From Candidatus Methylomirabilota bacterium (GTDB lineage Bacteria; Methylomirabilota; Methylomirabilia; Methylomirabilales; Methylomirabilaceae): a stretch of 64,000 bases of DNA. The stretch is from assembly GCA_003104975.1 (NCBI GenBank), contig PQAM01000008.1, forward strand, positions 186,001 through 250,000, in the 5' to 3' direction. Position 1 is the stretch's first letter. Every line of letters begins with the position of its first letter. Shown piece after piece: positions 1-64,000 of this stretch. A model generated the notes under the pieces. That model worked only from the letters and a program-made list of their open reading frames with translations. It ran no database searches and was not told the DNA's origin. The position numbers and the translations under genes were made by a program.

Positions 1-1317
1 CTCTACGTTGATGGCAGGCGATTCTGGTTCTCCACTCAGCCTACCGTGACCCGTTTGGCCGATGACCGCGCCGCTCAACTCCGTGACGAGGATGTCCTGG
101 TGGAGATCGGTAGGCGCCTTCGTCTGCAGGCGCGCACGAGGGGCGATTTCGCCAAGGTGCACCCTTGTGCATCCGGCGGTGACGTGCCGGACGAGCGGGA
201 AGCTCGGTTGGTTATCCTCGCGCCTGAATATCCACACACCGGCAGAGACCAGAATAGCCCAGCTCTGCGCGAAGCCGCTGCAATTCTTGAGTATCGGGGC
301 ACCGCCCCCAGGACCTACAAGAACACGCTCGTCTTCTTGGCGGCCGATGGCGGGCGACTGAAGGAGTTGGAGCATGCGACGCGACACTACCTAGCATGGA
401 AGTCGATCGTGGACCAGCGAGAACCCCTGAACTTGGATCCTTTTCAGTCGCGCCAGGCCGAGACCAAGTGCCGAAGCGCCGATGAGACGGTCGATGCGCG
501 AATCCCCGAGGCCTATCAGTGGTTATTGGTTCCCGGTCAGCCCGACCCGAAAGGATCGGTGCAGTGGAACGAGATACGGCAGCAGGGTCAGGAGGCGCTT
601 GCGGTGCGCGCCTCGAAGAAGCTTAAAAACGAAGAGATGCTGCTCGTCGAGCTTGGCGGTGTGCGATTGAGGCATGAACTGGATCGCATTCCGCTCTGGC
701 GCGGCGATCGCGTGGGCATCAAGCAGTTGGCCGAGGATTTCGCCACGTACCTCTACCTGCCCAGGTTGTGTGACGACTCTGTATTGATGAACGCCGTGAG
801 AGATGGTCTGGCCCGCCTCACGTGGCAGCCAGAAACATTCGCCTATGCCGATCAGTGGGACGAACAGCGGAAAAGATACGTTGGCCTCCAGGTCGGCCAA
901 GGCGTCCGCGTCACCTTAGATGAGCATAGCCTCCTGGTGAAACCCGATGTGGCAAGCTCTCAGATGCAAGCCGACAAGGAACGCCAGGTCGATGTGCCAC
1001 GGCCTCCCACCGATAAAGGTGCGGCATCTTCCACAGGCCCAGAAGAGGTCCAAAGTAGGCCCCTAGCTCCTGTCGTCGCTGCTCCCCGTCGTTTCTATGC
1101 CACCGTCGTACTCGATGCTACGCGTATTGGGCGCGATGCCGCGCGGATCGCAGAAGAGGTTGTCCAACACCTATCGGGGCTCCTGGGGTCCCACGTCGAA
1201 GTCATGTTGGAGATTCGTGCTGATGTTCCAGACGGTGTGCCCGACCAGACGGTACGGATCGTAACGGAGAACTGCCGCACCCTGAAGTTCAAGACCTACA
1301 GCTTTGAAAAGGAATAG
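1..1317 (+). CDS. DUF499-type AAA ATPase, C-terminal part (5' end outside window)
   Basis: The reading frame is open from base 1, so this is the last 438 codons of a larger gene. The first residues (FWFSTQPTVTRLADDRA) and the closing segment (DATRIGRDAARIAEEV ... LKFKTYSFEKE) resemble the C-terminal half of DUF499/COG1483 ATPases, large P-loop proteins. The Walker A part would lie upstream and cannot be seen. From family knowledge, DUF499 genes usually sit beside DUF1156 adenine methyltransferases and helicase/nuclease genes in modification or defence loci. A role in phage or plasmid restriction is therefore inferred, not shown. A Pro/Ser-rich linker near codons 330-365 separates the main part from a small C-terminal domain. 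No partner gene lies downstream. Confidence 0.75.
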   Translation, partial: LYVDGRRFWFSTQPTVTRLADDRAAQLRDEDVLVEIGRRLRLQARTRGDFAKVHPCASGGDVPDEREARLVILAPEYPHTGRDQNSPALREAAAILEYRGTAPRTYKNTLVFLAADGGRLKELEHATRHYLAWKSIVDQREPLNLDPFQSRQAETKCRSADETVDARIPEAYQWLLVPGQPDPKGSVQWNEIRQQGQEALAVRASKKLKNEEMLLVELGGVRLRHELDRIPLWRGDRVGIKQLAEDFATYLYLPRLCDDSVLMNAVRDGLARLTWQPETFAYADQWDEQRKRYVGLQVGQGVRVTLDEHSLLVKPDVASSQMQADKERQVDVPRPPTDKGAASSTGPEEVQSRPLAPVVAAPRRFYATVVLDATRIGRDAARIAEEVVQHLSGLLGSHVEVMLEIRADVPDGVPDQTVRIVTENCRTLKFKTYSFEKE

Positions 1318-1695
1318 CAAGAAGGCTCCTCTATACTGTCTGGTTTTCGCTGGCCACAACCCGACGGGGGTCGAGATTGCTGACGAAATCTTTGGAAGTT
1401 CTTGAAGATGGGTTAGCTTCATATTGCTTTGTCAAAATGACGCAACCGATATCGTAAAGAGCATCAAATAGCAAATCGGGTAGCAGGAGGATACGGTAAT
1501 GCGGGACTGGGCCGTTTCTTGTGAGGTTAACGCAAATGCCTTTTCTCGGCGTAGGCGGATCTCGCCTGGCCAGCATCTCGTCGCATCTTCCCGAGGCCTC
1601 TCCCGGGTGCTCTCACGCCTCACTTGAGTAGCTATGTCAAGCCAAAACACTCTCAACTCAGTCAACAAAACGAGTGAGTCCTGACGGAGGGGGAC
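1318..1695. other. Intergenic region, no gene seen
   Basis: This 378-bp gap between the DUF499 gene and the phospholipase-like gene has no reading frame with a ribosome binding site and no clear terminator. The only notable signal is the GGAGGGGG Shine-Dalgarno sequence directly before 1696. Confidence 0.5.
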
Positions 1696-2625
1696 ATGCC
1701 TGCGGCATATGCGCACATCACGCTGGTGAACATTCTGCGGGAGACGCACCGGCTGCAAGCGATTCCGGGATTCCCACCTGAGGCGATCACGGCGGTCCTC
1801 GATTACTCCAAGTTCTGCGAGCTGGGAGCGGTGAGCCCGGACTACCCCTACCTGGCCATCGGAGATGCGAATGCTGCCAAGTGGGCGGACCTGATGCACT
1901 ATGAGAAGACGGTGGAGAAGATCCGGGAGGGGGTACGGGGCCTCCAAGCGTGGCATGGAGAGGCACAGCGGAAGGGTCTCGCGTGGCTCCTGGGGTACGC
2001 ATCCCATGCGGCCGCCGACGTGGCGATTCACCCCGTAATAAACCTCAAAGTTGGTCCATACGAAAAGAACAAGACCGCTCACCGCATCTGTGAGATGCAT
2101 CAGGACGTGTACATATACAGTCGCCTAAACCTGGGGGGCATCGGGCTGTCGGAGCACCTGCGTTCCGGAATCTGGGCCTGTCATGATTCCAACGACACAG
2201 AGCGGCTCGACCGGGACATCGAGAGCCTGTGGCGCGCTATGCTCCGAGCGACCCACCCGGAGGAGTACGCGCAAAACCCTCCGGACCCGAGCTGCTGGCG
2301 TCAGCGGTTCCAGCTTGTGGTCGACAAGGTCGCCGAGGAGGGCGGAAGGCTCTTCCCGTTCGCGCGACACGTCGCCGCGGGATTGGGCTTGACCTACCCG
2401 GCGCAAGAGGAGGTAGACGCACAGTTTATCCGAGGGCTGCGGACGCCCAGGGGAACCTCGGACTATGATGCGGTCTTTGACCTCGCGGTCGAGCAGGTCG
2501 GGCGGGTGTGGCAATGGATCGCACAAGCAGTCCTGCGCGGCGACGAAACGACACTAGCCGAGGTAGGGGAGTGGAACCTCGACACAGGCCGAAACGAGGC
2601 CGGTCAGCTGGTCTTCTGGGGGTAG
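1696..2625 (+). CDS. Zinc-dependent phospholipase C-like protein
   Basis: A 309-aa protein of the zinc-dependent phospholipase C fold (PF00882-like). Visible signatures are an N-terminal AYAHI, GAVSPDYPYL near residue 50, ADLMHYEKT near 73 and GYASHAAADVAIHPVIN near 100-116, whose His and Asp residues would bind zinc. The family hydrolyses phospholipid head groups or related phosphodiesters, but many bacterial members are uncharacterised. No signal peptide is obvious, so a cytoplasmic location is likely. The ATG has a strong GGAGGGGG site 5 nt upstream. The lipoprotein gene starts 2 nt after the stop, so the two are probably co-transcribed. Confidence 0.8.
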   Translation: MPAAYAHITLVNILRETHRLQAIPGFPPEAITAVLDYSKFCELGAVSPDYPYLAIGDANAAKWADLMHYEKTVEKIREGVRGLQAWHGEAQRKGLAWLLGYASHAAADVAIHPVINLKVGPYEKNKTAHRICEMHQDVYIYSRLNLGGIGLSEHLRSGIWACHDSNDTERLDRDIESLWRAMLRATHPEEYAQNPPDPSCWRQRFQLVVDKVAEEGGRLFPFARHVAAGLGLTYPAQEEVDAQFIRGLRTPRGTSDYDAVFDLAVEQVGRVWQWIAQAVLRGDETTLAEVGEWNLDTGRNEAGQLVFWG

Positions 2626-2627
2626 CC

Positions 2628-3059
2628 ATGCGAGTCCATCGGATCGGGACGATCGTTGCACTCCTCGTGCTGACGCTGACTACCTGGGGCTGTGCTCATG
2701 TGGCCTCCTATTCTGAAGAGGAGATGTACAGCCTGGCTGCCGCCCTCACTAAGCTCAGCGCGGCCGTCGAATCGGCAGTGGCTTTCAAGGATCCGCCGGA
2801 AAAGCTCAGCCAGAGGGAACTCCTTGAATTTGCCACGCAGCACGATCCTTCGCTCCTGCAACCGTTGGACAGATTTACGCTCCACGTTCTTCGCCAGGGC
2901 GGCCACGCTGGCGTCCTGGTCTGTACGCCAGAAGGCGCCCGGGCGTTGCTTGAGGATGCGGGTTGCACTGCGCGACTCGAGAGACATTGGTGGAAGGAGG
3001 ACCTGCAGAAACCGTGCGCGTTTACCCTGGACCTCTCTGTCGCTTGCCCAGTTCGGTGA
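2628..3059 (+). CDS. Small putative lipoprotein
   Basis: A 143-aa protein. The ATG at 2628 lies 2 nt after the preceding stop; an in-frame extension back to 2508 would overlap the phospholipase gene and is less likely. The N-terminus has the basic MRVHR, a hydrophobic stretch and a lipobox-like LTTWGC (Cys about residue 23), suggesting lipid attachment at the inner or outer membrane. The rest has no recognised domain, though it contains several Cys (CTPEG, AGCTARL, KPCAF, VACPVR) that could form disulfides in the periplasm. Function unknown; pairing with the phospholipase-like gene is the only hint. Confidence 0.6.
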   Translation: MRVHRIGTIVALLVLTLTTWGCAHVASYSEEEMYSLAAALTKLSAAVESAVAFKDPPEKLSQRELLEFATQHDPSLLQPLDRFTLHVLRQGGHAGVLVCTPEGARALLEDAGCTARLERHWWKEDLQKPCAFTLDLSVACPVR

Positions 3060-3105
3060 CCCTGGGGGGCGTAATCTCGTTCACCATGTCAACTTGTTCA
3101 GCAGT

Positions 3106-3345
3106 TCAAACCTCCTCAAGATACCGCTCATACTCATCCCTGGTGAACCAATCCACCAGCGGCTTCCCGATCCGTTCCGGCAGCTCCCACTGAATCGCCA
3201 CGGTATACCCCTTGCCGCTTTGATCGGCCCTGGTGACCTCGCCGTGGGTCCCCTTTGGAACGCCGGAGAACTCGACCAGGCTCTTGATCCGCCGACCGAC
3301 CTTCGCGAACGCCGCGCGCTCATCAAACAGCATCCGATTCGACAT
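3106..3345 (-). CDS. Small SH3-like protein of unknown function
   Basis: A 79-aa protein read from ATG 3345, which has GGAGG 5 nt upstream; a GTG at 3351 is an alternative. The sequence pattern (VGRRIKSLVEF, PKGTHGEVTRAD, GYTVAIQWELPE) alternates short beta strands and looks like a small SH3-like barrel, with a charged C-terminal helix (TRDEYERYLEEV). It is the last gene of the minus-strand operon that begins with the ArdC-like gene at 6502, about 110 nt after the nuclease gene. I recognise no named family. A DNA- or protein-binding accessory role in the recombination operon is inference. Confidence 0.6.
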   Translation of the reverse strand: MSNRMLFDERAAFAKVGRRIKSLVEFSGVPKGTHGEVTRADQSGKGYTVAIQWELPERIGKPLVDWFTRDEYERYLEEV

Positions 3346-3456
3346 GGCCACCTCCTCGCCTCAGGGTTCGCCCTGGCAGGCTTACAGGTTATGCTGACGG
3401 GACCGGCCCAGCATCCACCAGGCCGGCCCCACCCGCAAGAGGGTTCGTTTCACTGT

Positions 3457-4272
3457 CTACGCAATGTCCGTCGCGCATCGCCGGCGGAAGGGGCACTCGC
3501 CGCACCGCCAGCTCCGTACCGGGTAAAAGGCGCCTGCCTCGATCGCGTGCAGCACGCGCCGGATCAGCACCAGGGTCCAGGTCTCGTCCTGCTCGGCCTT
3601 GACGGCGTAGCAACTCTCCATCTCCGGGGTCTTGGTCTTCAGCAGGACATCGAACCGGATCAGGATGTTGGAGCCGTCGGTGGTATATCCCAGGCGCCGG
3701 AGGGCGTAAGCGTATAGGGTGGCCTGCAGATGATTCTCGGCCTGGCGCTCGGTGTAGCGGCGGCTGGAGGTCTTCAAGTCCGCAATGCCCATGGTCCCGT
3801 GGCCGTCGCTCTCGATCAGATCGAAGATCCCCGCGAGCTTGGTGGGCAGGATCTCGCCCGTCGCGGGATCCACCAGGTCCACCAGGAACGGCATCTCCAC
3901 CGCCTCGATGGTCTGAGGGCGGACCTTGGCGGAAAACACCTCCAAGAGCGCGTCGCCTTTCTCTCGTATCGACCGTTCGCTCTCGCCGTCCTTGTACAGG
4001 ATCTCCAGATCTTTCGACAACGCCTCCTTGAACTCGGCATGGAAGCAGGCCTGGAGGACGCCGAGGATGAGCGGATCCCCGAACTGCTTGAGGTGCCGGT
4101 AGTAATGGGCCACAGCGGCGTGGATGGCCCGGCCGAAGGCCAGCGAAGCGGGCAGGTGCTCCCAGGGCGCGCCCTGGACGTACTGGTAGTGGTACTTCTG
4201 CGGGCACCCCAGGAAGGTGTCAAGCTGGCTGTGGGAGATGTGCAGATGGTTGCTGAAATCGGTGGGGTTCAT
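3457..4272 (-). CDS. PD-(D/E)XK nuclease, Cas4/AddB-like with Fe-S cysteines
   Basis: A 271-aa RecB-family nuclease. The order of motifs fits the fold: FGRAIHAAV (motif with His, near residue 48), GIFDLIESDG (Asp, near 148), IADLKTS (Asp-x-Lys core, near 162) and QATLYAYAL (Gln/Tyr motif, near 185). One Cys near the N-terminus (FLGCPQKY) and three near the C-terminus (CGECPFRRRC) form the pattern that binds a 4Fe-4S cluster in Cas4, AddB and Dna2-like enzymes. Expected activity is ssDNA exonuclease or end processing. It lies between the Rad52-family gene and a small SH3-like gene, with ggaggga before ATG 4272. This suggests a recombination or DNA-repair role for a mobile element. No cas genes are near. 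Confidence 0.85.
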   Translation of the reverse strand: MNPTDFSNHLHISHSQLDTFLGCPQKYHYQYVQGAPWEHLPASLAFGRAIHAAVAHYYRHLKQFGDPLILGVLQACFHAEFKEALSKDLEILYKDGESERSIREKGDALLEVFSAKVRPQTIEAVEMPFLVDLVDPATGEILPTKLAGIFDLIESDGHGTMGIADLKTSSRRYTERQAENHLQATLYAYALRRLGYTTDGSNILIRFDVLLKTKTPEMESCYAVKAEQDETWTLVLIRRVLHAIEAGAFYPVRSWRCGECPFRRRCATDIA

Positions 4273-4298
4273 GGCTGATCCCTCCTTTCAAAAAATGA

Positions 4299-4350
4299 GG
4301 GGTGAGGACCCGGGGATCGGAACAAATCCGAACCCCTTGATCCTCACCCC
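4299..4350. repeat. Nested hairpin between nuclease and Rad52 genes
   Basis: Outer arms GGGGTGAGGA (4299-4308) and TCCTCACCCC (4341-4350) pair perfectly; inside them GGGG/CCCC and TCGGA/TCCGA pair around a small loop. It sits in the only sizeable gap of the minus-strand operon and has no U-run on the minus strand. An RNA-processing or attenuation element, or a palindromic repeat, are both possible. Confidence 0.6.
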
Positions 4351-4379
4351 CGCGTTAGTCTTAGCTACTGACTCGATTG

Positions 4380-5060
4380 CTAGGCAGGCGCTTGCAGGTA
4401 CTGGATGAAGTCGGCGGCGTTCTGGTAGGTCAGGTACGGGACCTGGACGCCGTACCGGTTGAGCGCCTCCTGGTTCAGTTCCACCTGGGAGAGCCCGCGC
4501 CGCTTGGCGATGGTCAGGATCGCGCCGTGCTGGGCGTTGGCGAGACGGCCGTTGCCGTTGGAGCCCTCGGGCTGTTCGGGCTGGCCGTTCGTGGACTCCG
4601 GCGCCCTGGTTGCCGGTTCCCGGCTCGCGCGGCGAGTCGCCGGCGCCTGCCGTTGGCCGTTACTGCTCTCCCGCCCGGTGCGGCGCGCTGAGCGCTCGCC
4701 GTACAGGTGAAGGCCGACGCCCAGGAAGGTGGCGCACTTCTTGAGGGCGTCGGTGGCGGCCGCTTTCAGGTCGTCGCCGAGGGAGATGATCTCTTTGCTG
4801 TCGCGCTCACGGGTGATCTGGGTGGTCCCGAACTGCATCTTGACCACCCCGTCAGCGGAGAGCTTCCCCAAGACCAGGATCTCGTCCCGATCCTCGACGA
4901 TCTCATGTTTGAGGACCTCAAACGACCAGGCTCCCTCGAAGGCGTCGTTGAGGCGCTGGATGACGGAGTGGCCCTCCACGTAGTCCAGCATGCCGTTCCT
5001 GCCCTTGCGCTGTTTGATCTGGGCAGGGTCAAAGGGCTTCTCCAACAGTTGCCGATTCAT
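4380..5060 (-). CDS. Rad52/Rad22-family single-strand annealing protein
   Basis: A 226-aa protein. The first 125 residues match the Rad52_Rad22 fold: RLNDAFEGAWSFEVLKHEIV, then a beta-rich segment, then DDLKAAATDALKKCATFLGVGLHLY, a hallmark of this family. A Gln/Asn/Arg/Glu-rich linker (about 130-175) leads to a short C-terminal domain (NAQHGAILTIAKRRGLS...). Family members anneal complementary ssDNA and support recombination in phages and conjugative elements. ATG 5060 is chosen because GGAGG lies 5 nt upstream; a start at 5087 lacks this. It overlaps the preceding 77-aa gene by 32 nt, and the nuclease gene follows. The gene pair would form an annealase plus nuclease recombination module. 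Confidence 0.85.
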   Translation of the reverse strand: MNRQLLEKPFDPAQIKQRKGRNGMLDYVEGHSVIQRLNDAFEGAWSFEVLKHEIVEDRDEILVLGKLSADGVVKMQFGTTQITRERDSKEIISLGDDLKAAATDALKKCATFLGVGLHLYGERSARRTGRESSNGQRQAPATRRASREPATRAPESTNGQPEQPEGSNGNGRLANAQHGAILTIAKRRGLSQVELNQEALNRYGVQVPYLTYQNAADFIQYLQAPA

Positions 5061-5262
5061 CGGAACCTCCTTTCTCGTCTGCTCCATCCGGATCGGGAAC
5101 CTGCACGCTCGCCAGCCATCGGGTGGCCGGGGTGTCGCAGGCGATCCAGCTCAGCACCGTGTCCCAGTACTCGACGGCTCCGCCAGGCGCGGCACAGTCG
5201 TTACCGTTCTCACTGCCTGCCGCGTTCGTGACGCGGGCAGGCGCCAGCCCCTGTTCGATCAT
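5029..5262 (-). CDS. Hypothetical 77-aa protein
   Basis: A small acidic protein (EYWDTVLSWIACDTPATRWLASV in the middle, split by Cys and Trp residues) with no recognised domain. Its ATG overlaps the stop of the 54-aa gene as ATGA, and GGAGGG lies 7 nt upstream. Its own end overlaps the Rad52-family gene. This tight coupling is the main evidence that it is translated. Likely an accessory protein of the annealase/nuclease module. Confidence 0.55.
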   Translation of the reverse strand: MIEQGLAPARVTNAAGSENGNDCAAPGGAVEYWDTVLSWIACDTPATRWLASVQVPDPDGADEKGGSDESATVGEAL

Positions 5263-5423
5263 GGTGTCCCTCCTCTCTGCTCGCGCTCGATATCGAGGGT
5301 GTGGGCCAGCCGCCGCTCCACCTCGCGGGTGCGGGCGAGATCGAGGGCCTCATCCAGCGGCATGGCCTCCAGTTCATCGAGCCACTCGTCGTACCCTTCG
5401 TAGTCACGCTGATCAACAGCCAT
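5259..5423 (-). CDS. Hypothetical 54-aa acidic protein
   Basis: Read from ATG 5423 with GGGAGG 8 nt upstream. The sequence is helical and acidic (DEWLDELEAMPLDEALDLA), with no Cys and no membrane segment. It starts inside the ribbon-helix-helix gene (11-nt overlap) and ends with ATGA overlap to the 77-aa gene. By size and charge it could be a partner or antagonist of the ribbon-helix-helix protein, but that is only a guess. Confidence 0.5.
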   Translation of the reverse strand: MAVDQRDYEGYDEWLDELEAMPLDEALDLARTREVERRLAHTLDIEREQRGGTP

Positions 5424-5604
5424 CGCTTTCACCTCCCTTCGCCGTCGCCGCGCCGTTCTGCCCGACGTGGGCCAGTTCCCCATCGACGGTTGCCAATGCC
5501 TCCTTCAGGATCCCGCTCACCAGGCGCGTCATCGGGATGCGCCTCGCCTTGGCCAGCCGGTACAGGGGCGGGATCAGCGCCTCATCGATCCGTGGGCTGT
5601 ACAT
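5413..5604 (-). CDS. Ribbon-helix-helix-like DNA-binding protein
   Basis: A 63-aa protein with an N-terminal strand (YSPRIDEAL) and two helices (LIPPLYRLAKARRIP, MTRLVSGILKEAL), the layout of CopG/Arc-type dimers. ATG 5604 is preferred because AAAGGAGG ends 7-9 nt upstream; GTG 5613 overlaps the ribosome site. It overlaps the ArdC-like stop by 23 nt and the next gene by 11 nt. Probably the autoregulator of the operon or a plasmid/ICE-type copy or antitoxin factor (inference from family). Confidence 0.65.
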   Translation of the reverse strand: MYSPRIDEALIPPLYRLAKARRIPMTRLVSGILKEALATVDGELAHVGQNGAATAKGGESDGC

Positions 5605-6502
5605 GAGCCTCACCTCCTTTCACCAAGCCAACAGACCCGATCACATTCCCGTCAGGGAATTCCTCGGCGGATGAGGTCGGACGGCCGGCGCGCAGAATCG
5701 CGTCGGCGGCCTGGATGATCCGGTAGGCCGAGGCGGAGAGGAACGCCGCGCCTGCCTGTGTGTGGCACGCAGACAGGTCGCTGAGATACGCCTGGATGTA
5801 GCCGCGGCAGTAGGCGGCCCCCGGAAGCCCCAAGGCCTCCAGGACCAGGAGCGCGACCCCCTCAGCCTCCCCCTCCTTGAGGGCGCGCGGGGGATCGATC
5901 GGATCGTGGGGGGCGGACTCGGTGTGCCCCAGCAGGATGTGGCCGAGCTCGTGGAAGAGGGTCTTGAAGGGAAGCTGGGCGATCGGGGAGATGGCCACGC
6001 TGCGGCCGATCGCATACCCCTGGCAGTTGCCGTCCAGCTCGTCGAAGGGGATCTCGCTGACGCCCAAGCGGGTGAGGGCGGCGGCCTTGTCCCAGGCTTC
6101 GGGCGGCTCCACCGTCACCGGATCGCCGTCGGTCTGGGAGAGGACGAACCAGCGCGGTTTCCAGATGAAGACCGTACGCGGAACGGTCTGAGCCTTGCCG
6201 GATTCCGACTCATTGTCGGCGTCAAGGTCATCCTTATCTCGCCGGTGCGCGGTGATAGTCACCGGCATGCAGAGGATGAGGGCGCGCGCTCCGCGCCTCA
6301 CCTGGCGCCCTTTGGCTTGCCACCCCGCATAGGTGGCGATCGGCCCAGGCCGGATCCCCCTTTCCCTACACTGGGTCAGCGCCGCAAGCTGGTTGCCCAG
6401 GCTGAACCGGTGAAACGCGGTGTAGGCCTCCAGGATGAGGCCGGGAGTCGTTACCGCCTCGTGCAGTAAAAGACGCCAGGCGAGTCGTGTCGTGGGTGCC
6501 AT
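5582..6502 (-). CDS. ArdC-like antirestriction protein with zincin domain
   Basis: A 306-aa protein. The N-terminal third (FHRFSLGNQLAALTQC, IATYAGWQAKGRQVRRGARAL) matches the ssDNA-binding domain of ArdC/DUF1738. The C-terminal half holds a zinc-protease motif, LFHELGHILLGHT, with a downstream Glu (KEGEAEGVA) fitting the third ligand. ArdC proteins protect incoming conjugative DNA from restriction. ATG 6502 is chosen over GTG 6511 because AAAGGAGG is correctly spaced from it. It is the first gene of the minus-strand operon that continues to 3106. A 30-bp palindromic repeat (5751-5780) lies inside the gene. Confidence 0.85.
   Translation of the reverse strand: MAPTTRLAWRLLLHEAVTTPGLILEAYTAFHRFSLGNQLAALTQCRERGIRPGPIATYAGWQAKGRQVRRGARALILCMPVTITAHRRDKDDLDADNESESGKAQTVPRTVFIWKPRWFVLSQTDGDPVTVEPPEAWDKAAALTRLGVSEIPFDELDGNCQGYAIGRSVAISPIAQLPFKTLFHELGHILLGHTESAPHDPIDPPRALKEGEAEGVALLVLEALGLPGAAYCRGYIQAYLSDLSACHTQAGAAFLSASAYRIIQAADAILRAGRPTSSAEEFPDGNVIGSVGLVKGGEAHVQPTDR
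5751..5780. repeat. 30-bp palindromic repeat, copy 1 (inside ArdC-like gene)
   Basis: This 30-bp stretch recurs at 22495-22524 with two differences. It is an imperfect inverted repeat (CCTGCCTGTG ... CACGCAGACAGG). Here it is read in frame within the ArdC-like gene. Confidence 0.6.
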
Positions 6503-7015
6503 CTGCACCACCTCCTTTCACCCCACAACAGACTGGATCCCAACCGGCGGAGCCGGAGAACCGTCGGTCTCTCACAATGGCGATCAGAGGGGAGGTGTCA
6601 GAACGGGGGCGGGAGGGCGCGGAGCCTGGGGGTACGGATCAGGCGCAGCCTGTTCCGTGAGGCGCGGCAAGGGAAGGCCAGGGCGGCCAAGCGTTGCAGC
6701 TTTTCTGTGCAAGGCGCAGGACGCCCGGCCCGAGCGAGGTCCTTCAGAGGACGTCGCAGCAGCCGCAGCCGCGCCGTCCCCAGGCGAAGCGCCCGATCGG
6801 CGGTCGGGGGAGCCCCTGGGGGCGATGGCGGGTGGGTGGGGGAAGCGATCAGCGGGGCTCTTGAGCGTCAGAAGGGCGGCGGGAGGCGTGAAGTGAAGAC
6901 TTGTGGGCTCGGTCTACAGGCAGGTCTTCGGCACTCTGTTAGGTCTGGCGACCGATCTCGGCCCCAAGAATATGGATAGCCTGAAGGGTGAGCTGGAATC
7001 GGTTCAAGGTCGCTT
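6503..7015. other. Intergenic region upstream of ArdC operon, no gene seen
   Basis: About 510 bp of GC-rich sequence between the ArdC-like start and the DUF4268 stop. No reading frame with a ribosome site and coherent protein is visible. The promoter of the ArdC operon must lie here or further upstream, but I could not find a clear -35/-10 pair. The stop of the DUF4268 gene lies within GTCTAAC (minus strand, 7022-7016), the left box of an attC-like site whose far box is not found. Confidence 0.45.
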
Positions 7016-7016
7016 G

Positions 7017-7955
7017 TTAGACCGCTTCAACGTCAAGTTTTTGAATGTGTGGCTTCAGTGCCTTTTCGAGCCGCATCATTGAGTCAACGGTGGCGGAATA
7101 AGCATCCGGCCATTTTTCTCGGTCTTTCCAGCCACCAAGATTGATAGTTTTTCTAATGCGCGACGCTCTTTTGCTGTCGAGGCGCTCCCACTCTAATGTG
7201 TCACCAAAAGACTTTTCGACTTCATCCTTCTTCGCGTAAAGGATATCGAATAGTGCTTTATTTTCTGAGTCACTGTTCTTTCCTCGATCAATATAAAGCT
7301 CGACGCTCGTTTCATGTTCCCAGACCACGTAGTTGAAACTGAGTCCTCGTTTCCCTGCGCCTGTTGCGATCCAGTGATAACGTCCCGGTGAAATTCCCGC
7401 ATGAAGTCTCGTTTTTGTTTTTGCATGTTCAAGTAGCTGTGTCCAGAAATCTCGACGGATTTCGTACCGCTCAGCGAACTCCTTTTTTGCCTTGCCCACA
7501 GCCTCTGTCGCATCACTGGGCCCGACGATTAAAGTAAGGAGAGGTGCGGGGGCGGACTCGCCGATCTTTATGGCCTCGAGTTTTAACAGATAGAAGCTGG
7601 CCGAAGATGACTCATTTAACCAGGTAATTGCACTGACGTGTTCTGGCCTTGGCTCTGATACGATCCAGATAGCTGCTCGTGCCTCCATTGCAACCAAATA
7701 TGTAATCAGTTTGCCAAGATGGTCGTGATTACTCTTTTCAAGCTGATTTTCAATTATCACTTTGTTTCCCGCCTCGTCTTCAGCGACAAGATCAACACTA
7801 AAATCGCCTGCAGCGGCTTCAGGCTCGGCGTTCGACAAAGTAACGTCGATGCAATCGTTCAGAACGTCGAGATTATCTTGCAGCCACTTCGTAAAGTCGT
7901 AGGCCTCGTGCTTGAACGCTTCACGAAGCGGAATGCGTGCGATCTTCTGGATCAT
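7017..7955 (-). CDS. DUF4268 protein with PD-(D/E)XK-like N-terminus
   Basis: A 312-aa protein. Residues 50-90 (GDFSVDLVAEDEAGNKVIIE then NQLEKSNHDHLGKLITYLVA) show the D...E-x-N/Q pattern of the nuclease-like domain found in DUF4268 proteins; the C-terminal half (FWTQLLEHAK, ELYIDRGKNSDSENKALFD, GDTLEWERLDSKRASRI) fits DUF4268 itself. The family is common in defence islands and beside restriction genes, but its activity is not established. Base composition is visibly more AT-rich than the neighbours, suggesting transfer. The ATG lies only 14 nt after an attC-like site and the stop overlaps another attC-like box, so it looks like a gene cassette. Confidence 0.75.
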   Translation of the reverse strand: MIQKIARIPLREAFKHEAYDFTKWLQDNLDVLNDCIDVTLSNAEPEAAAGDFSVDLVAEDEAGNKVIIENQLEKSNHDHLGKLITYLVAMEARAAIWIVSEPRPEHVSAITWLNESSSASFYLLKLEAIKIGESAPAPLLTLIVGPSDATEAVGKAKKEFAERYEIRRDFWTQLLEHAKTKTRLHAGISPGRYHWIATGAGKRGLSFNYVVWEHETSVELYIDRGKNSDSENKALFDILYAKKDEVEKSFGDTLEWERLDSKRASRIRKTINLGGWKDREKWPDAYSATVDSMMRLEKALKPHIQKLDVEAV

Positions 7956-7968
7956 TGTTGTTCTCGCG

Positions 7969-8029
7969 GGCTAACCAATGCCAAGCTCAGATCACCGCTA
8001 CTTGGGTTCGGTCTGAAACGGGGTTAGAC
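7969..8029 (-). other. Weak attC-like site
   Basis: Read on the minus strand, GTCTAAC (8029-8023) and GTTAGCC (7975-7969) are near matches to the RYYYAAC and GTTRRRY boxes of integron attC sites, 61 bp apart, the usual size. Internal pairing (CCAAG/CTTGG) is lopsided and one box has a mismatch. It lies between two same-strand genes, exactly where a cassette border would be. Confidence 0.35.
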
Positions 8030-8086
8030 CTACAAGTTCAGAATTTCAGTTTTCTCTGCCTATCCCGAATAACTCGCGCTTCCCGG

Positions 8087-8644
8087 TCACTCGTGGGCGA
8101 ACGGACTAATGTCGATCTGCGCGTCATTTCTCAGAAGGCTTCCGGCTGGAACGCCAGCGAGGAAATAATGTTGGCTCCGCAGCCTCTTGAAGGCAGGCGC
8201 GGCTTCCACTCCCTTGGCGAAGACTGCATCTTTCTTCGAAAGCGGGGCGATGATTTCCTCAACGATACTCTGTCGGAACTGCGGCGTAACAGGGCCATCG
8301 TTGGTTTTATCGGCAATCGTTTTTGCTCCCATCAGGCAACCGGACCAGAGCCGTAGCGCGATGTTTATCCTTTGCAACGGGTCCCGTACATCATCAATAT
8401 AGCCGGCGGTTCTTACACCAAGATCACGGATTCGTTCCGCTGTCCGGCTAACTAGAGTAACACCCAGGACGTGCTGAGATAGCCGAAGGTCCAAACAAAA
8501 AAGGTCGACAACCAGGGGGCCATCAATGTGATCGACTACTTCAGCTCTTTTCGCGGTAGGCTGAAGCGACGCGGGAAGTGCAGGGGGTACGTCAACAAGC
8601 CCCTGTGCGAAAAGTAAAGCCCAATGCATATTCGGGTCTGGCAC
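8087..8644 (-). CDS. Hypothetical 185-aa protein
   Basis: The GTG at 8644 has AAGGA 8 nt upstream. The sequence (GLVDVPPALPASL, VDHIDGPLVVDLFCLDLRLS, VRTAGYIDDVRDPLQRINIALRLWSG, a Lys/Arg-rich C-terminus) is soluble and has no recognised domain. It lies between an excellent attC-like site (8726-8823) and a weak one (7969-8029), so it has the form of a single-gene integron cassette. Cassette genes are often unique, which fits the absence of a recognisable family. Confidence 0.5.
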   Translation of the reverse strand: MPDPNMHWALLFAQGLVDVPPALPASLQPTAKRAEVVDHIDGPLVVDLFCLDLRLSQHVLGVTLVSRTAERIRDLGVRTAGYIDDVRDPLQRINIALRLWSGCLMGAKTIADKTNDGPVTPQFRQSIVEEIIAPLSKKDAVFAKGVEAAPAFKRLRSQHYFLAGVPAGSLLRNDAQIDISPFAHE

Positions 8645-8725
8645 GGTATGGATCCTTCTAGACGATCAAACCTTCGGCTATCTCTGATTAATAAAAAAGC
8701 GACGACACCGGAACAAATGTGACCG

Positions 8726-8823
8726 GTCTAACACCATGCCGCTCAGCCGCGAGCGGCGCTGTCCGTGTGTCGACTGGACCCACTGTTCCCGCCCAGCTCG
8801 CCGGTAGCAGCGGCATGTTAGGC
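8726..8823 (-). other. Integron attC-like recombination site
   Basis: On the minus strand the site runs from GCCTAAC (8823-8817) to GTTAGAC (8732-8726). Both match the RYYYAAC and GTTRRRY consensus boxes and are complementary at 6 of 7 positions. Directly inside them ATGCCGCT (8816-8809) and AGCGGCAT (8743-8736) pair perfectly, with three unpaired bases on one side as is usual for attC. The site begins 5 nt after the stop of the P-loop gene. No integrase gene is in the window. Confidence 0.75.
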
Positions 8824-8827
8824 TGCG

Positions 8828-9499
8828 CTATCCAAATGTGACTCGGCCTGCCGAGAGCATCTGCCCGACTTCCGCAACGACGGTGTCGATGCTTTGCTCA
8901 GTGGATACCTCCAAGATCTCCACTGATGCCTCGGCGCAGATCTGTCGAAACGTGCCGCGCGACTCGTCAGCAATCTGTTGTTCTAGTACCTCTGCCGGCA
9001 CCGGCCGCGCGCGCCGCGAGTTTCGTCGATGCGCCTCGGCTGACGTAACATTGCAGTACACAAGTACTGGAGTCAGGCCACGTCGTCTGATGGATTCAAA
9101 GAGGCGCGGGAGAACGGCGTCCGGGAGTTCGGAGCCGGTCTCGACTAGGTCGTAATGCGTGGTGGCCACGTGCTCGAGGACCTCGCGGTAGACATCTCTG
9201 ATACGGTCACCGACAACGTTCTCATTCCCATATCGGAACACGAGGGGCAGAACGAAATCCTCTAGATCGAGCCTGCGTGCGATTAGCTGTCGGGACAGGC
9301 GCCTCATGAGGGTGGTCTTGCCCGAACCGGCCTTGCCGTAAAAGATGAAAATGCGATTCGCTGCTAGCGCGGTAAGGGTCTGGTGCCGGTAAAATCGGGA
9401 AAGGAAATTCGGATCTGGCAATCCCAGGTCATGGGCAAGCTTGGACGCAGGAATGCGCTCTTGCAGTGGCGCTACATAGTCGGCGCAGTATGTATACAA
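8828..9499 (-). CDS. P-loop ATPase/kinase-like protein
   Basis: A 223-aa protein with Walker A GKAGSGKTTLM near residue 56. A second conserved-looking stretch, LTPVLVYCNVTSAEAHRRNSRRARPVP near 140-166 (split here by function, not by gap), resembles the lid region of small-molecule or polynucleotide kinases. The C-terminal VEILEVSTEQSIDTVVAEV is also typical of such kinases. The start is TTG 9499, 3 nt after the stop of the PLD-like gene, with AGGA just upstream. The two genes look translationally coupled and share one cassette ending in the attC-like site. Substrate unknown; zeta-toxin-like or ATPase functions are alternatives. Confidence 0.6.
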   Translation of the reverse strand: MYTYCADYVAPLQERIPASKLAHDLGLPDPNFLSRFYRHQTLTALAANRIFIFYGKAGSGKTTLMRRLSRQLIARRLDLEDFVLPLVFRYGNENVVGDRIRDVYREVLEHVATTHYDLVETGSELPDAVLPRLFESIRRRGLTPVLVYCNVTSAEAHRRNSRRARPVPAEVLEQQIADESRGTFRQICAEASVEILEVSTEQSIDTVVAEVGQMLSAGRVTFG

Positions 9500-9502
9500 A
9501 TC

Positions 9503-10087
9503 CTAAGCAGCTGAAGAGATCCAGAGTCTCTGGAACTCGCGTTCGAGTGCGTCAGCCAAAGCCATCGTCTTCAGGAGTGCCCACGAGTGACTTGGCAAAT
9601 ATGAAGATACCGCTGGGGTTGTATTTGCGACGCCAACCAAGGTCTCAGCCGCGTCGACTTTCAGAAACCGAAGATCGGAGTGAAGCATCTCCGGGTTCAA
9701 ACGGACGTCAATGTCATTGCCTTCTTGGAGCTCGTACGCTCCGGGAAGTTGTCCCTGCCCAGTTCCAGCGAGCACGCGCACGGTGAGGCCACGCTTTCGG
9801 GCTTCCGCGAGTGCGCGGTTGATCCTCTGAGCCTTCCAGTTTACGTCGGAAGCATGAACAGTGTGCAAACACAAGCTGATCGCGATCCGCGCATTGTTGA
9901 TAGCTGCTTCCTGAGAGTCGACGAACGTCTTCTCGTCAGGCAACTCGTCGACGCTGCGGCCGGTCAGCGGCTGCTCTCTGTGCCATCTCCCAAGCCACCA
10001 AGTTAGAAAGAGACCTCCGACGGCTGCAAGGGCGGCAACCGCGGCCCAAAACACGCCAGAAGTCAAAATGCCGAGTACAAACTCCAT
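9503..10087 (-). CDS. Membrane-anchored PLD-like protein with degenerate HKD motif
   Basis: A 194-aa protein. Residues 5-33 form one transmembrane helix (FWAAVAALAAVGGLFLTWWL). The rest fits one phospholipase D-like domain: INNARIAISLCLHTV, then AQRINRALAEARKRGLTVRV, then MLHSDLRFLKVDAAETLVGV-ANTTP. The last block aligns with the HxKxxxxD...GSxN motif, but the catalytic Lys position is Asp, so activity is doubtful. It would sit at the inner face of the membrane. It is coupled to the P-loop gene downstream. A membrane sensor or effector with an NTP-using partner is a reasonable inference, and such pairs occur in defence cassettes. Confidence 0.55.
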   Translation of the reverse strand: MEFVLGILTSGVFWAAVAALAAVGGLFLTWWLGRWHREQPLTGRSVDELPDEKTFVDSQEAAINNARIAISLCLHTVHASDVNWKAQRINRALAEARKRGLTVRVLAGTGQGQLPGAYELQEGNDIDVRLNPEMLHSDLRFLKVDAAETLVGVANTTPAVSSYLPSHSWALLKTMALADALEREFQRLWISSAA

Positions 10088-10140
10088 GGCCTGTAATCAA
10101 GATAATAGGTCAAGCACCACACACCCGTTGTCTTAGCTCA

Positions 10141-10255
10141 GTTTAACCATTAAGTGGACCACTTGGCTTCTGGGATAGACTGCGCACCCTATCTCGTTTC
10201 AGCTTATATCGGTTCCTCATGAAAACATCGAGGATCCACCACTTAGTGCCCCTGA
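10141..10255 (-). other. Decayed attC-like site upstream of the PLD/P-loop cassette
   Basis: GTTTAAC (10141-10147; GTTAAAC on the minus strand) fits the GTTRRRY box. Adjacent CATTAAGTGG (10148-10157) pairs with CCACTTAGTG (10239-10248), one G-T wobble. The second outer box is not recognisable, so the far side seems decayed. Position, just before the 10087 gene, fits a cassette border. Confidence 0.3.
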
Positions 10256-10547
10256 TCCAGGCCGCCTCGGAAGGGGCACCGTCGAAATCGTCACATGGTA
10301 ATGCCATCCCAACGCAGGTGTCAATCCCGGAGTCACTGAACTGAGCACATCCAGAGTTCCGGGACAGTTTTCCAGGGTGGTGCAGTGGCCGAGCGTTGCC
10401 GCGACAGCGATCTGCAAGGCGAAGGCCCTCGCCATGGAGGGGGCGTCCCCTTGTGGGGACAGCGGTGGGTGGGTAGGGGAGATCGGACCGGAGGGCCAGA
10501 GCAGCAGCCCTTCAGGGCCTTCCGAAAAAAGGGGAAGACGGCCCCGG

Positions 10548-11981
10548 CTACGACGCCAAGGCCGCCTTCCGGGTGCTGTAGGCCTGCCAGATCGCGGCCC
10601 ACTCGTGCGAGGGCAGCGACGCCAGGCCGTTGTGCTGGCGGCGGTAGAGGTAGGCGCCGAAGCGCGAGACCCCCCGATGCGACACCCGCTGAAGCTGCTG
10701 CATGAGCTGATGCGCCGGTGGGGAGAGACGCAGCGTGCGCTGCAGGTGCTCTTTGCGGAGGCGATACCAGGTCCAGGCCACCCCCGCCTGTTCGTGGGTA
10801 AGAGACATCGCGTAGAGCTGCTTGCCCAGTTCCGCCAGCTCCGGAAGCGACGGGCAGGACTCGATCCGAGTGAGCAGCTCCTGGAACGGTTGGGATTGCC
10901 GAGCGATCCAGTCCGGCTCCTCCAACTCCGGCCCGAGTGAGCCCACGACGTGATAGGCCAGCGAGGGCATCGTGGGCACTTCCTCCTCGTCCGGCTCTTC
11001 GACGTAGGGCTCAGCCTCGTCCATAGGATCATCGGCCTGCTCCAGGGCGGCCAGGCCGACCACGAGCCGGAACAGCTCCCGCGTGACGGCGTCGACGCCC
11101 CACCGAACCGCTTCGCCCGCGTAGTGGCCGATCACCGTCTCATCGGCATCGAGGGCGACGAACAGCTCGCCCAGCTCCACAGCGGTGGCCACATCGCACC
11201 CGAACCGCTTCCGGAGGGCGGGAACACTCAGGAACGCCGGCCGGCCATCGGATTCGTTCGGGTGCGGCGCCAGGATCTTGTCCCCCACCACCTCGCACCG
11301 CTCGAACCAGAGCCGATCACCCAGAGGAAGGGCGGTGATGTGCGTGAGCGTGTCGTGCACCGGCATGCCGACCGCGGGAGGAACCGCGACGATCTCGCGG
11401 AGAGGGGTCGGATCCTGGGCCGTCGCGGTGGGGTGTGTCGCCCGAGGCCGCCACCGGAACGCCCCCGCCAGCGGCCCATCGGTCACCGCCACCCACCGGC
11501 CCCCAGGCAACGCGCGAGGAGCACGCCCGGAAGAGGTCACCACGACCACCGGACGCCCGAGACGGATGGCGTAGCGGATCGTCAGCCACGTGCCCGGTGT
11601 CGCGCCGTGCAGGAACGCCAGGACGCCGCAGGAGGCATCGACCACCAGTTCCGTTCGGACCCGAAGCGCCGCAGCCGCCGAATTGTAGCCCGGACGGCCC
11701 GAGAGCACCGTGTCCACCCGCCCGCCCAACGCCGCAAAGCGCCGGAGCAGCCCCCGAACGGCCCGAGGCATCAGATCCACCGGCCAGGGCAGGATGAGCC
11801 GGGCGCGATCGACCGCCCCCGCCAGCAGGACAGCAGCCAGCGCGTGGGTGTCCGCCCCCAACGCCCCGCCGGTGATGACCCCGAAGCCCCGTGTGAGGAG
11901 CCAGCGCACGATGCCCGACACCAGCCGTTCGCGCCCCCATGAGCGAGACCCAACAACCGCCACGTACCGCACAGGAGCCAT
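10548..11981 (-). CDS. DprA/SLOG-like Rossmann protein with unknown C-terminal domain
   Basis: A 477-aa protein. Residues 5-180 form a SLOG/DprA-like Rossmann domain: YVAVVGSRSWGRERLV, then GFGVITGGALGADTHALA, then VVVVTSSGRAPRALPGG. Relatives bind nucleotides or, in DprA, ssDNA and RecA. The remaining ~290 residues carry an acidic linker (DEAEPYVEEPDEEEVPT near 340) and a helical C-terminus without a recognised family. The start ATG 11981 has GGGAGG 7 nt upstream; an ATG at 12038 would add 19 residues without such support. It is in the same orientation as the ArdC-Rad52 operon, which fits a conjugative-element DNA-processing role. Confidence 0.65.
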   Translation of the reverse strand: MAPVRYVAVVGSRSWGRERLVSGIVRWLLTRGFGVITGGALGADTHALAAVLLAGAVDRARLILPWPVDLMPRAVRGLLRRFAALGGRVDTVLSGRPGYNSAAAALRVRTELVVDASCGVLAFLHGATPGTWLTIRYAIRLGRPVVVVTSSGRAPRALPGGRWVAVTDGPLAGAFRWRPRATHPTATAQDPTPLREIVAVPPAVGMPVHDTLTHITALPLGDRLWFERCEVVGDKILAPHPNESDGRPAFLSVPALRKRFGCDVATAVELGELFVALDADETVIGHYAGEAVRWGVDAVTRELFRLVVGLAALEQADDPMDEAEPYVEEPDEEEVPTMPSLAYHVVGSLGPELEEPDWIARQSQPFQELLTRIESCPSLPELAELGKQLYAMSLTHEQAGVAWTWYRLRKEHLQRTLRLSPPAHQLMQQLQRVSHRGVSRFGAYLYRRQHNGLASLPSHEWAAIWQAYSTRKAALAS

Positions 11982-12337
11982 AGCCACACCTCCCGAAGCA
12001 ACGACCGGGACCCGCCCCGGCAGCACCCGCAAGCCCAATGCCAGCAGGTACTAAAAAGGGACTGCCCCAGGTGGAGTAAGGCCGATGTTCGGAAGACAGA
12101 GTGTCGTCATGGCGAGAGAGAGGGCAAGGTCGAATCAGGACGGGTGGGCAACCAGCAAGAGGCCGCCGCGACACGGTTTCGTCGTTGTCACCGAAGGCCG
12201 TAACATCGTGAAGGACCCCCGTTCCAGCCCCCGAGGAATAAATGGAGGGGACCCTCTGGGGCGTCGGCCGTTTATGCCGCAGGGGGCGGTCGGCGCGGCG
12301 GATGTTTTGTTGCAGATGCCGTGACGAGGGGCGGGGG

Positions 12338-12365
12338 TTGACCACGGCGAAAGGGGCGGTACAAT
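12338..12365 (+). promoter_or_regulatory. Putative sigma70 promoter
   Basis: TTGACC (12338-12343), 16-nt spacer, TACAAT (12360-12365). No coding gene follows directly, so it may drive an untranslated RNA or the downstream 447-aa gene. Confidence 0.4.
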
Positions 12366-12760
12366 CAAAAAAGCTGCGTGCAAGGGAACCGCCTGCCACA
12401 AGACACACACCGGTCGACACCGCTTTTCGCTCGCCACCGCGGCCCCCAGGCCGCCATCATCGGGCAACCAGCGTCCGGTGATCCAGAGAAAAGGGGGAGG
12501 TGTGGTCAGCGGGCTGGGAACGTGGCCCGATCACGATGGTCGGCGCTACGATCGTCGATAGAGCTACCGCAGGATGGTTGCGCGCCTCATCGGCCTGGGA
12601 CCCGGAACGCTCGCGGCAGGCTCTCGGCTCGGCTCTGGCACCCAGGCCGCGGCCACGGGGACGGCGCGGCGCGGCCCATGCCGCCAACGGCATGCATGGG
12701 GCGTGACGCGCCTATAGGTCTGGAATGGGTTATAGATGGGCTCTTCCAGGTCACCTCAAG

Positions 12761-12795
12761 TCCTTCGACAGAGCTCAGGATGGGCCTGTCGAAGG
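12761..12795. repeat. Palindromic repeat (CCTTCGACAG type)
   Basis: CCTTCGACAG (12762-12771) pairs with CCTGTCGAAGG (12785-12795). A related longer copy lies at 34826-34888. This repeat type is dispersed in many environmental genomes. Confidence 0.6.
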
Positions 12796-12880
12796 GTTCA
12801 GGCTTTGGATGCGTCCGCTTGACCCAGGGTGGTGGATAAAGCGCTCTGCTTCTCCAGACGATGACACCCACCTTTGTGAC

Positions 12881-12908
12881 TTGACAGGGGTGGGGGGTAC
12901 GTTATAAC
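12881..12908 (+). promoter_or_regulatory. Putative sigma70 promoter of the 447-aa gene
   Basis: TTGACA (12881-12886), 16-nt spacer, TATAAC (12903-12908). The best promoter-like match in this region; it lies upstream of the short frame at 12979 and the gene at 13144. Confidence 0.5.
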
Positions 12909-12978
12909 TTCGTTTTAAAAGCTGAGCCAACTCACATCGGTTCTTGGGCGTGACGATTTTGCCGTGGAGGGTCGGACT

Positions 12979-13086
12979 ATGACCACCCAACACGAACCGG
13001 GCCGCCCCGATGCCATTGAACGCGCTTTTTGCATCTGTACGCAGGCTGCAAAAGGCGCGTTTGTATTTGTAAGGCCATCAGCTTAG
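12979..13086 (+). CDS. Possible 35-aa leader peptide
   Basis: A short frame from ATG 12979 with GGAGG 8 nt upstream, ending TAG at 13086. It is preceded by the 12881-12908 promoter, and its second half overlaps a hairpin (13019-13061). It contains FCICTQAAKGAF, so a leader-peptide attenuator for the 447-aa gene is possible. The small size means chance cannot be excluded. Confidence 0.3.
   Translation: MTTQHEPGRPDAIERAFCICTQAAKGAFVFVRPSA
13019..13061 (+). promoter_or_regulatory. Hairpin in leader of the 447-aa gene
   Basis: AACGCGC (13019-13025) pairs with GCGCGTT (13055-13061), and TTTTTGCA with TGCAAAA inside, around a 13-nt loop. No U-run follows, so it is not a standard terminator. Confidence 0.45.
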
Positions 13087-13143
13087 TCTGCCAGGCCAAG
13101 GAGGATCAGAAGAGACTGCGGGGGTAGCAGGGGAGGTAGGGAA

Positions 13144-14487
13144 ATGACGCAAGGGACCGATCATGAAGCAACGAATCGGCTGGTCCTCATCCATTTGGAG
13201 CCGGAAACATACCAGGATTTGCCTCCAGAGCGCGACGCACAGCTTCTTCTTGAGCTTGTAACCGCGGCGCTCACATATAGGGAAGTTCTGATCAAGGACA
13301 CAGATCTAATACTGAATGACCGCGTAATCCGCGCGTTACAAGGGCCTTCTCAAAGTTTCGAACTGTTTGCCCAGTTAATTAGTCAAGGTCTTGTCAAGAT
13401 ATTACTGCGCCCACACGATCACGATTATGCTAACACGGGCCTCGATCCGGCGGTTTCCCCCATTATGATCAGGGCGCACAATACTCCGTTCAAGGACCGT
13501 CCCTGGATACCTGAGGAGCACCATAAGAGGTTCTATGCTGCTGTAGACAATCTGCTTTGCAGGTACCCGCTTGGTATGGCGCCTGTTACGTTATTTCCCC
13601 GAGACAGAAACCCATTTGCGCAGTGGCTAGGCGATCTGCTGCCCCAATGGCAGAGGATTGTTCAGATACCAGATTTTAAGGGTATCAATGCAGAGATTGC
13701 CTCAATATTCACGCAGCTTTGTCAGGAGGAGGGGACGTGGTTCAAGTTCCTGAAAGAGAAAAACCCCAAGGCAGTCAGCCCAGGAGACGAAGATCGACCA
13801 CTCTCTCGATCTCCGATATACCGTTGCCTAGCGGCCTTCGAAGGGGAGCATAAAGGATTCAAGCATCTCGTGCAGTCCATTTACAACGCGTGTTATTGCC
13901 ACGCGGAAAGAGCGGCTGGGACATTCCTAGATGGTCACCTTGTAGAGCCTCCCGGTCTTCTAGCGTCTACGGAAGAGCAGTTGGTGAATGAGCAATTTCA
14001 CCATCTCGAACTGATTGGCCTCGCCTCAACGAACATACCGATTACCCCTGAAATCGCAGAGGCCCTTCTTGAAACCAGGCAGAGCGTGGCGTGGGAGACG
14101 CTGCAGCAGCTCTTATCCGAGATGAAAAGGGGCTCTGTTTCAAAGATAACGGCGACCAGAACTCTGAAAGACCTGGCTGGCGAATTCGGTCGGAATTGCG
14201 AACGACTTACCCATCGCAGTGTTGACGCAAGATTGTGGAACGTCGCATGGACCATGGTCACGGGCGCCGCAGAAATTGCTGGGTTTCACTATAGACCGGT
14301 CGAAATGCGTATTATTGCCGCAGCAAGCGGATGTGCGACCGTGGCCCCCTCGGCGCTGGACTGGATTCGATCTCAAGTGCGGGTGAGAACGATTAGGAAA
14401 AGTATCGTTGATGCCTTCCGATTTCGTAGATCCCATATAATCGTTCCAAAGCACATTGATTGGCTGGCAGCTAGCCGGAATCCCTAG
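13144..14487 (+). CDS. Hypothetical 447-aa protein
   Basis: No family recognised. It is soluble, without signal peptide or membrane segments. The N-terminus (RLVLIHLEPETYQDL, LLLELVTAALTYREVLIKDTDL) suggests an alpha/beta domain, possibly PIN-like because of the acidic residues, but the nuclease motif is not convincing. The C-terminal part is helical (EALLETRQSVAWETLQQLL, KDLAGEFGRNCERLTHR). Base use is more AT-rich than the chromosomal genes downstream, fitting transfer. A purine-rich GGGGAGGTAGGGAA precedes the ATG. The stop directly precedes the lipoprotein gene. Confidence 0.6.
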   Translation: MTQGTDHEATNRLVLIHLEPETYQDLPPERDAQLLLELVTAALTYREVLIKDTDLILNDRVIRALQGPSQSFELFAQLISQGLVKILLRPHDHDYANTGLDPAVSPIMIRAHNTPFKDRPWIPEEHHKRFYAAVDNLLCRYPLGMAPVTLFPRDRNPFAQWLGDLLPQWQRIVQIPDFKGINAEIASIFTQLCQEEGTWFKFLKEKNPKAVSPGDEDRPLSRSPIYRCLAAFEGEHKGFKHLVQSIYNACYCHAERAAGTFLDGHLVEPPGLLASTEEQLVNEQFHHLELIGLASTNIPITPEIAEALLETRQSVAWETLQQLLSEMKRGSVSKITATRTLKDLAGEFGRNCERLTHRSVDARLWNVAWTMVTGAAEIAGFHYRPVEMRIIAAASGCATVAPSALDWIRSQVRVRTIRKSIVDAFRFRRSHIIVPKHIDWLAASRNP

Positions 14488-14516
14488 TGAGGCATATTCA
14501 GAAGAAGAGCGCCCTA

Positions 14517-14906
14517 ATGAGGTCTTGGTCTCGTGCTGCTACAGCAGCACGTTTGGGTGTCCTCGTCGCCGTCCTTTTGGCTGGCTGCGGGAGGTCTCCT
14601 GAGTCGACCGTTGAAAGCTTTTACTGGGCTGTCGGCAAGGGCGAGATTACGAAGGCAAAATCATACGTTTCCGCTCAAGTCATTGGGATGCTTGGCGACC
14701 CAAAGCTGACAGCCGCTCTATCGAGCGAAACGGAGCGGGTTCGTGCCTGCGGTGGAATCAAAAGCGTTGAGGTCAAATTGCAGGGCGAAGGCGAAGTCCG
14801 CACCGGGCTGGCTACAGTGACCTATCTGGGCCGCTGCCAGACGAAGACCGAACAGATGAGGGTCATTAAAGAAGATGGCAAGTGGAAGATTACGGCGGAT
14901 AAATAG
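14517..14906 (+). CDS. Putative lipoprotein, DUF4878-like
   Basis: A 129-aa protein with signal sequence LGVLVAVLLAGCGRS; LLAGC is a good lipobox, giving a mature lipoprotein starting at Cys 24 or so. The mature part (PESTVESFYWAVGKGEITKA, then beta strands ending DGKWKITADK) matches the small NTF2-like/DUF4878 lipoprotein pattern. ATG 14517 is chosen; a GTG at 14487 would add ten residues before the signal. The end overlaps the YiiX-like gene by 32 nt, indicating co-translation. Role at the membrane unknown. Confidence 0.65.
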   Translation: MRSWSRAATAARLGVLVAVLLAGCGRSPESTVESFYWAVGKGEITKAKSYVSAQVIGMLGDPKLTAALSSETERVRACGGIKSVEVKLQGEGEVRTGLATVTYLGRCQTKTEQMRVIKEDGKWKITADK

Positions 14907-15579
14907 AGCGGCGGCCTTCATAGCCGTTCTCTCCCTTCCCCTCGTCGGGGACATCACCCTCCCCGTGTCTGCTCCCAAGGCCTCCTCTGGCATTACGTAT
15001 TGGCAATCGCGACTCGACCTCGTGGATGGGGACCTTGTCTTTAGAACTGGCCGGGACATCATGGCACGGCTCGTCCTCTCGCAAAGCAACACCGCGCGAT
15101 TCTCTCACGTCGGGTTGATTGTGACAGTCGATGGTAAACCGTTCGTCGTTCATGCTCTTCCCGCCGATGGCCGCCTCCAAGGTGGCGTAATTCTGGAGCC
15201 CCTTGCCCAGTTCGCTGCTCCAGAAAACGCGGCAACGATCGCGTTCTTCCGGGTTCGCAACGTGGAGAATAGTTCGCGTCATCGCATCCGTGAGTATGCT
15301 CTTAAGCAACTCGGAAAGCCGTTTGATGACGCGTTTTCGTTGGCTGATCACAGTCGGATGTACTGTACGGAATTGGCTCTTAACGCTCTCGCGGCAGGCG
15401 GAATCGCAACCGCCACAGTGCCACGACACCGAGTTATGCTGCTTACCGAGCCGGTGGTTCTACCTGACGACTTAATCTTCTCGCTCAGTGTCGAACCCTC
15501 AGCGCCCAACAGCACGTTCGCACGGGCGGACGTCCTCCCTCGCCCTTCGGGCTCGGTCGGCCGCCGCGGATCAATGTGA
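14875..15579 (+). CDS. YiiX/YebB-like permuted papain-fold amidase (NlpC/P60 superfamily)
   Basis: A 234-aa exported protein: signal peptide in residues 1-32 (AAAFIAVLSLPLVG), then DLVDGDLVFRTG (52-63), NTARFSHVGLIVTVDG with the family His (73-88), FVVHALPADG, and RMYCTELALNAL near 162 carrying the catalytic-type Cys. This order (GD...SHVG...H...YCxEL) is that of permuted NlpC/P60 amidases such as YiiX. Likely substrates are amide or ester bonds in peptidoglycan or lipids. It overlaps the lipoprotein gene upstream. Confidence 0.75.
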   Translation: MASGRLRRINRAAAFIAVLSLPLVGDITLPVSAPKASSGITYWQSRLDLVDGDLVFRTGRDIMARLVLSQSNTARFSHVGLIVTVDGKPFVVHALPADGRLQGGVILEPLAQFAAPENAATIAFFRVRNVENSSRHRIREYALKQLGKPFDDAFSLADHSRMYCTELALNALAAGGIATATVPRHRVMLLTEPVVLPDDLIFSLSVEPSAPNSTFARADVLPRPSGSVGRRGSM

Positions 15580-15674
15580 GCGTTATATATTACGCTTAAA
15601 TCCACGGTCATCTGCTCACGACAAGGAGGGACCTTCTCAGTCAAATAATGGACCCGTGTGAAGAGGAATGAACA

Positions 15675-18600
15675 ATGCAGTTCAGAAGTCTGATATTCCC
15701 CGTGCAAGTGATGGCCTTGTGCCTCTTCCTTCTCCTCGGGCGTGCGGCAGATGCCCGTTCGATTCAAGGAACAGCGCAAGCGTCGGCCGGAGCAAACGAG
15801 CCTCTGATCAAGGCACTCGAGGAGTTCAAGGCAGCAGCCCTCGCCAAGATCGACTCAGACATCGAGACTACGGCCCGGGCCTTCTGGAACGCCTATGACA
15901 TCCAGCGGAGCCGTCGGGTAGCCGACTTGATTCTTGCTCCTCTGACGGTCATTGAGCAGGCGATCGGCGTCGTGGCGGCTGCCAAGAATGCCTCCGAGAT
16001 TGGGACGGGTCTTCAGGGTGCCGAGAGCCTCCTCCAGGTGGTATCGCTCCTTATGGGGCTGAGTCAGCTCAGCCAGGCCGGCCAGAATCTCCAGGTGGCC
16101 ATTGACGGTCTCACCTACAGCGCCGTACTGAAGGAGATGCTTACCGAAGCGGGGGCTTCTTCGCAGCCGGGGGAGTATGCCGCCGTGGTCAAGCTCCACC
16201 TCTACGGGATTGGGGGCCGCAGGAGCCCAGTTGGCGTCTCCTTGGTCGTCGCTGGCCCAGACAAGACGACGCACGAAGTGGTGTGGGGAGCCGCGGCCGT
16301 CAAGCGCCGGACCAGCGAGCACATTGACCAACTCATTAAGGAATTGGAAACCAAGCGCCTCGGGTCGGCTGTGCAAGTTGAGGCGATCCGCGCGCACCTT
16401 GCGTCGCTCACGACGGTCCTGAAACGGTCACGAGCGGATAACGTCAGGGCAGTCCCTACTCTGGTCTCACCGGCAGCTGACGCCTCGCCGGAGATAGAGT
16501 TGGGGACCATCGGCGCGTTCGAGCACGTCCGTCAGCTGGCTCTGACGAATTACGACAACGATCTCCGGCTGGAGCAGATCAGCGTTCTGACCAGCGCCGT
16601 GAAGGCAGGAACCCAGGTGATCAGCCTCAAGGTCGGTTACAAAACCCCTGACGGCACGCTCCTCAAAGAGGTTCGGCGGGAGATGATCCCACTTGGTGCG
16701 TTAGGTATCAACATTCTTACGAAGTTCTTTGCGACCAGCGCCCGCCGTGAGGTCAATGAGCTTCCCCACGAGATGACCCTGAGTCTCCCTGGGGAGTTGG
16801 CCAACACGTGGAAGCTGATCGATGGGGCGGTGGCCTCCGTTCGGGCCTTGCCTCAGGCCACGACTGGCGCTGGAGGCGGGTCAGTAGGGGAGAATGAGAA
16901 GGCAACGCAATGGCTTGAACTCATGCGAGGAGAGGAAAAATTCGGGTTCAAGTTGGACCGGGAGGGAATTCTTTCCTATCGCGGGAAAATGCTAACGCCA
17001 AAGCTGGAAGTTCATGGAGAGCTGGGTGACAGTCGCTATCCACCCCCAAAGGTGGTTATTTCGCGGCTCAGCCCGAGTGGAAGGTACGCCTTTGTGAAGG
17101 CGTGTGAAGCAAGTGATGAGTCCGCACTGTGCTGGTTCCTTTACCTAATTGATACGAAGAGAGGCCAGATGCTGCTGACTTTTGCAGGGAAGTACGGACC
17201 AAAAGATGGGATCAAGTGGTCTCCCGATGAAGCGTACGCCATTGTCCCGTACTCCAGTGAGGGTGCCACTTGGCTATATGGCATTGACTTGGTCACAGGC
17301 AAATCGGAAGAAATCTCCATGTGGCATCTTGCAAAATCAGATGGTCGGTGGATTTGCCCAGGCGAAAGCGGTCTCGTGGTTGATGCAGAAAGCCTCTCGT
17401 GGCGCGAAAACAACAAGAGATTTTACATCAAAGTGGAGGTCCAATGCAGCTCGCATGATTATCAAGAGACCCAAGTGGCTCGCCGGTACGAGATAGCAGT
17501 TGATGTCCCTTCCTTCCATGTCGAAGTGTTGTCTCGCAAGGCTCCAACACCAGTGTACGCCAAAGCCTCGCCCCCAGACTTCTTAACCAGCACAACTATT
17601 GATCCCGAAACCCAGGTACGATTTAGCCTCATTAGAGGCAAAGGCTGTCGACGATCCTGGGGCTACCGGGTGGAGGTTATCGGAGAGGTGCCGAAGTCGA
17701 GCGATGTCCTTAATGACAATCTCGTTAGAGGCATCTTGGAGAAGGCAAGGGATTTCGCAGTCAACTTGTGCCCCCTGTTCAAATCGGGTTCCGATTCAGT
17801 CCATGGCGACTTCATAGAAGTGTACCTTTTTGATTCCCCGATTGATAGACTCGATTTCAGCTCATTGGACGAGCCCGAGTTCAGGGGCTTCGCCGTTCAC
17901 GGCAAGTTTGCTCGTAGGAACAAGGTCATGACACTAGTGACGTATGAAAACCCCCGCTTCGCACAAGCGCAGGCCGAACAACGCCGACGGGAGGAGGAGC
18001 AGCGACGGCAACGCGCGCAAGAGGAACAGCGCAGGAAAGCCGAGGAAAAGCGGAAAGCGTTAGAGTTGCTGTCATCATCTGGATCCCGAGCCCTCCCGAC
18101 GATACTCAGCGTCATGAACGATAAAGATAGCGAGTTTACCCAACGGGTAGCGAAGGTCATAGAAGCGCAAAAGATCGTCCCATCGCAGGAGGACATTCCT
18201 CGTTTCATCGATATTCTTCAAAAACCGGAAAGCTCAACCATCGCGCGGACCATGGCGGCGACGGCTCTCGGGGAATTCGGTTTGAAGGCAAAGGATGCAG
18301 TTCCTGCTCTGACTGAGGCCTCAAAAGGAGGCAACTTAGCCGCGAGGAAAGCGCTCAGGCGCATCAAGTTTCCAAACTCCCCACCTGATTCCTGCAGGGA
18401 CGAGCTTAGCCAGGGAATAGGTGGTCTTATTGCTTCTACAGGGTATGTTCGTCCTTGCCCCAAAGAAGGGGATGAGGAAAAGAAGGCCGCTGCTGACAAA
18501 CTGTTCGTGGAATTTAATCGTAAGCATCGGGTTCAAAATTACGTGGATAGCGAGGCTCTGTCTCGGAATCCGTTTGCATACGAGGGTAAGGTGGTCGCCA

Positions 18601-18863
18601 TGCCCAACCTGACCTTCGATGAGATGATCACCCGCGATCGTGGTCTCTTCAGTGGGAGATCCGGCGTCGCCGTGTCCGGTATCCCCCAAGGGATCTTCTC
18701 AACGCGGCGAGTTAAGGTGATCCTTGCTGGGCGGGTGCTAGGGAATATTGAGATCAAGGTCGGTCCTGTGACGCTCCGGGTCCCTCATCTGCAGTACGTA
18801 GGAGTCTACATTTGCCAAGAAACGGACTGCGCCGACTTCTCCGGCCCAGCCTCGATGCGATGA
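15675..18863 (+). CDS. Large exported protein with coiled coil and HEAT-like repeats
   Basis: A 1062-aa protein with a signal peptide (VQVMALCLFLLLGRAADA). Residues 30-390 are mostly helical then beta; about 430-640 resembles a beta-propeller-like stretch (SRLSPSGRYAFVK, IKWSPDEAYAIVPYSSEG). Residues 757-795 form a charged coiled coil rich in Glu, Arg and Gln (AQAEQRRREEEQRRQRAQEE). Residues 800-905 look like HEAT/Armadillo repeats (ARTMAATALGEFGLKAKDAV). A C-terminal domain with several Cys follows (CRDEL, CPKEGD, YICQETDCADF). GAGGAATGAACA precedes ATG 15675. The whole is unrecognised; a periplasmic scaffold role is inference. Confidence 0.6.
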   Translation: MQFRSLIFPVQVMALCLFLLLGRAADARSIQGTAQASAGANEPLIKALEEFKAAALAKIDSDIETTARAFWNAYDIQRSRRVADLILAPLTVIEQAIGVVAAAKNASEIGTGLQGAESLLQVVSLLMGLSQLSQAGQNLQVAIDGLTYSAVLKEMLTEAGASSQPGEYAAVVKLHLYGIGGRRSPVGVSLVVAGPDKTTHEVVWGAAAVKRRTSEHIDQLIKELETKRLGSAVQVEAIRAHLASLTTVLKRSRADNVRAVPTLVSPAADASPEIELGTIGAFEHVRQLALTNYDNDLRLEQISVLTSAVKAGTQVISLKVGYKTPDGTLLKEVRREMIPLGALGINILTKFFATSARREVNELPHEMTLSLPGELANTWKLIDGAVASVRALPQATTGAGGGSVGENEKATQWLELMRGEEKFGFKLDREGILSYRGKMLTPKLEVHGELGDSRYPPPKVVISRLSPSGRYAFVKACEASDESALCWFLYLIDTKRGQMLLTFAGKYGPKDGIKWSPDEAYAIVPYSSEGATWLYGIDLVTGKSEEISMWHLAKSDGRWICPGESGLVVDAESLSWRENNKRFYIKVEVQCSSHDYQETQVARRYEIAVDVPSFHVEVLSRKAPTPVYAKASPPDFLTSTTIDPETQVRFSLIRGKGCRRSWGYRVEVIGEVPKSSDVLNDNLVRGILEKARDFAVNLCPLFKSGSDSVHGDFIEVYLFDSPIDRLDFSSLDEPEFRGFAVHGKFARRNKVMTLVTYENPRFAQAQAEQRRREEEQRRQRAQEEQRRKAEEKRKALELLSSSGSRALPTILSVMNDKDSEFTQRVAKVIEAQKIVPSQEDIPRFIDILQKPESSTIARTMAATALGEFGLKAKDAVPALTEASKGGNLAARKALRRIKFPNSPPDSCRDELSQGIGGLIASTGYVRPCPKEGDEEKKAAADKLFVEFNRKHRVQNYVDSEALSRNPFAYEGKVVAMPNLTFDEMITRDRGLFSGRSGVAVSGIPQGIFSTRRVKVILAGRVLGNIEIKVGPVTLRVPHLQYVGVYICQETDCADFSGPASMR

Positions 18864-19037
18864 GATTTACGGTCGTTGTGAGTTGGCAGTCATCAACCTG
18901 GGTGGCTCGCAGTGGGGCCGCTTGAGATCGCCAGAGGAGTGGTAACCGTAGCCTCTGGGCTTTCCGCAAAAGTGGGTTGAAGGCGAGCAGTATCCAGTAA
19001 CAAATCTTAGAATCTTCTCAGCAAGGAGGGTGTTGGA

Positions 19038-20465
19038 ATGAAGCCGGTCGTGGTGGCACTCGTGATACTTGCACTCGGTGGCTGTGTCGGTACACAGTCG
19101 TACCCTCCTGGTGGCGGTCTTGGCACGTTCCCGGGCCCCATAGATCCGTTGAGCAGATACCAGGACTTCCGGGAGGCCCGGATTGAAGCGGCGAGCATAC
19201 AAGTTTTAGCCGACGACAGTGTTGTGATCGTGCTCCGATACCTCAACAAGACTCAACAGGACTTTCTCATCCACTTTCCACCTTACCGCTTGTGCAGCGG
19301 TAGTGCCGGACTGGTCGATGATGCGGGCAACGAGTATCGCTGCACGGGCGCCACCGGAATCGACGACATGTATGGGTTGTCATTCCCTGCGGGCAGCCAG
19401 GTGACTGCCTCGTTTCGGTTTGAGCCTCCGAGGCAAATGCAGACCAAGGGGACTCGTTTCTCCTTCCGCAGTACACAGTTACTGAGTAGGCCCATAGCGA
19501 GAGGCACCCCACCGGTGGTGGCCCGGTATTCCATTACGCTTTCTGACCTCGAACCGCGTCAAAAGGCATCCACGTCAGAGGTGACCCCATCCGGGAAAAC
19601 TGATCTGGGAGGAAAAGGCTCATTAACATCAGGGGGTAGCTTGCAAGACTTCCGGGAGGCCAGGATTGAGACGGCGAGTGTACAGGTTTTAGCTGACGAT
19701 AGTGTTGTGATTGTGCTCCGATACCTCAACAAGACTCAGCAGGACTTCCTCATCCACTTTCCACCTTACCAAGGCTGCGTCGCTGGGCTCGTCGATGATG
19801 CGGGCAACGAGTATCGCTGCACGGGGACCACCGGAATCGACGGCACGCACGGGTTATCATTTCCTGCGGGCAGCCAAGTGACTGCCTCGTTTCGGTTTAC
19901 GCCTCCGAGGCAAATGCAGACCAAGGGGACTCATTTTTCCTTCCGCAGCACACATCTGCTTAGTAGTCCCGTAGCGAAAGGCACGCCACCGGTGGTGGCC
20001 CGGTATGCTGTCACGTTGATCGATGTTAATCCGGCGGTACTTGCTGAAGTACCCCGAGTGGACGACATCTGGGATTATCCCCAAATCCGGGTAGAACTCG
20101 CCAATCTTCAAGCAGTGGGTGATGAAATCTTACTAGCGGTGCGGTACACGAATAAAACTCAGGGTCCCTTCCTCGTCCACTTGCCACCTTACTCATGTAG
20201 CGATAGCACCGGGCTCCTCGATGATGCGGGCAACGAATATCGCTGCGCGGGCACCACCGGAATCGACAGCCGGGATGGGTTGTCGCTACCCGCGGGAAGT
20301 CAGGCCACTGCCTCCTTTCGGTTTGCTCCCCCACGCTGGACACAGAGCAAGGGATCTCGCTTTTCCTTCCTCAGCACACACTTGCTCAGCATCCCCGTCG
20401 CACGAGGCACGCCACCGGTGGTGGCCAGGTATGCTGTCACGCTGCTTCGCATGGAACTTAGATGA
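19038..20465 (+). CDS. Lipoprotein built of three tandem ~130-aa repeats
   Basis: A 475-aa protein with signal sequence and lipobox (LVILALGGC, Cys about 16). The mature chain carries three copies of one beta-rich domain: about residues 43-172, 204-328 and 348-472. Each includes a strand pair (VLADDSVVIVLRYLNKTQQDF), HFPPY, a Cys, DDAGNEYRC, TGID, GLSFPAGSQVTASFRF, PPR and GTPPVVARY. The two Cys per repeat (before GLVDDAG and in NEYRC) probably form a disulfide. Copies 1 and 2 are nearly identical, copy 3 more diverged, so duplication happened in two steps. AAGGAGG precedes the ATG. The domain family is unknown to me. Confidence 0.65.
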   Translation: MKPVVVALVILALGGCVGTQSYPPGGGLGTFPGPIDPLSRYQDFREARIEAASIQVLADDSVVIVLRYLNKTQQDFLIHFPPYRLCSGSAGLVDDAGNEYRCTGATGIDDMYGLSFPAGSQVTASFRFEPPRQMQTKGTRFSFRSTQLLSRPIARGTPPVVARYSITLSDLEPRQKASTSEVTPSGKTDLGGKGSLTSGGSLQDFREARIETASVQVLADDSVVIVLRYLNKTQQDFLIHFPPYQGCVAGLVDDAGNEYRCTGTTGIDGTHGLSFPAGSQVTASFRFTPPRQMQTKGTHFSFRSTHLLSSPVAKGTPPVVARYAVTLIDVNPAVLAEVPRVDDIWDYPQIRVELANLQAVGDEILLAVRYTNKTQGPFLVHLPPYSCSDSTGLLDDAGNEYRCAGTTGIDSRDGLSLPAGSQATASFRFAPPRWTQSKGSRFSFLSTHLLSIPVARGTPPVVARYAVTLLRMELR

Positions 20466-20510
20466 GCCGGGTGACGTGGGGAACGTACCTATTTGCAGGA
20501 TAGGGGTGTT

Positions 20511-20964
20511 GTCCCAAATCTCAGTTGTCTCAAGAGATGAGTGGTCGGAGGACAGCCTAGGGAGCCTGTGAGCAACCTAACAGGTTGCCCAAGTGGCGGC
20601 GGCAGGGTCCACAGGCCAAGTCTCGCATCGGGTAGCCGAACTCGCCTGGATTTGTGATAGAAGCGAGCGGAAAGGAGGACCACCTGATGCGACATCGAGA
20701 GCGAAGGGTACTGGAGTCGCTCCTCATCCATGAGAGGAGTCCCGGAAGGTCATACGCACCGGCCATATCAATTACTACGGGCAGTTCTATCGGGTGCCTG
20801 AGCAGTACATCGGTCGCCGTGTGTGGATCACCCTCAAGGGCGAGACCCTTCGCATTGAGTGCGGGAAGGAGGTCATTGCGACCCACCAGATCAAAACCGA
20901 CTACCTCCGAGTCTTGCCCCGAGACAATTGAGACTTGGAAAAGTGAGACAATTGAGACTTGGAC
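20511..20964. mobile_element. Remnant of an IS21-like insertion sequence
   Basis: The left end GTCCCAAATCTCAGTTGTCTCA (20511-20532, 22 bases given here only by its ends GTCCC and TCTCA) is an inverted match to two right-end units at 20921-20938 and 20945-20964 (GAGACAATTGAGACTTGG each). Between them is the 3' end of a Mu/IstA-type transposase frame. Repeated ~20-bp binding units near the ends are a known trait of IS21-family elements. With only ~450 bp left, the element is dead. Confidence 0.55.
20746..20931 (+). pseudogene. Transposase fragment (IstA/Mu-type C-terminus)
   Basis: Sixty-one codons in frame from 20746 to TGA 20931 read as INYYGQFYRVPEQYIGRRVW then ITLKGETLRIECGKEVIATH and a short tail. 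This matches the beta-barrel C-terminal domain of rve-type transposases (Y.G..Y.VP..YIGR.V...L.G..L.I...). The catalytic core and any start codon are missing, so this is a 3' remnant of an IS21-like gene. Confidence 0.6.
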
Positions 20965-21036
20965 TCACAAAAGTGGGACGGACTTGACTTCTGTTCCCAA
21001 GTGCGGTATCAACAACTTAATAAATCGTGTAATTGA

Positions 21037-21076
21037 CAGCCCAGTTTAACTGGGCTGCAACCAAGCGAGAGGTTGC
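21037..21076 (+). promoter_or_regulatory. Two consecutive hairpins before the 21077 gene
   Basis: A 21-nt near-perfect palindrome (CAGCCCAGTT ... AACTGGGCTG, 21037-21057) is followed at once by GCAACC (21057-21062) pairing with GGTTGC (21071-21076). The second stem ends at the base before the ATG and sequesters part of the purine-rich GAGAGG, which is the likely ribosome site. Translational control of the two-gene unit is possible. Confidence 0.45.
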
Positions 21077-21520
21077 ATGGACTTTCAGCCATCAAATTTG
21101 TTTGTGCGAGATTGTACGCTTTTTGGGGACACAGGACGCCCGTCTTCTAGCCTTCGTTGTTTCCACTATTTTTTTAATGGCTGGAACAAGCAGTGGATCA
21201 TGACTCCATGGAAGGCTAAAAGATCCCTTGTTGTCATGAAGCCGATCTGGGTGACGTCATGGCAATATTACAACGCCACAGAGGCTCGCCTAGCCCTTTC
21301 CTTACCGGGTCCTGAGCCTACCCACAAGCTCACTCTCGTGCTCTCGAACGATGTCGACGTTGAACTTTATGGTCCGTGCTTCGTGGCACCACTTCAACGA
21401 GCGGCGGCTCTGGCGGATGTTCACATGGGACGTCCTGGAAACGGTGTTGAGTATATGCTCAAGGGCCCGTTTCCGCTCCAGTTTAATTATGACCAGTACA
21501 GTGTAGAGAATCTGAAATGA
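21077..21520 (+). CDS. Hypothetical 147-aa protein, first gene of a coupled pair
   Basis: No family recognised. The protein is rich in aromatic residues (FHYFFNGWNKQWIMTPW, VTSWQYYNATEARLALSL) and predicted mostly beta (HKLTLVLSNDVDVELYG). No signal peptide. Its stop overlaps the next ATG as ATGA, so the two proteins are made together. The gene directly follows the IS21-like remnant and has lower GC than the chromosomal part. Confidence 0.5.
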   Translation: MDFQPSNLFVRDCTLFGDTGRPSSSLRCFHYFFNGWNKQWIMTPWKAKRSLVVMKPIWVTSWQYYNATEARLALSLPGPEPTHKLTLVLSNDVDVELYGPCFVAPLQRAAALADVHMGRPGNGVEYMLKGPFPLQFNYDQYSVENLK

Positions 21521-22059
21521 CGCAAGAGTTGCGCTTGCCGAGTACAGACGCCATCAAGATTGCAGCAGAGAAAATCCATATGCAGATGGATGACGCCGAT
21601 CTCGCGGAGTCTTATGAGCTCAGCCTCATACGGCTCCAACCCCTGTCGTGGCCAGTACGTTTGGACTATGACGCGCCTCTCCGTGTAGCCCAGCTCGTCA
21701 TCGATCTCGGCACCGCAAAGCCTGACGTTTTCAAGATGGTGCGCTCGATTTGCTGGGCTATGGCCGCCGATGAAGATCATCCAGAGACACAGCGCATGGG
21801 ACTTACTGTGCTCTTTGCCATCAAGAAGGCACGCACTCTCTTTCCCAAACCTACAGCATTAGAGGAGGAGATAGAGAGGGGCGTGAAGCTGCTAGGGCTA
21901 AAAGAGTCATCCGAATCAAAAAGCGCCGCTGAGCTGGGCGATGAGGCTGGTGACCTTGTAATGGGTTGGTTTGATTGGCTCAAAAACAAGGGGGCTAAAG
22001 AACCCTCCAAGCGTTTTCTCACCTGGGCCGCGGAAAAGATATACACCCCTGCCGAATAA
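21517..22059 (+). CDS. Hypothetical 180-aa protein, second gene of a coupled pair
   Basis: No family recognised. A helical, soluble protein (DAIKIAAEKIHMQMDDADLA, EEEIERGVKLLGL) ending in a basic helix (PSKRFLTWAAEKIY). Middle segment DVFKMVRSICWAMAADEDH may be a buried helix. Start ATG overlaps the upstream stop by 4 nt. The pair could form a two-component toxin or defence unit, but the sequence gives no direct support. Confidence 0.5.
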   Translation: MTQELRLPSTDAIKIAAEKIHMQMDDADLAESYELSLIRLQPLSWPVRLDYDAPLRVAQLVIDLGTAKPDVFKMVRSICWAMAADEDHPETQRMGLTVLFAIKKARTLFPKPTALEEEIERGVKLLGLKESSESKSAAELGDEAGDLVMGWFDWLKNKGAKEPSKRFLTWAAEKIYTPAE

Positions 22060-22494
22060 GTTCTAGACCCGCGCCACTTCCCAACTCATACGATCCTTCT
22101 CAGCCCCCACTCATAAAGGTGGGGTACGAGTCTATTATTTGGCACACCTTCGACAATAACATCAATAAAAAACCCCACTAGAGTCAATGCCTGCTTTAAG
22201 TGGGATAGTGTCCTAATTTGGAATTCGGGCAACTCACGAGATCTTCGAATAAGAACGCTACCAAGAAGGGAGGTCTCAACAAAGAAAGCAAGAAAAAATC
22301 GCCTCTATAGTAGGGGGGATATCGCGCAGCTCTCGTTGGCTAGAAGATCGAGAACCGATGCTCGATGTACTCCCGCTTATCGATCGCCTGTTCCTCGTAG
22401 AGCTTGCCCCATGACCGCCTGACGAAGCTTCCCTCGCTCCACGGTTGGCCGATGAGGCTGAGCAGCAGGATATCGGCCATCAGGGCCAATTCCA
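22060..22494. other. AT-richer spacer without recognised gene
   Basis: About 435 bp with several short A/T runs. A minus-strand stretch around 22340-22490 reads as a protein-like tail (LYEEQAIDKREYIEHRF) but has no start of its own before the repeat and tRNA-like sequence; it may be a gene remnant. Otherwise nothing seen. Confidence 0.4.
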
Positions 22495-22524
22495 CCTGCC
22501 TGTGCGTTGCACGCAGACAGGTCG
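22495..22524. repeat. 30-bp palindromic repeat, copy 2
   Basis: Same 30-bp unit as at 5751-5780 (two differences), here just upstream of the tRNA-like sequence at the presumed edge of the accessory region. Confidence 0.6.
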
Positions 22525-22531
22525 AAGAGCC

Positions 22532-22640
22532 GACCCGTAGCCGTTCGCTGAAAAGGACGAGATTTTGTCCTTTTTTCAGAAAGATCGGAATGTCGGTCGG
22601 CGACAGGGAGTCCGGGGTTCGAGTCCCCGACGGGTCACCA
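22532..22640 (+). other. Degenerate tRNA-like sequence / tRNA 3'-end remnant
   Basis: The 3' part is perfect: T stem CGGGG/CCCCG with loop TTCGAGT (22613-22629), acceptor strand ACGGGTC (22630-22636), discriminator A and encoded CCA (22638-22640). GACCCGT at 22532-22538 pairs exactly with the acceptor strand. The full length is 109 nt, but a hairpin of 32 nt (22548-22579) sits where the D loop would be; without it the length is 77 nt with normal arm spacing. U8, U33 and the D-loop GG are missing, so it is not a working tRNA. Confidence 0.55.
22548..22579. repeat. Hairpin inside the tRNA-like sequence
   Basis: CTGAAAAGGAC (22548-22558) pairs with GTCC-TTTT-TTCAG (22567-22579), with two extra T. 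It could act as a weak bidirectional terminator, or be an insertion into a former tRNA gene. Confidence 0.5.
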
Positions 22641-22734
22641 TATTTTCTTATCTTGCAATCCCTGTCGTTCACACCCCCGCTCTGCCTGGGTAAGGGAATA
22701 TCCGTTGCGCTCCCAGGTTCGGCGTAGGCGCGCC

Positions 22735-23643
22735 TTAGTGTCCGTCGCACAATTTCGGATCTATTGTCGTATAGATCTGAGGCTTGGTGCGCGGCTGCGC
22801 GAGGCGCGTGATGTAGGTATTCATGTGATGACCGCGGAAGATCTCGTCATCGCGCACGTCCTTGAGATTGCCCAGCAGCGCGATGGCGAACAGTCTGCGG
22901 GACAGGTCCTCCCGTGCGGCCTCGAAGTGCGGGGAGTCAAGCAGCAGCAGGACGTCCCCCCCGTGCGCGTAACCGCGGGACGGTAGGAATGCCACCACGT
23001 CATCACAGCTTACGACGCGCGTGGTCTTCTGCATCAGGCGGTTAAACGCGGAGACGCCCGCGGTGTCGGTTACCTTCGGCTGGCCGAATGTGACAAGTCT
23101 TTCCACGGCGCCGCCCGCCTTCTCGATGCGCATCGCCAGCAGCAGCGCAGCGGCGCCCCCGAGGGAATGGCCGGTCAGGCCCACGGTATAGCCCGGCTTC
23201 AGGAGTTGCTTCGCCTTCAGATCCTCATCCACCGCGCGCGCAACGGCCGCGAAGCCGGGATGGACCGGAATGGCGAGCGCGCTCTCTTGCTTGGGTACCG
23301 CATCGGCGTCGGTGAGTAGCTGGCGGAAGTCTTGCGTCCCCTCGATGCCGATATAGTGCCTGTGCGCGGCATTGTCCGTCCCGAGCAGGTACGCCGTCGT
23401 CGTACCCGGCACGCTTCCGGCAACGGGGACGTCGGTCACGCGGACAAACACGGTGTTCGGAAGAGTCGGTATGCGAGACGAATTCCGATAGGCTGCTTGC
23501 GCGATGGGCGCGTAGAATGCGATGTCCGGCGCCCACGCGGCGTAACGCTCCAGCATCGAGGTACGCTCGAGAGGAGTCAGTGCCGGGGCGCATCCCGCGA
23601 GGAGGAGGGTACCAAGCGCAAGGAGCATGCGCAGCGGCGTCAT
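22735..23643 (-). CDS. Lipase family (class 3-like) lipoprotein
   Basis: A 302-aa protein. Signal sequence MLLALGTLLLAGCAP carries a good lipobox (LLAGC). The serine-hydrolase core follows: VGLTGHSLGGAAALLLA (nucleophile elbow GHSLGG near residue 155), later Asp in VVSCDDVVAFLPS and His in FRGHHMNTYI, an order that fits a class 3 lipase triad. ATG 23643 is chosen because it puts the signal at the N-terminus; an upstream ATG at 23787 has a better ribosome site (GGAAGGATCGC) but would add 48 basic residues. Lipid ester hydrolysis at the outer or inner membrane is likely. It marks the start of chromosomal-looking genes. Confidence 0.75.
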   Translation of the reverse strand: MTPLRMLLALGTLLLAGCAPALTPLERTSMLERYAAWAPDIAFYAPIAQAAYRNSSRIPTLPNTVFVRVTDVPVAGSVPGTTTAYLLGTDNAAHRHYIGIEGTQDFRQLLTDADAVPKQESALAIPVHPGFAAVARAVDEDLKAKQLLKPGYTVGLTGHSLGGAAALLLAMRIEKAGGAVERLVTFGQPKVTDTAGVSAFNRLMQKTTRVVSCDDVVAFLPSRGYAHGGDVLLLLDSPHFEAAREDLSRRLFAIALLGNLKDVRDDEIFRGHHMNTYITRLAQPRTKPQIYTTIDPKLCDGH

Positions 23644-24015
23644 GGCCGGGCGCTCATTGAGAGTGTGTCGACGGGCTGAACGGTGCAAAGTCGTCGTGGT
23701 CATGGGCAAGACAGAAGGCTTCACAGAGAACCTCCTCGCGTTATCGGCTACGTTCCTGCGAACCAGGTCCAGCGGGTGAACGCTCATGCGATCCTTCCCT
23801 CAGTGCGCCAGCATAGAGCGGGCAACAGGGGGTTGGAAAGCCTAGGGGAACAGGTCGGCGACCAAGCGGGCCAATCGCGGGACCCAGGGGAGGGTCGCCG
23901 CGCTGAAGAAACGTGTCTACTATGGGGGAACCGTATCAGACGCAGTAGGGAAGGTCAAGGAAAACGTAAACGACATCGGCTACCGAGAACCGGATGGTGA
24001 GCATCAGGCACGTCA

Positions 24016-24702
24016 TCAGGCAATGGGACCGGGGTCGGGGATGTCGGCCTCGGCGAAGCCTTTGGCCCGCAGGATACAACTGTCGCAGGCGCGACAGGGC
24101 TGTCCCTCCTGGGTCGGGTCGTAGCAGCTCCAGGTAAGCCGGAAATCGATCCCAAGTTGGGTGCCTTGTCGAATAATCTCGACCTTGGTCAGGTGGATCA
24201 ACGGGGTGCAAATGGTGAGCTTCGATCGACCTTCTACCCCAGCCTTCGTGGCCAAGTTCGCCAGTTGTTCGAAGGCCGCGATATATTCGGGACGGCAATC
24301 CGGGTAGCCGCTGTAGTCGATGGCGTTGACCCCAAGCACGATGGTGTCTGCGCCGATGATCTCCGCCCAGGCCAGCGCATAGGAGAGAAAGATGGTGTTG
24401 CGGGCGGGGACGTAGGTGACAGGGATGCCGGAGCCGATCTCATCCAGCTCTCGGCCTTTCGGAACCGGGATATCCGCGGTCAGTGCTGATCCTCCGATCT
24501 GTCGTAAGTCGAGATCGAGAATCAGGTGCTGCTCGACGCCAATCGCTGTCGCAATCCACTTTGCGCTTTCCGCCTCGCGTACGTGACGCTGGCCGTAGCG
24601 AAATGTCAGCGCATAGAGCTGATACCCCTTGGCCTTGGCTATCGCGGCTGCCGTGGCGGAGTCGATCCCGCCGCTCAACAGGACCACCGCTCGCTGATTC
24701 AC
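24016..24702 (-). CDS. queC: 7-cyano-7-deazaguanine synthase
   Basis: A 228-aa ATP-dependent enzyme that converts 7-carboxy-7-deazaguanine to preQ0 for queuosine or deazapurine DNA synthesis. Visible: PP-loop [13 protein letters not shown] near the N-terminus, [35 protein letters not shown], and the zinc site [20 protein letters not shown] near residue 200 with four Cys. The start is GTG 24702, whose G is also the last base of the queE stop (TAGTG), so the pair is translationally coupled. queD and queF are not in the window. Confidence 0.92.
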
Positions 24703-25343
24703 TATACACCCCGCCGATCCGGATCCCACAGATATTTGTGAAGCTGAATCTGGAGCCTGGCGTCCAGTCCATCCGCCAGGATCCATTCGGCCAACTCCCT
24801 CGGATGGAGTTCACCGAGAACCGCAGAAAAGAGGACCTGGGTCTTTTCGGGCAGGGCGTGCTCTGCCGTCACCTGCCTGGCCCACTCGTAGTCTCGGCGA
24901 TCCGCGACCACGAATTTGATCTGGTCCTTCCGCGTAAGATACCGGAGGTTCTCAAGATTGTTGTGGGGGTCCATCCCGCTCCCCGGCGCCTTCAGATCCA
25001 GGATCTTCACCGCCCTGGGATCGAGGCGTTCGACGCTGAGGCTCCCCCCTGTCTCGACCAGGACCTCGAATCCCTCACAGACGAGACGGTCGACCAGAGG
25101 ATAGACCCCTTCTTGTAACAGCGGCTCTCCCCCGGTGATCTCGACCAGCGGGCACTTGTAAGTCCGCACCCGTGCCAGGATCTGCTCGATTGAGCGTTGC
25201 TCGCCCTTGTGGTATGCGTACGTCGTATCGCACCACCGGCACCGCAGGTTGCAACCGGTCAGGCGAACAAAGACGCACGGCCGACCGGCATATGTCGATT
25301 CGCCCTGAATACTGTAGAAGATCTCGTTGACGAAGAGGCTCAA
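24702..25343 (-). CDS. queE: 7-carboxy-7-deazaguanine synthase (radical SAM)
   Basis: A 213-aa radical SAM enzyme. [14 protein letters not shown] opens the protein; the cluster motif [14 protein letters not shown] (CxxxCxxC) lies near residue 30, followed by [11 protein letters not shown] (SAM-binding GGE). It converts carboxytetrahydropterin to carboxydeazaguanine, the substrate of QueC. The start is set at TTG 25343 because family proteins begin here; a longer frame to 25421 would run into the degQ terminator hairpin. The ribosome site is weak. It overlaps queC by one base. Confidence 0.88.
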
Positions 25344-25370
25344 GACCGCGTCCGCCTGTGTACATCTTCC

Positions 25371-25412
25371 AAAAAAAGTTGGGCAGGCTTCCTGCTCTGC
25401 GAAAGCCTGCCC
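25371..25412 (-). terminator. Rho-independent terminator after degQ
   Basis: On the minus strand GGGCAGGCTT (25412-25403) pairs with AAGCCTGCCC (25390-25381), followed by AAC and a run of seven T (25377-25371). A classic terminator between degQ and queE. Confidence 0.85.
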
Positions 25413-25438
25413 ACTCAACAATTTAGGCCCCGTTATGC

Positions 25439-26923
25439 CTACTCTTCCGATCCGATCACCACATACCGTGTGCCGCCGTCCCGCTTGACCAGCAGCAGCG
25501 TGGGCTCATCCGGCTTGGTCTTTTCCAGAACGCGCCTGACCTGATTGACCGTCGTCACCCGTATACGGTTGATCTCCAGGATCAGATCGCCCGGCTGTAA
25601 CCCCACGGCATCGCCGGGACTATCCGGCTCGACCTCCGTAATCACGATGCCCTTCTCGCCCTTGAGCCCGAACTTGCGAGCAAGGGCAGGGGTCAGCTCT
25701 TGGATATCGATCCCCAGCTTCGACTTCGGAGAGGACGCGGCAGCAGCCGCCACCTGCTCCTCTTTCAGCTCGCCAACCTTGACCTGCAGCGTCACCTCGG
25801 CCCCGTCGCGGATCACCTTGACGGGGATCTCTTTGCCTATCGGGGTGCTGGCCACGATGTGCGGCAGATCGGTGGAGGACTTGACCTTCTTGCCGTCAAA
25901 CTCCACAATGACATCCCCCTGTTTGACCCCGGCCTGTTCGGCTGGCGATCCCTCCATGACATCCGATACCAGGGCGCCGTTCGCCTGCTTCAGGGAGAAT
26001 TTCTTGCCCAAGTCGGGGGTAATCGGCTGAATCGCGACGCCAAGCCATCCGCGGGTGACCTGTCCACGTTCTCTCAACTGGGGCAAGACCTCCTTCGTCA
26101 TATCGATGGGGATGGCAAAGCCGATCCCGATCGAACCGCCCGTGGGGCTGAAGATGGCGGTGTTGATGCCTACCGCCTCGCCGTTGGTGTTGATCAGCGG
26201 TCCGCCACTGTTGCCTCGATTGATCGAGGCATCGGTCTGGATAAAGTTGTCATAGGGACCTTCACCGATGAACCGGCCCTTCGCGCTGACGATGCCGGTG
26301 GTGACCGTCTGGTTGAGCCCGAACGGATTGCCGATCGCCATCACCGGCTCGCCGACCTCCAACTTCTCCGAGTTGCCCAGCGGAATCACCGGCAGGTTGG
26401 AGGCCTCGATCTTGATGAGGGCGATATCGGTTTTTGGATCCCTCCCGATCACCTTCGCTTTCAACTCTCGGCCGTCGCCCAGCTTCACGGTGATGTCTGT
26501 CGCGTTCTCGACGACATGGTTGTTCGTCAGGATATAGCCGTCCTTATTGATAATGAATCCGGATCCCAGGCTGGTGGCCTTAAACTGCCTTGGCTGGTCT
26601 CCGAAGAATCGTTTGAAGAACTCATTGAACGGGTCGTCTTCACTGGAAGGACCACGGGACGGAATGCCTCGTTTGACGACCTGGGTGGTGCTGATATTCA
26701 CCACAGCGGGCGTCAGCTCCTTCGCCAACTTGACCCAGAGCTTCCCATCCGAAATTTGGCTTGTACTGAACAGCCCACTCTCCCCTTTTTCCGTCCACAG
26801 TTGAGCGGTTGTGGCCTTTGTGAGCGGGACCAGATTGAAGGAGGCGGTGATCAGCACTCCAAGAATCAAACAGGACGTTGCGACAATGATGAGGGTTCTG
26901 GCGTTAAACCGTCTGTTGTGCAT
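25439..26923 (-). CDS. degQ: DegQ/HtrA-type periplasmic serine protease
   Basis: A 494-aa protein: membrane or signal segment LIIVATSCLILGVLITASF near residue 12-30, then a trypsin-like domain with the triad in TNNHVVEN (His), DPKTDIALIK (Asp) and GNSGGPL (Ser). Two PDZ domains follow, starting near residues 285 (RGWLGVAIQPITPDLGKKF) and 395 (KLGIDIQELTPALARKF). It degrades misfolded envelope proteins. ATG 26923 is used; GGGGG precedes it and the signal then sits at the N-terminus, while an ATG at 26980 would add 19 residues. It ends with its own terminator. Confidence 0.92.
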   Translation of the reverse strand: MHNRRFNARTLIIVATSCLILGVLITASFNLVPLTKATTAQLWTEKGESGLFSTSQISDGKLWVKLAKELTPAVVNISTTQVVKRGIPSRGPSSEDDPFNEFFKRFFGDQPRQFKATSLGSGFIINKDGYILTNNHVVENATDITVKLGDGRELKAKVIGRDPKTDIALIKIEASNLPVIPLGNSEKLEVGEPVMAIGNPFGLNQTVTTGIVSAKGRFIGEGPYDNFIQTDASINRGNSGGPLINTNGEAVGINTAIFSPTGGSIGIGFAIPIDMTKEVLPQLRERGQVTRGWLGVAIQPITPDLGKKFSLKQANGALVSDVMEGSPAEQAGVKQGDVIVEFDGKKVKSSTDLPHIVASTPIGKEIPVKVIRDGAEVTLQVKVGELKEEQVAAAAASSPKSKLGIDIQELTPALARKFGLKGEKGIVITEVEPDSPGDAVGLQPGDLILEINRIRVTTVNQVRRVLEKTKPDEPTLLLVKRDGGTRYVVIGSEE

Positions 26924-27155
26924 CGTATCCCCCTGCGATACTGTACCTTCTCCCGCTCGCCGTTTGGCAACTGTCGACATGTATCATATATTGATATTAG
27001 TCACGACAAACACAAAGGTGTTTAGCGGAATTGCTCCCGATTTGGGGCGCAACGTACTCCGCCTTTGTTGCCATAAGCTTAGCAGACTATAGGCGCAAAT
27101 TCAACTTGGCTATTTCGTCTTGCGGTCGCGCAGAGGATACGGGAGGAATGGGGAC

Positions 27156-28124
27156 GTGGGTCGGATCCGGGGTCTTCTGCTGCTTCTGGGTGTCGTCCTC
27201 CTGGGAGCGCTTCTCGTCAAGATCGACTTGAGACCGATTGTCGATCAGGTGAGATCCCTCTCCTGGAGCCTGCCGCTCCTATTCCTGCCGTACGGGCTCA
27301 CGACGATTTTCGATACCTTCGGATGGCGCTACGCCTTTCCAGGACGTCTGCTCCCCTTCTCAATGCTCCTGCCGATTCGCCTGGCAGGTAAAGCCTTCAA
27401 CACGGCGACGTTTACCGCTACCCTGGGGGGTGAGCCGGTCAAGGTCTATCTCCTCCGCCCGTGGGTATCGGTGGAAGACGGTGTGGCCTCGGTGATTGTC
27501 GATAAGACAATAGGGCTCCTGGCCCAGACAAGCGTGCTTCTGCTCGGGATCGCCTTTGCGTACCGGGTGTTGCCGGCAGGATTGCCCCTGCTGTATGCGA
27601 TGATAGGGCTAGCGCTGCTCGGGATATTGGCGGTCGGGGGGTTTATCATGGCGCAGCAACGCGGGCTGTGCGGTCGATCCTTGAAGATGCTCACCCGTCT
27701 GGGGATCACATGGCACCGGGGGATAGCAGCCGCCCAGGAACTGGACGAAGCCATCGCCACGTTTTACGCCACCCAAGGCCGGCGCCTTGCCCTCTCATAC
27801 CTGTTTCACCTTGTCGCGTCCCTGGTTGGAATTCTGGAGGTCTACCTGATCCTTTGGCTGGTTGGACTGCCAAACTCGTTTACGACAGCCGTCGTCATCG
27901 AAGCCTTCAGTGCCGCCATCAAGGCTGCCGCCTTCCTGATCCCGGGTGCCATCGGTGTAGAGGAAGGGGGAAATGTGGCCATCTTTCTGACCTTGGGGTT
28001 GACGGCAGGGGACGGGCTCTCCTTCAGCCTGATTCGGCGACTGCGCGAGTTGGTTGTGATGGTTGCCGGCCTGATAGCCCTGGCGTTGATTCCGAGATCC
28101 GGCCCCATTCCGCATCCGGGGTAG
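27156..28124 (+). CDS. UPF0104/lysylphosphatidylglycerol synthase-like membrane protein
   Basis: A 322-aa integral membrane protein with about seven to eight helices (LLLLLGVVLLGALLVKI, LPLLYAMIGLALLGILAVGG, LALSYLFHLVASLVGILEVY, LVVMVAGLIALALIP). The pattern of FNTATFTATLGGEPVKVYLL, VIVDKTIGLLAQ and a late IEAFSAAIKAAAFLIPGAIG with VEEGG is that of the UPF0104 family (flippase domain of MprF). Proposed role is lipid transport or flipping in the inner membrane. The start GTG 27156 has GGAGG 9 nt upstream. It stands alone between degQ and a repeat. Confidence 0.8.
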   Translation: MGRIRGLLLLLGVVLLGALLVKIDLRPIVDQVRSLSWSLPLLFLPYGLTTIFDTFGWRYAFPGRLLPFSMLLPIRLAGKAFNTATFTATLGGEPVKVYLLRPWVSVEDGVASVIVDKTIGLLAQTSVLLLGIAFAYRVLPAGLPLLYAMIGLALLGILAVGGFIMAQQRGLCGRSLKMLTRLGITWHRGIAAAQELDEAIATFYATQGRRLALSYLFHLVASLVGILEVYLILWLVGLPNSFTTAVVIEAFSAAIKAAAFLIPGAIGVEEGGNVAIFLTLGLTAGDGLSFSLIRRLRELVVMVAGLIALALIPRSGPIPHPG

Positions 28125-28193
28125 TGTGGTCCTGCGGTCATCGACGCCCCTGCCATCTTCCTGGATTGTACTCGCAACTCAGACGTTGAGGCA

Positions 28194-28285
28194 CGTCATT
28201 GCGAGCACAGCGAAGCAATCTCGCCGTTCTTCGCACCTTCAGAACGCTGAGATTGCCGCGCACCCTGCGAGTGCTCGCAAGGACG
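28194..28285. repeat. Palindromic repeat CGTCATTGCGAG type, copy 1
   Basis: CGTCATTGCGAGCACAGCGA at one side is mirrored by GTGCTCGCAAGGACG at the other, with internal GAAGCAATCTC/GAGATTGC. Further copies at 53837-53937 and 54701-54790. Confidence 0.75.
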
Positions 28286-28390
28286 AATCCCGAGGGATGC
28301 GAACGAGAACAGCTTGACGTATATGTCGGCCTGACCTATGCTTCACCTCAAACCACCGAATAGTTGTTTCTGAAGAGAGGAAATGAACCC

Positions 28391-29131
28391 ATGAAAAGAC
28401 AATCGCGCTGGATCTATCGCCTGTGTGTCGCCATCCTACTGCTCGCTGTTCCAGTTCATCCCCTTCACGCTCAGGAGATTCGGGATGATGCTGAGGCCCG
28501 TACCCTCCTGGAGGAGGCCCGCAGGCGGGTGGTCGTGTGGGATCACTTCCCGGGTTTCACGGCGAAACTAACGGTGGACCGGGATGGCAACAGGTCAGGC
28601 GGTGAGCTGACGGTCCTGTCTTCCGGAAAGGTGCAGGTGGAGTTGCAAGACCGGGAGACGGCAGAATGGGCCGGCCGGATTTTGAAGTCGCTCGTCAACC
28701 ATAGGCTGAAGCTGGACACTCATAAGCATGAGGAAGCGCCGATTGGCTTTGGTCCAGAAGATCAGCATCCACAAGGCCGCCTGGTGAAGAAAGGCGACCG
28801 CGCCTCATCGACTTACCGCATCAAGGATCGACAGATCGTCCAGGTGAATCAGAAGACCGAAAAAGGGTGGTTGAGCCTGAACGTCTTGGAGTACACCCCG
28901 ACGCTTCATGGCTCGTTACCCAAGCAGGTAGCCGTCTTCCAGTTCGATGAGAAGGGTTCACTTGCCACAAGCACTGTCTTTACCGATGAGTACGTCGAGG
29001 TCGAGAGTTTCTGGCTCCCAAGGTCTCGCGTGATTATCACTGCCCAAGGGGGGAAGATCGAGGTTGCGAGGCTTCAGTTCCACGAGCACCGCTTGCTTCC
29101 GAAAGAAGCGGCCAGGACCCCTGGCCCCTGA
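28391..29131 (+). CDS. DUF3386-like exported protein
   Basis: A 246-aa protein with signal peptide (LCVAILLLAVPVHPLHAQ). The mature start, EARTLLEEARRRVVVWDHFP then GFTAKLTVDRDG, matches the DUF3386 family seen in cyanobacteria and others. The remainder is beta-rich (ELTVLSSGKVQVEL, STYRIKDRQIVQVNQK). Function unknown; the fold may be related to outer-membrane lipoprotein sorting proteins. ATG 28391 has GAGAGG upstream; an ATG-less extension to 28364 is unlikely. It converges with the methyltransferase gene at 29141. Confidence 0.7.
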   Translation: MKRQSRWIYRLCVAILLLAVPVHPLHAQEIRDDAEARTLLEEARRRVVVWDHFPGFTAKLTVDRDGNRSGGELTVLSSGKVQVELQDRETAEWAGRILKSLVNHRLKLDTHKHEEAPIGFGPEDQHPQGRLVKKGDRASSTYRIKDRQIVQVNQKTEKGWLSLNVLEYTPTLHGSLPKQVAVFQFDEKGSLATSTVFTDEYVEVESFWLPRSRVIITAQGGKIEVARLQFHEHRLLPKEAARTPGP

Positions 29132-29140
29132 TTTCCGACG

Positions 29141-29950
29141 CTATGAATTTTCCTTTTCGGCGACCAGCATAAGCGCCGCCAGGTTTCGGTCGTACTGACG
29201 GAATACCCGGCGCATCGCGTGTATTCGCTGGCGCGCCGCCGGATTCCGCAGCACGTTCCAGGCAATCCGGGCCATTCCAGCCACACCCTCATTCCGGATC
29301 ATCTCGGAGGGCTCAAGCAGGTGCATCGGTGCAGTGGCCTGCGCCGTAATGCTCAACCCTTCATGTTCCAGCAGCGCTCGCCATTCCGACCCGGTCATCG
29401 GCCGCACCCCCACATGAATCGATTGCGAGAGCGCCCGATTAATGGCGTCTCTGATTGCCGTCTCGATATCGTCCGGAACTAAGGCCAATTCATGGATGCC
29501 GCAACGCCCACCCGGGACCAGCAGACGCTTGGCCTCTTGGATGATTGTCGCCTTATGTTCCGGCGTCTTCATGCTCAGCATCGCTTCGCAGTACACGACC
29601 GTAGCGCAGGCGTCCGGTAGACCTGACTCTTCCGCTTGTCCGACCACACAGCGCTGATTGTCGCCGGACAGATAGCCTCGGACCCGCGTGGCGGCGACCT
29701 CGTCCGCCTCTACCGCGGTATAACTGGACGGAGATTTCGCCAGCACTATCTGCGCCGTCACACCCAACCCAGGCGCAAATTCGACGACCCGGTCCGTCGA
29801 TCGGATATTGAGCGCATCCAGCATCCGACGGGTGAGTTCAAGGCCACCGGGACGCAACACCCGTTTGCCCATCTGCGCCAGCAGCCAGTGCCCCGGCATC
29901 TTCTCGACGTGCAGCCCGTGTCCCGGCAGGACCTCTTTGTGTTCACTCAT
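29141..29950 (-). CDS. Class I SAM-dependent methyltransferase
   Basis: A 269-aa protein with motif I VVEFAPGLGVTAQI near residue 55, an acidic end of strand 2 (YTAVEADEVAATRV) and motif IV-like CATVVYCEAML. Later RLLVPGGRCGIHELAL is the usual post-core strand. It starts at ATG 29950, with AAAGGA upstream. The substrate is unknown; ubiquinone- or sterol-type small-molecule methyltransferases look similar. It follows the ketopantoate reductase gene by 34 nt and is probably co-transcribed. Confidence 0.75.
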   Translation of the reverse strand: MSEHKEVLPGHGLHVEKMPGHWLLAQMGKRVLRPGGLELTRRMLDALNIRSTDRVVEFAPGLGVTAQIVLAKSPSSYTAVEADEVAATRVRGYLSGDNQRCVVGQAEESGLPDACATVVYCEAMLSMKTPEHKATIIQEAKRLLVPGGRCGIHELALVPDDIETAIRDAINRALSQSIHVGVRPMTGSEWRALLEHEGLSITAQATAPMHLLEPSEMIRNEGVAGMARIAWNVLRNPAARQRIHAMRRVFRQYDRNLAALMLVAEKENS

Positions 29951-29984
29951 ACGCTTTTCCGCTTTCCTTTGAAATGTTGGGGAC

Positions 29985-30893
29985 TCAGTTCGTGCCCTGC
30001 AACCTCGACAGGAGGGCATAAAGGGCGAAGTTGCAAGGCGCCTGCAGCCCGTATTCGGCCGCCTTTCTGACGATGACGCCATTCAAGGCCTCATGCTCCA
30101 AAGGCTTGCCTGCCTCGTGGTCCTGCAGCATCGACGTCTTGACATTATAATGCTGAGAGAACGTGACGTTCCGTTCCCACACCTGCTCAAAAGCAAGGCT
30201 GATCCCTGATGCGTTCGCCACAGTGACGACCTCCGCCGTCACCAACCGCGCCAGTTCAAGGGTGTGCGGGTTCTCAAGGATGACCTTGACGGGGCCGCCA
30301 ACCAGTGTATTGATCGCATTAAACGGGGCATTCCAGGCGAGCTTCGTCCAGAGGACTGTTTTCATATCGGATGAGATATCGGCCGGACAACCGTACCGCT
30401 GAAAGAACGCCTTGAGCCCGGAAACCCGCTCGCTGACACCGCCGTCGAACTCTCCGAACATGATCTTCCCGCTCTCCTGATGAAGAACGAGCCCGGGTTC
30501 CGGCGCGCTCGCCCCGATGTAGGCAACCCCCGCCAAGACCCTATCCTGTCCGATAAGGGCTGCGATTGTGCCCTCGTTGTCGATCCCATTCTGAAGCGAG
30601 AGCACATCTGTCTGCTCCCCGATTAATGGGAGGACCTGGCGAATCGTCGATTCGGTATCGTACGATTTGACGCAGAAGAGGACCAGGTCGACGGGACCAA
30701 CCTTGGTGGGTTCATCGGTCGCACTGACGCGGACGGCGAAGTCCCCCTTCCAGCTCTTGACCGTGAGGCCCGTCGCCCTGAGTGCCTCCAGACGCTTTCC
30801 TCGGGCGATGAAGGTCACATTCGCGCCGCCCTTCGCCAGCAGCCCGCCGAAGTAGCCCCCAACCGCCCCCACCCCCACCACCGCGACGTTCAT
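29985..30893 (-). CDS. panE: Ketopantoate reductase family (2-dehydropantoate 2-reductase)
   Basis: A 302-aa NADPH-dependent enzyme. N-terminal Rossmann motif MNVAVVGVGAVGGYFGGLLA, then LVLFCVKSYDTESTI, SLQNGIDNE and VAYIGASAPEPG. The catalytic Lys lies in TVLWTKLAWNAPFNAINTLV, followed by the helical C-terminal domain. It makes pantoate for coenzyme A synthesis, although paralogues of other specificity exist. ATG 30893 has GGCGGAG 8 nt upstream. Confidence 0.82.
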   Translation of the reverse strand: MNVAVVGVGAVGGYFGGLLAKGGANVTFIARGKRLEALRATGLTVKSWKGDFAVRVSATDEPTKVGPVDLVLFCVKSYDTESTIRQVLPLIGEQTDVLSLQNGIDNEGTIAALIGQDRVLAGVAYIGASAPEPGLVLHQESGKIMFGEFDGGVSERVSGLKAFFQRYGCPADISSDMKTVLWTKLAWNAPFNAINTLVGGPVKVILENPHTLELARLVTAEVVTVANASGISLAFEQVWERNVTFSQHYNVKTSMLQDHEAGKPLEHEALNGVIVRKAAEYGLQAPCNFALYALLSRLQGTN

Positions 30894-30995
30894 GACGTTA
30901 TCTCCGCCCACGCTGTCCTGGGTCGCCGTTTCCGCGTTGTAGGCCCCAAGTATCACCCCCTCTGACTTGATGCCCGGTAGCGAGAACTCGTCGCT

Positions 30996-32354
30996 TCACA
31001 GGGGAATGTTGTAACGCTTGATCTTGCTGTTGAGGGTTTTGAGGTCGATGCCGAGCAGGCGAGCAGCCTGCATCTTTTTGCCTTTGGTGTGATCGAGCAC
31101 CCGGATAAGGTGCAGCCGCTCCATCTCCGCCAACGAGACGGGACCGCCCGCGACGCCGCTCGGGAATCGGATATTGGGCGGCAGATCCTCGGGTCCGATG
31201 ACGTCGCCGGGGGTAAGGATCTGCAGGCGCTCGATCGTATTCGCGAGCTCCCGCACATTGCCCGGCCACGGATACTCCGCCAGTGCATCGATCGCCTCAT
31301 TGGAGATGGCCTTGGCCTTCTGACCTGTGACCCGGAATTGCTGTAAGAAATGCTCAACAAGGAGTGGAATGTCCTCCTTCCGCTCACGGAGCGACGGCAG
31401 CGTCAAGCCGACGACGTTCAGTCGATAGTAGAGATCCTCGCGGAACCGTCCGGTCCGCACCTCGTGGGTCAGGTCCTTGTTGGTTGCGGCAATGATGCGC
31501 ACCTCAACCCGGTGGACCCGTGTGCCCCCGACCCGCCGCAACTCCTTCGTGTCGAGCACCTGGAGGAGTTTGGCCTGCATGGCCGGGCTCATCTCTCCTA
31601 CCTCGTCCAGCAGGAGCGTCCCGCCGCCCGCGACCTCAAAGAGACCCATCTTGACGCTGACGGCGCCGGTAAACGCCCCCTTCTCGTGTCCGAACAGTTC
31701 ACTCTCCAGCAGAGGATCTTGAAAGCCGCTGCAGTTGATGATCAGGAACGGCCCATTGGCGCGACGGCTCGCCATATGAATGGCCTTGGCTACCAGGCTC
31801 TTGCCGGTTCCGCTCTCGCCCTGAATCAGGACGCTCGCTTCGCTCGGCGCGATTCGTCGTACGGTCGCCAACAGAGAGGCCATAGCTGAGCTGTGACCGA
31901 CCATAATCGGGGCGGGTTCGCGCTGGGCAACCATGCGCCGCAGGGCCGTATTCTCCGTACGCAGACGCTTACGCTCGGCGGCCCGTCCTAACACCTCCTC
32001 CAATTCGGCGAGCTTGAAGGGCTTGGTCAGGTAGTCGTATGCGCCCAGCTTCATGGCCTGGATGGCGCTGTCTACATCGGGATGACCGGTCAGAATAACC
32101 ACCTCCGCCGCACTTCCCGAATCGCGAATCCGACGGAGCGCCTCCATCCCCCCGATCCCGGGCATCTTGAGGTCGAGGAGGACGACGTCGAACTCCCGCG
32201 CTCGCAACTGTTCCAGGGCCTCTTCACCGTTTGCAGCGCAGGTAACCATATAGCCCGCCCGCGGCAGCTCCATCTCCATGAGCAGCCGGATCGGTCGCTC
32301 GTCATCGACAACCAGCGCGCGGGTCGCGCCGCCCCGCTCACTCGCTTCAACCAT
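30996..32354 (-). CDS. Sigma54-dependent NtrC-family response regulator
   Basis: A 452-aa regulator. Receiver domain (10-125): VVDDERP, phosphorylated Asp in VVLLDLKMPG, Lys in LTKPF. AAA+ domain (145-380): Walker A GESGTGKS, the sigma54-contact loop ELFGHEKGAFTGAV, Walker B GGTLLLDEVGEM and arginine-rich sensor segments. A Fis-type HTH lies at the C-terminus (QAARLLGIDLKTLNSKIKRY). It activates sigma54 promoters when phosphorylated. The ATG overlaps the kinase stop by 8 nt (GAGGGG upstream), so kinase and regulator form one operon. Target genes are not evident. Confidence 0.9.
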   Translation of the reverse strand: MVEASERGGATRALVVDDERPIRLLMEMELPRAGYMVTCAANGEEALEQLRAREFDVVLLDLKMPGIGGMEALRRIRDSGSAAEVVILTGHPDVDSAIQAMKLGAYDYLTKPFKLAELEEVLGRAAERKRLRTENTALRRMVAQREPAPIMVGHSSAMASLLATVRRIAPSEASVLIQGESGTGKSLVAKAIHMASRRANGPFLIINCSGFQDPLLESELFGHEKGAFTGAVSVKMGLFEVAGGGTLLLDEVGEMSPAMQAKLLQVLDTKELRRVGGTRVHRVEVRIIAATNKDLTHEVRTGRFREDLYYRLNVVGLTLPSLRERKEDIPLLVEHFLQQFRVTGQKAKAISNEAIDALAEYPWPGNVRELANTIERLQILTPGDVIGPEDLPPNIRFPSGVAGGPVSLAEMERLHLIRVLDHTKGKKMQAARLLGIDLKTLNSKIKRYNIPL

Positions 32355-34113
32355 CTTCGCCCCTCGCCTCCGTGGGATCAGGTTGCTTTTCATCTCTCTC
32401 GGCGCGGTCGGCCAGCGGCAGGCTGACGACCACCGCCGTACCCTTCCCGACCCCCTCGCTTCGTACCTCAATACTGCCCTTGTGCTGTTCCACGATGCTC
32501 TGGCTGATGGCCAGCCCGAGGCCCGTCCCCTTACCTACCTCTTTGGTGGTAAAGAACGGATCAAAGGCCCTCGACAGGTCCTCGGGCGAGATCCCGCTCC
32601 CCGTATCCGATACGCACACATCGAGCCACACCTGTTCACCGGCCGATTCGGTGATCCCGCGACGACGATGGGCCTCGATGCGGATCTCTCCGCCGCTCTT
32701 GATGGCATCGAGCGCGTTGGTCAGCAGGTTGAGGAAGACCTGCTGCAGCATCTGCGCATCGGCCATAACCCGGCTCCCATCCGGGAACGGCTCCACGACG
32801 ATCCGTTGGTTTTCGAGGCTGGCCTGGCGCTCAACAAACGACACGGCATGCGACACCACATCATACAGATCGACCAGACTGAAGGTGGGCTCGCGCTGTC
32901 GCGCAAAGTCGAGCAGGCGGCGAACAATCGTCGCCGCGCGGGCCACCTCGTCCTGGATCATCGAGACATACTGCCGCCACTCTGCAAGGGAGGCAAGATC
33001 GCCGACGGCCGCTGTCTCGACACGCCGCTGGAGGGCCTCGGAAAACCCGGCTACCGAGGAGAGGGGATTATTCAGTTCATGGGCGAGGCCGGCAGCCAAT
33101 CGACCAAGCGACGCGAGCTTCTCCTGCCGCACCAGCAACTGCTGCGACTGTTTTAGCTCATTATACGAACGGCGCAGTTCCGCATACAGGCTGGCATTCT
33201 CCAGCGCGATGGCGGCCTGCGTAGCCAATGTGATGGCGACGGTCTCATCCTCCTCGCTGAACTCGTCGGCGCCCTGCTTTTCCGTTACGTAGAGGTTGCC
33301 GAGGACCTTCCCTTTTGAGATGACGGGGACACCCAGGAAGGAATGCATGGCGGGGTGGTGAGGCGGGAACCCGTGCGCCCGCGGGTCCGCCATGAGGTTT
33401 GTCAGGCGCAGGGGCTTCCCCTCGCGTACGAGCACGCCCAGAATCCCCTTCCCCACCGGCGGCGGACCGATGGCCTGCCGTGCGGTTTCCTCGATCCCCG
33501 CCGTAATGAACCGACTGAGCCCTCCCTTCCCGTCCAGGACACCGAGGGCGGCGTATTTGGCGCTCATCAACTTGCAGGCCATGTTGACGATGCGCTGCAA
33601 CACCTCTTCAAGTGAGAGCTTCGCGCTGAGGATCATCCCGGCCCGCACAAGCATTCGAAGCTGATTTATCTCGCGTTTGGTTGTTCGCTCCCTTTCCTCC
33701 ACCCACGTCAGCGTGATCAGGGTCTGAAGCCGGTGCGCTACGGGAGCGTAGAGGTCGACAAGTCCGGACAGACGATCGACGTCTCCCCGATACGTTCTGA
33801 AGAGCGATTGCCTGCACACATCGTGCAGTATCGCCAAACGATCGACGATCTGTTCCGGGGTCCGGCCTCCAAGCACCCCCTGCCGCGCTCTCAGATGGGC
33901 ATAGGCCATAGCCGTATTGTACTTCCCGCTCTCCAGGCACTCCTGAAAGACAGCACAGAGCGTGCTGGATTCGGTCTCTATCTCCTCAAGGGTCAGGCCC
34001 TTGAGGAGACCTTGCACCCGCATCCGACGAACCCACTCTCGCCGGAGCGCGTCGCCGTGCGCTGAGAAGTGCCTGACGAGCTCGTCATGCAGTGCAGTCG
34101 ACTTTCGAATCAT
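32347..34113 (-). CDS. Sensor histidine kinase with RsbRD-like and GAF domains
   Basis: A 588-aa cytoplasmic kinase. Residues 5-125 resemble the RsbRD N-terminal helical domain (FSAHGDALRREWVRRMRV); 165-320 form a GAF domain (KLSLEEVLQRIVNMACKLMS, HSFLGVPVISKGKVLGNLYV). The HisKA box is SLGRLAAGLAHELNNPLSSV with the phospho-His near residue 355. HATPase motifs follow: LNLLTNALDAIKSGG (N box), VSDTGSGISPED (G1), FTTKEVGKGTGLGLAI (F and G2). No transmembrane helix, so the signal is cytoplasmic. It phosphorylates the downstream NtrC-type regulator. ATG 34113 is used with GAGGCG upstream. Confidence 0.88.
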   Translation of the reverse strand: MIRKSTALHDELVRHFSAHGDALRREWVRRMRVQGLLKGLTLEEIETESSTLCAVFQECLESGKYNTAMAYAHLRARQGVLGGRTPEQIVDRLAILHDVCRQSLFRTYRGDVDRLSGLVDLYAPVAHRLQTLITLTWVEERERTTKREINQLRMLVRAGMILSAKLSLEEVLQRIVNMACKLMSAKYAALGVLDGKGGLSRFITAGIEETARQAIGPPPVGKGILGVLVREGKPLRLTNLMADPRAHGFPPHHPAMHSFLGVPVISKGKVLGNLYVTEKQGADEFSEEDETVAITLATQAAIALENASLYAELRRSYNELKQSQQLLVRQEKLASLGRLAAGLAHELNNPLSSVAGFSEALQRRVETAAVGDLASLAEWRQYVSMIQDEVARAATIVRRLLDFARQREPTFSLVDLYDVVSHAVSFVERQASLENQRIVVEPFPDGSRVMADAQMLQQVFLNLLTNALDAIKSGGEIRIEAHRRRGITESAGEQVWLDVCVSDTGSGISPEDLSRAFDPFFTTKEVGKGTGLGLAISQSIVEQHKGSIEVRSEGVGKGTAVVVSLPLADRAERDEKQPDPTEARGEDG

Positions 34114-34283
34114 GAATGTACGCCTCAGTAGCCCCTTCGGGAATGGTTCACACCTGTCATCTTCCGACAACAGATGCGTCCTGTCCCCATCGATGGAGAA
34201 CGGGATGAACGTCGGGTTGACACACCGATCGAAGACCTTTATGCTCCTATCCTCAATGCGGCTGCCGCGGAAAAAGACACAAT

Positions 34284-34838
34284 ATGAAGCTTATCGAACA
34301 GATCCTCAGTACAAAGGTCGTCTACGCGGGGCACTATCTTTCGACCGAACGACAGACGGTGATCCTGCCGAACGGGCGGCAGGCGATCCGCGACATCGTC
34401 CGTCCTCCCGACGCGGTGGCTGTCGTGCCGATCGATAACGACGGCCGAATCTATCTGGTTCGGCAGTACCGGCCGGCCATCCGGCGGGCTATCTACGAGA
34501 TCCCTGCCGGGATCATCGATCATGGTGAACGTCCTGTGGCAGCCGCCCGGCGGGAGTGCGAGGAGGAGATCGGGCTGCGCCCGCGCCGGCTGCTCCGACT
34601 GTGCACCTTCTACTCCTCGGTTGGCTTTTCCACCGGTTCTATCCGGCTATTCCTCGCTCAAGGGCTGGCAGCCGGCCGGAACAGACGCCACGACGATACC
34701 GAGTTTCTGCAGGTCCATGTAATCCCGTTCGAACAGGCCTATCGCTGGGTCTTGTCGAACACGATTGTCGACGCCAAGAGCATCATCGGAATTCTCTGGG
34801 CCAAGCAACGGCTTGACCTCCCCACCCGTTCGGGCTGA
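34284..34838 (+). CDS. Nudix hydrolase (ADP-ribose pyrophosphatase-like)
   Basis: A 184-aa protein. The Nudix box AGIIDHGERPVAAARRECEE then EIGL is complete at residues 74-97 (G-x5-E-x7-RExxEE-x-G). VVPIDNDGRIYLVRQYRPAI and IYEIPAGIID before it are typical of ADP-ribose/nucleoside-diphosphate-sugar pyrophosphatases. It clears ADP-ribose-type metabolites in the cytoplasm. The last residues (PTRSG) are encoded by a dispersed palindromic repeat, so the natural C-terminus may have been altered. It is divergent from the kinase-regulator operon. Confidence 0.85.
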   Translation: MKLIEQILSTKVVYAGHYLSTERQTVILPNGRQAIRDIVRPPDAVAVVPIDNDGRIYLVRQYRPAIRRAIYEIPAGIIDHGERPVAAARRECEEEIGLRPRRLLRLCTFYSSVGFSTGSIRLFLAQGLAAGRNRRHDDTEFLQVHVIPFEQAYRWVLSNTIVDAKSIIGILWAKQRLDLPTRSG

Positions 34839-34888
34839 GCCTGTCGAAGCCCCGTGTGTGCACCCTTCGACAAGCTCAGGGTGAACGG
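34826..34888. repeat. Palindromic repeat at 3' end of Nudix gene
   Basis: CCGTTCGGGCTGAGCCTG...TCGAAG (34826-34849) mirrors CTTCGACAAGCTCAGGGTG-AACGG (34864-34888). A shorter relative lies at 12761-12795. It contains the Nudix stop codon and may act as a terminator or RNA stabiliser. Confidence 0.75.
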
Positions 34889-34946
34889 AATGTGTAAACG
34901 AATTTAAGCATCAGCACACTGGAAATATTCAGTATGGCCCTGCTCG

Positions 34947-35849
34947 TCACTCGCGACCCAGAAACTCCAGGATCGCTCGGTTGGTCGGATCAGGCGTCTC
35001 CCACATCGGGATATGCCCGCTTTCTTTGATGACGACCAGGCTGGAATCCCGGATGACGGCGTGAAGTTGCCGTCCGACCTCCACGGGCAATACCTCATCC
35101 TGTTCGCCCCAAATGATCAGCGTCGGCTTGCGCAACGTTTCCAATATCCGGGCATACCGACCGACCTCGTCGGCGTGGCGCACCGTCGAGGCCAACACCC
35201 GTGCCGTTCCTGCGATACGACTGATCCGATATTGTCGTTCGACGACGGCGTCGGTGACCAGCCGATGATCGTAGACGATCTGCGTGAGGGCAGTGCGCAC
35301 CATGCGACGGGTTCGAATCGCAACAGCCAGATACGGCAGGAGCGGGACGTGACGGATCGCGAGGAACCCGCGCAGGAGACGATTGCGAACGGCAGCCACC
35401 ACCCGCGGGGGGATACTGTCGATCAGGACGAGCTTGCCGACACGCTCGGGATGAGCCAGGGCGAACGCCCAGGCGATCCCCCCACCCATGGAATTCCCGA
35501 TCAGATCGGCTGTCCTCACGCCGACCTGGTCCATGAACTGCCTGATCATCTCGATAAAGAGGGACGGCGCATACTCAACCCGCGGCCGATCCGAATAGCC
35601 GTATCCGAGGAGATCGGGGATGTACAGGCGGTACCGTTGTGACAGCGCCGCAACCTGCCTTTCCCACATCCAGATCTCTCCCCCAAGACCGTGAAGCAAT
35701 ACCAGCGGGGGCCCTTCGCCGGTAGCGACATACGCGACCGTCCCCCTGTCAATCCGCGCCGCGCGCGGTTCGAGGGTCGGATTCCAGTCAAAGGTTGCCG
35801 GCCGGATCGGCCGCCGGACATCAGCCGTTGCTGTCGCGTTCCCACCCAT
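34947..35849 (-). CDS. Alpha/beta hydrolase
   Basis: A 300-aa protein. Oxyanion segment VLLHGLGGEIWMWE near residue 50, nucleophile elbow DLIGNSMGGGIAWA near 115, acid in IIWGEQDEVLPVE near 245 and His in ESGHIPMWE near 274 make a full Ser-Asp-His triad. The best resemblance is to meta-cleavage C-C hydrolases and haloperoxidase-like esterases; substrate unknown. ATG 35849 is used (GATAGGG upstream); a further start at 35954 would add an Arg-rich 35-residue stretch. No signal peptide, hence cytoplasmic. Confidence 0.8.
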   Translation of the reverse strand: MGGNATATADVRRPIRPATFDWNPTLEPRAARIDRGTVAYVATGEGPPLVLLHGLGGEIWMWERQVAALSQRYRLYIPDLLGYGYSDRPRVEYAPSLFIEMIRQFMDQVGVRTADLIGNSMGGGIAWAFALAHPERVGKLVLIDSIPPRVVAAVRNRLLRGFLAIRHVPLLPYLAVAIRTRRMVRTALTQIVYDHRLVTDAVVERQYRISRIAGTARVLASTVRHADEVGRYARILETLRKPTLIIWGEQDEVLPVEVGRQLHAVIRDSSLVVIKESGHIPMWETPDPTNRAILEFLGRE

Positions 35850-36030
35850 CGAGACCCTATCCGTCTCTGCCTCCTCCCTACGGCGTGTCGTCGGATCGAT
35901 GCCATGGCTTCGGCGCCGAAGGCGGAAGCGAAACAAAACAGTTGCAGAGATCACAAGAATGTATTAGCATCACCACGTTTTTTTGTCCACCCTCTCCTTG
36001 GTGGACACCGGCAAGACGGTACCTCTATTG

Positions 36031-37239
36031 ATGCGCTTTATACTGCTTCGGTCGATTATTCTCGCGATACTGGTCGCATCGCAGCTCTATCTCTTCGTCA
36101 GAGGAGATCGAGCACTGAAACGATTCCCCTGGAACTCGCGATACAAGGCGCTGCTCCGCCTTATCCTGATCGGGTTCCTTACATCGACGCCGATCATCTA
36201 TCTCGCCTTCGCCTTTCGATGGGCACCGCTGGAGCATCCATCTCCGCTGATCCTCTATACGGTGATCTATCCGGCCGCCGTCTGGAGCTTCGGATCGCTG
36301 TTTTCATCCGCGTTGCTGCTCGTAGCGGGTCTGGGTGGCCGATGGGTCATATGGATCCGCGCCGCCATCGCTAAACCGACCGGAACATCTGCGCCTATGC
36401 CGTCGTACGATTCCTCGCGCCGGATATTCATGCAAACCTCGTTAGGCGCGCTGGCCGCAACACCTGTATTGATTTCAGGCTATGGGGCCGCCTACGCAAG
36501 CAATGGGTGGGAGGTGGAGGAGGTGCATCTTCCCTTGAGCTCGAACCGGCCCTTTAGTCCCCCGCTCAAGGTTGTCCAGGTGTCCGATATTCACTCCGGC
36601 CTCTTCATGACCCCCGCTCAGATGCGCCAGTGTGCCGAGGCGATCCGTCGACTGGAGCCTGACCTGTTTGTGCTGACGGGGGACTTCATCGCGAATTCGG
36701 CAGCCGACCTTCCCCCCTGCATCGAGGAGATGGCGCGGGTTGAGAGCCGGTATGGGAGTTTCGCCGTCCTGGGTAACCATGATCTTTGGTACGGCAAGCC
36801 GGCGCAGATCATCGTCGCCTTCGAGGAAGCGGGAATCTCGGTTCTTCACAATGCGCACCGAATCGTCGACACCGAAGGCGGCCCTATTGCCATTGCCGGT
36901 ATCGACGATCTGCGCGTCGGCCGACCCGATCTTGACGGGGCGCTGGACGGCCTGAATCCGACAACCCCGGCGATCCTGTTGTCTCATCGTCCCGAGATCT
37001 TCCCTCAGGCCGCCGCTCGCAACATCGCCCTCACCCTGTCCGGCCACTACCATGGGGGGCAGATCAAGCTGAGTGCGCTCGGACTGAGCGTCAGTCTGGC
37101 TCATCTGCTCAGCTCATACCCGGAGGGGCTCTACCGCCAGGGGCGCTCCCACCTGTACGTCAACCGCGGCCTCGGGACCACCGGCACTCCCGTCCGCGTC
37201 AACGTCCGTCCGGAGATCACACTCTTCCATTTGACCTAA
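36031..37239 (+). CDS. Membrane-anchored metallophosphoesterase (YkuE-like)
   Basis: A 402-aa protein. The first 130 residues hold four membrane helices (LLRSIILAILVASQLYLFV, LLRLILIGFLTSTPIIYLA, LYTVIYPAAVWSFGSLF, ALLLVAGLGG). A Tat-like SSRRIFMQTSLGALAA (about 138-153) separates them from the catalytic domain: VVQVSDIHSG, LTGDFIA, AVLGNHDLWYG, ILLSHRPE and LSGHYHGGQI, the five motifs for a two-metal centre, facing the periplasm. ATG 36031 is preferred over TTG 35983. Substrate unknown; family members hydrolyse phospho(di)esters, some UDP-sugar lipids. Confidence 0.82.
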   Translation: MRFILLRSIILAILVASQLYLFVRGDRALKRFPWNSRYKALLRLILIGFLTSTPIIYLAFAFRWAPLEHPSPLILYTVIYPAAVWSFGSLFSSALLLVAGLGGRWVIWIRAAIAKPTGTSAPMPSYDSSRRIFMQTSLGALAATPVLISGYGAAYASNGWEVEEVHLPLSSNRPFSPPLKVVQVSDIHSGLFMTPAQMRQCAEAIRRLEPDLFVLTGDFIANSAADLPPCIEEMARVESRYGSFAVLGNHDLWYGKPAQIIVAFEEAGISVLHNAHRIVDTEGGPIAIAGIDDLRVGRPDLDGALDGLNPTTPAILLSHRPEIFPQAAARNIALTLSGHYHGGQIKLSALGLSVSLAHLLSSYPEGLYRQGRSHLYVNRGLGTTGTPVRVNVRPEITLFHLT

Positions 37240-37339
37240 GGGCGGCGGATGGGACAGACGGCCTGGTCGTGAATGGGGGCGTTCGTACAGGACAGCGGAC
37301 AGGCCGAGCGCCTTGGAATGACCTCCAAGGTGTAGCCCG

Positions 37340-37702
37340 CTATCTGGAAAAGATCATCTTCAGCGAGATCAGGAAGAGCGCGGCCCCGAACAGCTTTTCC
37401 AGTACCGAGTTGGACAGGCCGACCGCCAACCTGGCGCCGAGTAATCCGCCGACAAAGAACCCGACACAGATCAGGCCGGCTACTCTCAGGTCAACATACC
37501 CTTTGCTGTAGTACGTCCATGCCGCCAACAGGCCGATAGGCGGCACCAACAGGGCCAAGGTCGTGCCCTGGGCCTGATGCTGCGACAATCCGAACATGAA
37601 AACCAGCACCGGGATGATGATCACGCCCCCGCCGATCCCGATCAATCCGCTGAAGATTCCCGCAACCACCCCCAGAAGCACGTAGAGCAGTGTCTCCGAC
37701 AT
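37340..37702 (-). CDS. TauE/SafE-type permease, short form
   Basis: A 120-aa membrane protein with four helices. LLGVVAGIFSGLIGIGGGVI near residue 10-29 is the signature of TauE/SafE half-domains, followed by VFMFGLSQHQAQGTTLALLV and a Gly-rich helix FFVGGLLGARLA. Family members export or import sulfite and other organic or sulfur anions; single-domain forms act as dimers. ATG 37702 is preceded by GAGG; an in-frame start at 37843 would add a non-membrane stretch. Confidence 0.8.
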   Translation of the reverse strand: MSETLLYVLLGVVAGIFSGLIGIGGGVIIIPVLVFMFGLSQHQAQGTTLALLVPPIGLLAAWTYYSKGYVDLRVAGLICVGFFVGGLLGARLAVGLSNSVLEKLFGAALFLISLKMIFSR

Positions 37703-37960
37703 GCGCACCATCCTCGAATGAGCCGACGCCGAACGCGTCCGAGCCGCACGTTCCCGCGCTCTATAATCAGCGGCCCAACGCCACGAAATTGTACAGTCCC
37801 CCGCTTGCGAAAGGCAAGCGCTTTCCACCCCCACTTCCCCCACGCATCGGATGTGACCCGCAACACCGGTACAACGTAGTATAATTTAGTTGGTGTGGGT
37901 CGACAGGCGAACGTTCGATAAAACCAGGGTGACGGATGATCCTGGACAGGAGGAGCGATC

Positions 37961-38500
37961 ATGAGACGACGGGCAAAGATCGGTACAGGAACGACGATAC
38001 TACTGCTCTGCTGTCTGCTCGCGGCTGCCCCCGTGTGGGCGGCGTCGGCCGCAATCGGCGGTGCACGCCCGGCCGGGATCAACGCGGCGAATGGGTCGAC
38101 CGCAATTGTGACCGCTCAGACGATTCCCTCCTCTTTTGCAGAGGTTGTTGCTGCCTTTACAGCCAGCCCAACCGCCGGGGGATTGGGGGATGCGATCGCG
38201 GCATCACGCGACACCTTCTCGAGTGCAGAGACGATTGAGTTCAACGGCGTCCTGCTGGAATCCGGCTTAGCGGGGACTACGCGGAACCTGGCGCTCTATC
38301 TGTTTGACCTGAGAGGAGGGCTGGCCTCGGGCCCTTTCTTGCTCAATAATGTCGTCGCTCCTGACGACCGAACGGACTTTTTCATGTTGCAGGAACCCGG
38401 ATCGCTGGGGGTGACAGGGCGATTTAATTGGGTGATGACGATCAGCGATGTCTTTGGGGGGTTTTTCGTGACCGGACTGCACGGTATTGAGATCCAGTGA
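37961..38500 (+). CDS. Hypothetical exported protein
   Basis: A 179-aa protein with a signal peptide (TTILLLCCLLAAAPVWAASA) and a beta-rich mature part (ETIEFNGVLLESGLAGTTRN, GRFNWVMTISDVFGGFFV). No Cys in the mature chain and no recognised family. GGAGGAGCGATC directly precedes the ATG. It stands alone between divergent and convergent neighbours. The ending FVTGLHGIEIQ resembles other secreted unknowns but gives no function. Confidence 0.6.
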   Translation: MRRRAKIGTGTTILLLCCLLAAAPVWAASAAIGGARPAGINAANGSTAIVTAQTIPSSFAEVVAAFTASPTAGGLGDAIAASRDTFSSAETIEFNGVLLESGLAGTTRNLALYLFDLRGGLASGPFLLNNVVAPDDRTDFFMLQEPGSLGVTGRFNWVMTISDVFGGFFVTGLHGIEIQ

Positions 38501-38559
38501 GGCGGGGCGATACGTCGCGATCGGCCGTACGCCTTGAACGAATCGGCAGCGGTTGGCAG

Positions 38560-39555
38560 TTAGAGGTTGGCCGTCTCGATCTCGACCTTTGCCTTGGCTC
38601 GGACCTGACGAACCCAGTCGGCGAATACCTGCTCCCGCTTCCTTTGCAGAAGCCCACGGCTGAACTGGGCCTTTTCGCGTTCGAAGTCCGCAGGGCTCGG
38701 ATCTTTCCGATCGATCACGCGGAACAGATAGCCCCCCTTTGCGCTCGCGATGATCGGGCTGATCGTCCCCCTCTCCATCGCCAACGCCGCCTCCTTGAAC
38801 CTCTCCTGGTCCGGTATCTGTGGGAGGTTGCGATCCCATGAGAAGAGGTCGCTGACCACAGGCCTGAGCCCGGACGCCTTTACGATCTCATCCCACGATT
38901 GTTTTTCCTTCACCAGTGTGGCGACCTTTTGGATCGTAGCCTGTTGCGTCTTAGGATCCGAGAACGACAGGTACTCGACCTTGACGGAGGCTCGGTTAAA
39001 GCGAAACGCCTCCCACGCCTCATTTGGCAGGAGGTGAACTCCCCCCTTCACCCACTGCTCGACCCTGCGCAGCAGGAGATCCTCGCGCAGACTCTCCTCG
39101 AACGCCTCCGGGGTCAGACGCACCGATTGAAGGGCCTGGAGATATCGGTCCCGCTTAAAGCCTGTCGCGTCGCTGAAGGCCGGTATCGTCGTGATCTCGG
39201 CGACCAGTTCGTCCGGACTGATCACGATCCCCAACCGTTTGGCCTCTTGAAGGAGCAAACGGCGTCCGACCAGCGCCTCCACAACCTGTCCCTTCAGGTT
39301 CAGTTGATCGAGGATCTTTTCACTGAACTTATCACCCAACTGCTCTTGGTACTGACGATATTGACGCTGGTAGGCCTGCTGATATTCCGTGTAAGGGATC
39401 TGCTCGCCCTCGACGGCGGCAACGGCGTTCTGCCGACCGGGCCCCGATGTGGAACGAAATCCCCAGACAAAAAAGGTGGTTCCTACAAAGGCCGCGATCA
39501 CCAGCCACAACGTCACCTTCAGCACATTGCTATACCCTCGCATTCGCTTCAGCAC
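38560..39555 (-). CDS. SurA/PpiD-like membrane-anchored periplasmic chaperone
   Basis: A 331-aa protein. One N-terminal membrane anchor (LKVTLWLVIAAFVGTTFFVW, residues 11-30) places the rest in the periplasm. Residues 50-170 form a SurA_N/PpiD_N domain (VEGEQIPYTEYQQAYQRQYR, QVVEALVGRRLLLQEAKRLG). The C-terminal part (MERGTISPIIASAKGGYLFR) matches the second half of a parvulin domain, the first half being poorly recognisable, so chaperone rather than isomerase activity is likely. GTG 39555 is chosen: GGAGG lies 5 nt upstream and the protein then begins LKRMRGYS as PpiD relatives do. Confidence 0.78.
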   Translation of the reverse strand: MLKRMRGYSNVLKVTLWLVIAAFVGTTFFVWGFRSTSGPGRQNAVAAVEGEQIPYTEYQQAYQRQYRQYQEQLGDKFSEKILDQLNLKGQVVEALVGRRLLLQEAKRLGIVISPDELVAEITTIPAFSDATGFKRDRYLQALQSVRLTPEAFEESLREDLLLRRVEQWVKGGVHLLPNEAWEAFRFNRASVKVEYLSFSDPKTQQATIQKVATLVKEKQSWDEIVKASGLRPVVSDLFSWDRNLPQIPDQERFKEAALAMERGTISPIIASAKGGYLFRVIDRKDPSPADFEREKAQFSRGLLQRKREQVFADWVRQVRAKAKVEIETANL

Positions 39556-39733
39556 GGTTCCCTCCATCATGTTCCCATCATCCACCTATCGATCTAATAT
39601 AGTGATTTTTATGCTATCGCATTGTCGGGGCCGACGCAACCCCCTTTATGGTGCGGGCGGGATGTGAATTCCGGATATCACTTGTATTGTGCAGGGTTCT
39701 ATGCTAAAAAAATCTGTATTTTTGTATGCGTAG

Positions 39734-40810
<1,077 letters not shown>

Positions 40811-40899
40811 CGGTGGTCTGCCGCAGGCTTGCCGATCGTGTCGTCTTCGCGGCACACTTCTCGCCGCTCTCCACCGCTCCGTAGGCAGTACAGACAGCC

Positions 40900-41763
40900 A
40901 TGACCCGACTGCTGCTTCGATATCGACGGATACTCGTTCTTTCAACGGCCCTGCTCCTGGCCTTCGTCCTGATGACGTTGCAGGCACGCAGCGGGGGCTC
41001 CGTCGCGCTCACCGCAAAACAAATCCTCCTCACCTCGATTTCGCCGTTCCTGCGGATGATGACCAAGAGCGTCGATGTCACCACCATGGTCTGGAATGAG
41101 TACGTCGATCTTCGTCGGGTTCGCCGTGATAATCAACTGCTGCGGGAAGAGGTTCGGCAACTTCGTGTCGAGTTGGGAGAGCTGCGCGAAACCGCCCTGG
41201 AACACGCCCGCTTGAGCCGTCTTCTGCAATTGGACGAGCGGGTGGAGACGAAGGCGGTCGTCGCCAGGGTGATCGGCAAAGACACGACCAACTGGTTCAG
41301 ATCGATCCTGATCAATATAGGCACAAACCGGGGAATCCGGCGTCATATGGCGGTCGTCACCAATGAAGGACTGGTAGGGCGGGTGGTGGAGGTGACGGCG
41401 CTCTCGTCCCGGGTACAGCTTATCACCGATCCGGAAAGCGCGGTCGGCGTGCTCATCCAGCGAAGCCGCGCCATTGGGGTCGCGGCGGGAAGCCAGGACG
41501 GGGCCATTCGAGTCGAGTATCTGCCGTTGATGGCCGACGTGGCCGTCGGGGATCGGATCATTACCTCCGGCATGGGCGGCATCTTTCCGAAGGGTATCCC
41601 CGTGGGTCAGGTCGTGCGGTCAAGCCGCCCCACAAACGCCACGTTGTTCCAATTGATTGAGGCGCAGCCCTACACCGACTTCTCGAGCCTGGAGGAGGTG
41701 ATGGTGCTTACACGACCGCCGGCAAGCGGTCTGCCGTGGGCTCGCGAGGAGCCTTCGCCATGA
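40900..41763 (+). CDS. mreC: Rod-shape-determining protein MreC
   Basis: A 287-aa bitopic protein. One N-terminal membrane helix (ILVLSTALLLAFVLMTLQ), a coiled coil at residues 65-100 (LRRVRRDNQLLREEVRQLRV), then the periplasmic beta-barrel pair (AVVARVIGKDTTNWFRSILI, GLVGRVVEVTALSSRVQLIT, VGDRIITSGMGGIFPKGIPV). It links MreB to the PBP2/RodA synthase. The stop overlaps the mreD start as ATGA. Confidence 0.95.
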   Translation: MTRLLLRYRRILVLSTALLLAFVLMTLQARSGGSVALTAKQILLTSISPFLRMMTKSVDVTTMVWNEYVDLRRVRRDNQLLREEVRQLRVELGELRETALEHARLSRLLQLDERVETKAVVARVIGKDTTNWFRSILINIGTNRGIRRHMAVVTNEGLVGRVVEVTALSSRVQLITDPESAVGVLIQRSRAIGVAAGSQDGAIRVEYLPLMADVAVGDRIITSGMGGIFPKGIPVGQVVRSSRPTNATLFQLIEAQPYTDFSSLEEVMVLTRPPASGLPWAREEPSP

Positions 41764-42239
41764 TGATGTTTCTGCCCGCGCTCCTGGCCGTCTGCCTGCT
41801 CCAGACCGCCATCGTCCCCCACCTCGCCATCGGCGGAATTCAGCCGGACCTCTTTCTTGTCCTTCTCTTCGGAGTGAGCCTCTCGGTCGGACCGGAACCG
41901 GCGTCCGTTGCCGGCCTGCTCATCGGACTGTATCAGGACTCGCTGTCGGGCGCGCCCCTTGGCCTCAGCGCATTCACCTTAAGTCTGATCGGCTTTCTGG
42001 TGAGCGGATTGAGCGAGCAGGTCAAGACAACCCAGCCGGCCTGGCGATTTGTGCTGCTCTGCCTGGCCGGTCTCTTGTCCGGGCTTATCACGCTCTTGCT
42101 CCTGCGTTTCTTCCATGCGCCCCGCCCTTTGGCCTCCGCCCTGCTATGGACCGCACTTCCCGGAGCGCTCTACACCGCGATAGTCGGGACCGGACTGCTC
42201 GGTATGCTGAGGCCGAAGACCAACAGGGGTGTAGCCTGA
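41760..42239 (+). CDS. mreD: Rod-shape-determining protein MreD
   Basis: A 159-aa integral membrane protein with about five helices (MFLPALLAVCLLQTAIV, LFLVLLFGVSLSVG, FTLSLIGFLVSGL, FVLLCLAGLLSGLITLLLL). PDLFLVLLFGVSLSVGPEPA then SVAGLLIGLYQDSLSGAPLG is the family signature. Part of the elongasome with MreC. ATG 41760 overlaps the mreC stop, and its own stop TGA shares a base with the next start. Confidence 0.93.
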   Translation: MMMFLPALLAVCLLQTAIVPHLAIGGIQPDLFLVLLFGVSLSVGPEPASVAGLLIGLYQDSLSGAPLGLSAFTLSLIGFLVSGLSEQVKTTQPAWRFVLLCLAGLLSGLITLLLLRFFHAPRPLASALLWTALPGALYTAIVGTGLLGMLRPKTNRGVA

Positions 42240-44080
42240 TGAGCGGTGAACGCGACATCTCCAACCGCACCGCCCCCTTTCAAAAACGGATCAGGGTGGC
42301 GGCCGCTGTCATCTCTGTCGGCATCCTGATCCTGGTGCTTCGCCTCTGGGCGCTGCAGATCCTGGAGGGCGATCGCCTGTACCAGCTTTCCCTCAATAAC
42401 CGTCTGCGGCTGCGGCCCGTTGAGGCGCCCCGCGGGCTTATCTTCGATCGACACGGAGAGCTCATGGTCGAGAATCTGGCGTCCTTCGACCTGTATGCGA
42501 CACCGGAGGATATGCCTGATGTTGAAGAGACCGTACGGCGCCTTGCAGTGATCCTCCAGGTGTCACCGGACGAGTTGAGGCAGCGCCTCGCCCAAGGGCA
42601 GGGCTCGTCGTCACAGCCGGTACTCGTGCGCAAAGGGGTGGATGAGCGAACCGTGATCGCCGTCGAGGAGCAAAAGATCGATCTGCCCGGCGTCAGCCTC
42701 CAGGTCAGGCCGGTGCGCGCCTATCCGAACGGCGGATCGGCCGCCACCCTGCTGGGCTATGTCACCGAGGTGAGCCATACGCAACTGAAGTCGAAAGAGT
42801 TTCGAGACTTCCATCCGGGCGAGACGATGGGGCAGGCCGGGATCGAGCGGCGGTACGACGCGTTCATACGGGGCGTCGACGGCGGGAAACAGATCGAGGT
42901 CGACGCGGTCGGACGGATCAGCCGCCTGATCCGACAGGTTGAGCCGCAGTCCGGATTCAATCTCCACCTCACGCTCGATAACCGGTTGCAGCGGGTCGCC
43001 GAGGAGGCCCTGCAGGGCAAAGCCGGCGCGCTCATCGCCGTTCATCCGTCGACCGGTGAGATCCTGGCGATGGTCAGTCAGCCGTCATACGACCCGAATC
43101 AGTTCTCTCAGCGCCTGACGCCCGAGCAGTGGCGGAAACTTGTCGCCGATCCTCGCCATCCTATGCAAAATAAGGGGCTCCAAGGCCAGTATGCGCCGGG
43201 CTCGATCTTCAAGCTGGTGACCGCGCTGGCCGCCCTCGAGAAGGGGGCCATCAGGCCCGACACCAGGTTTACCTGCGACGGCACCTTCAATCTCGGCTCG
43301 CACGTCTTTCACGACTGGAAGAAGGGCGGCCACGGGTCGCTCGATCTTCAGCAGGCCATCGCCAACTCCTGCAATATCTACTTTTATCACACAGCCCTCA
43401 AGGCCGGGATCGGCGAGATCACCCGCGTAGCGCGCGAGCTGGGGCTTGGCGCCCCTTCCGGGCTGGGCCTTGGGAGCGAGGCCAAAGGGATCATTCCCCC
43501 CAAAACGGCCGGTTCGCCAGAGGCGGCCGGATGGTACCCCGGCAATACCGTCATGGCCGGAATCGGGCAGGGGATGGTCACGGTCACGCCGATGCAGGCC
43601 GTTATGATGGTCTCCGCCATCGCGAACGGAGGAACGCTCTACCGTCCATGGGTCGTGCGAAAGGTCGAGGCGCTGGATCGTGAATTGATTGAAGAGTACG
43701 GCCCGGAGCGGATCCGAACCGTCAATATCGATCCCGACAACCTGGCGATCGTGAGGGAGGGGATGCAGGCGGTCGTCAGTGAAGGAACAGGGAACCGCGC
43801 GAAGATCCCCGGGCTCAGGGTAGCCGGCAAGACAGGGACCGCCCAGGTTGTAGAGAACAGCGATTCCCAGCGAGGCGACAAACGGGATCATGCCTGGTTT
43901 GTTTCGTTTGCGCCCGCAGACCATCCCCAGATTGCTATCGCCGTCGTTGTGGAACATGGCGGGTTCGGCGGTCAGGTCGCTGCACCGATTGCGCGAAGCC
44001 TTCTGGAGGCATGGTTTAAGCTATCCGACGAGTCGATCCCGACTCAACCGGCTGGACCTGAACCGACAGAGGGCGACTGA
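42239..44080 (+). CDS. mrdA: Penicillin-binding protein 2 (elongation transpeptidase)
   Basis: A 613-aa class B PBP: one membrane helix (AAAVISVGILILVLRLWAL, residues 20-38), dimerisation domain, then the transpeptidase with SxxK in YAPGSIFKLVTALA near residue 322, SxN in ANSCNIYFY near 377 and KTGTAQV near 530. It cross-links new glycan in the lateral wall together with RodA. It starts at ATG 42239 (TGATG overlap with mreD) and ends in TGATG with rodA, so the operon is tightly coupled. Confidence 0.95.
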   Translation: MSGERDISNRTAPFQKRIRVAAAVISVGILILVLRLWALQILEGDRLYQLSLNNRLRLRPVEAPRGLIFDRHGELMVENLASFDLYATPEDMPDVEETVRRLAVILQVSPDELRQRLAQGQGSSSQPVLVRKGVDERTVIAVEEQKIDLPGVSLQVRPVRAYPNGGSAATLLGYVTEVSHTQLKSKEFRDFHPGETMGQAGIERRYDAFIRGVDGGKQIEVDAVGRISRLIRQVEPQSGFNLHLTLDNRLQRVAEEALQGKAGALIAVHPSTGEILAMVSQPSYDPNQFSQRLTPEQWRKLVADPRHPMQNKGLQGQYAPGSIFKLVTALAALEKGAIRPDTRFTCDGTFNLGSHVFHDWKKGGHGSLDLQQAIANSCNIYFYHTALKAGIGEITRVARELGLGAPSGLGLGSEAKGIIPPKTAGSPEAAGWYPGNTVMAGIGQGMVTVTPMQAVMMVSAIANGGTLYRPWVVRKVEALDRELIEEYGPERIRTVNIDPDNLAIVREGMQAVVSEGTGNRAKIPGLRVAGKTGTAQVVENSDSQRGDKRDHAWFVSFAPADHPQIAIAVVVEHGGFGGQVAAPIARSLLEAWFKLSDESIPTQPAGPEPTEGD

Positions 44081-45195
44081 TGGACACCTACCTGATGTCG
44101 ACCTCGCGCCGTACACTGCTGACCTTCGATTGGCGGCTGTTCGCCGTCGCCGCCGGGCTCGCCGCTCTGAGCGTCCTGGTCATCTACAGTACCAGCGGGG
44201 CGCATGCCTCGCTTGCCAGACAATCGCTCTACCTGAAGCAGGCGACGTGGGCCGTGATCGGGCTTGTCGCGGTGATCCCGCTCTGCCTCTTCCCCTATCG
44301 GGCGACCTCACACCTGGCGTATCTCATCTACGGTTTCCTTTTGGTTTCACTGGTGCTTGTCTCACTGATCGGCCGTTCCGGCCTTGGCGCCCAGCGATGG
44401 CTCAGCATCGGACCGTTTGCCTTTCAACCCTCCGAGTTCATGAAGCTCTCGCTCATCATCCTGCTGGCCCGTTACTTTGAGGATCGGAGGGAGCAGTTGC
44501 ATACATCCCGGATCTTTGTTCTGCCGATTCTGCTTACCCTTGTGCCGATGGCCCTGGTCCTGCGCCAACCCGATCTTGGGACCGCTATCATGCTCCTGCT
44601 GATCGCTGCCAGTATCCTGATCGTCATGGGACTGAAGATCCGCTATTTCCTGTTGGTCGGCGCGGCCGGGGCTGCCGTGACCCCGATCCTCTGGCATTTC
44701 CTGCACGACTACCAGAAGAATCGAATCCTTGTCTTTGTCTATCCCGATATGGATCCGATGGGGGTAGGCTACCATGTCGCCCAATCGAAAATCGCCGTCG
44801 GCTCAGGGGGGTTCATCGGGAAGGGATGGATGGCGGCCACGCAGAGCCAGCTTAACTTCCTGCCGGCCAATCATACCGATTTCGTCTTCGCCGGACTGGC
44901 GGAGCAGTGGGGTTTCATGGGCGCGCTGGGTCTGCTGCTGGTCTATGCCTACCTCCTGTCACGGGGACTGCGTCTCGCCAAAGACGCCTCGGATCTGTTC
45001 AGCATGATAACAAGTTTCGGTATCGTCAGCATGATCGCGTGGCAGATGGTGATCAACATCGGAATGGTGACCGGCATCATGCCGGTCGTCGGGATTCCGT
45101 TGCCGCTGCTTTCCTACGGCGGGTCGTCTATGCTCGTCAATATGCTGGCCGTCGGTCTTCTGCTCAACATTCAAAAGTATCGCTATCAATATTGA
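44080..45195 (+). CDS. rodA: Rod-shape peptidoglycan polymerase RodA (SEDS)
   Basis: A 371-aa SEDS glycosyltransferase with about ten membrane helices. Signatures: GLGAQRWLSIGPFAFQPSEF, LRQPDLGTAIMLLLIAASIL, and NHTDFVFAGLAEQWGFMGAL near residue 265, plus IPLPLLSYGGSSMLVNMLAV at the end. It polymerises lipid II in the elongation complex with PBP2. The start codon overlaps the mrdA stop by one base. Confidence 0.96.
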   Translation: MDTYLMSTSRRTLLTFDWRLFAVAAGLAALSVLVIYSTSGAHASLARQSLYLKQATWAVIGLVAVIPLCLFPYRATSHLAYLIYGFLLVSLVLVSLIGRSGLGAQRWLSIGPFAFQPSEFMKLSLIILLARYFEDRREQLHTSRIFVLPILLTLVPMALVLRQPDLGTAIMLLLIAASILIVMGLKIRYFLLVGAAGAAVTPILWHFLHDYQKNRILVFVYPDMDPMGVGYHVAQSKIAVGSGGFIGKGWMAATQSQLNFLPANHTDFVFAGLAEQWGFMGALGLLLVYAYLLSRGLRLAKDASDLFSMITSFGIVSMIAWQMVINIGMVTGIMPVVGIPLPLLSYGGSSMLVNMLAVGLLLNIQKYRYQY

Positions 45196-45210
45196 GACAG
45201 GACTGAAACC

Positions 45211-45239
45211 TTGACAGACACCATCGTCACTGCTATGAG
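45211..45239 (+). promoter_or_regulatory. Putative sigma70 promoter of ileS
   Basis: TTGACA (45211-45216), 17-nt spacer, TATGAG (45234-45239), 69 nt before the ileS start. No T-box antiterminator sequence is present in the short leader. Confidence 0.5.
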
Positions 45240-45307
45240 AGACAGGGTTGAGGGTCTAGGGGGTAGGGTGTCGTTACGCTCGGCCTCCTACACCCTGGAG
45301 TTCAGGG

Positions 45308-48127
45308 ATGAACTATAAAGAGACGCTGAATCTGCCCACTACGGCCTTTCCGATGAAGGCGGATCTCCCCGTGCTTGAGCCGTCGATCCTGGCGCGGTGG
45401 GAGACCTTGCGTTTGTACGACAGAATCCGTGAGGTCCGTGCTGATCGGCAGGTCTGGATTCTCCACGACGGCCCCCCCTACGCGAATGGCCACATCCATA
45501 TCGGCCATGCGCTCAATAAAATTCTGAAGGACATCGTGGTCAGGTCGAAGTCGATGTTCGGCTATCACGCGACCTATGTCCCCGGATGGGATTGCCACGG
45601 GCTGCCGATCGAACACCAGGTCGATAAGAACCTGGGCAGCAAAAAAGCGGAGGTGTCGTTAGTCGAAAAGCGTGCGCTCTGTCGCGAGTACGCCGCCAGG
45701 TTCGTCGACATTCAGCGGGACGAGTTCAGGCGTCTCGGGGTGCTCGGCAACTGGACAGCCCCCTATCTCACCATGGATTACCTGTACGAGGCGACGATCG
45801 TCCGTGAGATGGGGCGGTTGTTCGGAGCGGGTGTCGTCTACAAGGGGAAGAAGCCGGTCCACTGGTGCGCCTCATGCCGGACCGCCTTGGCCGAGGCCGA
45901 GGTCGAATATGCCGATCATACATCGCCGTCCATTTACGTCAAGTTTCCGCTCACCCCGGATGCCGCGGAGCGCCTGCCGGTACTGCAGGGGAGACGGGCG
46001 TTCGTCGTCATCTGGACGACGACGCCGTGGACGTTGCCGGCGAATCTGGCCATCGCCGTCCACCCGGACGCACCCTACGTCATCGTCGAAAAGGGTGACG
46101 AGTATTTCATCCTCGCGAAAGATCGGCTGGAGGTAACGCTTGGCGCCGTGCAAGTACAAGAGGGTCGGGTCGTCGAGGAGGTGACGGGCCGCACGCTGGA
46201 AGGGCTAACGGCCAGGCACCCCTGGATCGACCGATCTTCAAGGGTCGTATTGGCCGACTACGTCACGATGGACCAGGGGACCGGGTGTGTCCATACGGCG
46301 CCGGGCCACGGTGTCGAAGACTATGAGACCGGCCTCCGCTACGGCCTCGATATCTATAACCCGGTCGACGCCGCCGGTCGGTTCGTGGCGGATCTTCCGC
46401 TCGTCGGCGGCCTGAGCGTCTGGAAGGCCAACGGGACGATCATTGCCGAACTTGAGCGCCGCGGCCTGCTGCTGTCTGAGGTACAGGTCGAGCACTCCTA
46501 TCCCCATTGCTGGCGGTGCAAGCACCCGACGATCTTCCGGGCGACCGAGCAGTGGTTCATCTCGATGGATGCCGCCATCCTGCCTGATGAGGGGGGCGGA
46601 CGGACCGGACTGCGCGCAAAGGCCCTGGCGGAGATCAAGCGAGTCCAATGGATTCCCTCCTGGGGTGAGGATCGGATCAGCAATATGATCGCTTATCGCT
46701 CGGACTGGTGCATCTCGCGGCAACGGGCCTGGGGGGTTCCGATCGTCGCCTTCTACTGCGCGCATTGCGGCCATATCCTGGCCGACCAGCCCCTCGCCGA
46801 GCATGTGGCGAGCATGATGGAGCAGGCCGGGGCCGACCTCTGGTATACACACACGGCCGCCGAGCTGTTGCCGTATGGGACCGTCTGTCCCAACTGCGCG
46901 AAGGCCGACTTCGAGAAGGAACAGGACATCCTGGATGTCTGGTTCGATTCCGGTGTCAGCCACGCGGCCGTCCTTGCGGTCAGGTCCGACCTGCAGTGGC
47001 CGGCCGACATGTATCTGGAGGGGAGCGATCAGCATCGAGGGTGGTTCCACAGCTCGCTGCTCACGTCGGTCGGGACCAGGGGACGGGCGCCCTATCGATC
47101 CGTTCTGACCCACGGCTTTGTCGTCGACGGCGACGGCAAAAAGATGTCCAAATCCCTCGGCAATGTCGTCGCCCCCCAGGAGGTGATCGAACGGTATGGC
47201 GCCGAGATCCTTCGTCTGTGGGTTGCGGCCGAGGACTACCGCGACGATATCCGCATCTCCGAGGAGATCTTGAAGCGGCTGGCTGAAGGGTACCGGCGGA
47301 TCCGGAACACCTGTCGCTATCTCCTGGGCAACCTGTCCGACTTCCGGCCGGCCCACGATACGTTGCCGCTCAACGAGCTCGAAGAGATCGATCGGTTCAT
47401 CCTGCACCGGCTGGGTCGGCTGATCGAACGATTGCGCCGGGCCTACGAGAGCTATGAGTTCCATCTCCTGTATCATGGCCTGCACAACTTCTGCGCCGTC
47501 GACCTGTCGGCCTTTTACCTGGATATCCTCAAGGACCGGGTCTACACCTCCGCCCCACGCTCCCGTGCCCGGCGCGCCGCTCAGACCGCGATGTATCTGA
47601 TCCTTGATGCGCTCGTCAGGCTGATGGCGCCGGTCCTCGCCTTCACTGCCGATGAGGTCTGGCAGTTGATGCCGAAGCAGGGGGGCGAGGGGGAGAGTAT
47701 CCACCTCGCCGAATTTCCGACCGTCCGGTCCGATCTATTGGACGAGGCGCTGGAAGCCCGATGGGAGGTCTTGCTGTCGATCCGCGATGAGGCGCTGAAG
47801 GCGCTTGAGGCCGCACGCAAGGCCAAGCTGATCGGGACCTCGCTGGAGGCGCGGATCGATCTGCTGGTTGAACCCGCTTTATTGCCGATCCTCACCCAGT
47901 ACCAGGCCGATCTGCCGATGCTGTTCATCGTCTCGGCCGTGAGCATCGCCGGCCTGGCGGAGGCGGAGGCAGCCGGCAAACGGGTTGAGGTACGGGTCGA
48001 GCGAGCCGAGGGGTCCAAGTGCGCCCGCTGTTGGACCTATAGCGACAGCGTGGGCCGGTCCATTCCGTATCCGGACGTCTGCGCCCGGTGTGCCGGCGTC
48101 CTTGAAGAGATAGGGTATGGAGGCTAA
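45308..48127 (+). CDS. ileS: Isoleucyl-tRNA synthetase
   Basis: A 939-aa class I synthetase, the usual length. Motifs: DGPPYANGHIHIGHALNK (HIGH) near residue 58, the editing domain with WTTTPWTLPANLAIAVHP near 235, HGFVVDGDGKKMSKSLGN (KMSKS) near 605, and a C-terminal zinc finger CARCWTYSDS ... VCARCAG. It charges tRNA-Ile in the cytoplasm. It is followed by lspA and rluD on the same strand, an order common in many bacteria (ileS-lspA). Confidence 0.97.
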   Translation: MNYKETLNLPTTAFPMKADLPVLEPSILARWETLRLYDRIREVRADRQVWILHDGPPYANGHIHIGHALNKILKDIVVRSKSMFGYHATYVPGWDCHGLPIEHQVDKNLGSKKAEVSLVEKRALCREYAARFVDIQRDEFRRLGVLGNWTAPYLTMDYLYEATIVREMGRLFGAGVVYKGKKPVHWCASCRTALAEAEVEYADHTSPSIYVKFPLTPDAAERLPVLQGRRAFVVIWTTTPWTLPANLAIAVHPDAPYVIVEKGDEYFILAKDRLEVTLGAVQVQEGRVVEEVTGRTLEGLTARHPWIDRSSRVVLADYVTMDQGTGCVHTAPGHGVEDYETGLRYGLDIYNPVDAAGRFVADLPLVGGLSVWKANGTIIAELERRGLLLSEVQVEHSYPHCWRCKHPTIFRATEQWFISMDAAILPDEGGGRTGLRAKALAEIKRVQWIPSWGEDRISNMIAYRSDWCISRQRAWGVPIVAFYCAHCGHILADQPLAEHVASMMEQAGADLWYTHTAAELLPYGTVCPNCAKADFEKEQDILDVWFDSGVSHAAVLAVRSDLQWPADMYLEGSDQHRGWFHSSLLTSVGTRGRAPYRSVLTHGFVVDGDGKKMSKSLGNVVAPQEVIERYGAEILRLWVAAEDYRDDIRISEEILKRLAEGYRRIRNTCRYLLGNLSDFRPAHDTLPLNELEEIDRFILHRLGRLIERLRRAYESYEFHLLYHGLHNFCAVDLSAFYLDILKDRVYTSAPRSRARRAAQTAMYLILDALVRLMAPVLAFTADEVWQLMPKQGGEGESIHLAEFPTVRSDLLDEALEARWEVLLSIRDEALKALEAARKAKLIGTSLEARIDLLVEPALLPILTQYQADLPMLFIVSAVSIAGLAEAEAAGKRVEVRVERAEGSKCARCWTYSDSVGRSIPYPDVCARCAGVLEEIGYGG

Positions 48128-48133
48128 GAGACC

Positions 48134-48179
48134 GGGGTGTAGGGTGTGGGGTGTAGGGTGTGGGATACGTATCCCACAC
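48134..48179. repeat. 14-bp tandem repeat plus perfect 22-bp palindrome
   Basis: GGGGTGTAGGGTGT occurs twice in tandem (48134-48147, 48148-48161). It runs into a perfect palindrome at 48158-48179 (GTGTGGGATAC followed by its reverse complement). It lies between ileS and lspA. Confidence 0.8.
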
Positions 48180-48227
48180 GCCACGTCCCCGATCCAGCGC
48201 CCAATGCCTCATATCCCCCACTGACCG

Positions 48228-48716
48228 ATGCGGTTCTATGCGGTTGCGCTCGCCGTTGTAGCGCTCGATCAGATCTCGAAGCTGTGGATACAAGCGACGA
48301 TCCCCCTCGGTCACAGCATCCCCCTGATCCCTGATTTCTTCGCGATCGTCCACGTCCTGAACCCCGGCGCGGCATTCGGGTTATTGGCCGCACAGGCCGC
48401 AGGGGTCCGCAACCCCTTCTTCATCGGCATCTCCCTGCTGGCCATCGGGTTCATCCTGTACTATCGGCATCGCCGGCTTGACGACCATCCGTTGGCCTCT
48501 CTGGGGCTGAGCCTGATCCTCGGCGGCGCCGTAGGCAACCTGACAGATCGGTTGAGGATCGGCATGGTGGTCGACTTCATCGATGTCCACTACTACCAGT
48601 ACCACTGGCCCGCATTTAACGTGGCCGACTCCGGTATTACCATCGGTGTCTCGTTGATGATGCTCACACTCATCCTCGATGAGCGTCGAGGGCGCCATCG
48701 CGGGCCGGCCTCATGA
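48228..48716 (+). CDS. lspA: Signal peptidase II (lipoprotein signal peptidase)
   Basis: A 162-aa membrane aspartyl protease with four helices that cleaves lipoprotein signal peptides at the lipobox. The catalytic Asp pair is in VGNLTDRLRIGMVVDFID and FNVADSGITIGV, both complete. VLNPGAAFGLLA is the third conserved block. Its stop overlaps the rluD start as ATGA. Several lipoproteins in the window (2628, 14517, 19038, 23643) would be substrates. Confidence 0.95.
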   Translation: MRFYAVALAVVALDQISKLWIQATIPLGHSIPLIPDFFAIVHVLNPGAAFGLLAAQAAGVRNPFFIGISLLAIGFILYYRHRRLDDHPLASLGLSLILGGAVGNLTDRLRIGMVVDFIDVHYYQYHWPAFNVADSGITIGVSLMMLTLILDERRGRHRGPAS

Positions 48717-49696
48717 GCGCCGATGAGGTCCGCGAAGTCGTCGCCGATGCCTCGGCGAGCGGTCTGCGCCTGGATCGCTACCTGACGGCCGCCACCGGCC
48801 TCCCACGCTCCCAGATCCAGCGCTTGATCAAAGGCGGCCGGGTGCTGGTTGATGGTCGCTGCCCGAAGGCGAGCGCCACAGCCGTTCCCGGCCAGCAGAT
48901 CCGTCTCTCGATCCCTCCGCCGCAGCCGTCCAGCCTTACCCCCGAACCGATTCCGCTCGACATCCTGTACGAAGACGCCGATCTGTTGATCCTGAATAAA
49001 CCGGCAGGACTTGTCGTCCATCCGGCCCCCGGACATCAGGCCGGCACCCTGGTCCATGCCATCCTGTATCACTGTCCCGACCTGCCGGGGATCGCTGAGG
49101 AGCGACGGCCGGGCATTGTCCACCGCCTCGACAAAGAGACGTCGGGCGTCATGGTCGTAGCCAAGACCGACGCCGCCATGGCCTCCCTGGCCGGTCAGTT
49201 CAAGGGACGGCGGGTGAAGAAGACCTACATCGCACTGGTGCATGGAGCGGTGAAGGCACCCGAGGGACAGATCGCGGCCGACATCGGCCGTCACGAACGG
49301 GATCGGAAACGGATGGCTGTCGGCACACGCAAAGGCCGGGAGGCGGTGACGACCTATCGAGTGATGAAGCGTCTCCCCGGCCTGACGCTGCTTCAGCTTC
49401 AGCCGTACACCGGTCGGACCCACCAGATCCGCGTCCACCTGTCGGCCATCGGCCATCCGGTCGTGGGCGACAAGGTGTATGGGGGACGAAGAGAACGCAA
49501 GCGGGAGGCGGGAGGCGGGAGGCGGGAGGGGACAGCGGAGCGGCATCTGCTGCATGCGTGGAAGTTGGGCCTCTTCCATCCAAGGACCCATGAATGGATG
49601 GAATTCGAAGCCCCGCTACCGGAGGATTTCAGACAATGGCTGTTCGATCAATTGTCAGCGGACGCTACCTCCACCGGATTGTCTCTAGTGTTCTGA
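48713..49696 (+). CDS. rluD: RluD-type 23S rRNA pseudouridine synthase
   Basis: A 327-aa protein: S4 RNA-binding domain at residues 15-75 (LRLDRYLTAATGLPRSQIQR), then the RluA-type catalytic domain with GIVHRLDKETSGVMVVAKT carrying the catalytic Asp near residue 143, and LLQLQPYTGRTHQIRVHLSA. It isomerises uridines in 23S rRNA helix 69 or related sites. An unusual basic Gly-rich insert near residues 259-275 is encoded by a 7-bp tandem repeat and seems tolerated because the frame continues to the normal end (HAWKLGLFHP). Confidence 0.9.
   Translation: MSADEVREVVADASASGLRLDRYLTAATGLPRSQIQRLIKGGRVLVDGRCPKASATAVPGQQIRLSIPPPQPSSLTPEPIPLDILYEDADLLILNKPAGLVVHPAPGHQAGTLVHAILYHCPDLPGIAEERRPGIVHRLDKETSGVMVVAKTDAAMASLAGQFKGRRVKKTYIALVHGAVKAPEGQIAADIGRHERDRKRMAVGTRKGREAVTTYRVMKRLPGLTLLQLQPYTGRTHQIRVHLSAIGHPVVGDKVYGGRRERKREAGGGRREGTAERHLLHAWKLGLFHPRTHEWMEFEAPLPEDFRQWLFDQLSADATSTGLSLVF
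49501..49530. repeat. GCGGGAG tandem repeat inside rluD
   Basis: Four units of GCGGGAG (the last followed by GG) run from 49501 to 49530 and encode a Glu/Ala/Gly/Arg stretch. Slippage here would shift the rluD frame. Confidence 0.8.
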
Positions 49697-50313
49697 GCCT
49701 GAAATCCCTTCATATTTCTGGACGTCATTCCGGCCACGCCCGCACAGCGGGCGCGAGCCGGAATCCAGGAGACAGTAACGGGAAAGGATACCCGGTCAAT
49801 AACTGTTGCTCATAATCCCTGGGATGCTTGCGCGGCTCGTTATCAGAGGCCGGAATAGCTGACACAAATGCAGCGTTTGCCACCGTCAGGATTCACAGGG
49901 ATTTGTTGCTAACTCCTCGAGAACGTTATACCACCATCTGCCGTAACTTCATGCCGGGATAGTCGAGATGGGCCGATCAGCATACGTAATAGTTATGTCC
50001 CCAATGGAGAGAGATGGATGGAACGCGTAGATTGGTGGAAGAACTTCAGCATGCAAGCCGAACTCGAGGTGTCCGGGGCCTTCATTTACATCGGTTACGC
50101 CCTTCCAAGAATTACACGCCTATGTAATTTTTGCGTGGCCTCAGAGACACCATCCTGACACGCGCCAAGCAAGAAGGCCCCACAAAATCAGGGCCTTCGG
50201 GAGGCGCCTCGCTTGGCAACATCTATGCAGCATCAATGCGACCTCGCCTAACAGGACGACGCCGCCGCCGGGTCGCGTCTCCCATGTCTCAAGACACGAA
50301 AGGAGGGTGTGAG
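49697..50313. other. Intergenic region with two palindromes
   Basis: About 620 bp without a supported gene. At 49723-49768 ATTCCGGC and GCCGGAAT bracket a GC-rich loop (a common dispersed REP-like repeat, possibly terminating the rluD transcript). At 50173-50198 GAAGGCCC pairs with GGGCCTTC around 10 nt. AAAGGAGG at the end belongs to the next gene. Confidence 0.6.
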
Positions 50314-50790
50314 ATGAAGTACGCGCTGGTTGTCGCCGGCCTTGCTGTCGCAGCCGCCTCGGACCTTGCGATGAGGCCCGCACCGGTCTGGGCGGACAAA
50401 TTCAACATTGGCGTGAATATCGGGGTACCGGCGCCTCCACCGCCTCCGCAGATTGCCCTGATTCCGCCGCCGCCACCGCCGATTGCCCTGGTAACGCCAC
50501 CGCCGCTGGTCGTCGTCCCCGGCACGCCGGTCTACTACGCGCCCGGCTTAAGCCTGAATTTCTTCGCGTATGGCGGGCGATACTACAGCCACCATAACGG
50601 GGCCTGGTTTGTGGCTGCGAACTCCACCGGCCCATGGACCTTCATCGCGGCGAACCGGATTCCCCGACCTGTCCTTGCCGTACCCGTATCCTACTACAAG
50701 GTCCCACCCGGCCACAGGAAGAAGATCGGAGGCCCGCCGCACCGGGGCGGCCACGGGAAGGGACGCGGGCATAAGTGGAAGGATGATTAG
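50314..50790 (+). CDS. Exported proline-rich hypothetical protein
   Basis: A 158-aa protein with a signal peptide (ALVVAGLAVAAASDLAM, cleaved before ADKF). A poly-Pro segment (VPAPPPPPQIALIPPPPPPI, residues 33-52) leads to an aromatic domain (YGGRYYSHHNGAWFVAANST, PWTFIAANRIP) and a basic His/Gly/Lys tail. The aromatic part resembles the short YXWG/DUF-type domains of envelope proteins. AAAGGAGGGTGTGAG precedes ATG 50314, so a longer frame from 50131 is not used. Probably periplasmic or surface; function unknown. Confidence 0.65.
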   Translation: MKYALVVAGLAVAAASDLAMRPAPVWADKFNIGVNIGVPAPPPPPQIALIPPPPPPIALVTPPPLVVVPGTPVYYAPGLSLNFFAYGGRYYSHHNGAWFVAANSTGPWTFIAANRIPRPVLAVPVSYYKVPPGHRKKIGGPPHRGGHGKGRGHKWKDD

Positions 50791-50934
50791 CGAGACAGTG
50801 AATCGGATCAGAGAGGCACGTGGCCCGCCTATGATGGGAACCGCGGGTTACCTGTGTAGCCCCAGAGCGAGAGAATAGATCAGATCGTGGCGGGCTTGAA
50901 CACATCATTATGCCAGCATAAGGAGGGGAGCACG

Positions 50935-51633
50935 ATGAGAATAAGAGTGGACAGGGGTTTGGGCGTGGGGGTGATGCTGCTCGCATTGTTGATGGTTCTG
51001 GCTGTGCGACCTGCAGAGTCCGCACGGCGTGGCCGCTCAGGGCTGCCGCCGGGGCCGGGAAATCCATTGGCCGCCCTACAGGAACAGATTAATGGTTTGG
51101 ATGCGCGGCTGGACGCGCTAGAGGCTACCGGCAATGCGCCCGCCGTCATGTGGATCGAGCATCTCGATTTCCTGTCTGGTGATCCGACTGACCTGACGAC
51201 CTCGTTTAACTCGACCAGTTCCGGCATCGGGGGCGGTCTGGCAGGCTTGATTATTACCTCCGCATCCGTAGGGGACACGTTCCCGGCCGGAGGTAATAAG
51301 GTGATTGAAAAGGCGATCCAGGTGCCCCCGCGCTTTACTGTGACTGGTGTGCGCCTCTGTTATGAATGGTCTGCCGGCGCGACAAGCAATATCACCCAGA
51401 TTCGGCTCGCACAGGTCCAGGACCCACCAAGCAGTGCCCTCGTACTCCTCGACGATGCAACCGTGCAACCCAACGTTGGCCCAGCGGAAAACTCGGTGTG
51501 CGTCGATAGCGCTGCAACATCAGTTGATCCAAGCCTGGGCGCCGTTCTGCTGGGCTTAAGGTTAAATATTGGTGATACTGCCGACAGGCTCGTCCTGCGC
51601 GGCGTCGCCCTGCACCTTGCGCCTACACCCTAA
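50935..51633 (+). CDS. Hypothetical exported protein with short coiled coil
   Basis: A 232-aa protein: signal peptide (LGVGVMLLALLMVLAVRPAE), short coiled coil (LAALQEQINGLDARLDALEA, residues 45-64), then a beta-rich domain with one Cys pair (VRLCYEWSAG, ENSVCVDSA). No family recognised. AAGGAGGGGAGCACG precedes ATG 50935. An 18-bp-stem hairpin follows the stop and probably ends the transcript. Confidence 0.65.
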   Translation: MRIRVDRGLGVGVMLLALLMVLAVRPAESARRGRSGLPPGPGNPLAALQEQINGLDARLDALEATGNAPAVMWIEHLDFLSGDPTDLTTSFNSTSSGIGGGLAGLIITSASVGDTFPAGGNKVIEKAIQVPPRFTVTGVRLCYEWSAGATSNITQIRLAQVQDPPSSALVLLDDATVQPNVGPAENSVCVDSAATSVDPSLGAVLLGLRLNIGDTADRLVLRGVALHLAPTP

Positions 51634-51664
51634 CCTTCGCTGCATATTGAACCAGCCTGAATGA

Positions 51665-51708
51665 CGGAAGGTAAAGGCGGCGGGGCAACACGCCGCCTTT
51701 ACCTTCCG
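51665..51708. terminator. Strong bidirectional hairpin
   Basis: An 18-bp perfect stem (51665-51682 with 51691-51708, arms beginning CGGAAGGTAAAGG) around an 8-nt loop. It lies between two convergent genes, fitting a bidirectional transcription stop, though the T-run is short. Confidence 0.75.
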
Positions 51709-51721
51709 CGCATCGCACCGT

Positions 51722-52528
51722 TCACGGTTTCTCCACCGTCACAATTCTGGTAGAACCGCACCGCAGGAATTTCCCCAGCGCCAGGTCGAACGTCATCACG
51801 CGGGAAAAGAGGGCGTCGAAACCTGGGGCCTCCTTCCGTTGGCGGAAGAGGAGCGACGGAGGGAACAGCATCGTCAGGATGTTCATGCTCCGGACCTCAA
51901 TAAGCCGCAGATTGTGTGCCTGCAACAGGCGCGTCAACTCCGGCCAGGTGAAGGTCTTAAACTGCATCTCCTTCCACTCCCGCAGGTGTCCACCCTTGGT
52001 CGTCAGAGCCTGCCACAGCTCTTTCGGCAGATAGAGCAGGTCGGGACACCACTTCGAATCGATCTCGAACGAAATCAGGCCGCGCGGAGCGCAAACCCGG
52101 ACCATTTCTCTCAATACCACATCGACTGCGGTAAAGTTGTGGCCGATGACATCGCCGTAGGCCACCATCGCCTGGGCGCATCCGTCTTCGAATGGCAGTC
52201 TGGTGATGTCGCCGGTTACAAAGCCGACGTTGGACCGACCATCACATCGTCTGCGGGCCGCCTCGATCATCTGACCCGAGATGTCGATTCCGATCACCGG
52301 ACCGCGCCGTCCGGTCAGCAGGATCGTCTGCTTGCCCGTCCCGCACCCCAGGTCAATTGCCAGGCCGTCGGGCCGCTCGCGGTTAATCCACTCGACCGTT
52401 TCTTGATACACCCGGTAGCATTCGGCGAAATAAAACTGGCTCTCGATCTGGTCGTACTCCGCCAGCATGGCGTTATAGACCGCCGCCACATGGGAGCCGA
52501 CATCATGCCGGTTATGCTGAGCCGTCAT
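51722..52528 (-). CDS. Class I SAM-dependent methyltransferase
   Basis: A 268-aa protein with motif I LAIDLGCGTGKQTILLTG near residue 53, VIGIDISGQMIEAARRRC (motif II), GFVTGDITRLPFEDGCAQAM and LREMVRVCAPRGLISFEID. The order and spacing match Methyltransf_11/25 enzymes. ATG 52528 lacks a clear ribosome site but fits the family start. It follows the alanine dehydrogenase gene by 23 nt and may be translated by coupling. Substrate unknown. Confidence 0.8.
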   Translation of the reverse strand: MTAQHNRHDVGSHVAAVYNAMLAEYDQIESQFYFAECYRVYQETVEWINRERPDGLAIDLGCGTGKQTILLTGRRGPVIGIDISGQMIEAARRRCDGRSNVGFVTGDITRLPFEDGCAQAMVAYGDVIGHNFTAVDVVLREMVRVCAPRGLISFEIDSKWCPDLLYLPKELWQALTTKGGHLREWKEMQFKTFTWPELTRLLQAHNLRLIEVRSMNILTMLFPPSLLFRQRKEAPGFDALFSRVMTFDLALGKFLRCGSTRIVTVEKP

Positions 52529-52551
52529 AGGAGAGGGGACGTCGTCTCGCG

Positions 52552-53670
52552 TTATTGCTTGGCCGCCTGCAAGGGTGGAAGATAGGCCAGGCCGTGCGCA
52601 TCGGCGACAGCGGGATGGGTGACCTGACCGAGGGCAATGTTCAGTCCCAGCGCAAGTTCCTGACACTCCAACACCGCCTGGCGCCAGCCGCGGTCGGCCA
52701 GTCGGAGGGCATAGGGAAGGGTGACATTGGTAAGCGCAAAGGTCGAGGTCCTGGCGAAGGCGCCGGGCATATTGGCGACACAATAGTGGAGGATACCGTC
52801 TACGACATAGACAGGATCGCTGTGAGAGGTAGGGTGGCTGGTCTCGATGCAGCCGCCCTGGTCGATGGCCACGTCGACAATGACCGATCCCGGCTTCATG
52901 AGCACGATCATCTCTCGGGTGACCAGCTTGGGCGCCCTGGCCCCGGAGATATAGACCGCTCCGATCAGGATGTCGGCCCGCCGCACGCACTCTTCGATGC
53001 TCATCTGATTGGAAATGAGGGTCGTCACATTTTCGGGCAGGATCTCGTCAAGGCGGCGCATACGGGACTGGTCGATATCCAACAGATAGACCCAGGCGCC
53101 CATTCCGGCCGCCACCCGTGCGGCGTTAGCCCCGACGGTACCGCCGCCCAGGATGACGACGGTGGCGGGGGGGACCCCGGGGACCCCGCCGATCAATACG
53201 CCCCGCCCGCCATACGGGGTGGCCAGGTAGTGCGCCCCGATGTGAACCGCCATCCGTCCGGCAATCTCGCTCATCGGCTCAAGCAGCGGCTTTCGCCCGT
53301 CCGGCGTCTGTACGGTCTCGTACGCTACCGCCACCACCCCCCGCGCAAGGAGTCGTTTGGTCAGTTCGGGCATGGGCGCCAGATGCAGGTAGGTAAACAG
53401 TACCTGTCCCTCCCGGAGCATCTCGCACTCATGATGGATCGGCTCTTTGACCTTGCAGATGAGGTCGGCCTCACCATAGACGGCCTGCGGATCGTCCGCC
53501 AACTCCGCCCCGGCCTTGGCGTAAGCCTCGTCCGGCAGGCCCGAGCCGACCCCGGCCCCTCGCTGGACCAGCACGCGGTGTCCATGCGCCCGCAGCGCCT
53601 TTACGCCGGCCGGTATGACCGCGACCCGGTTCTCAGCCTCTTTAATCTCTTTTGGGACCCCAATGACCAT
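52552..53670 (-). CDS. ald: Alanine dehydrogenase
   Basis: A 372-aa NAD-dependent enzyme (family length about 370) interconverting alanine and pyruvate plus ammonia. N-terminal VGVPKEIKEAENRVAV-type start (here MVIGVPKEIKEAENRVAVIP), substrate His and Lys region KVKEPIHHECEML, and Rossmann motif VVILGGGTVGANAARVAAGM near residue 170. LHYCVANMPGAFARTST near 300 is also typical. Possible role in nitrogen assimilation or redox balance. The neighbour methyltransferase gene lies downstream. Confidence 0.94.
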   Translation of the reverse strand: MVIGVPKEIKEAENRVAVIPAGVKALRAHGHRVLVQRGAGVGSGLPDEAYAKAGAELADDPQAVYGEADLICKVKEPIHHECEMLREGQVLFTYLHLAPMPELTKRLLARGVVAVAYETVQTPDGRKPLLEPMSEIAGRMAVHIGAHYLATPYGGRGVLIGGVPGVPPATVVILGGGTVGANAARVAAGMGAWVYLLDIDQSRMRRLDEILPENVTTLISNQMSIEECVRRADILIGAVYISGARAPKLVTREMIVLMKPGSVIVDVAIDQGGCIETSHPTSHSDPVYVVDGILHYCVANMPGAFARTSTFALTNVTLPYALRLADRGWRQAVLECQELALGLNIALGQVTHPAVADAHGLAYLPPLQAAKQ

Positions 53671-53690
53671 CGCAACTCTACAAGTTTTTC

Positions 53691-53723
53691 CCCTCTCCCT
53701 CTGGGAGAGGGTGCGGGTGAGGG
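53691..53723. repeat. CCCTCTCCCTCTGGGAGAGGG-type palindromic repeat
   Basis: CCCTCTCCCT pairs with GGGAGAGGG, followed by GTGCGGGTGAGGG. A relative lies within the SCO gene at 57021-57060. Found just upstream of ald. Confidence 0.65.
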
Positions 53724-53836
53724 CACTTGCTGTGCAGACAGTGACATATGATCCTTGACAATGTCAAGGATCGATCCCTCCACGCCATACGTCAGGCGCA
53801 GGTGGCGCGCCCATTGGCGTGAAAATCCCGCGGCTC

Positions 53837-53937
53837 CGTCATTGCGAGCGACCAACGAGAGCGCGGCAATCTTACTGTACTCTACGCTGCGAAAGACGGT
53901 GAGATTGCTTCGGTCGCTGCGCTCCCTCGCAATGACG
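53837..53937. repeat. Palindromic repeat CGTCATTGCGAG type, copy 2
   Basis: CGTCATTGCGAGCGACCAAC at one end is mirrored by CTCGCAATGACG at the other, with GCGGCAATCTT / GAGATTGCTTCG inside. Closely related to copy 3 at 54701-54790. Confidence 0.8.
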
Positions 53938-53954
53938 TGAGTGGAGGGCTTTGT

Positions 53955-54641
53955 TCAGTCCAGGCACAGCCGTTCGAGAAGGGTGAGATCCAGATATTCG
54001 AGACTTCTGGCAACAAGTTCCGCGCCGGTGAAGTCCTGCCCCTTGGTATAGTCGTTGTAGATCACCGCGCAGGGCAGACCCGCACCCTGAGCCGCCTTGA
54101 ACCCCTTTTCAGAGTCTTCGATTACCAGGACCTCAGAGCTGTCGCATCCGAGGCTCGCAGCGCACCGGGTATAGAGCGCCGCATTCTTCTCGCCGGCGTG
54201 CTGGCCGAAGATCGGATCAAAGACATCGAGCGCCTCGGGGATCTGCGCCTTCAGCAGCGCGATGATCTGCTCTTCGTGGGTGACCGACACGATCGCCAGT
54301 CGAACACCCCGATCGATCGCCTCGCGGATGATCCCGGCGACGCCGGGCCGAAGCGGCAGCCCACCGACCCGCTTCAGATATAACGCCTTTTTCAGCTCGA
54401 ACAACTCCGGCACGATCCGGTCGATGTCGGCCTCTGAAAGCGGCGTCTGGGCCGAGAGCGCGAGTCGCATCCGCCGGGCATTGCCGGGGATCTTCAGCAG
54501 TTCCCGGAACTCCTCCCAGCTCCAGCGGATATTGAATCCCATCTGCGCAAACGCCTCGTTGCAGGCGACCAGATGGCCGTTCCGCTCCGTATCGGCCAGC
54601 GTCCCATCAACGTCGAAGATCATCGCCTTGAGTCTGCCCAT
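53955..54641 (-). CDS. HAD-superfamily hydrolase (CbbY-like)
   Basis: A 228-aa phosphatase-like protein. Motif I AMIFDVDGTLADTE (nucleophile Asp), Thr/Ser motif II in LAIVSVTHEEQI, Lys in FGQHAGEKNAALYTR and motif IV VLVIEDSEKGFKAA form the complete HAD set. The helical cap between residues 20 and 90 fits the CbbY/beta-phosphoglucomutase subfamily. Likely a sugar-phosphate phosphatase. Start ATG 54641 is a compromise; GTG 54665 and ATG 54623 are alternatives, none with an ideal ribosome site. Confidence 0.82.
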   Translation of the reverse strand: MGRLKAMIFDVDGTLADTERNGHLVACNEAFAQMGFNIRWSWEEFRELLKIPGNARRMRLALSAQTPLSEADIDRIVPELFELKKALYLKRVGGLPLRPGVAGIIREAIDRGVRLAIVSVTHEEQIIALLKAQIPEALDVFDPIFGQHAGEKNAALYTRCAASLGCDSSEVLVIEDSEKGFKAAQGAGLPCAVIYNDYTKGQDFTGAELVARSLEYLDLTLLERLCLD

Positions 54642-54700
54642 CGCTCCTGTGACTCTTTCGCTCACTACCGATTTACCGCCCTCCTCGATCCAAAGGTCCG

Positions 54701-54790
54701 GTCATTGCGAGCGACCAAGGGGAGCGCGGCAATCTCGCCGTTGTTATTCCGAAGCACTGCGAGATTGCTTCGGCTTTGCCCCGCAATGAC
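54701..54790. repeat. Palindromic repeat CGTCATTGCGAG type, copy 3
   Basis: GTCATTGCGAGCGACCAAGG mirrors CCCCGCAATGAC, with GCGGCAATCTCG and GAGATTGCTTCGG inside. Lies between the HAD and multicopper oxidase genes. Confidence 0.8.
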
Positions 54791-55012
54791 TTGGCCGTTA
54801 ACGAAAGATAGTACGTCGATGGGTGGGGGAGCAAGCAGAATCTAGGGTTTGATCAGTTGCTTCGAGGCTCTTGTCGTACAAAACGTGACAGCGAAATCAC
54901 ATTTTTGTCTACAGACCTTCTCGACATCCGGATTTATCTTAAATGGAGGGGTGGTTTCATGCGTTTTGTCTCTTCCGTCCGAGGGCGGAGATAGAGCAAG
55001 GAGCGAACGGAG

Positions 55013-56923
55013 ATGTCGCTACACATATTGAAGCCGGTGGCGAGCAGAAAGGAAAAGCTCGTCGGCCGTTATATCCAGCAGGTCAGGGAGATCGCCAAGG
55101 CGCGGCTGAGCCGGCGGGAACTACTCAGGATGGGGCTGGTCATGAGCGGCGGCGGCCTGGCAGGCTTGCACGGGTTAGGAAACGCGCGTCTCTCCTGGGC
55201 TCACTCCGAGAGTGAGTCGTCACCGGTCTGCCTGGGTATTCCGCAAGATGTCTGGATCAACGATCCGACGACACTCATCAGCCCGCGTAACACCCCATTC
55301 GTCGATCCGCTGCCGATTCCCCCCGTCGTCCAGACGACCATCCTGAACCCGACACCGACGAAGGGGCCGAATCTCGTGGCGTCGGCGGTTACCGGTTTTA
55401 CGGAAGCGCCAAGGCCCGACCACCAGCGCTGGGAGGAGTTCGGAGGGAGCGCGACCGGCCCCGGCTTCAGTGGCCCACAGTATGAGCTGATCGAGCAGGC
55501 GATCTCCCACAACTACTATCCGGCCGTAGACGGCGTGCCGCCCGGCACCATCTGGGCGTTCGTCGACGCCACCAACGGGAACGCCGGCGCCCTTCGGATC
55601 AAGGCCAGGTACGGGGAGCCGGTCGTCGTGCGGATTCACAACGCGTTATCGAATCTGAACGACGGGTTCGGCTGTAATCAGACCTCGACCCACCTGCACA
55701 ACGGCCACACCGCCTCGGAATCCGACGGCGGGCCATTTCACTTCTATCAGGCGGGGCAGTTCAAGGACTTCCATCACGCCAGCGTCCGGGCCGGCTTTGC
55801 CAGCACCCACCCGACCAGCAACTTCAACGGCAGGACCGTCCCAGGTGATGTCCGGGAGACCATGAGCTTCCTCTGGCTCCACGACCATCGAGTCGGCTTT
55901 ACCGCGCAGAATGTCTACAAGGGGCTGGCTATGTTCTATCACCTCTTCAGCGACGACATCGACCTGGACACCGACGATGAGACGACCGGATTGAGACTTC
56001 CGAGCGGCGAATTCGACATCCCGATGATCCTGACCGATAAGGTCTTTGACCCTACGACCGGACAGCTCTTCTTCGACCTCTTCAACCTGGATGGGATCCT
56101 GGGCGATAAGTTTGCCGTCAACGGTAAGATCCAGCCCTTCCTGGAGGTGAAGCGGCGTCGGTATCGCTTCCGCATCCTGGACGGCGGGCCGTCACGCGTC
56201 TATGAACTGTTTCTGAGCAATGGTCGAAACTTCATCCAGCTCAGCAACGACGGCAACCTGTTACCGCGGGCGCTCGCCCGTCGGAGCATCACGCTGGGGG
56301 TGGCGGAGCGGGTAGATGTCATCGTAGACTTCACCGATGCGCAGATCGGCGAGAGGATCTATCTGCAGAATCGGCTGGAACAGCTCGACGGCCGCGGTCC
56401 CACCGGCAAGCTGATTGAGCCCACCAATCTTGTCGAGTTCCGGGTTGAAGGCGACGCGGCGGACGATAGCCGGGCCTATCAGGAGGGCGAGGCGCTGCTC
56501 CCACTTCCGGACCTGCAACCGGTCGCGCGCGAACGCCGCTTCGCGTTTGACCGATCCAACGGCGCCTGGACGATTAATGGGGAGTTCGTGAGCGAAGACC
56601 TGAACCGCCCACCCAACTTCCGACTGCCGCAGGATACCGCCGAGATCTGGACGTTGACCAGCGCCGGCGGCTGGCAACACCCGGTCCATCCCCATCAGGA
56701 AGAATTCATCCTCTTGGAACGGGACGGCAAAGCCGTTCCGATTGACGAGGTCGCCAGAAAGGACATCGTCAGGATCGGTATGAATGCCGGAGGGAGACAG
56801 AATAGCGGCAAGGCCAAGTTCTTCAGGCAGTTCCGCGACTGGTTCGGCGACTACCCGATGCACTGCCACAACACGCTTCATGAAGACCACGCCATGATGT
56901 TGCTGTTTGAGGTGGTGCCGTAA
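55013..56923 (+). CDS. Tat-exported multicopper oxidase
   Basis: A 636-aa blue-copper oxidase. A twin-arginine signal (LSRRELLRMGLVMSGGGLAG, residues 33-52) sends it folded to the periplasm. Copper sites: THLHNGHT near 226, LWLHDHRVGF near 288, HPVHPHQEEF near 560 and MHCHNTLHEDHAMML near 615, which supply all type 1, 2 and 3 ligands, including the type 1 Cys and axial Met. Substrate may be Cu(I), Mn(II), phenols or bilirubin-like compounds; CotA-like enzymes are the closest in layout. AAGGAG precedes the ATG. The SCO gene follows 17 nt later, fitting copper delivery. Confidence 0.9.
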   Translation: MSLHILKPVASRKEKLVGRYIQQVREIAKARLSRRELLRMGLVMSGGGLAGLHGLGNARLSWAHSESESSPVCLGIPQDVWINDPTTLISPRNTPFVDPLPIPPVVQTTILNPTPTKGPNLVASAVTGFTEAPRPDHQRWEEFGGSATGPGFSGPQYELIEQAISHNYYPAVDGVPPGTIWAFVDATNGNAGALRIKARYGEPVVVRIHNALSNLNDGFGCNQTSTHLHNGHTASESDGGPFHFYQAGQFKDFHHASVRAGFASTHPTSNFNGRTVPGDVRETMSFLWLHDHRVGFTAQNVYKGLAMFYHLFSDDIDLDTDDETTGLRLPSGEFDIPMILTDKVFDPTTGQLFFDLFNLDGILGDKFAVNGKIQPFLEVKRRRYRFRILDGGPSRVYELFLSNGRNFIQLSNDGNLLPRALARRSITLGVAERVDVIVDFTDAQIGERIYLQNRLEQLDGRGPTGKLIEPTNLVEFRVEGDAADDSRAYQEGEALLPLPDLQPVARERRFAFDRSNGAWTINGEFVSEDLNRPPNFRLPQDTAEIWTLTSAGGWQHPVHPHQEEFILLERDGKAVPIDEVARKDIVRIGMNAGGRQNSGKAKFFRQFRDWFGDYPMHCHNTLHEDHAMMLLFEVVP

Positions 56924-56940
56924 GAAAGGATAGAGACGTC

Positions 56941-57714
56941 ATGAGCAGGCGACAATTCCTCGGTTCCCTTACAGGGACTCTTATTGGTTCGACCATCATT
57001 GGTTCTACCTCCCCTGCACCCCCTCCCTCCCCCTCCGAGGGGGAAGGGGACGGGTGGGGGCATGCGGATCGATGCCCTCCGTCGATGACCGTCGCCGAAG
57101 CGCGTCGAAGGCGCCGCTTCCCGAACGTCGTCCTCCGCACCCATGAGAACACGGCGGTCAGGTTCTACGACGACCTGATCAAGGGCAAGACCGTTATGAT
57201 CAACTTCATGTATACGGCCTGCAAAGACGACTGCCTGCTCACAACCGCGAATCTGGCTCAGGTCCAGAACATCCTTGGTGATCGCGTTGGGCGCGATATC
57301 TTCTTCTACTCGATCACCCTCGATCCGGCGCACGACACACCTGCCGTGCTCAAGCGGTATGCTCACCGCTTTCGCGTGCGACCGGGTTGGCTCTTTTTGA
57401 CTGGGACGAAGGACGATATCGGACGGCTGCGCCGCGCATTCGGTGACGACCCGTCCCAAGACATTCGCCGATCGCAGCATCTCAACATGGTCCGATACGG
57501 GATCGAGCCGCTGGAGCGGTGGGAAGGCTGCCCGGCCCTTGTCCCCTCCGAATCGATCGCTCGCTACATCACCTGGCTGGAGCCGAACAAGCAGGGTGTA
57601 GGGTGCGGGGGGGTGGACAGCAGGTGGCGACGCGTCGTCGATGGCAGGCGAAGCATGGACAGCGCAGCCTGCCAGCGCCGATTCGAGCCGTACAGGGACG
57701 TACGGCGAGATTAA
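56941..57714 (+). CDS. SCO1/SenC-family copper chaperone with repeat-derived ends
   Basis: A 257-aa thioredoxin-fold protein. Tat-like signal MSRRQFLGSLTGTLIGST, then a low-complexity Pro/Ser/Glu/Gly stretch (PPPSPSEGEGDG) encoded by a palindromic repeat. The core holds MINFMYTACKDDC (CxxxC copper ligands near residue 90) and the third ligand His in RRSQHLNMVRYG near 183. The last ~35 residues (from GVGCGG on) are encoded by copy A of a 127-bp repeat and are not SCO-like. Expected role is copper insertion or thiol redox for the preceding oxidase. Confidence 0.85.
   Translation: MSRRQFLGSLTGTLIGSTIIGSTSPAPPPSPSEGEGDGWGHADRCPPSMTVAEARRRRRFPNVVLRTHENTAVRFYDDLIKGKTVMINFMYTACKDDCLLTTANLAQVQNILGDRVGRDIFFYSITLDPAHDTPAVLKRYAHRFRVRPGWLFLTGTKDDIGRLRRAFGDDPSQDIRRSQHLNMVRYGIEPLERWEGCPALVPSESIARYITWLEPNKQGVGCGGVDSRWRRVVDGRRSMDSAACQRRFEPYRDVRRD
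57021..57060. repeat. Palindromic repeat inside SCO gene (N-terminal part)
   Basis: CCCTCCCCCTCC is followed by GAGGGGGAAGGGG and ACGGGTGGGGG; the layout matches the repeat at 53691-53723. It is read in frame just after the signal sequence. Confidence 0.6.
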
Positions 57715-57737
57715 GCGGAGGCGCCTGCTGTCCACCC
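57611..57737. repeat. 127-bp structured repeat, copy A
   Basis: Bounded by a perfect 14-bp inverted repeat (GGGTGGACAGCAGG at 57611, CCTGCTGTCCACCC at 57724). The body is almost identical to copy B at 61201-61327 and contains a hairpin GCCGTACA-GGGA-CGTACGGC. It supplies the 3' end and stop codon of the SCO gene. Confidence 0.85.
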
Positions 57738-57938
57738 TGTAAACCACATACCCTGTCTTTTCTACCCTCTTGTAGGACAACTACCAATATCGGATTCCTC
57801 AAAATCCCACAGGAAAATCCGCCAATTTCTGATATGCAGCGCCCCGAGTCTGCTCCACACTTCATGGAGAGCGTGGGAAGAGGACCATGGTGGAGCTAAA
57901 TAGACGGCAGGGAAGGAGAGCGTCTACGGAGGGGGCAG

Positions 57939-58244
57939 ATGGCGACTATTGTGAAGTATTCCACTGAACGAAGGGCGCGCAACAGCTTTCCTTATGAGAT
58001 TATTTCGCCACCGTTCCCCAGTCGGTGCTGCTCGCGTAGGATGGCGCGGGTGGGAGCGGTACAGGAGGAGGACGAAGAGAAATTTTACTACCGGCGCTGT
58101 GAGAGCTGCGGTTTTACGGTCCGCGAGTTTCTATCAACCCTCGATCCGAAGCGAAGCGTGGGCGCGGCGACTTCTATCGCGGATCCGACGTGGCGCTGGA
58201 TTGCGCGTGTTCAGCGCCAGGCGAGCGCTGAACACGCAGCATGA
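57939..58244 (+). CDS. Small Cys-containing hypothetical protein
   Basis: A 101-aa protein with GGAGGGGGCAG just before the ATG. The middle (EDEEKFYYRRCESCGFTVRE, with an earlier SRCCSRR) looks like a small zinc-ribbon or treble-clef unit with CC...CxxC ligands. No signal peptide. The last 35 residues (from DPKRSV on) are less regular and may be past the true domain. Unknown family; a zinc-binding regulator or RNA-binding protein is a guess. Confidence 0.5.
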   Translation: MATIVKYSTERRARNSFPYEIISPPFPSRCCSRRMARVGAVQEEDEEKFYYRRCESCGFTVREFLSTLDPKRSVGAATSIADPTWRWIARVQRQASAEHAA

Positions 58245-58353
58245 ATTCGTATCGGCGAGTAGGGTGCCGAAGGGGGGATCAGGGGGACTCAATGCGGAAA
58301 TGAATATGCCTATGGGGTCGCCTGGGGGCGTTGGTGAACTCTGAAGCCACAGG

Positions 58354-58464
58354 TTATCCCAGCCAGATCAGCAGCTTTGTCACATACCGCATCGCAAACA
58401 TCGAGGCCAACAGCAGGGCCATCCCCAAAACCAACTGCACGTGGCGCCACTTATCAGGTTGCAT
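58354..58464 (-). CDS. 36-aa single-helix membrane protein
   Basis: A very short gene read MQPDKWRHVQLVLGMALLLA then SMFAMRYVTKLLIWLG, stop TAA at 58354. One membrane helix (VQLVLGMALLLASMFAM) with a basic N-terminal side suggests an inner-membrane miniprotein. GGAAGGGG lies 1-8 nt before ATG 58464. It follows the selenoprotein frame by 46 nt on the same strand, so a shared transcript is likely. Function unknown. Confidence 0.6.
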   Translation of the reverse strand: MQPDKWRHVQLVLGMALLLASMFAMRYVTKLLIWLG

Positions 58465-58510
58465 ACCCCTTCCTCATGCACGCCGACGACCGTCGGCCTC
58501 TTTATACCGC

Positions 58511-58726
58511 TCAGGTCCCGCCAAACCCGATGGTTACCTTACCCTGCTCTACAATGACAGGGACATCGCGTGAGCCCTTCGAAAATTCCAACATCCGGGC
58601 CAAGGCTTGGGGATCCTTCTGGACGTTGAGGTACGTGAATGGGACGTTTCGTTTGGCATAGTCCTCACGGGCCGCCTGGGTATAGGGTCAGGTATCCTTC
58701 CCGTAGATGATGACCGGTGCTTCCAT
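58511..58726 (-). CDS. UXX-star-type glutaredoxin-like selenoprotein (in-frame UGA = Sec)
   Basis: A 71-residue protein read through a TGA at codon 13 (58690-58688). Before it: MEAPVIIYGKDT; after it: PYTQAAREDYAKRNVPFTYL, NVQKDPQALARMLEFSKGSR and DVPVIVEQGKVTIGFGGT, then stop TGA 58513-58511. The Sec replaces the first Cys of a glutaredoxin CPYC motif (here U-P-Y-T), and VPVIVE...GGT is the cis-Pro/GSH-binding end of the fold. This matches the UXX-star selenoprotein family as I remember it. GGAGG lies 5 nt before ATG 58726. A hairpin with a G-containing CGUGA loop starting about 19 nt after the UGA could be the bacterial SECIS. Expected role: thiol or selenol redox in the cytoplasm. Confidence 0.8.
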
Positions 58727-58766
58727 GGCTTCCTCCATCGGCTTCAGTCCTTCTGATCTCGGCCGG

Positions 58767-59111
58767 TCAGACTCGTGTTGTGTATCGGTCGGCCTCTGTG
58801 GTCAGCCGCTCGTACGCTCGCTTGATCTCGCGAATCTGCGGGTAGAGCTCCTGGATCCTCTCATGGGGAAGTGGAATGACCCGGCTCAATTGAGTCAGCC
58901 GCTCCCCAAGCAGCTTGGCCTGCTTGAGGATCTCGATCTTCTGTTGTGCCGGCGCGGAAAGCGTCGCCTCTTCCAGAAGTGCCAGCATCCCGTCCTCGTC
59001 GCGTGCCTGGTACAGCGCCTCCAACTGTTGCGCCTGGTTCTCCGTGAGGCCGCTTTCCACCAGGGTGTGGAGGGCCTTCATCCGATCGATTCGATATCGA
59101 ATATCGAGCAT
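58767..59111 (-). CDS. Hypothetical helical protein upstream of the selenoprotein
   Basis: A 114-aa soluble, mostly helical protein (LVESGLTENQAQQLEALYQA, ILKQAKLLGERLTQLSRVI, ELYPQIREIKRAYERLTTEA) with coiled-coil character and no Cys. AAGGAG lies 6 nt before ATG 59111; longer frames upstream would run through the promoter. It leads the small operon 59111 to 58354 (this gene, selenoprotein, miniprotein), 40 nt before the selenoprotein start. Family and function unknown. Confidence 0.6.
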   Translation of the reverse strand: MLDIRYRIDRMKALHTLVESGLTENQAQQLEALYQARDEDGMLALLEEATLSAPAQQKIEILKQAKLLGERLTQLSRVIPLPHERIQELYPQIREIKRAYERLTTEADRYTTRV

Positions 59112-59208
59112 GGTCTCTCCTTCGTGCACCGTCCAATCATCATTACGCCGCGTGCATCTTAGCACACCTTGTGCCTTACCACCAATGTCTGAACATATGG
59201 AGGTGAAT

Positions 59209-59246
59209 GGTGATTTTATATCACCAAAATTACGGCATTTTGTCAA
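59209..59246 (-). promoter_or_regulatory. Promoter with overlapping palindrome for the selenoprotein operon
   Basis: On the minus strand TTGACA (59246-59241), 17-nt spacer, TGATAT (59223-59218). The palindrome GGTGAT-N5-ATCACC (59209-59225) covers the -10 box, so it could be an operator for a dimeric repressor. Confidence 0.5.
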
Positions 59247-59361
59247 CGACCCGGTAATCGCCTTGACGCCCATCCGCCACGACCCGGCTGTATGTGATAT
59301 ATTATGCTCGGTATGCAGTGTCTCGTGTTGAGCGACTAGTGGGGGAGGGACCGAACCCGGC

Positions 59362-60027
59362 ATGAAATTCCCGTTTACCCTTGATCGTCTGGCTGCGCAA
59401 GACATCCGGATGATCTTCCGTGTCGTCGCCGAGTTTGTCGACGGATTGGAGGCGCTTGCCGCGATTCCGCCCGCGGTCTCCGTCTTCGGATCGACCCATA
59501 TCGGACGAGATGACCCCGCCTATACGATGGCGGAACAGATCGGTCGCCTGTTGGTTCAGAATGGGTATGCCGTCCTGACCGGCGGGGGTCCCGGGGCCAT
59601 GGAGGCGGCCAACAAGGGCGCCTTTGAGGCGGGCGGCGTATCGATCGGCCTCAATATCGAACTCCCCCAACAGCAGGAACCTAATCGATACCTGACCAAC
59701 CTTGTGAATTTTCAGCACTTCTTTGTTCGGAAGGTCATGTTCGTGAAGCATTCCGTCGCGTTTGTTATCCTGCCGGGCGGCTTCGGCACGCTGGACGAGC
59801 TGTTTGAATCGATCACGCTGATCCAGACCAGAAAGATCAAGCCGTTTCCGGTCATTCTGGCGGGGAACGATTACTGGCGTGGCCTGGGGGAGTGGCTGCG
59901 TGATCCGGTCATGCACGGGGGGAAGATTACACCGAACGACCTCACACTGCTCAAGACGGCCCATAATCCTGAGGAGGTCATTCGGATCATCAAGGATTCT
60001 TCGATCTCCGAATTTCATACCCCGTAG
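59362..60027 (+). CDS. LOG-family protein (TIGR00730-like)
   Basis: A 221-aa Rossmann-like protein. SVFGSTHIGRDDPAYTMAEQ, LTGGGPGAMEAANKGAFEAG and VILPGGFGTLDELFE (residues 133-147) are the LOG/lysine-decarboxylase-like signatures; members act as nucleoside-5'-monophosphate phosphoribohydrolases or bind nucleotides. The start ATG 59362 is followed by FPFTLDRLAAQDIRMIFR. It is followed by nth after 44 nt. Confidence 0.82.
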   Translation: MKFPFTLDRLAAQDIRMIFRVVAEFVDGLEALAAIPPAVSVFGSTHIGRDDPAYTMAEQIGRLLVQNGYAVLTGGGPGAMEAANKGAFEAGGVSIGLNIELPQQQEPNRYLTNLVNFQHFFVRKVMFVKHSVAFVILPGGFGTLDELFESITLIQTRKIKPFPVILAGNDYWRGLGEWLRDPVMHGGKITPNDLTLLKTAHNPEEVIRIIKDSSISEFHTP

Positions 60028-60071
60028 CCCGCTATGGTCGTCGGCGTCCCGAGGCCCTTGAGGACAGGGAG

Positions 60072-60731
60072 ATGATCACGAACAGACAGATTGATTCCGT
60101 CTTGCGGTCGGTTCGCCGGACGATCTCCGCGTGGGAGCCCGCTGTCGTGGGTCAGATCGCCGAGGCGTCCCGTGATCCGTTCCGGGTTCTGATCTCGTGC
60201 ATCCTGAGCCAGCAGACCAAGGATCCCATCACAGGCGAGGCCTCAGAGCGGCTGTATAAGCTGGCGGACCGACCCGATACGATGCGTGCGCTGAGCGAGC
60301 AGCAGATCGCTCGAGCTATCTACCCGGTCAGTTTCTACAAGACCAAGGCTGCAACCCTTCGCAGGGTCTGCCACGGCCTGATCACTCGATTCGGCGGGCA
60401 GGTCCCCGACACGATTGACATGCTGCTGACGCTCCCTGGCGTCGGGCGTAAGACCGCCAACCTGGTGGTCACCGTCGGCTACGGGAAACCGGGGATCTGC
60501 GTCGATACCCACGTCCATCGTATCTCGAATCGCTGGGGTTACGTCAACACCACGACCCCAGAGCGGACCGAGGCGGCCCTCCGACTGAGACTCCCGAAGC
60601 GGCACTGGATCTGTTACAACGACCTGCTGGTCCCGTTCGGTCAGCACGTCTGCCGCCCGATCTCTCCCTTTTGCAGTCGCTGCCCCATCGAACGCTGGTG
60701 CGCCCGGGTCGGCGTGACACGGCATCGCTAG
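60072..60731 (+). CDS. nth: Endonuclease III (DNA glycosylase/AP lyase)
   Basis: A 219-aa base-excision repair enzyme for oxidised pyrimidines. ILSQQTKDPI near residue 40 (catalytic-helix region), helix-hairpin-helix LPGVGRKTANLVV with the catalytic Lys near 124, the essential Asp in CVDTHVHRISNR near 142, and the 4Fe-4S cluster CRPISPFCSRCPIERWC near the C-terminus with spacing C-x6-C-x2-C-x5-C. All key residues are present. Confidence 0.94.
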   Translation: MITNRQIDSVLRSVRRTISAWEPAVVGQIAEASRDPFRVLISCILSQQTKDPITGEASERLYKLADRPDTMRALSEQQIARAIYPVSFYKTKAATLRRVCHGLITRFGGQVPDTIDMLLTLPGVGRKTANLVVTVGYGKPGICVDTHVHRISNRWGYVNTTTPERTEAALRLRLPKRHWICYNDLLVPFGQHVCRPISPFCSRCPIERWCARVGVTRHR

Positions 60732-60733
60732 GG

Positions 60734-61156
60734 TTACACATCAAAGACGACCCGGGCGCACCAGCGATTGTTGTCCTGCCGACATTCGAGCAGATGATAG
60801 GTGGCCGCCTTGACCACACCCCTCAACTGAGGGCATCCCGTCTCTATCGACTCACCCACCAACTCTCCGGTCGCGCGCACGCCCTCGACCGCTGTCACCC
60901 GAATATCGGCGGGCGCCCATTCCTCGGCCTCGCATCGGTATAACAGCTCGTTCAGCCATGCAACCAGCAGGGAGGGCAGATCACTTCCGCGCGCCTCAAC
61001 AGACAGCAGGCCGGCAGGGCGTACGGTTGCCGGATCGACCATCAACGCAAACATCCCTCGTGCGGCGTTGGCGAACAGTTCCTCCACCGTCTCGCCCCAG
61101 ACCGTAATCCCGACATCCGCCGTTGTCTCGAACGACTCATAGCCAAGATCTGTCAT
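60734..61156 (-). CDS. Archease
   Basis: A 140-aa protein. YESFETTADVGITVWGETVE then ELFANAARGMFALM at the N-terminus and LLVAWLNELLYRCEAEEW in the middle are archease signatures. The C-terminus (VKAATYHLL ... ARVVFDV) closes the fold; its metal ligands include the N-terminal Asp and C-terminal Asp. Archease stimulates RtcB RNA ligase; rtcB is not in the window. It ends 2 nt from the convergent nth gene. ATG 61156 is used; a longer start would run into repeat copy B. Confidence 0.88.
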   Translation of the reverse strand: MTDLGYESFETTADVGITVWGETVEELFANAARGMFALMVDPATVRPAGLLSVEARGSDLPSLLVAWLNELLYRCEAEEWAPADIRVTAVEGVRATGELVGESIETGCPQLRGVVKAATYHLLECRQDNNRWCARVVFDV

Positions 61157-61200
61157 GTCTGGCCTCTGGAGGGCGCAGCAAGCAGCGCCCCTACGGCCTT

Positions 61201-61327
61201 GGGTGGGCGGCGGGTGGCGACGCGTCGTCGATGGCAGGCGAAGCGCGGACAGCGCAGGCTGCCAGCGCCGATTCGAGCCGTACACGGATGTACGGCGAGA
61301 TTAAGCAGCGCCACCCACCGTCCACCC
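61201..61327. repeat. 127-bp structured repeat, copy B
   Basis: Same length as copy A. The terminal stem (GGGTGGGCGGCGGG with CCCACCGTCCACCC) keeps most pairs of copy A: two A-T pairs became G-C, one became G-T, and one C-A mismatch appeared. The inner hairpin is GCCGTACA-CGGA-TGTACGGC. Located between archease and the MacB permease gene. Confidence 0.85.
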
Positions 61328-61351
61328 CTTACACCGATGTGCCTGGCGCTG

Positions 61352-62584
61352 TCACTCATATCGCAGCGCCTCTATCGGGTCGAGGAAGGCCGCCTTGCGT
61401 GCGGGGTAGTAGCCGAAGAATACCCCCACCAGGGCGGAAAAGGCGAATGCCATCACGATAGCGCCTGTGCTGATCAGGGTGGCCCACTGTGCGATGTACG
61501 ACACCGCTACCGATGCCCCCAGACCGAGCACGATACCGATCAGGCCGCCGATGATCGACAGGGTGACCGCCTCGACAAGAAACTGCGTCAGGATGTCGCG
61601 CGCCTTGGCGCCCACCGCCAGTCGCAATCCGATCTCGCGAGTTCGTTCGGTCACGGATACCAGCATGATATTCATGATCCCGATTCCCCCTACCACCAGC
61701 GAGACCGAGGCGATCGCGCCCAATAGGATGGCCATCACTCGAGCCGACTGTTCCTGGGCGGCAAAGACCTCGGTAAGATTGCGGACGGTAAAGTCGTCGT
61801 CCTGCTCCGGTTGAAGACGATGCCGCTGCCGCAGCAGCGCCACGATCTGCTCCTCGGCCTCTTTCATCAGCATCGGGCCTCGCGTCTGCACCATGATAGC
61901 GCCCACCGATCTGGCATTGGCCTGGCTCACGCCCAGCACCTTCTTCTTGGCCGTGGAGAGGGGGAGCATGATAATGTCATCCTGATCCTGTCCCCAGGCT
62001 GACTGGCCCTTTGGCGTAAGGACTCCCAGAACGGTGAACGGGACCTTCTTGATCCGTATGATCTGTCCGACGGGATCGCTGCCGCCGAACAGGTTCTGCG
62101 CTACGGTCTGCCCGATCAGGGCCACCTTTGTGGACCCATCCACATCCCGCCAGGTAAACGGACGCCCGGATTCTACTGTGAAGTCCCGGATTTGCAGGTA
62201 CTCAGGCGTCGTTCCCCGAATGACGGTAGACCAGTTGGTGTTACCGAAGACCACCTGGGCCGTTCCCCGACTGCTCGGGGCGACGAGCGCCACTGCCGGG
62301 CACTCATTGGCAATGGCTTTGGCATCATCCTCCGATAACGTCAGAACCGACCCGGCGCCGATCCGGATCCCGCCGCTGGTCATGCTGCCGGACATCACGA
62401 TGATGACGTTGCTGCCGATGCTGCGGATCTGCTCCTGGATCTGGGCTGTGGCCCCGGAGCCGACGGCCATCATCGCGATCACGGCCGCGACCCCGATGAT
62501 AATCCCCAGCATCGTCAGGGCCGATCGCAGTCGGTTCACCCGTAGCGCCTTCAAGGCGATCGTAATATTGATCAGGAGATTCAT
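61352..62584 (-). CDS. MacB-like ABC transporter permease
   Basis: A 410-aa protein with an N-terminal helix (LTMLGIIIGVAAVIAMMAVG), a large periplasmic domain (about 45-275: IVMSGSMTSGGIRIGAGSVL, TVIRGTTPEYLQIRDFTVES) and three C-terminal helices (VMAILLGAIASVSLVVGGIG, IGLIGIVLGLGASVAV-type, FSALVGVFFGYYPARKAA). RTREIGLRLAVGAKARDILT is the family signature. ATG 62584 overlaps no gene; ATG 62605 inside the ATPase gene end is an alternative. It works with the ATPase and adaptor genes upstream. Confidence 0.9.
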   Translation of the reverse strand: MNLLINITIALKALRVNRLRSALTMLGIIIGVAAVIAMMAVGSGATAQIQEQIRSIGSNVIIVMSGSMTSGGIRIGAGSVLTLSEDDAKAIANECPAVALVAPSSRGTAQVVFGNTNWSTVIRGTTPEYLQIRDFTVESGRPFTWRDVDGSTKVALIGQTVAQNLFGGSDPVGQIIRIKKVPFTVLGVLTPKGQSAWGQDQDDIIMLPLSTAKKKVLGVSQANARSVGAIMVQTRGPMLMKEAEEQIVALLRQRHRLQPEQDDDFTVRNLTEVFAAQEQSARVMAILLGAIASVSLVVGGIGIMNIMLVSVTERTREIGLRLAVGAKARDILTQFLVEAVTLSIIGGLIGIVLGLGASVAVSYIAQWATLISTGAIVMAFAFSALVGVFFGYYPARKAAFLDPIEALRYE

Positions 62585-62591
62585 AAACCGT

Positions 62592-63335
<744 letters not shown>

Positions 63336-63343
63336 GTCCCGAC

Positions 63344-64000
63344 CTAGAACCTCGGCCCACGCTGGCCAAACGGCTGTGCCGGTCCGCCTGCGGCCTCCTT
63401 GGACGCCACCCCGATAATAACCTCGTCGCCCTCCTTCACGTCGCCTTGGAGCAATTCACTGGCACTTCCATCCGTGATACCCAACGTGACCGGGACCGGT
63501 CGAGGCTGCTTGTCGCTCCCCAGAACCCAAACGGTCTGGCCGCCGCCTCCCTTTAGACCGCCGCCTGATGCCGTTGCGCGAACCGTCCCTTCCTTGCTTG
63601 CCTGCTGTTGTTTCAGGTCCGGAGGCCGGAATCGCAGAGCGGCGTTGGGAATCTTCAGGACATTGTCTCGTCTGTCCACGAGGAACGTGACGTTCGCCGT
63701 CATCCCCGGAAAGAGTTTAAGCTCAGGATTCGCGACCCCGACGACGGCATTGTACGTGATGACGTTCTGGATGTTAATGGCCGCCTGGCGAATCTGAACG
63801 ACCTTCCCCTTGAAGATCTCACCTGGGAAGGCGTCGACGGTGAAGGTGGCGTCCTGCCCCAGTTGCACCCGCCCGATATCGGCCTCATCCACGTTCGTGT
63901 CCACCTGCATCTTGGTCAGGTCCTGCGCGATCAGGAACAGGGTCGGCGCCTGAAGTGAGGCCGCTACCGTCTGTCCGACATCCACATTCCGCGAGACGAC
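63344..64000 (-). CDS. MacA-like periplasmic adaptor protein, partial (5' end outside window)
   Basis: The minus-strand frame is open to base 64000, so 218 C-terminal codons are seen. [20 protein letters not shown] opens the visible part (end of the lipoyl/hairpin region); [39 protein letters not shown] and [20 protein letters not shown] are the beta-barrel signatures of HlyD/MacA adaptors. The C-terminal Gly/Gln-rich stretch ([12 protein letters not shown]) and [11 protein letters not shown] fit the membrane-proximal domain. It bridges the MacB-type exporter to an outer-membrane channel. Confidence 0.9.

Follow-up and report, generated by a model that had tools for sequence, protein, structure and literature searches.

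The results presented here indicate that a minus-strand locus in a Methylomirabilota (NC10) bacterium with a Candidatus Methylomirabilis-type genome very probably encodes a 74-residue UXX-star family 1 protein with two selenocysteine (Sec) residues. As judged from the sequence, this reading is the best explanation of the locus as a whole. The locus lies within the window, the 64,000-nucleotide stretch of DNA that was analyzed. It belongs to an already described kind of double selenoprotein; the present analysis adds a revised gene end, a second Sec and a SECIS hairpin positioned after the stop codon (SECIS-2).

Gene structure and family membership

The minus-strand frame starts at ATG 58726, and TGA-readthrough translation from this position gives MEAPVIIYGKDT-U-PYTQAAREDYAKRNVPFTYLNVQKDPQALARMLEFSKGSRDVPVIVEQGKVTIGFGGT. 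The initial annotation had described this frame and start, a GGAGG ribosome site, an in-frame TGA at 58690-58688 in the context YGKDT-U-PYTQAARE, and a frame end with VPVIVE...GGT; all are present in the sequence or its translation, with GGAGG at 58736-58732. The proposed gene end at 58511 and length of 71 residues have to be revised. The sequence from the second TGA on reads TGA GCG GTA TAA, and the TGA at 58513-58511, a conserved recoded UGA, is almost certainly a second Sec, from which the frame runs on through Ala-Val to TAA and ends at 58502, giving a protein of 74 residues. The features of the locus are as follows.

58502-58726, minus strand: coding sequence of the predicted UXX-star family 1 selenoprotein, 74 aa, U13 and U72, stop TAA
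58732-58736, minus strand: ribosome-binding site GGAGG, 5 nt before the ATG, seen in the sequence
58688-58690, minus strand: UGA-1, predicted Sec13, opening the glutaredoxin active-site motif U-P-Y-T
58655-58676, minus strand: candidate SECIS-1, loop CGUGA, loop start 19 nt after UGA-1, weak here
58511-58513, minus strand: UGA-2, predicted Sec72, in the third-last position (U-A-V-stop)
58502-58504, minus strand: true stop codon TAA, seen in the sequence; the stop type varies among homologues
58482-58497, minus strand: SECIS-2, GCCGAC[GGUC]GUCGGC, wholly 3' of the stop codon
58767-59111, minus strand: upstream ORF, 114 aa, without a Pfam match, separated from the gene by 40 nt and conserved across the genus
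58354-58464, minus strand: downstream ORF, 36 aa, with one hydrophobic stretch, directly after SECIS-2

The 71-residue frame matches NF041114 (UXX-star selenoprotein family 1) with 122.8 bits and E = 4.9e-36, far above the curated cut-off of 72 bits, which confirms the UXX-star glutaredoxin-like family first suggested from the sequence alone. Read through UGA-2, the match rises to 125.7 bits and covers model positions 1-70 of 70; a search of the genome with NF041114 also matched positions 1-70 through two TGA codons. Pfam PF00462 (Glutaredoxin) gives 42 bits against a threshold of 22.9. Given the NF041114 E-value and the retention of TGA at UGA-1 in 54/54 distinct homologues, the frame is not a product of chance. 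The locus had also been expected to appear empty to standard gene finding. The expectation holds for simple ORF calling but not beyond it, since the family is covered by a curated NCBIfam model. A gene caller limited to a single recoded UGA would miss the functional C-terminus; for the family in Methylomirabilota, the present analysis corrects where the gene ends, how long it is and how many Sec it encodes.

The accessible text of a 2026 review lists NF041114 as "distant Grx-like protein 1", with UxxT and two Sec (PMC13188914). The window's protein shows no difference in kind from UXX-star family 1, with which it shares a full-length match, UxxT, two Sec and a Sec-X-X-stop C-terminus. The C-terminus also agrees with the family name, if UXX-star is taken to mean Sec-X-X-stop, which is our own interpretation. 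UXX-star families 2 and 3 (NF041211 and NF047338) and the HUGP/GUXX-star fusion (NF045501) have the same fold and belong to the common subfamily NF041212, but scores of 58-66 bits fall below their own curated cut-offs of 100, 97 and 325, respectively, and the protein is therefore not a member of any of them. Haft and Tolstoy (2025) is probably the main source on families 2 and 3. A literature search for selenoproteins of Methylomirabilis found nothing relevant.

Conservation of both UGA codons

The 54 distinct homologues come from Methylomirabilota and from records labelled Acidobacteria, Deltaproteobacteria, Armatimonadetes, Planctomycetota and Nitrospirae. All 54 keep the reading frame across the UGA, which upholds the reading of UGA-1 as Sec in the initial annotation, and all 54 have TGA at both sites. 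UGA-2 is followed in every homologue by an A/G/E/S codon, a V/I codon and a stop. The amino acids encoded by these two codons are conserved while their third bases vary, and the stop itself is TAG in 24, TGA in 16 and TAA in 14. Among 14 members of the genus, the variable sites between the two UGAs number 17, 13 and 50 at codon positions 1, 2 and 3, and therefore the stretch from UGA-1 to UGA-2 is translated and under protein-level selection. Invariant positions in the family include Sec13, Thr16, Ala19, Arg20, Val55-Pro56, Gly67, Gly70 and Sec72.

Where the window's protein has its two Sec, relatives encoded on plasmids of Thermus and Sulfobacillus carry Cys (GCPYT...GRGCVV and SCPYT...GQGCVA, respectively). 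They are approximately 40% identical to the window's protein, have CPYT at the active site and score above the NF041212 subfamily cut-off. On sequence grounds, these Cys/Cys relatives give the classical Sec/Cys pairing at both UGA sites. Their genes (L078 and L079) sit in clusters of hydrogenase maturation genes (hypE and hypF), a setting that offers a lead to function, whereas the window's genome has no match to HypE above the curated cut-off. A role in hydrogenase maturation, prompted by this context, was dropped for that reason.

UGA is a legitimate stop codon. If only UGA-1 encoded Sec, UGA-2 would be a normal stop and the product would have 71 residues, a frame that already matches NF041114. 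It is hard to see why a normal stop would be TGA in every homologue when the stop two codons on varies freely, or why the two codons in between would keep their amino acids while their third bases change. The Cys at the UGA-2 site in the Cys-encoding relatives and a covarying SECIS hairpin after UGA-2 (below) also argue against a single Sec. This reading is rejected as very improbable, based on the conservation of UGA-2, the Cys counterparts and SECIS-2. The two in-frame stops under the standard code could also mark a decayed gene or a chance frame with nonsense codons. The signature of purifying selection across both UGAs, the identical UGA positions in several phyla and the complete Sec machinery in the genome leave this reading with almost no probability, and a pseudogene is rejected on the codon-position pattern and the conservation.

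Selenocysteine machinery

The presence of selA, selB, selC and selD, on which the initial proposal depended, was established in the window's genome. SelA, SelB and SelD are found with 591, 380 and 412 bits, respectively, and selC is a tRNA-Sec gene with anticodon TCA. The selD gene (L015, G000:C15:56022-56948) has its own in-frame TGA, suggesting that selenophosphate synthetase is probably itself a selenoprotein in this genome. The tRNA-Sec model has one more match in the genome (L004, G000:C3:50105-50202), which scores 54 against a gathering score of 47 bits and is not recognised by ARAGORN. Another glutaredoxin-like frame in the genome holds a single in-frame TGA (L002:1441-1705, G000:C10 near 307677; QITVYSQAG-U-GSCHQEK...). 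It is YruB-like, with 76 bits, under the cut-off of 88.55, and a stable hairpin (-10.6 kcal/mol) follows the TGA; this frame probably encodes an additional selenoprotein.

Recoding signals

SelB with Sec-tRNA-Sec would read both UGA codons. Bacterial SECIS elements typically lie directly downstream of the UGA, within the coding region, and the accessible text of the review gives the limits of the published bSECIS model as a loop of 3-9, a stem of 4-16 bp, a G in the first two loop positions, a spacing of 16-37 and an energy of at most -7.5 (PMC13188914). SECIS-2, with -11.7 kcal/mol, a 6-bp stem and a loop that starts 20 nt after UGA-2, is within every one of these limits. Of the 54 homologues, 49 have a comparable hairpin after UGA-2, against 8.9% expected. 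The stem starts after the stop codon in all 49 homologues that have the hairpin, and GGUC is the commonest loop (21). In an alignment restricted to the GGUC-loop group and cut around the hairpin, and thus biased towards structure, four of the six pairs show compensatory changes, pairing holds in 99% of cells and the signal is lost in slid controls; the controls for the 49/54 count are free of this bias.

It is probable that the gene has two separate recoding signals and that the signal for UGA-2, a hairpin just past the true stop codon, lies entirely in the 3' UTR behind the real stop two codons on. If so, a ribosome that had inserted Sec at UGA-2 would go on to terminate just three codons further along, in many members at yet another UGA, while the hairpin in front of it remained folded. 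SECIS-2 would then be a natural bacterial 3'-UTR SECIS free of coding demands, whose covariation is sufficient to establish the structure. The 16 of 54 homologues that have U-X-X-UGA provide a natural test of how a bacterial ribosome distinguishes a Sec UGA from a stop UGA three codons on. No description of a post-stop SECIS-2 was found in the accessible text of the two papers covered, which include the review (PMC13188914). On the plus strand, the SECIS-2 palindrome (58482-58497) was flagged as terminator-like, which is probably a by-product of the palindrome.

UGA-1 would need a signal of its own in the downstream coding region, probably with a loop approximately 19 nt on. The hairpin drawn in the initial annotation is present at 58676-58655 with its loop at 19 nt, and its loop, G and spacing fall within the published bSECIS limits (PMC13188914, accessible text). 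Its stability is another matter: the drawn hairpin has only -4.5 kcal/mol and the best fold of the region -6.7, both above the limit of -7.5, and 141 of 200 shuffled sequences are at least as stable (fold z-score +0.62). Across the homologues, the region is no more stable than synonymous shuffles (mean z -0.16). The pair that closes the loop at nucleotide 19 has a mean probability of 0.12 versus 0.02 expected from synonymous recodings, an excess that comes mostly from some distant relatives (L058, L069, L070, L076 and L077), each above 0.9, in which a hairpin with this closing pair dominates. The location first given for SECIS-1 may thus be right, although it cannot be read from the window's sequence by itself.

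Fold and proposed function

AlphaFold2, run on 40 family members, gave a mean pLDDT of 89, and the best PDB matches to the predicted model in Foldseek are glutaredoxins (TM ~0.79). The modelled protein is a thioredoxin-like fold with an N-terminal CxxC/S/T-type motif. It is predicted to be a glutaredoxin fold that ends after the last strand, with the C-terminal helix absent and Sec72 near where that helix would start. Sec13, as had been proposed from the residues on either side of it, is where glutaredoxins with a CPYC motif carry their nucleophilic Cys, and the Thermus and Sulfobacillus relatives have Cys there; in place of the second Cys of the motif stands Thr16. The protein shares the fold and the nucleophile position with classical glutaredoxins (Grx3, NrdH and YruB-like). 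Unlike these, it has no second active-site Cys and no C-terminal helix, and has a C-terminal Sec instead; it scores below the cut-offs of all three families.

In glutaredoxins, the Gly-Gly segment borders the active site, and the region where the C-terminal helix starts borders the GSH site. From the fold and the motif, it is plausible that Sec13 and Sec72 form a redox couple or a pair of metal ligands. Sec72, by the Gly-Gly segment, could partner Sec13 as the resolving selenol in a selenenylsulfide or diselenide relay; alternatively, it could be the second ligand, with Sec13, for a soft metal. The latter raises the question of whether the protein is mainly a binder or carrier of soft metals or metalloids (e.g., Hg, As, Cu or Se species) through its two selenols, rather than a redox enzyme. 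The accessible text of the review proposes that the Sec residues of UXX-star proteins may act as metal ligands (PMC13188914). The UPYT motif has no second active-site Cys, as in monothiol types, and a multicopper oxidase and an SCO1-like gene lie within 4 kb. However, the active-site layout and the VP segment (cis-Pro position) are of the thiol-disulfide oxidoreductase type, and the distant homologues examined do not keep the copper genes as neighbours. A mainly metal-binding role is considered less likely than not.

Neighbouring genes

The initial annotation also placed a promoter-operator pair upstream of the gene; this was not borne out, and a search of 58300-59400 returned no sigma-70-like promoter. 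With 40 nt between the upstream ORF and the gene, co-transcription is more likely. LOG-family, HhH-GPD and archease genes lie beside the window's copy (59362-61285) and also near some distant homologues (L042-L046, L064, L068, L069 and L071), from Deltaproteobacteria and another Methylomirabilota family, and their occurrence is not consistent. In most of the genus, the selenoprotein gene is flanked by the 114-aa ORF upstream and the 36-aa hydrophobic ORF, both of which are probable operon partners. A tblastn search with the 36-aa ORF found 11 further distinct loci in the genus, with 47-78% identity; at 58354-58464, this ORF is too short for most gene callers.
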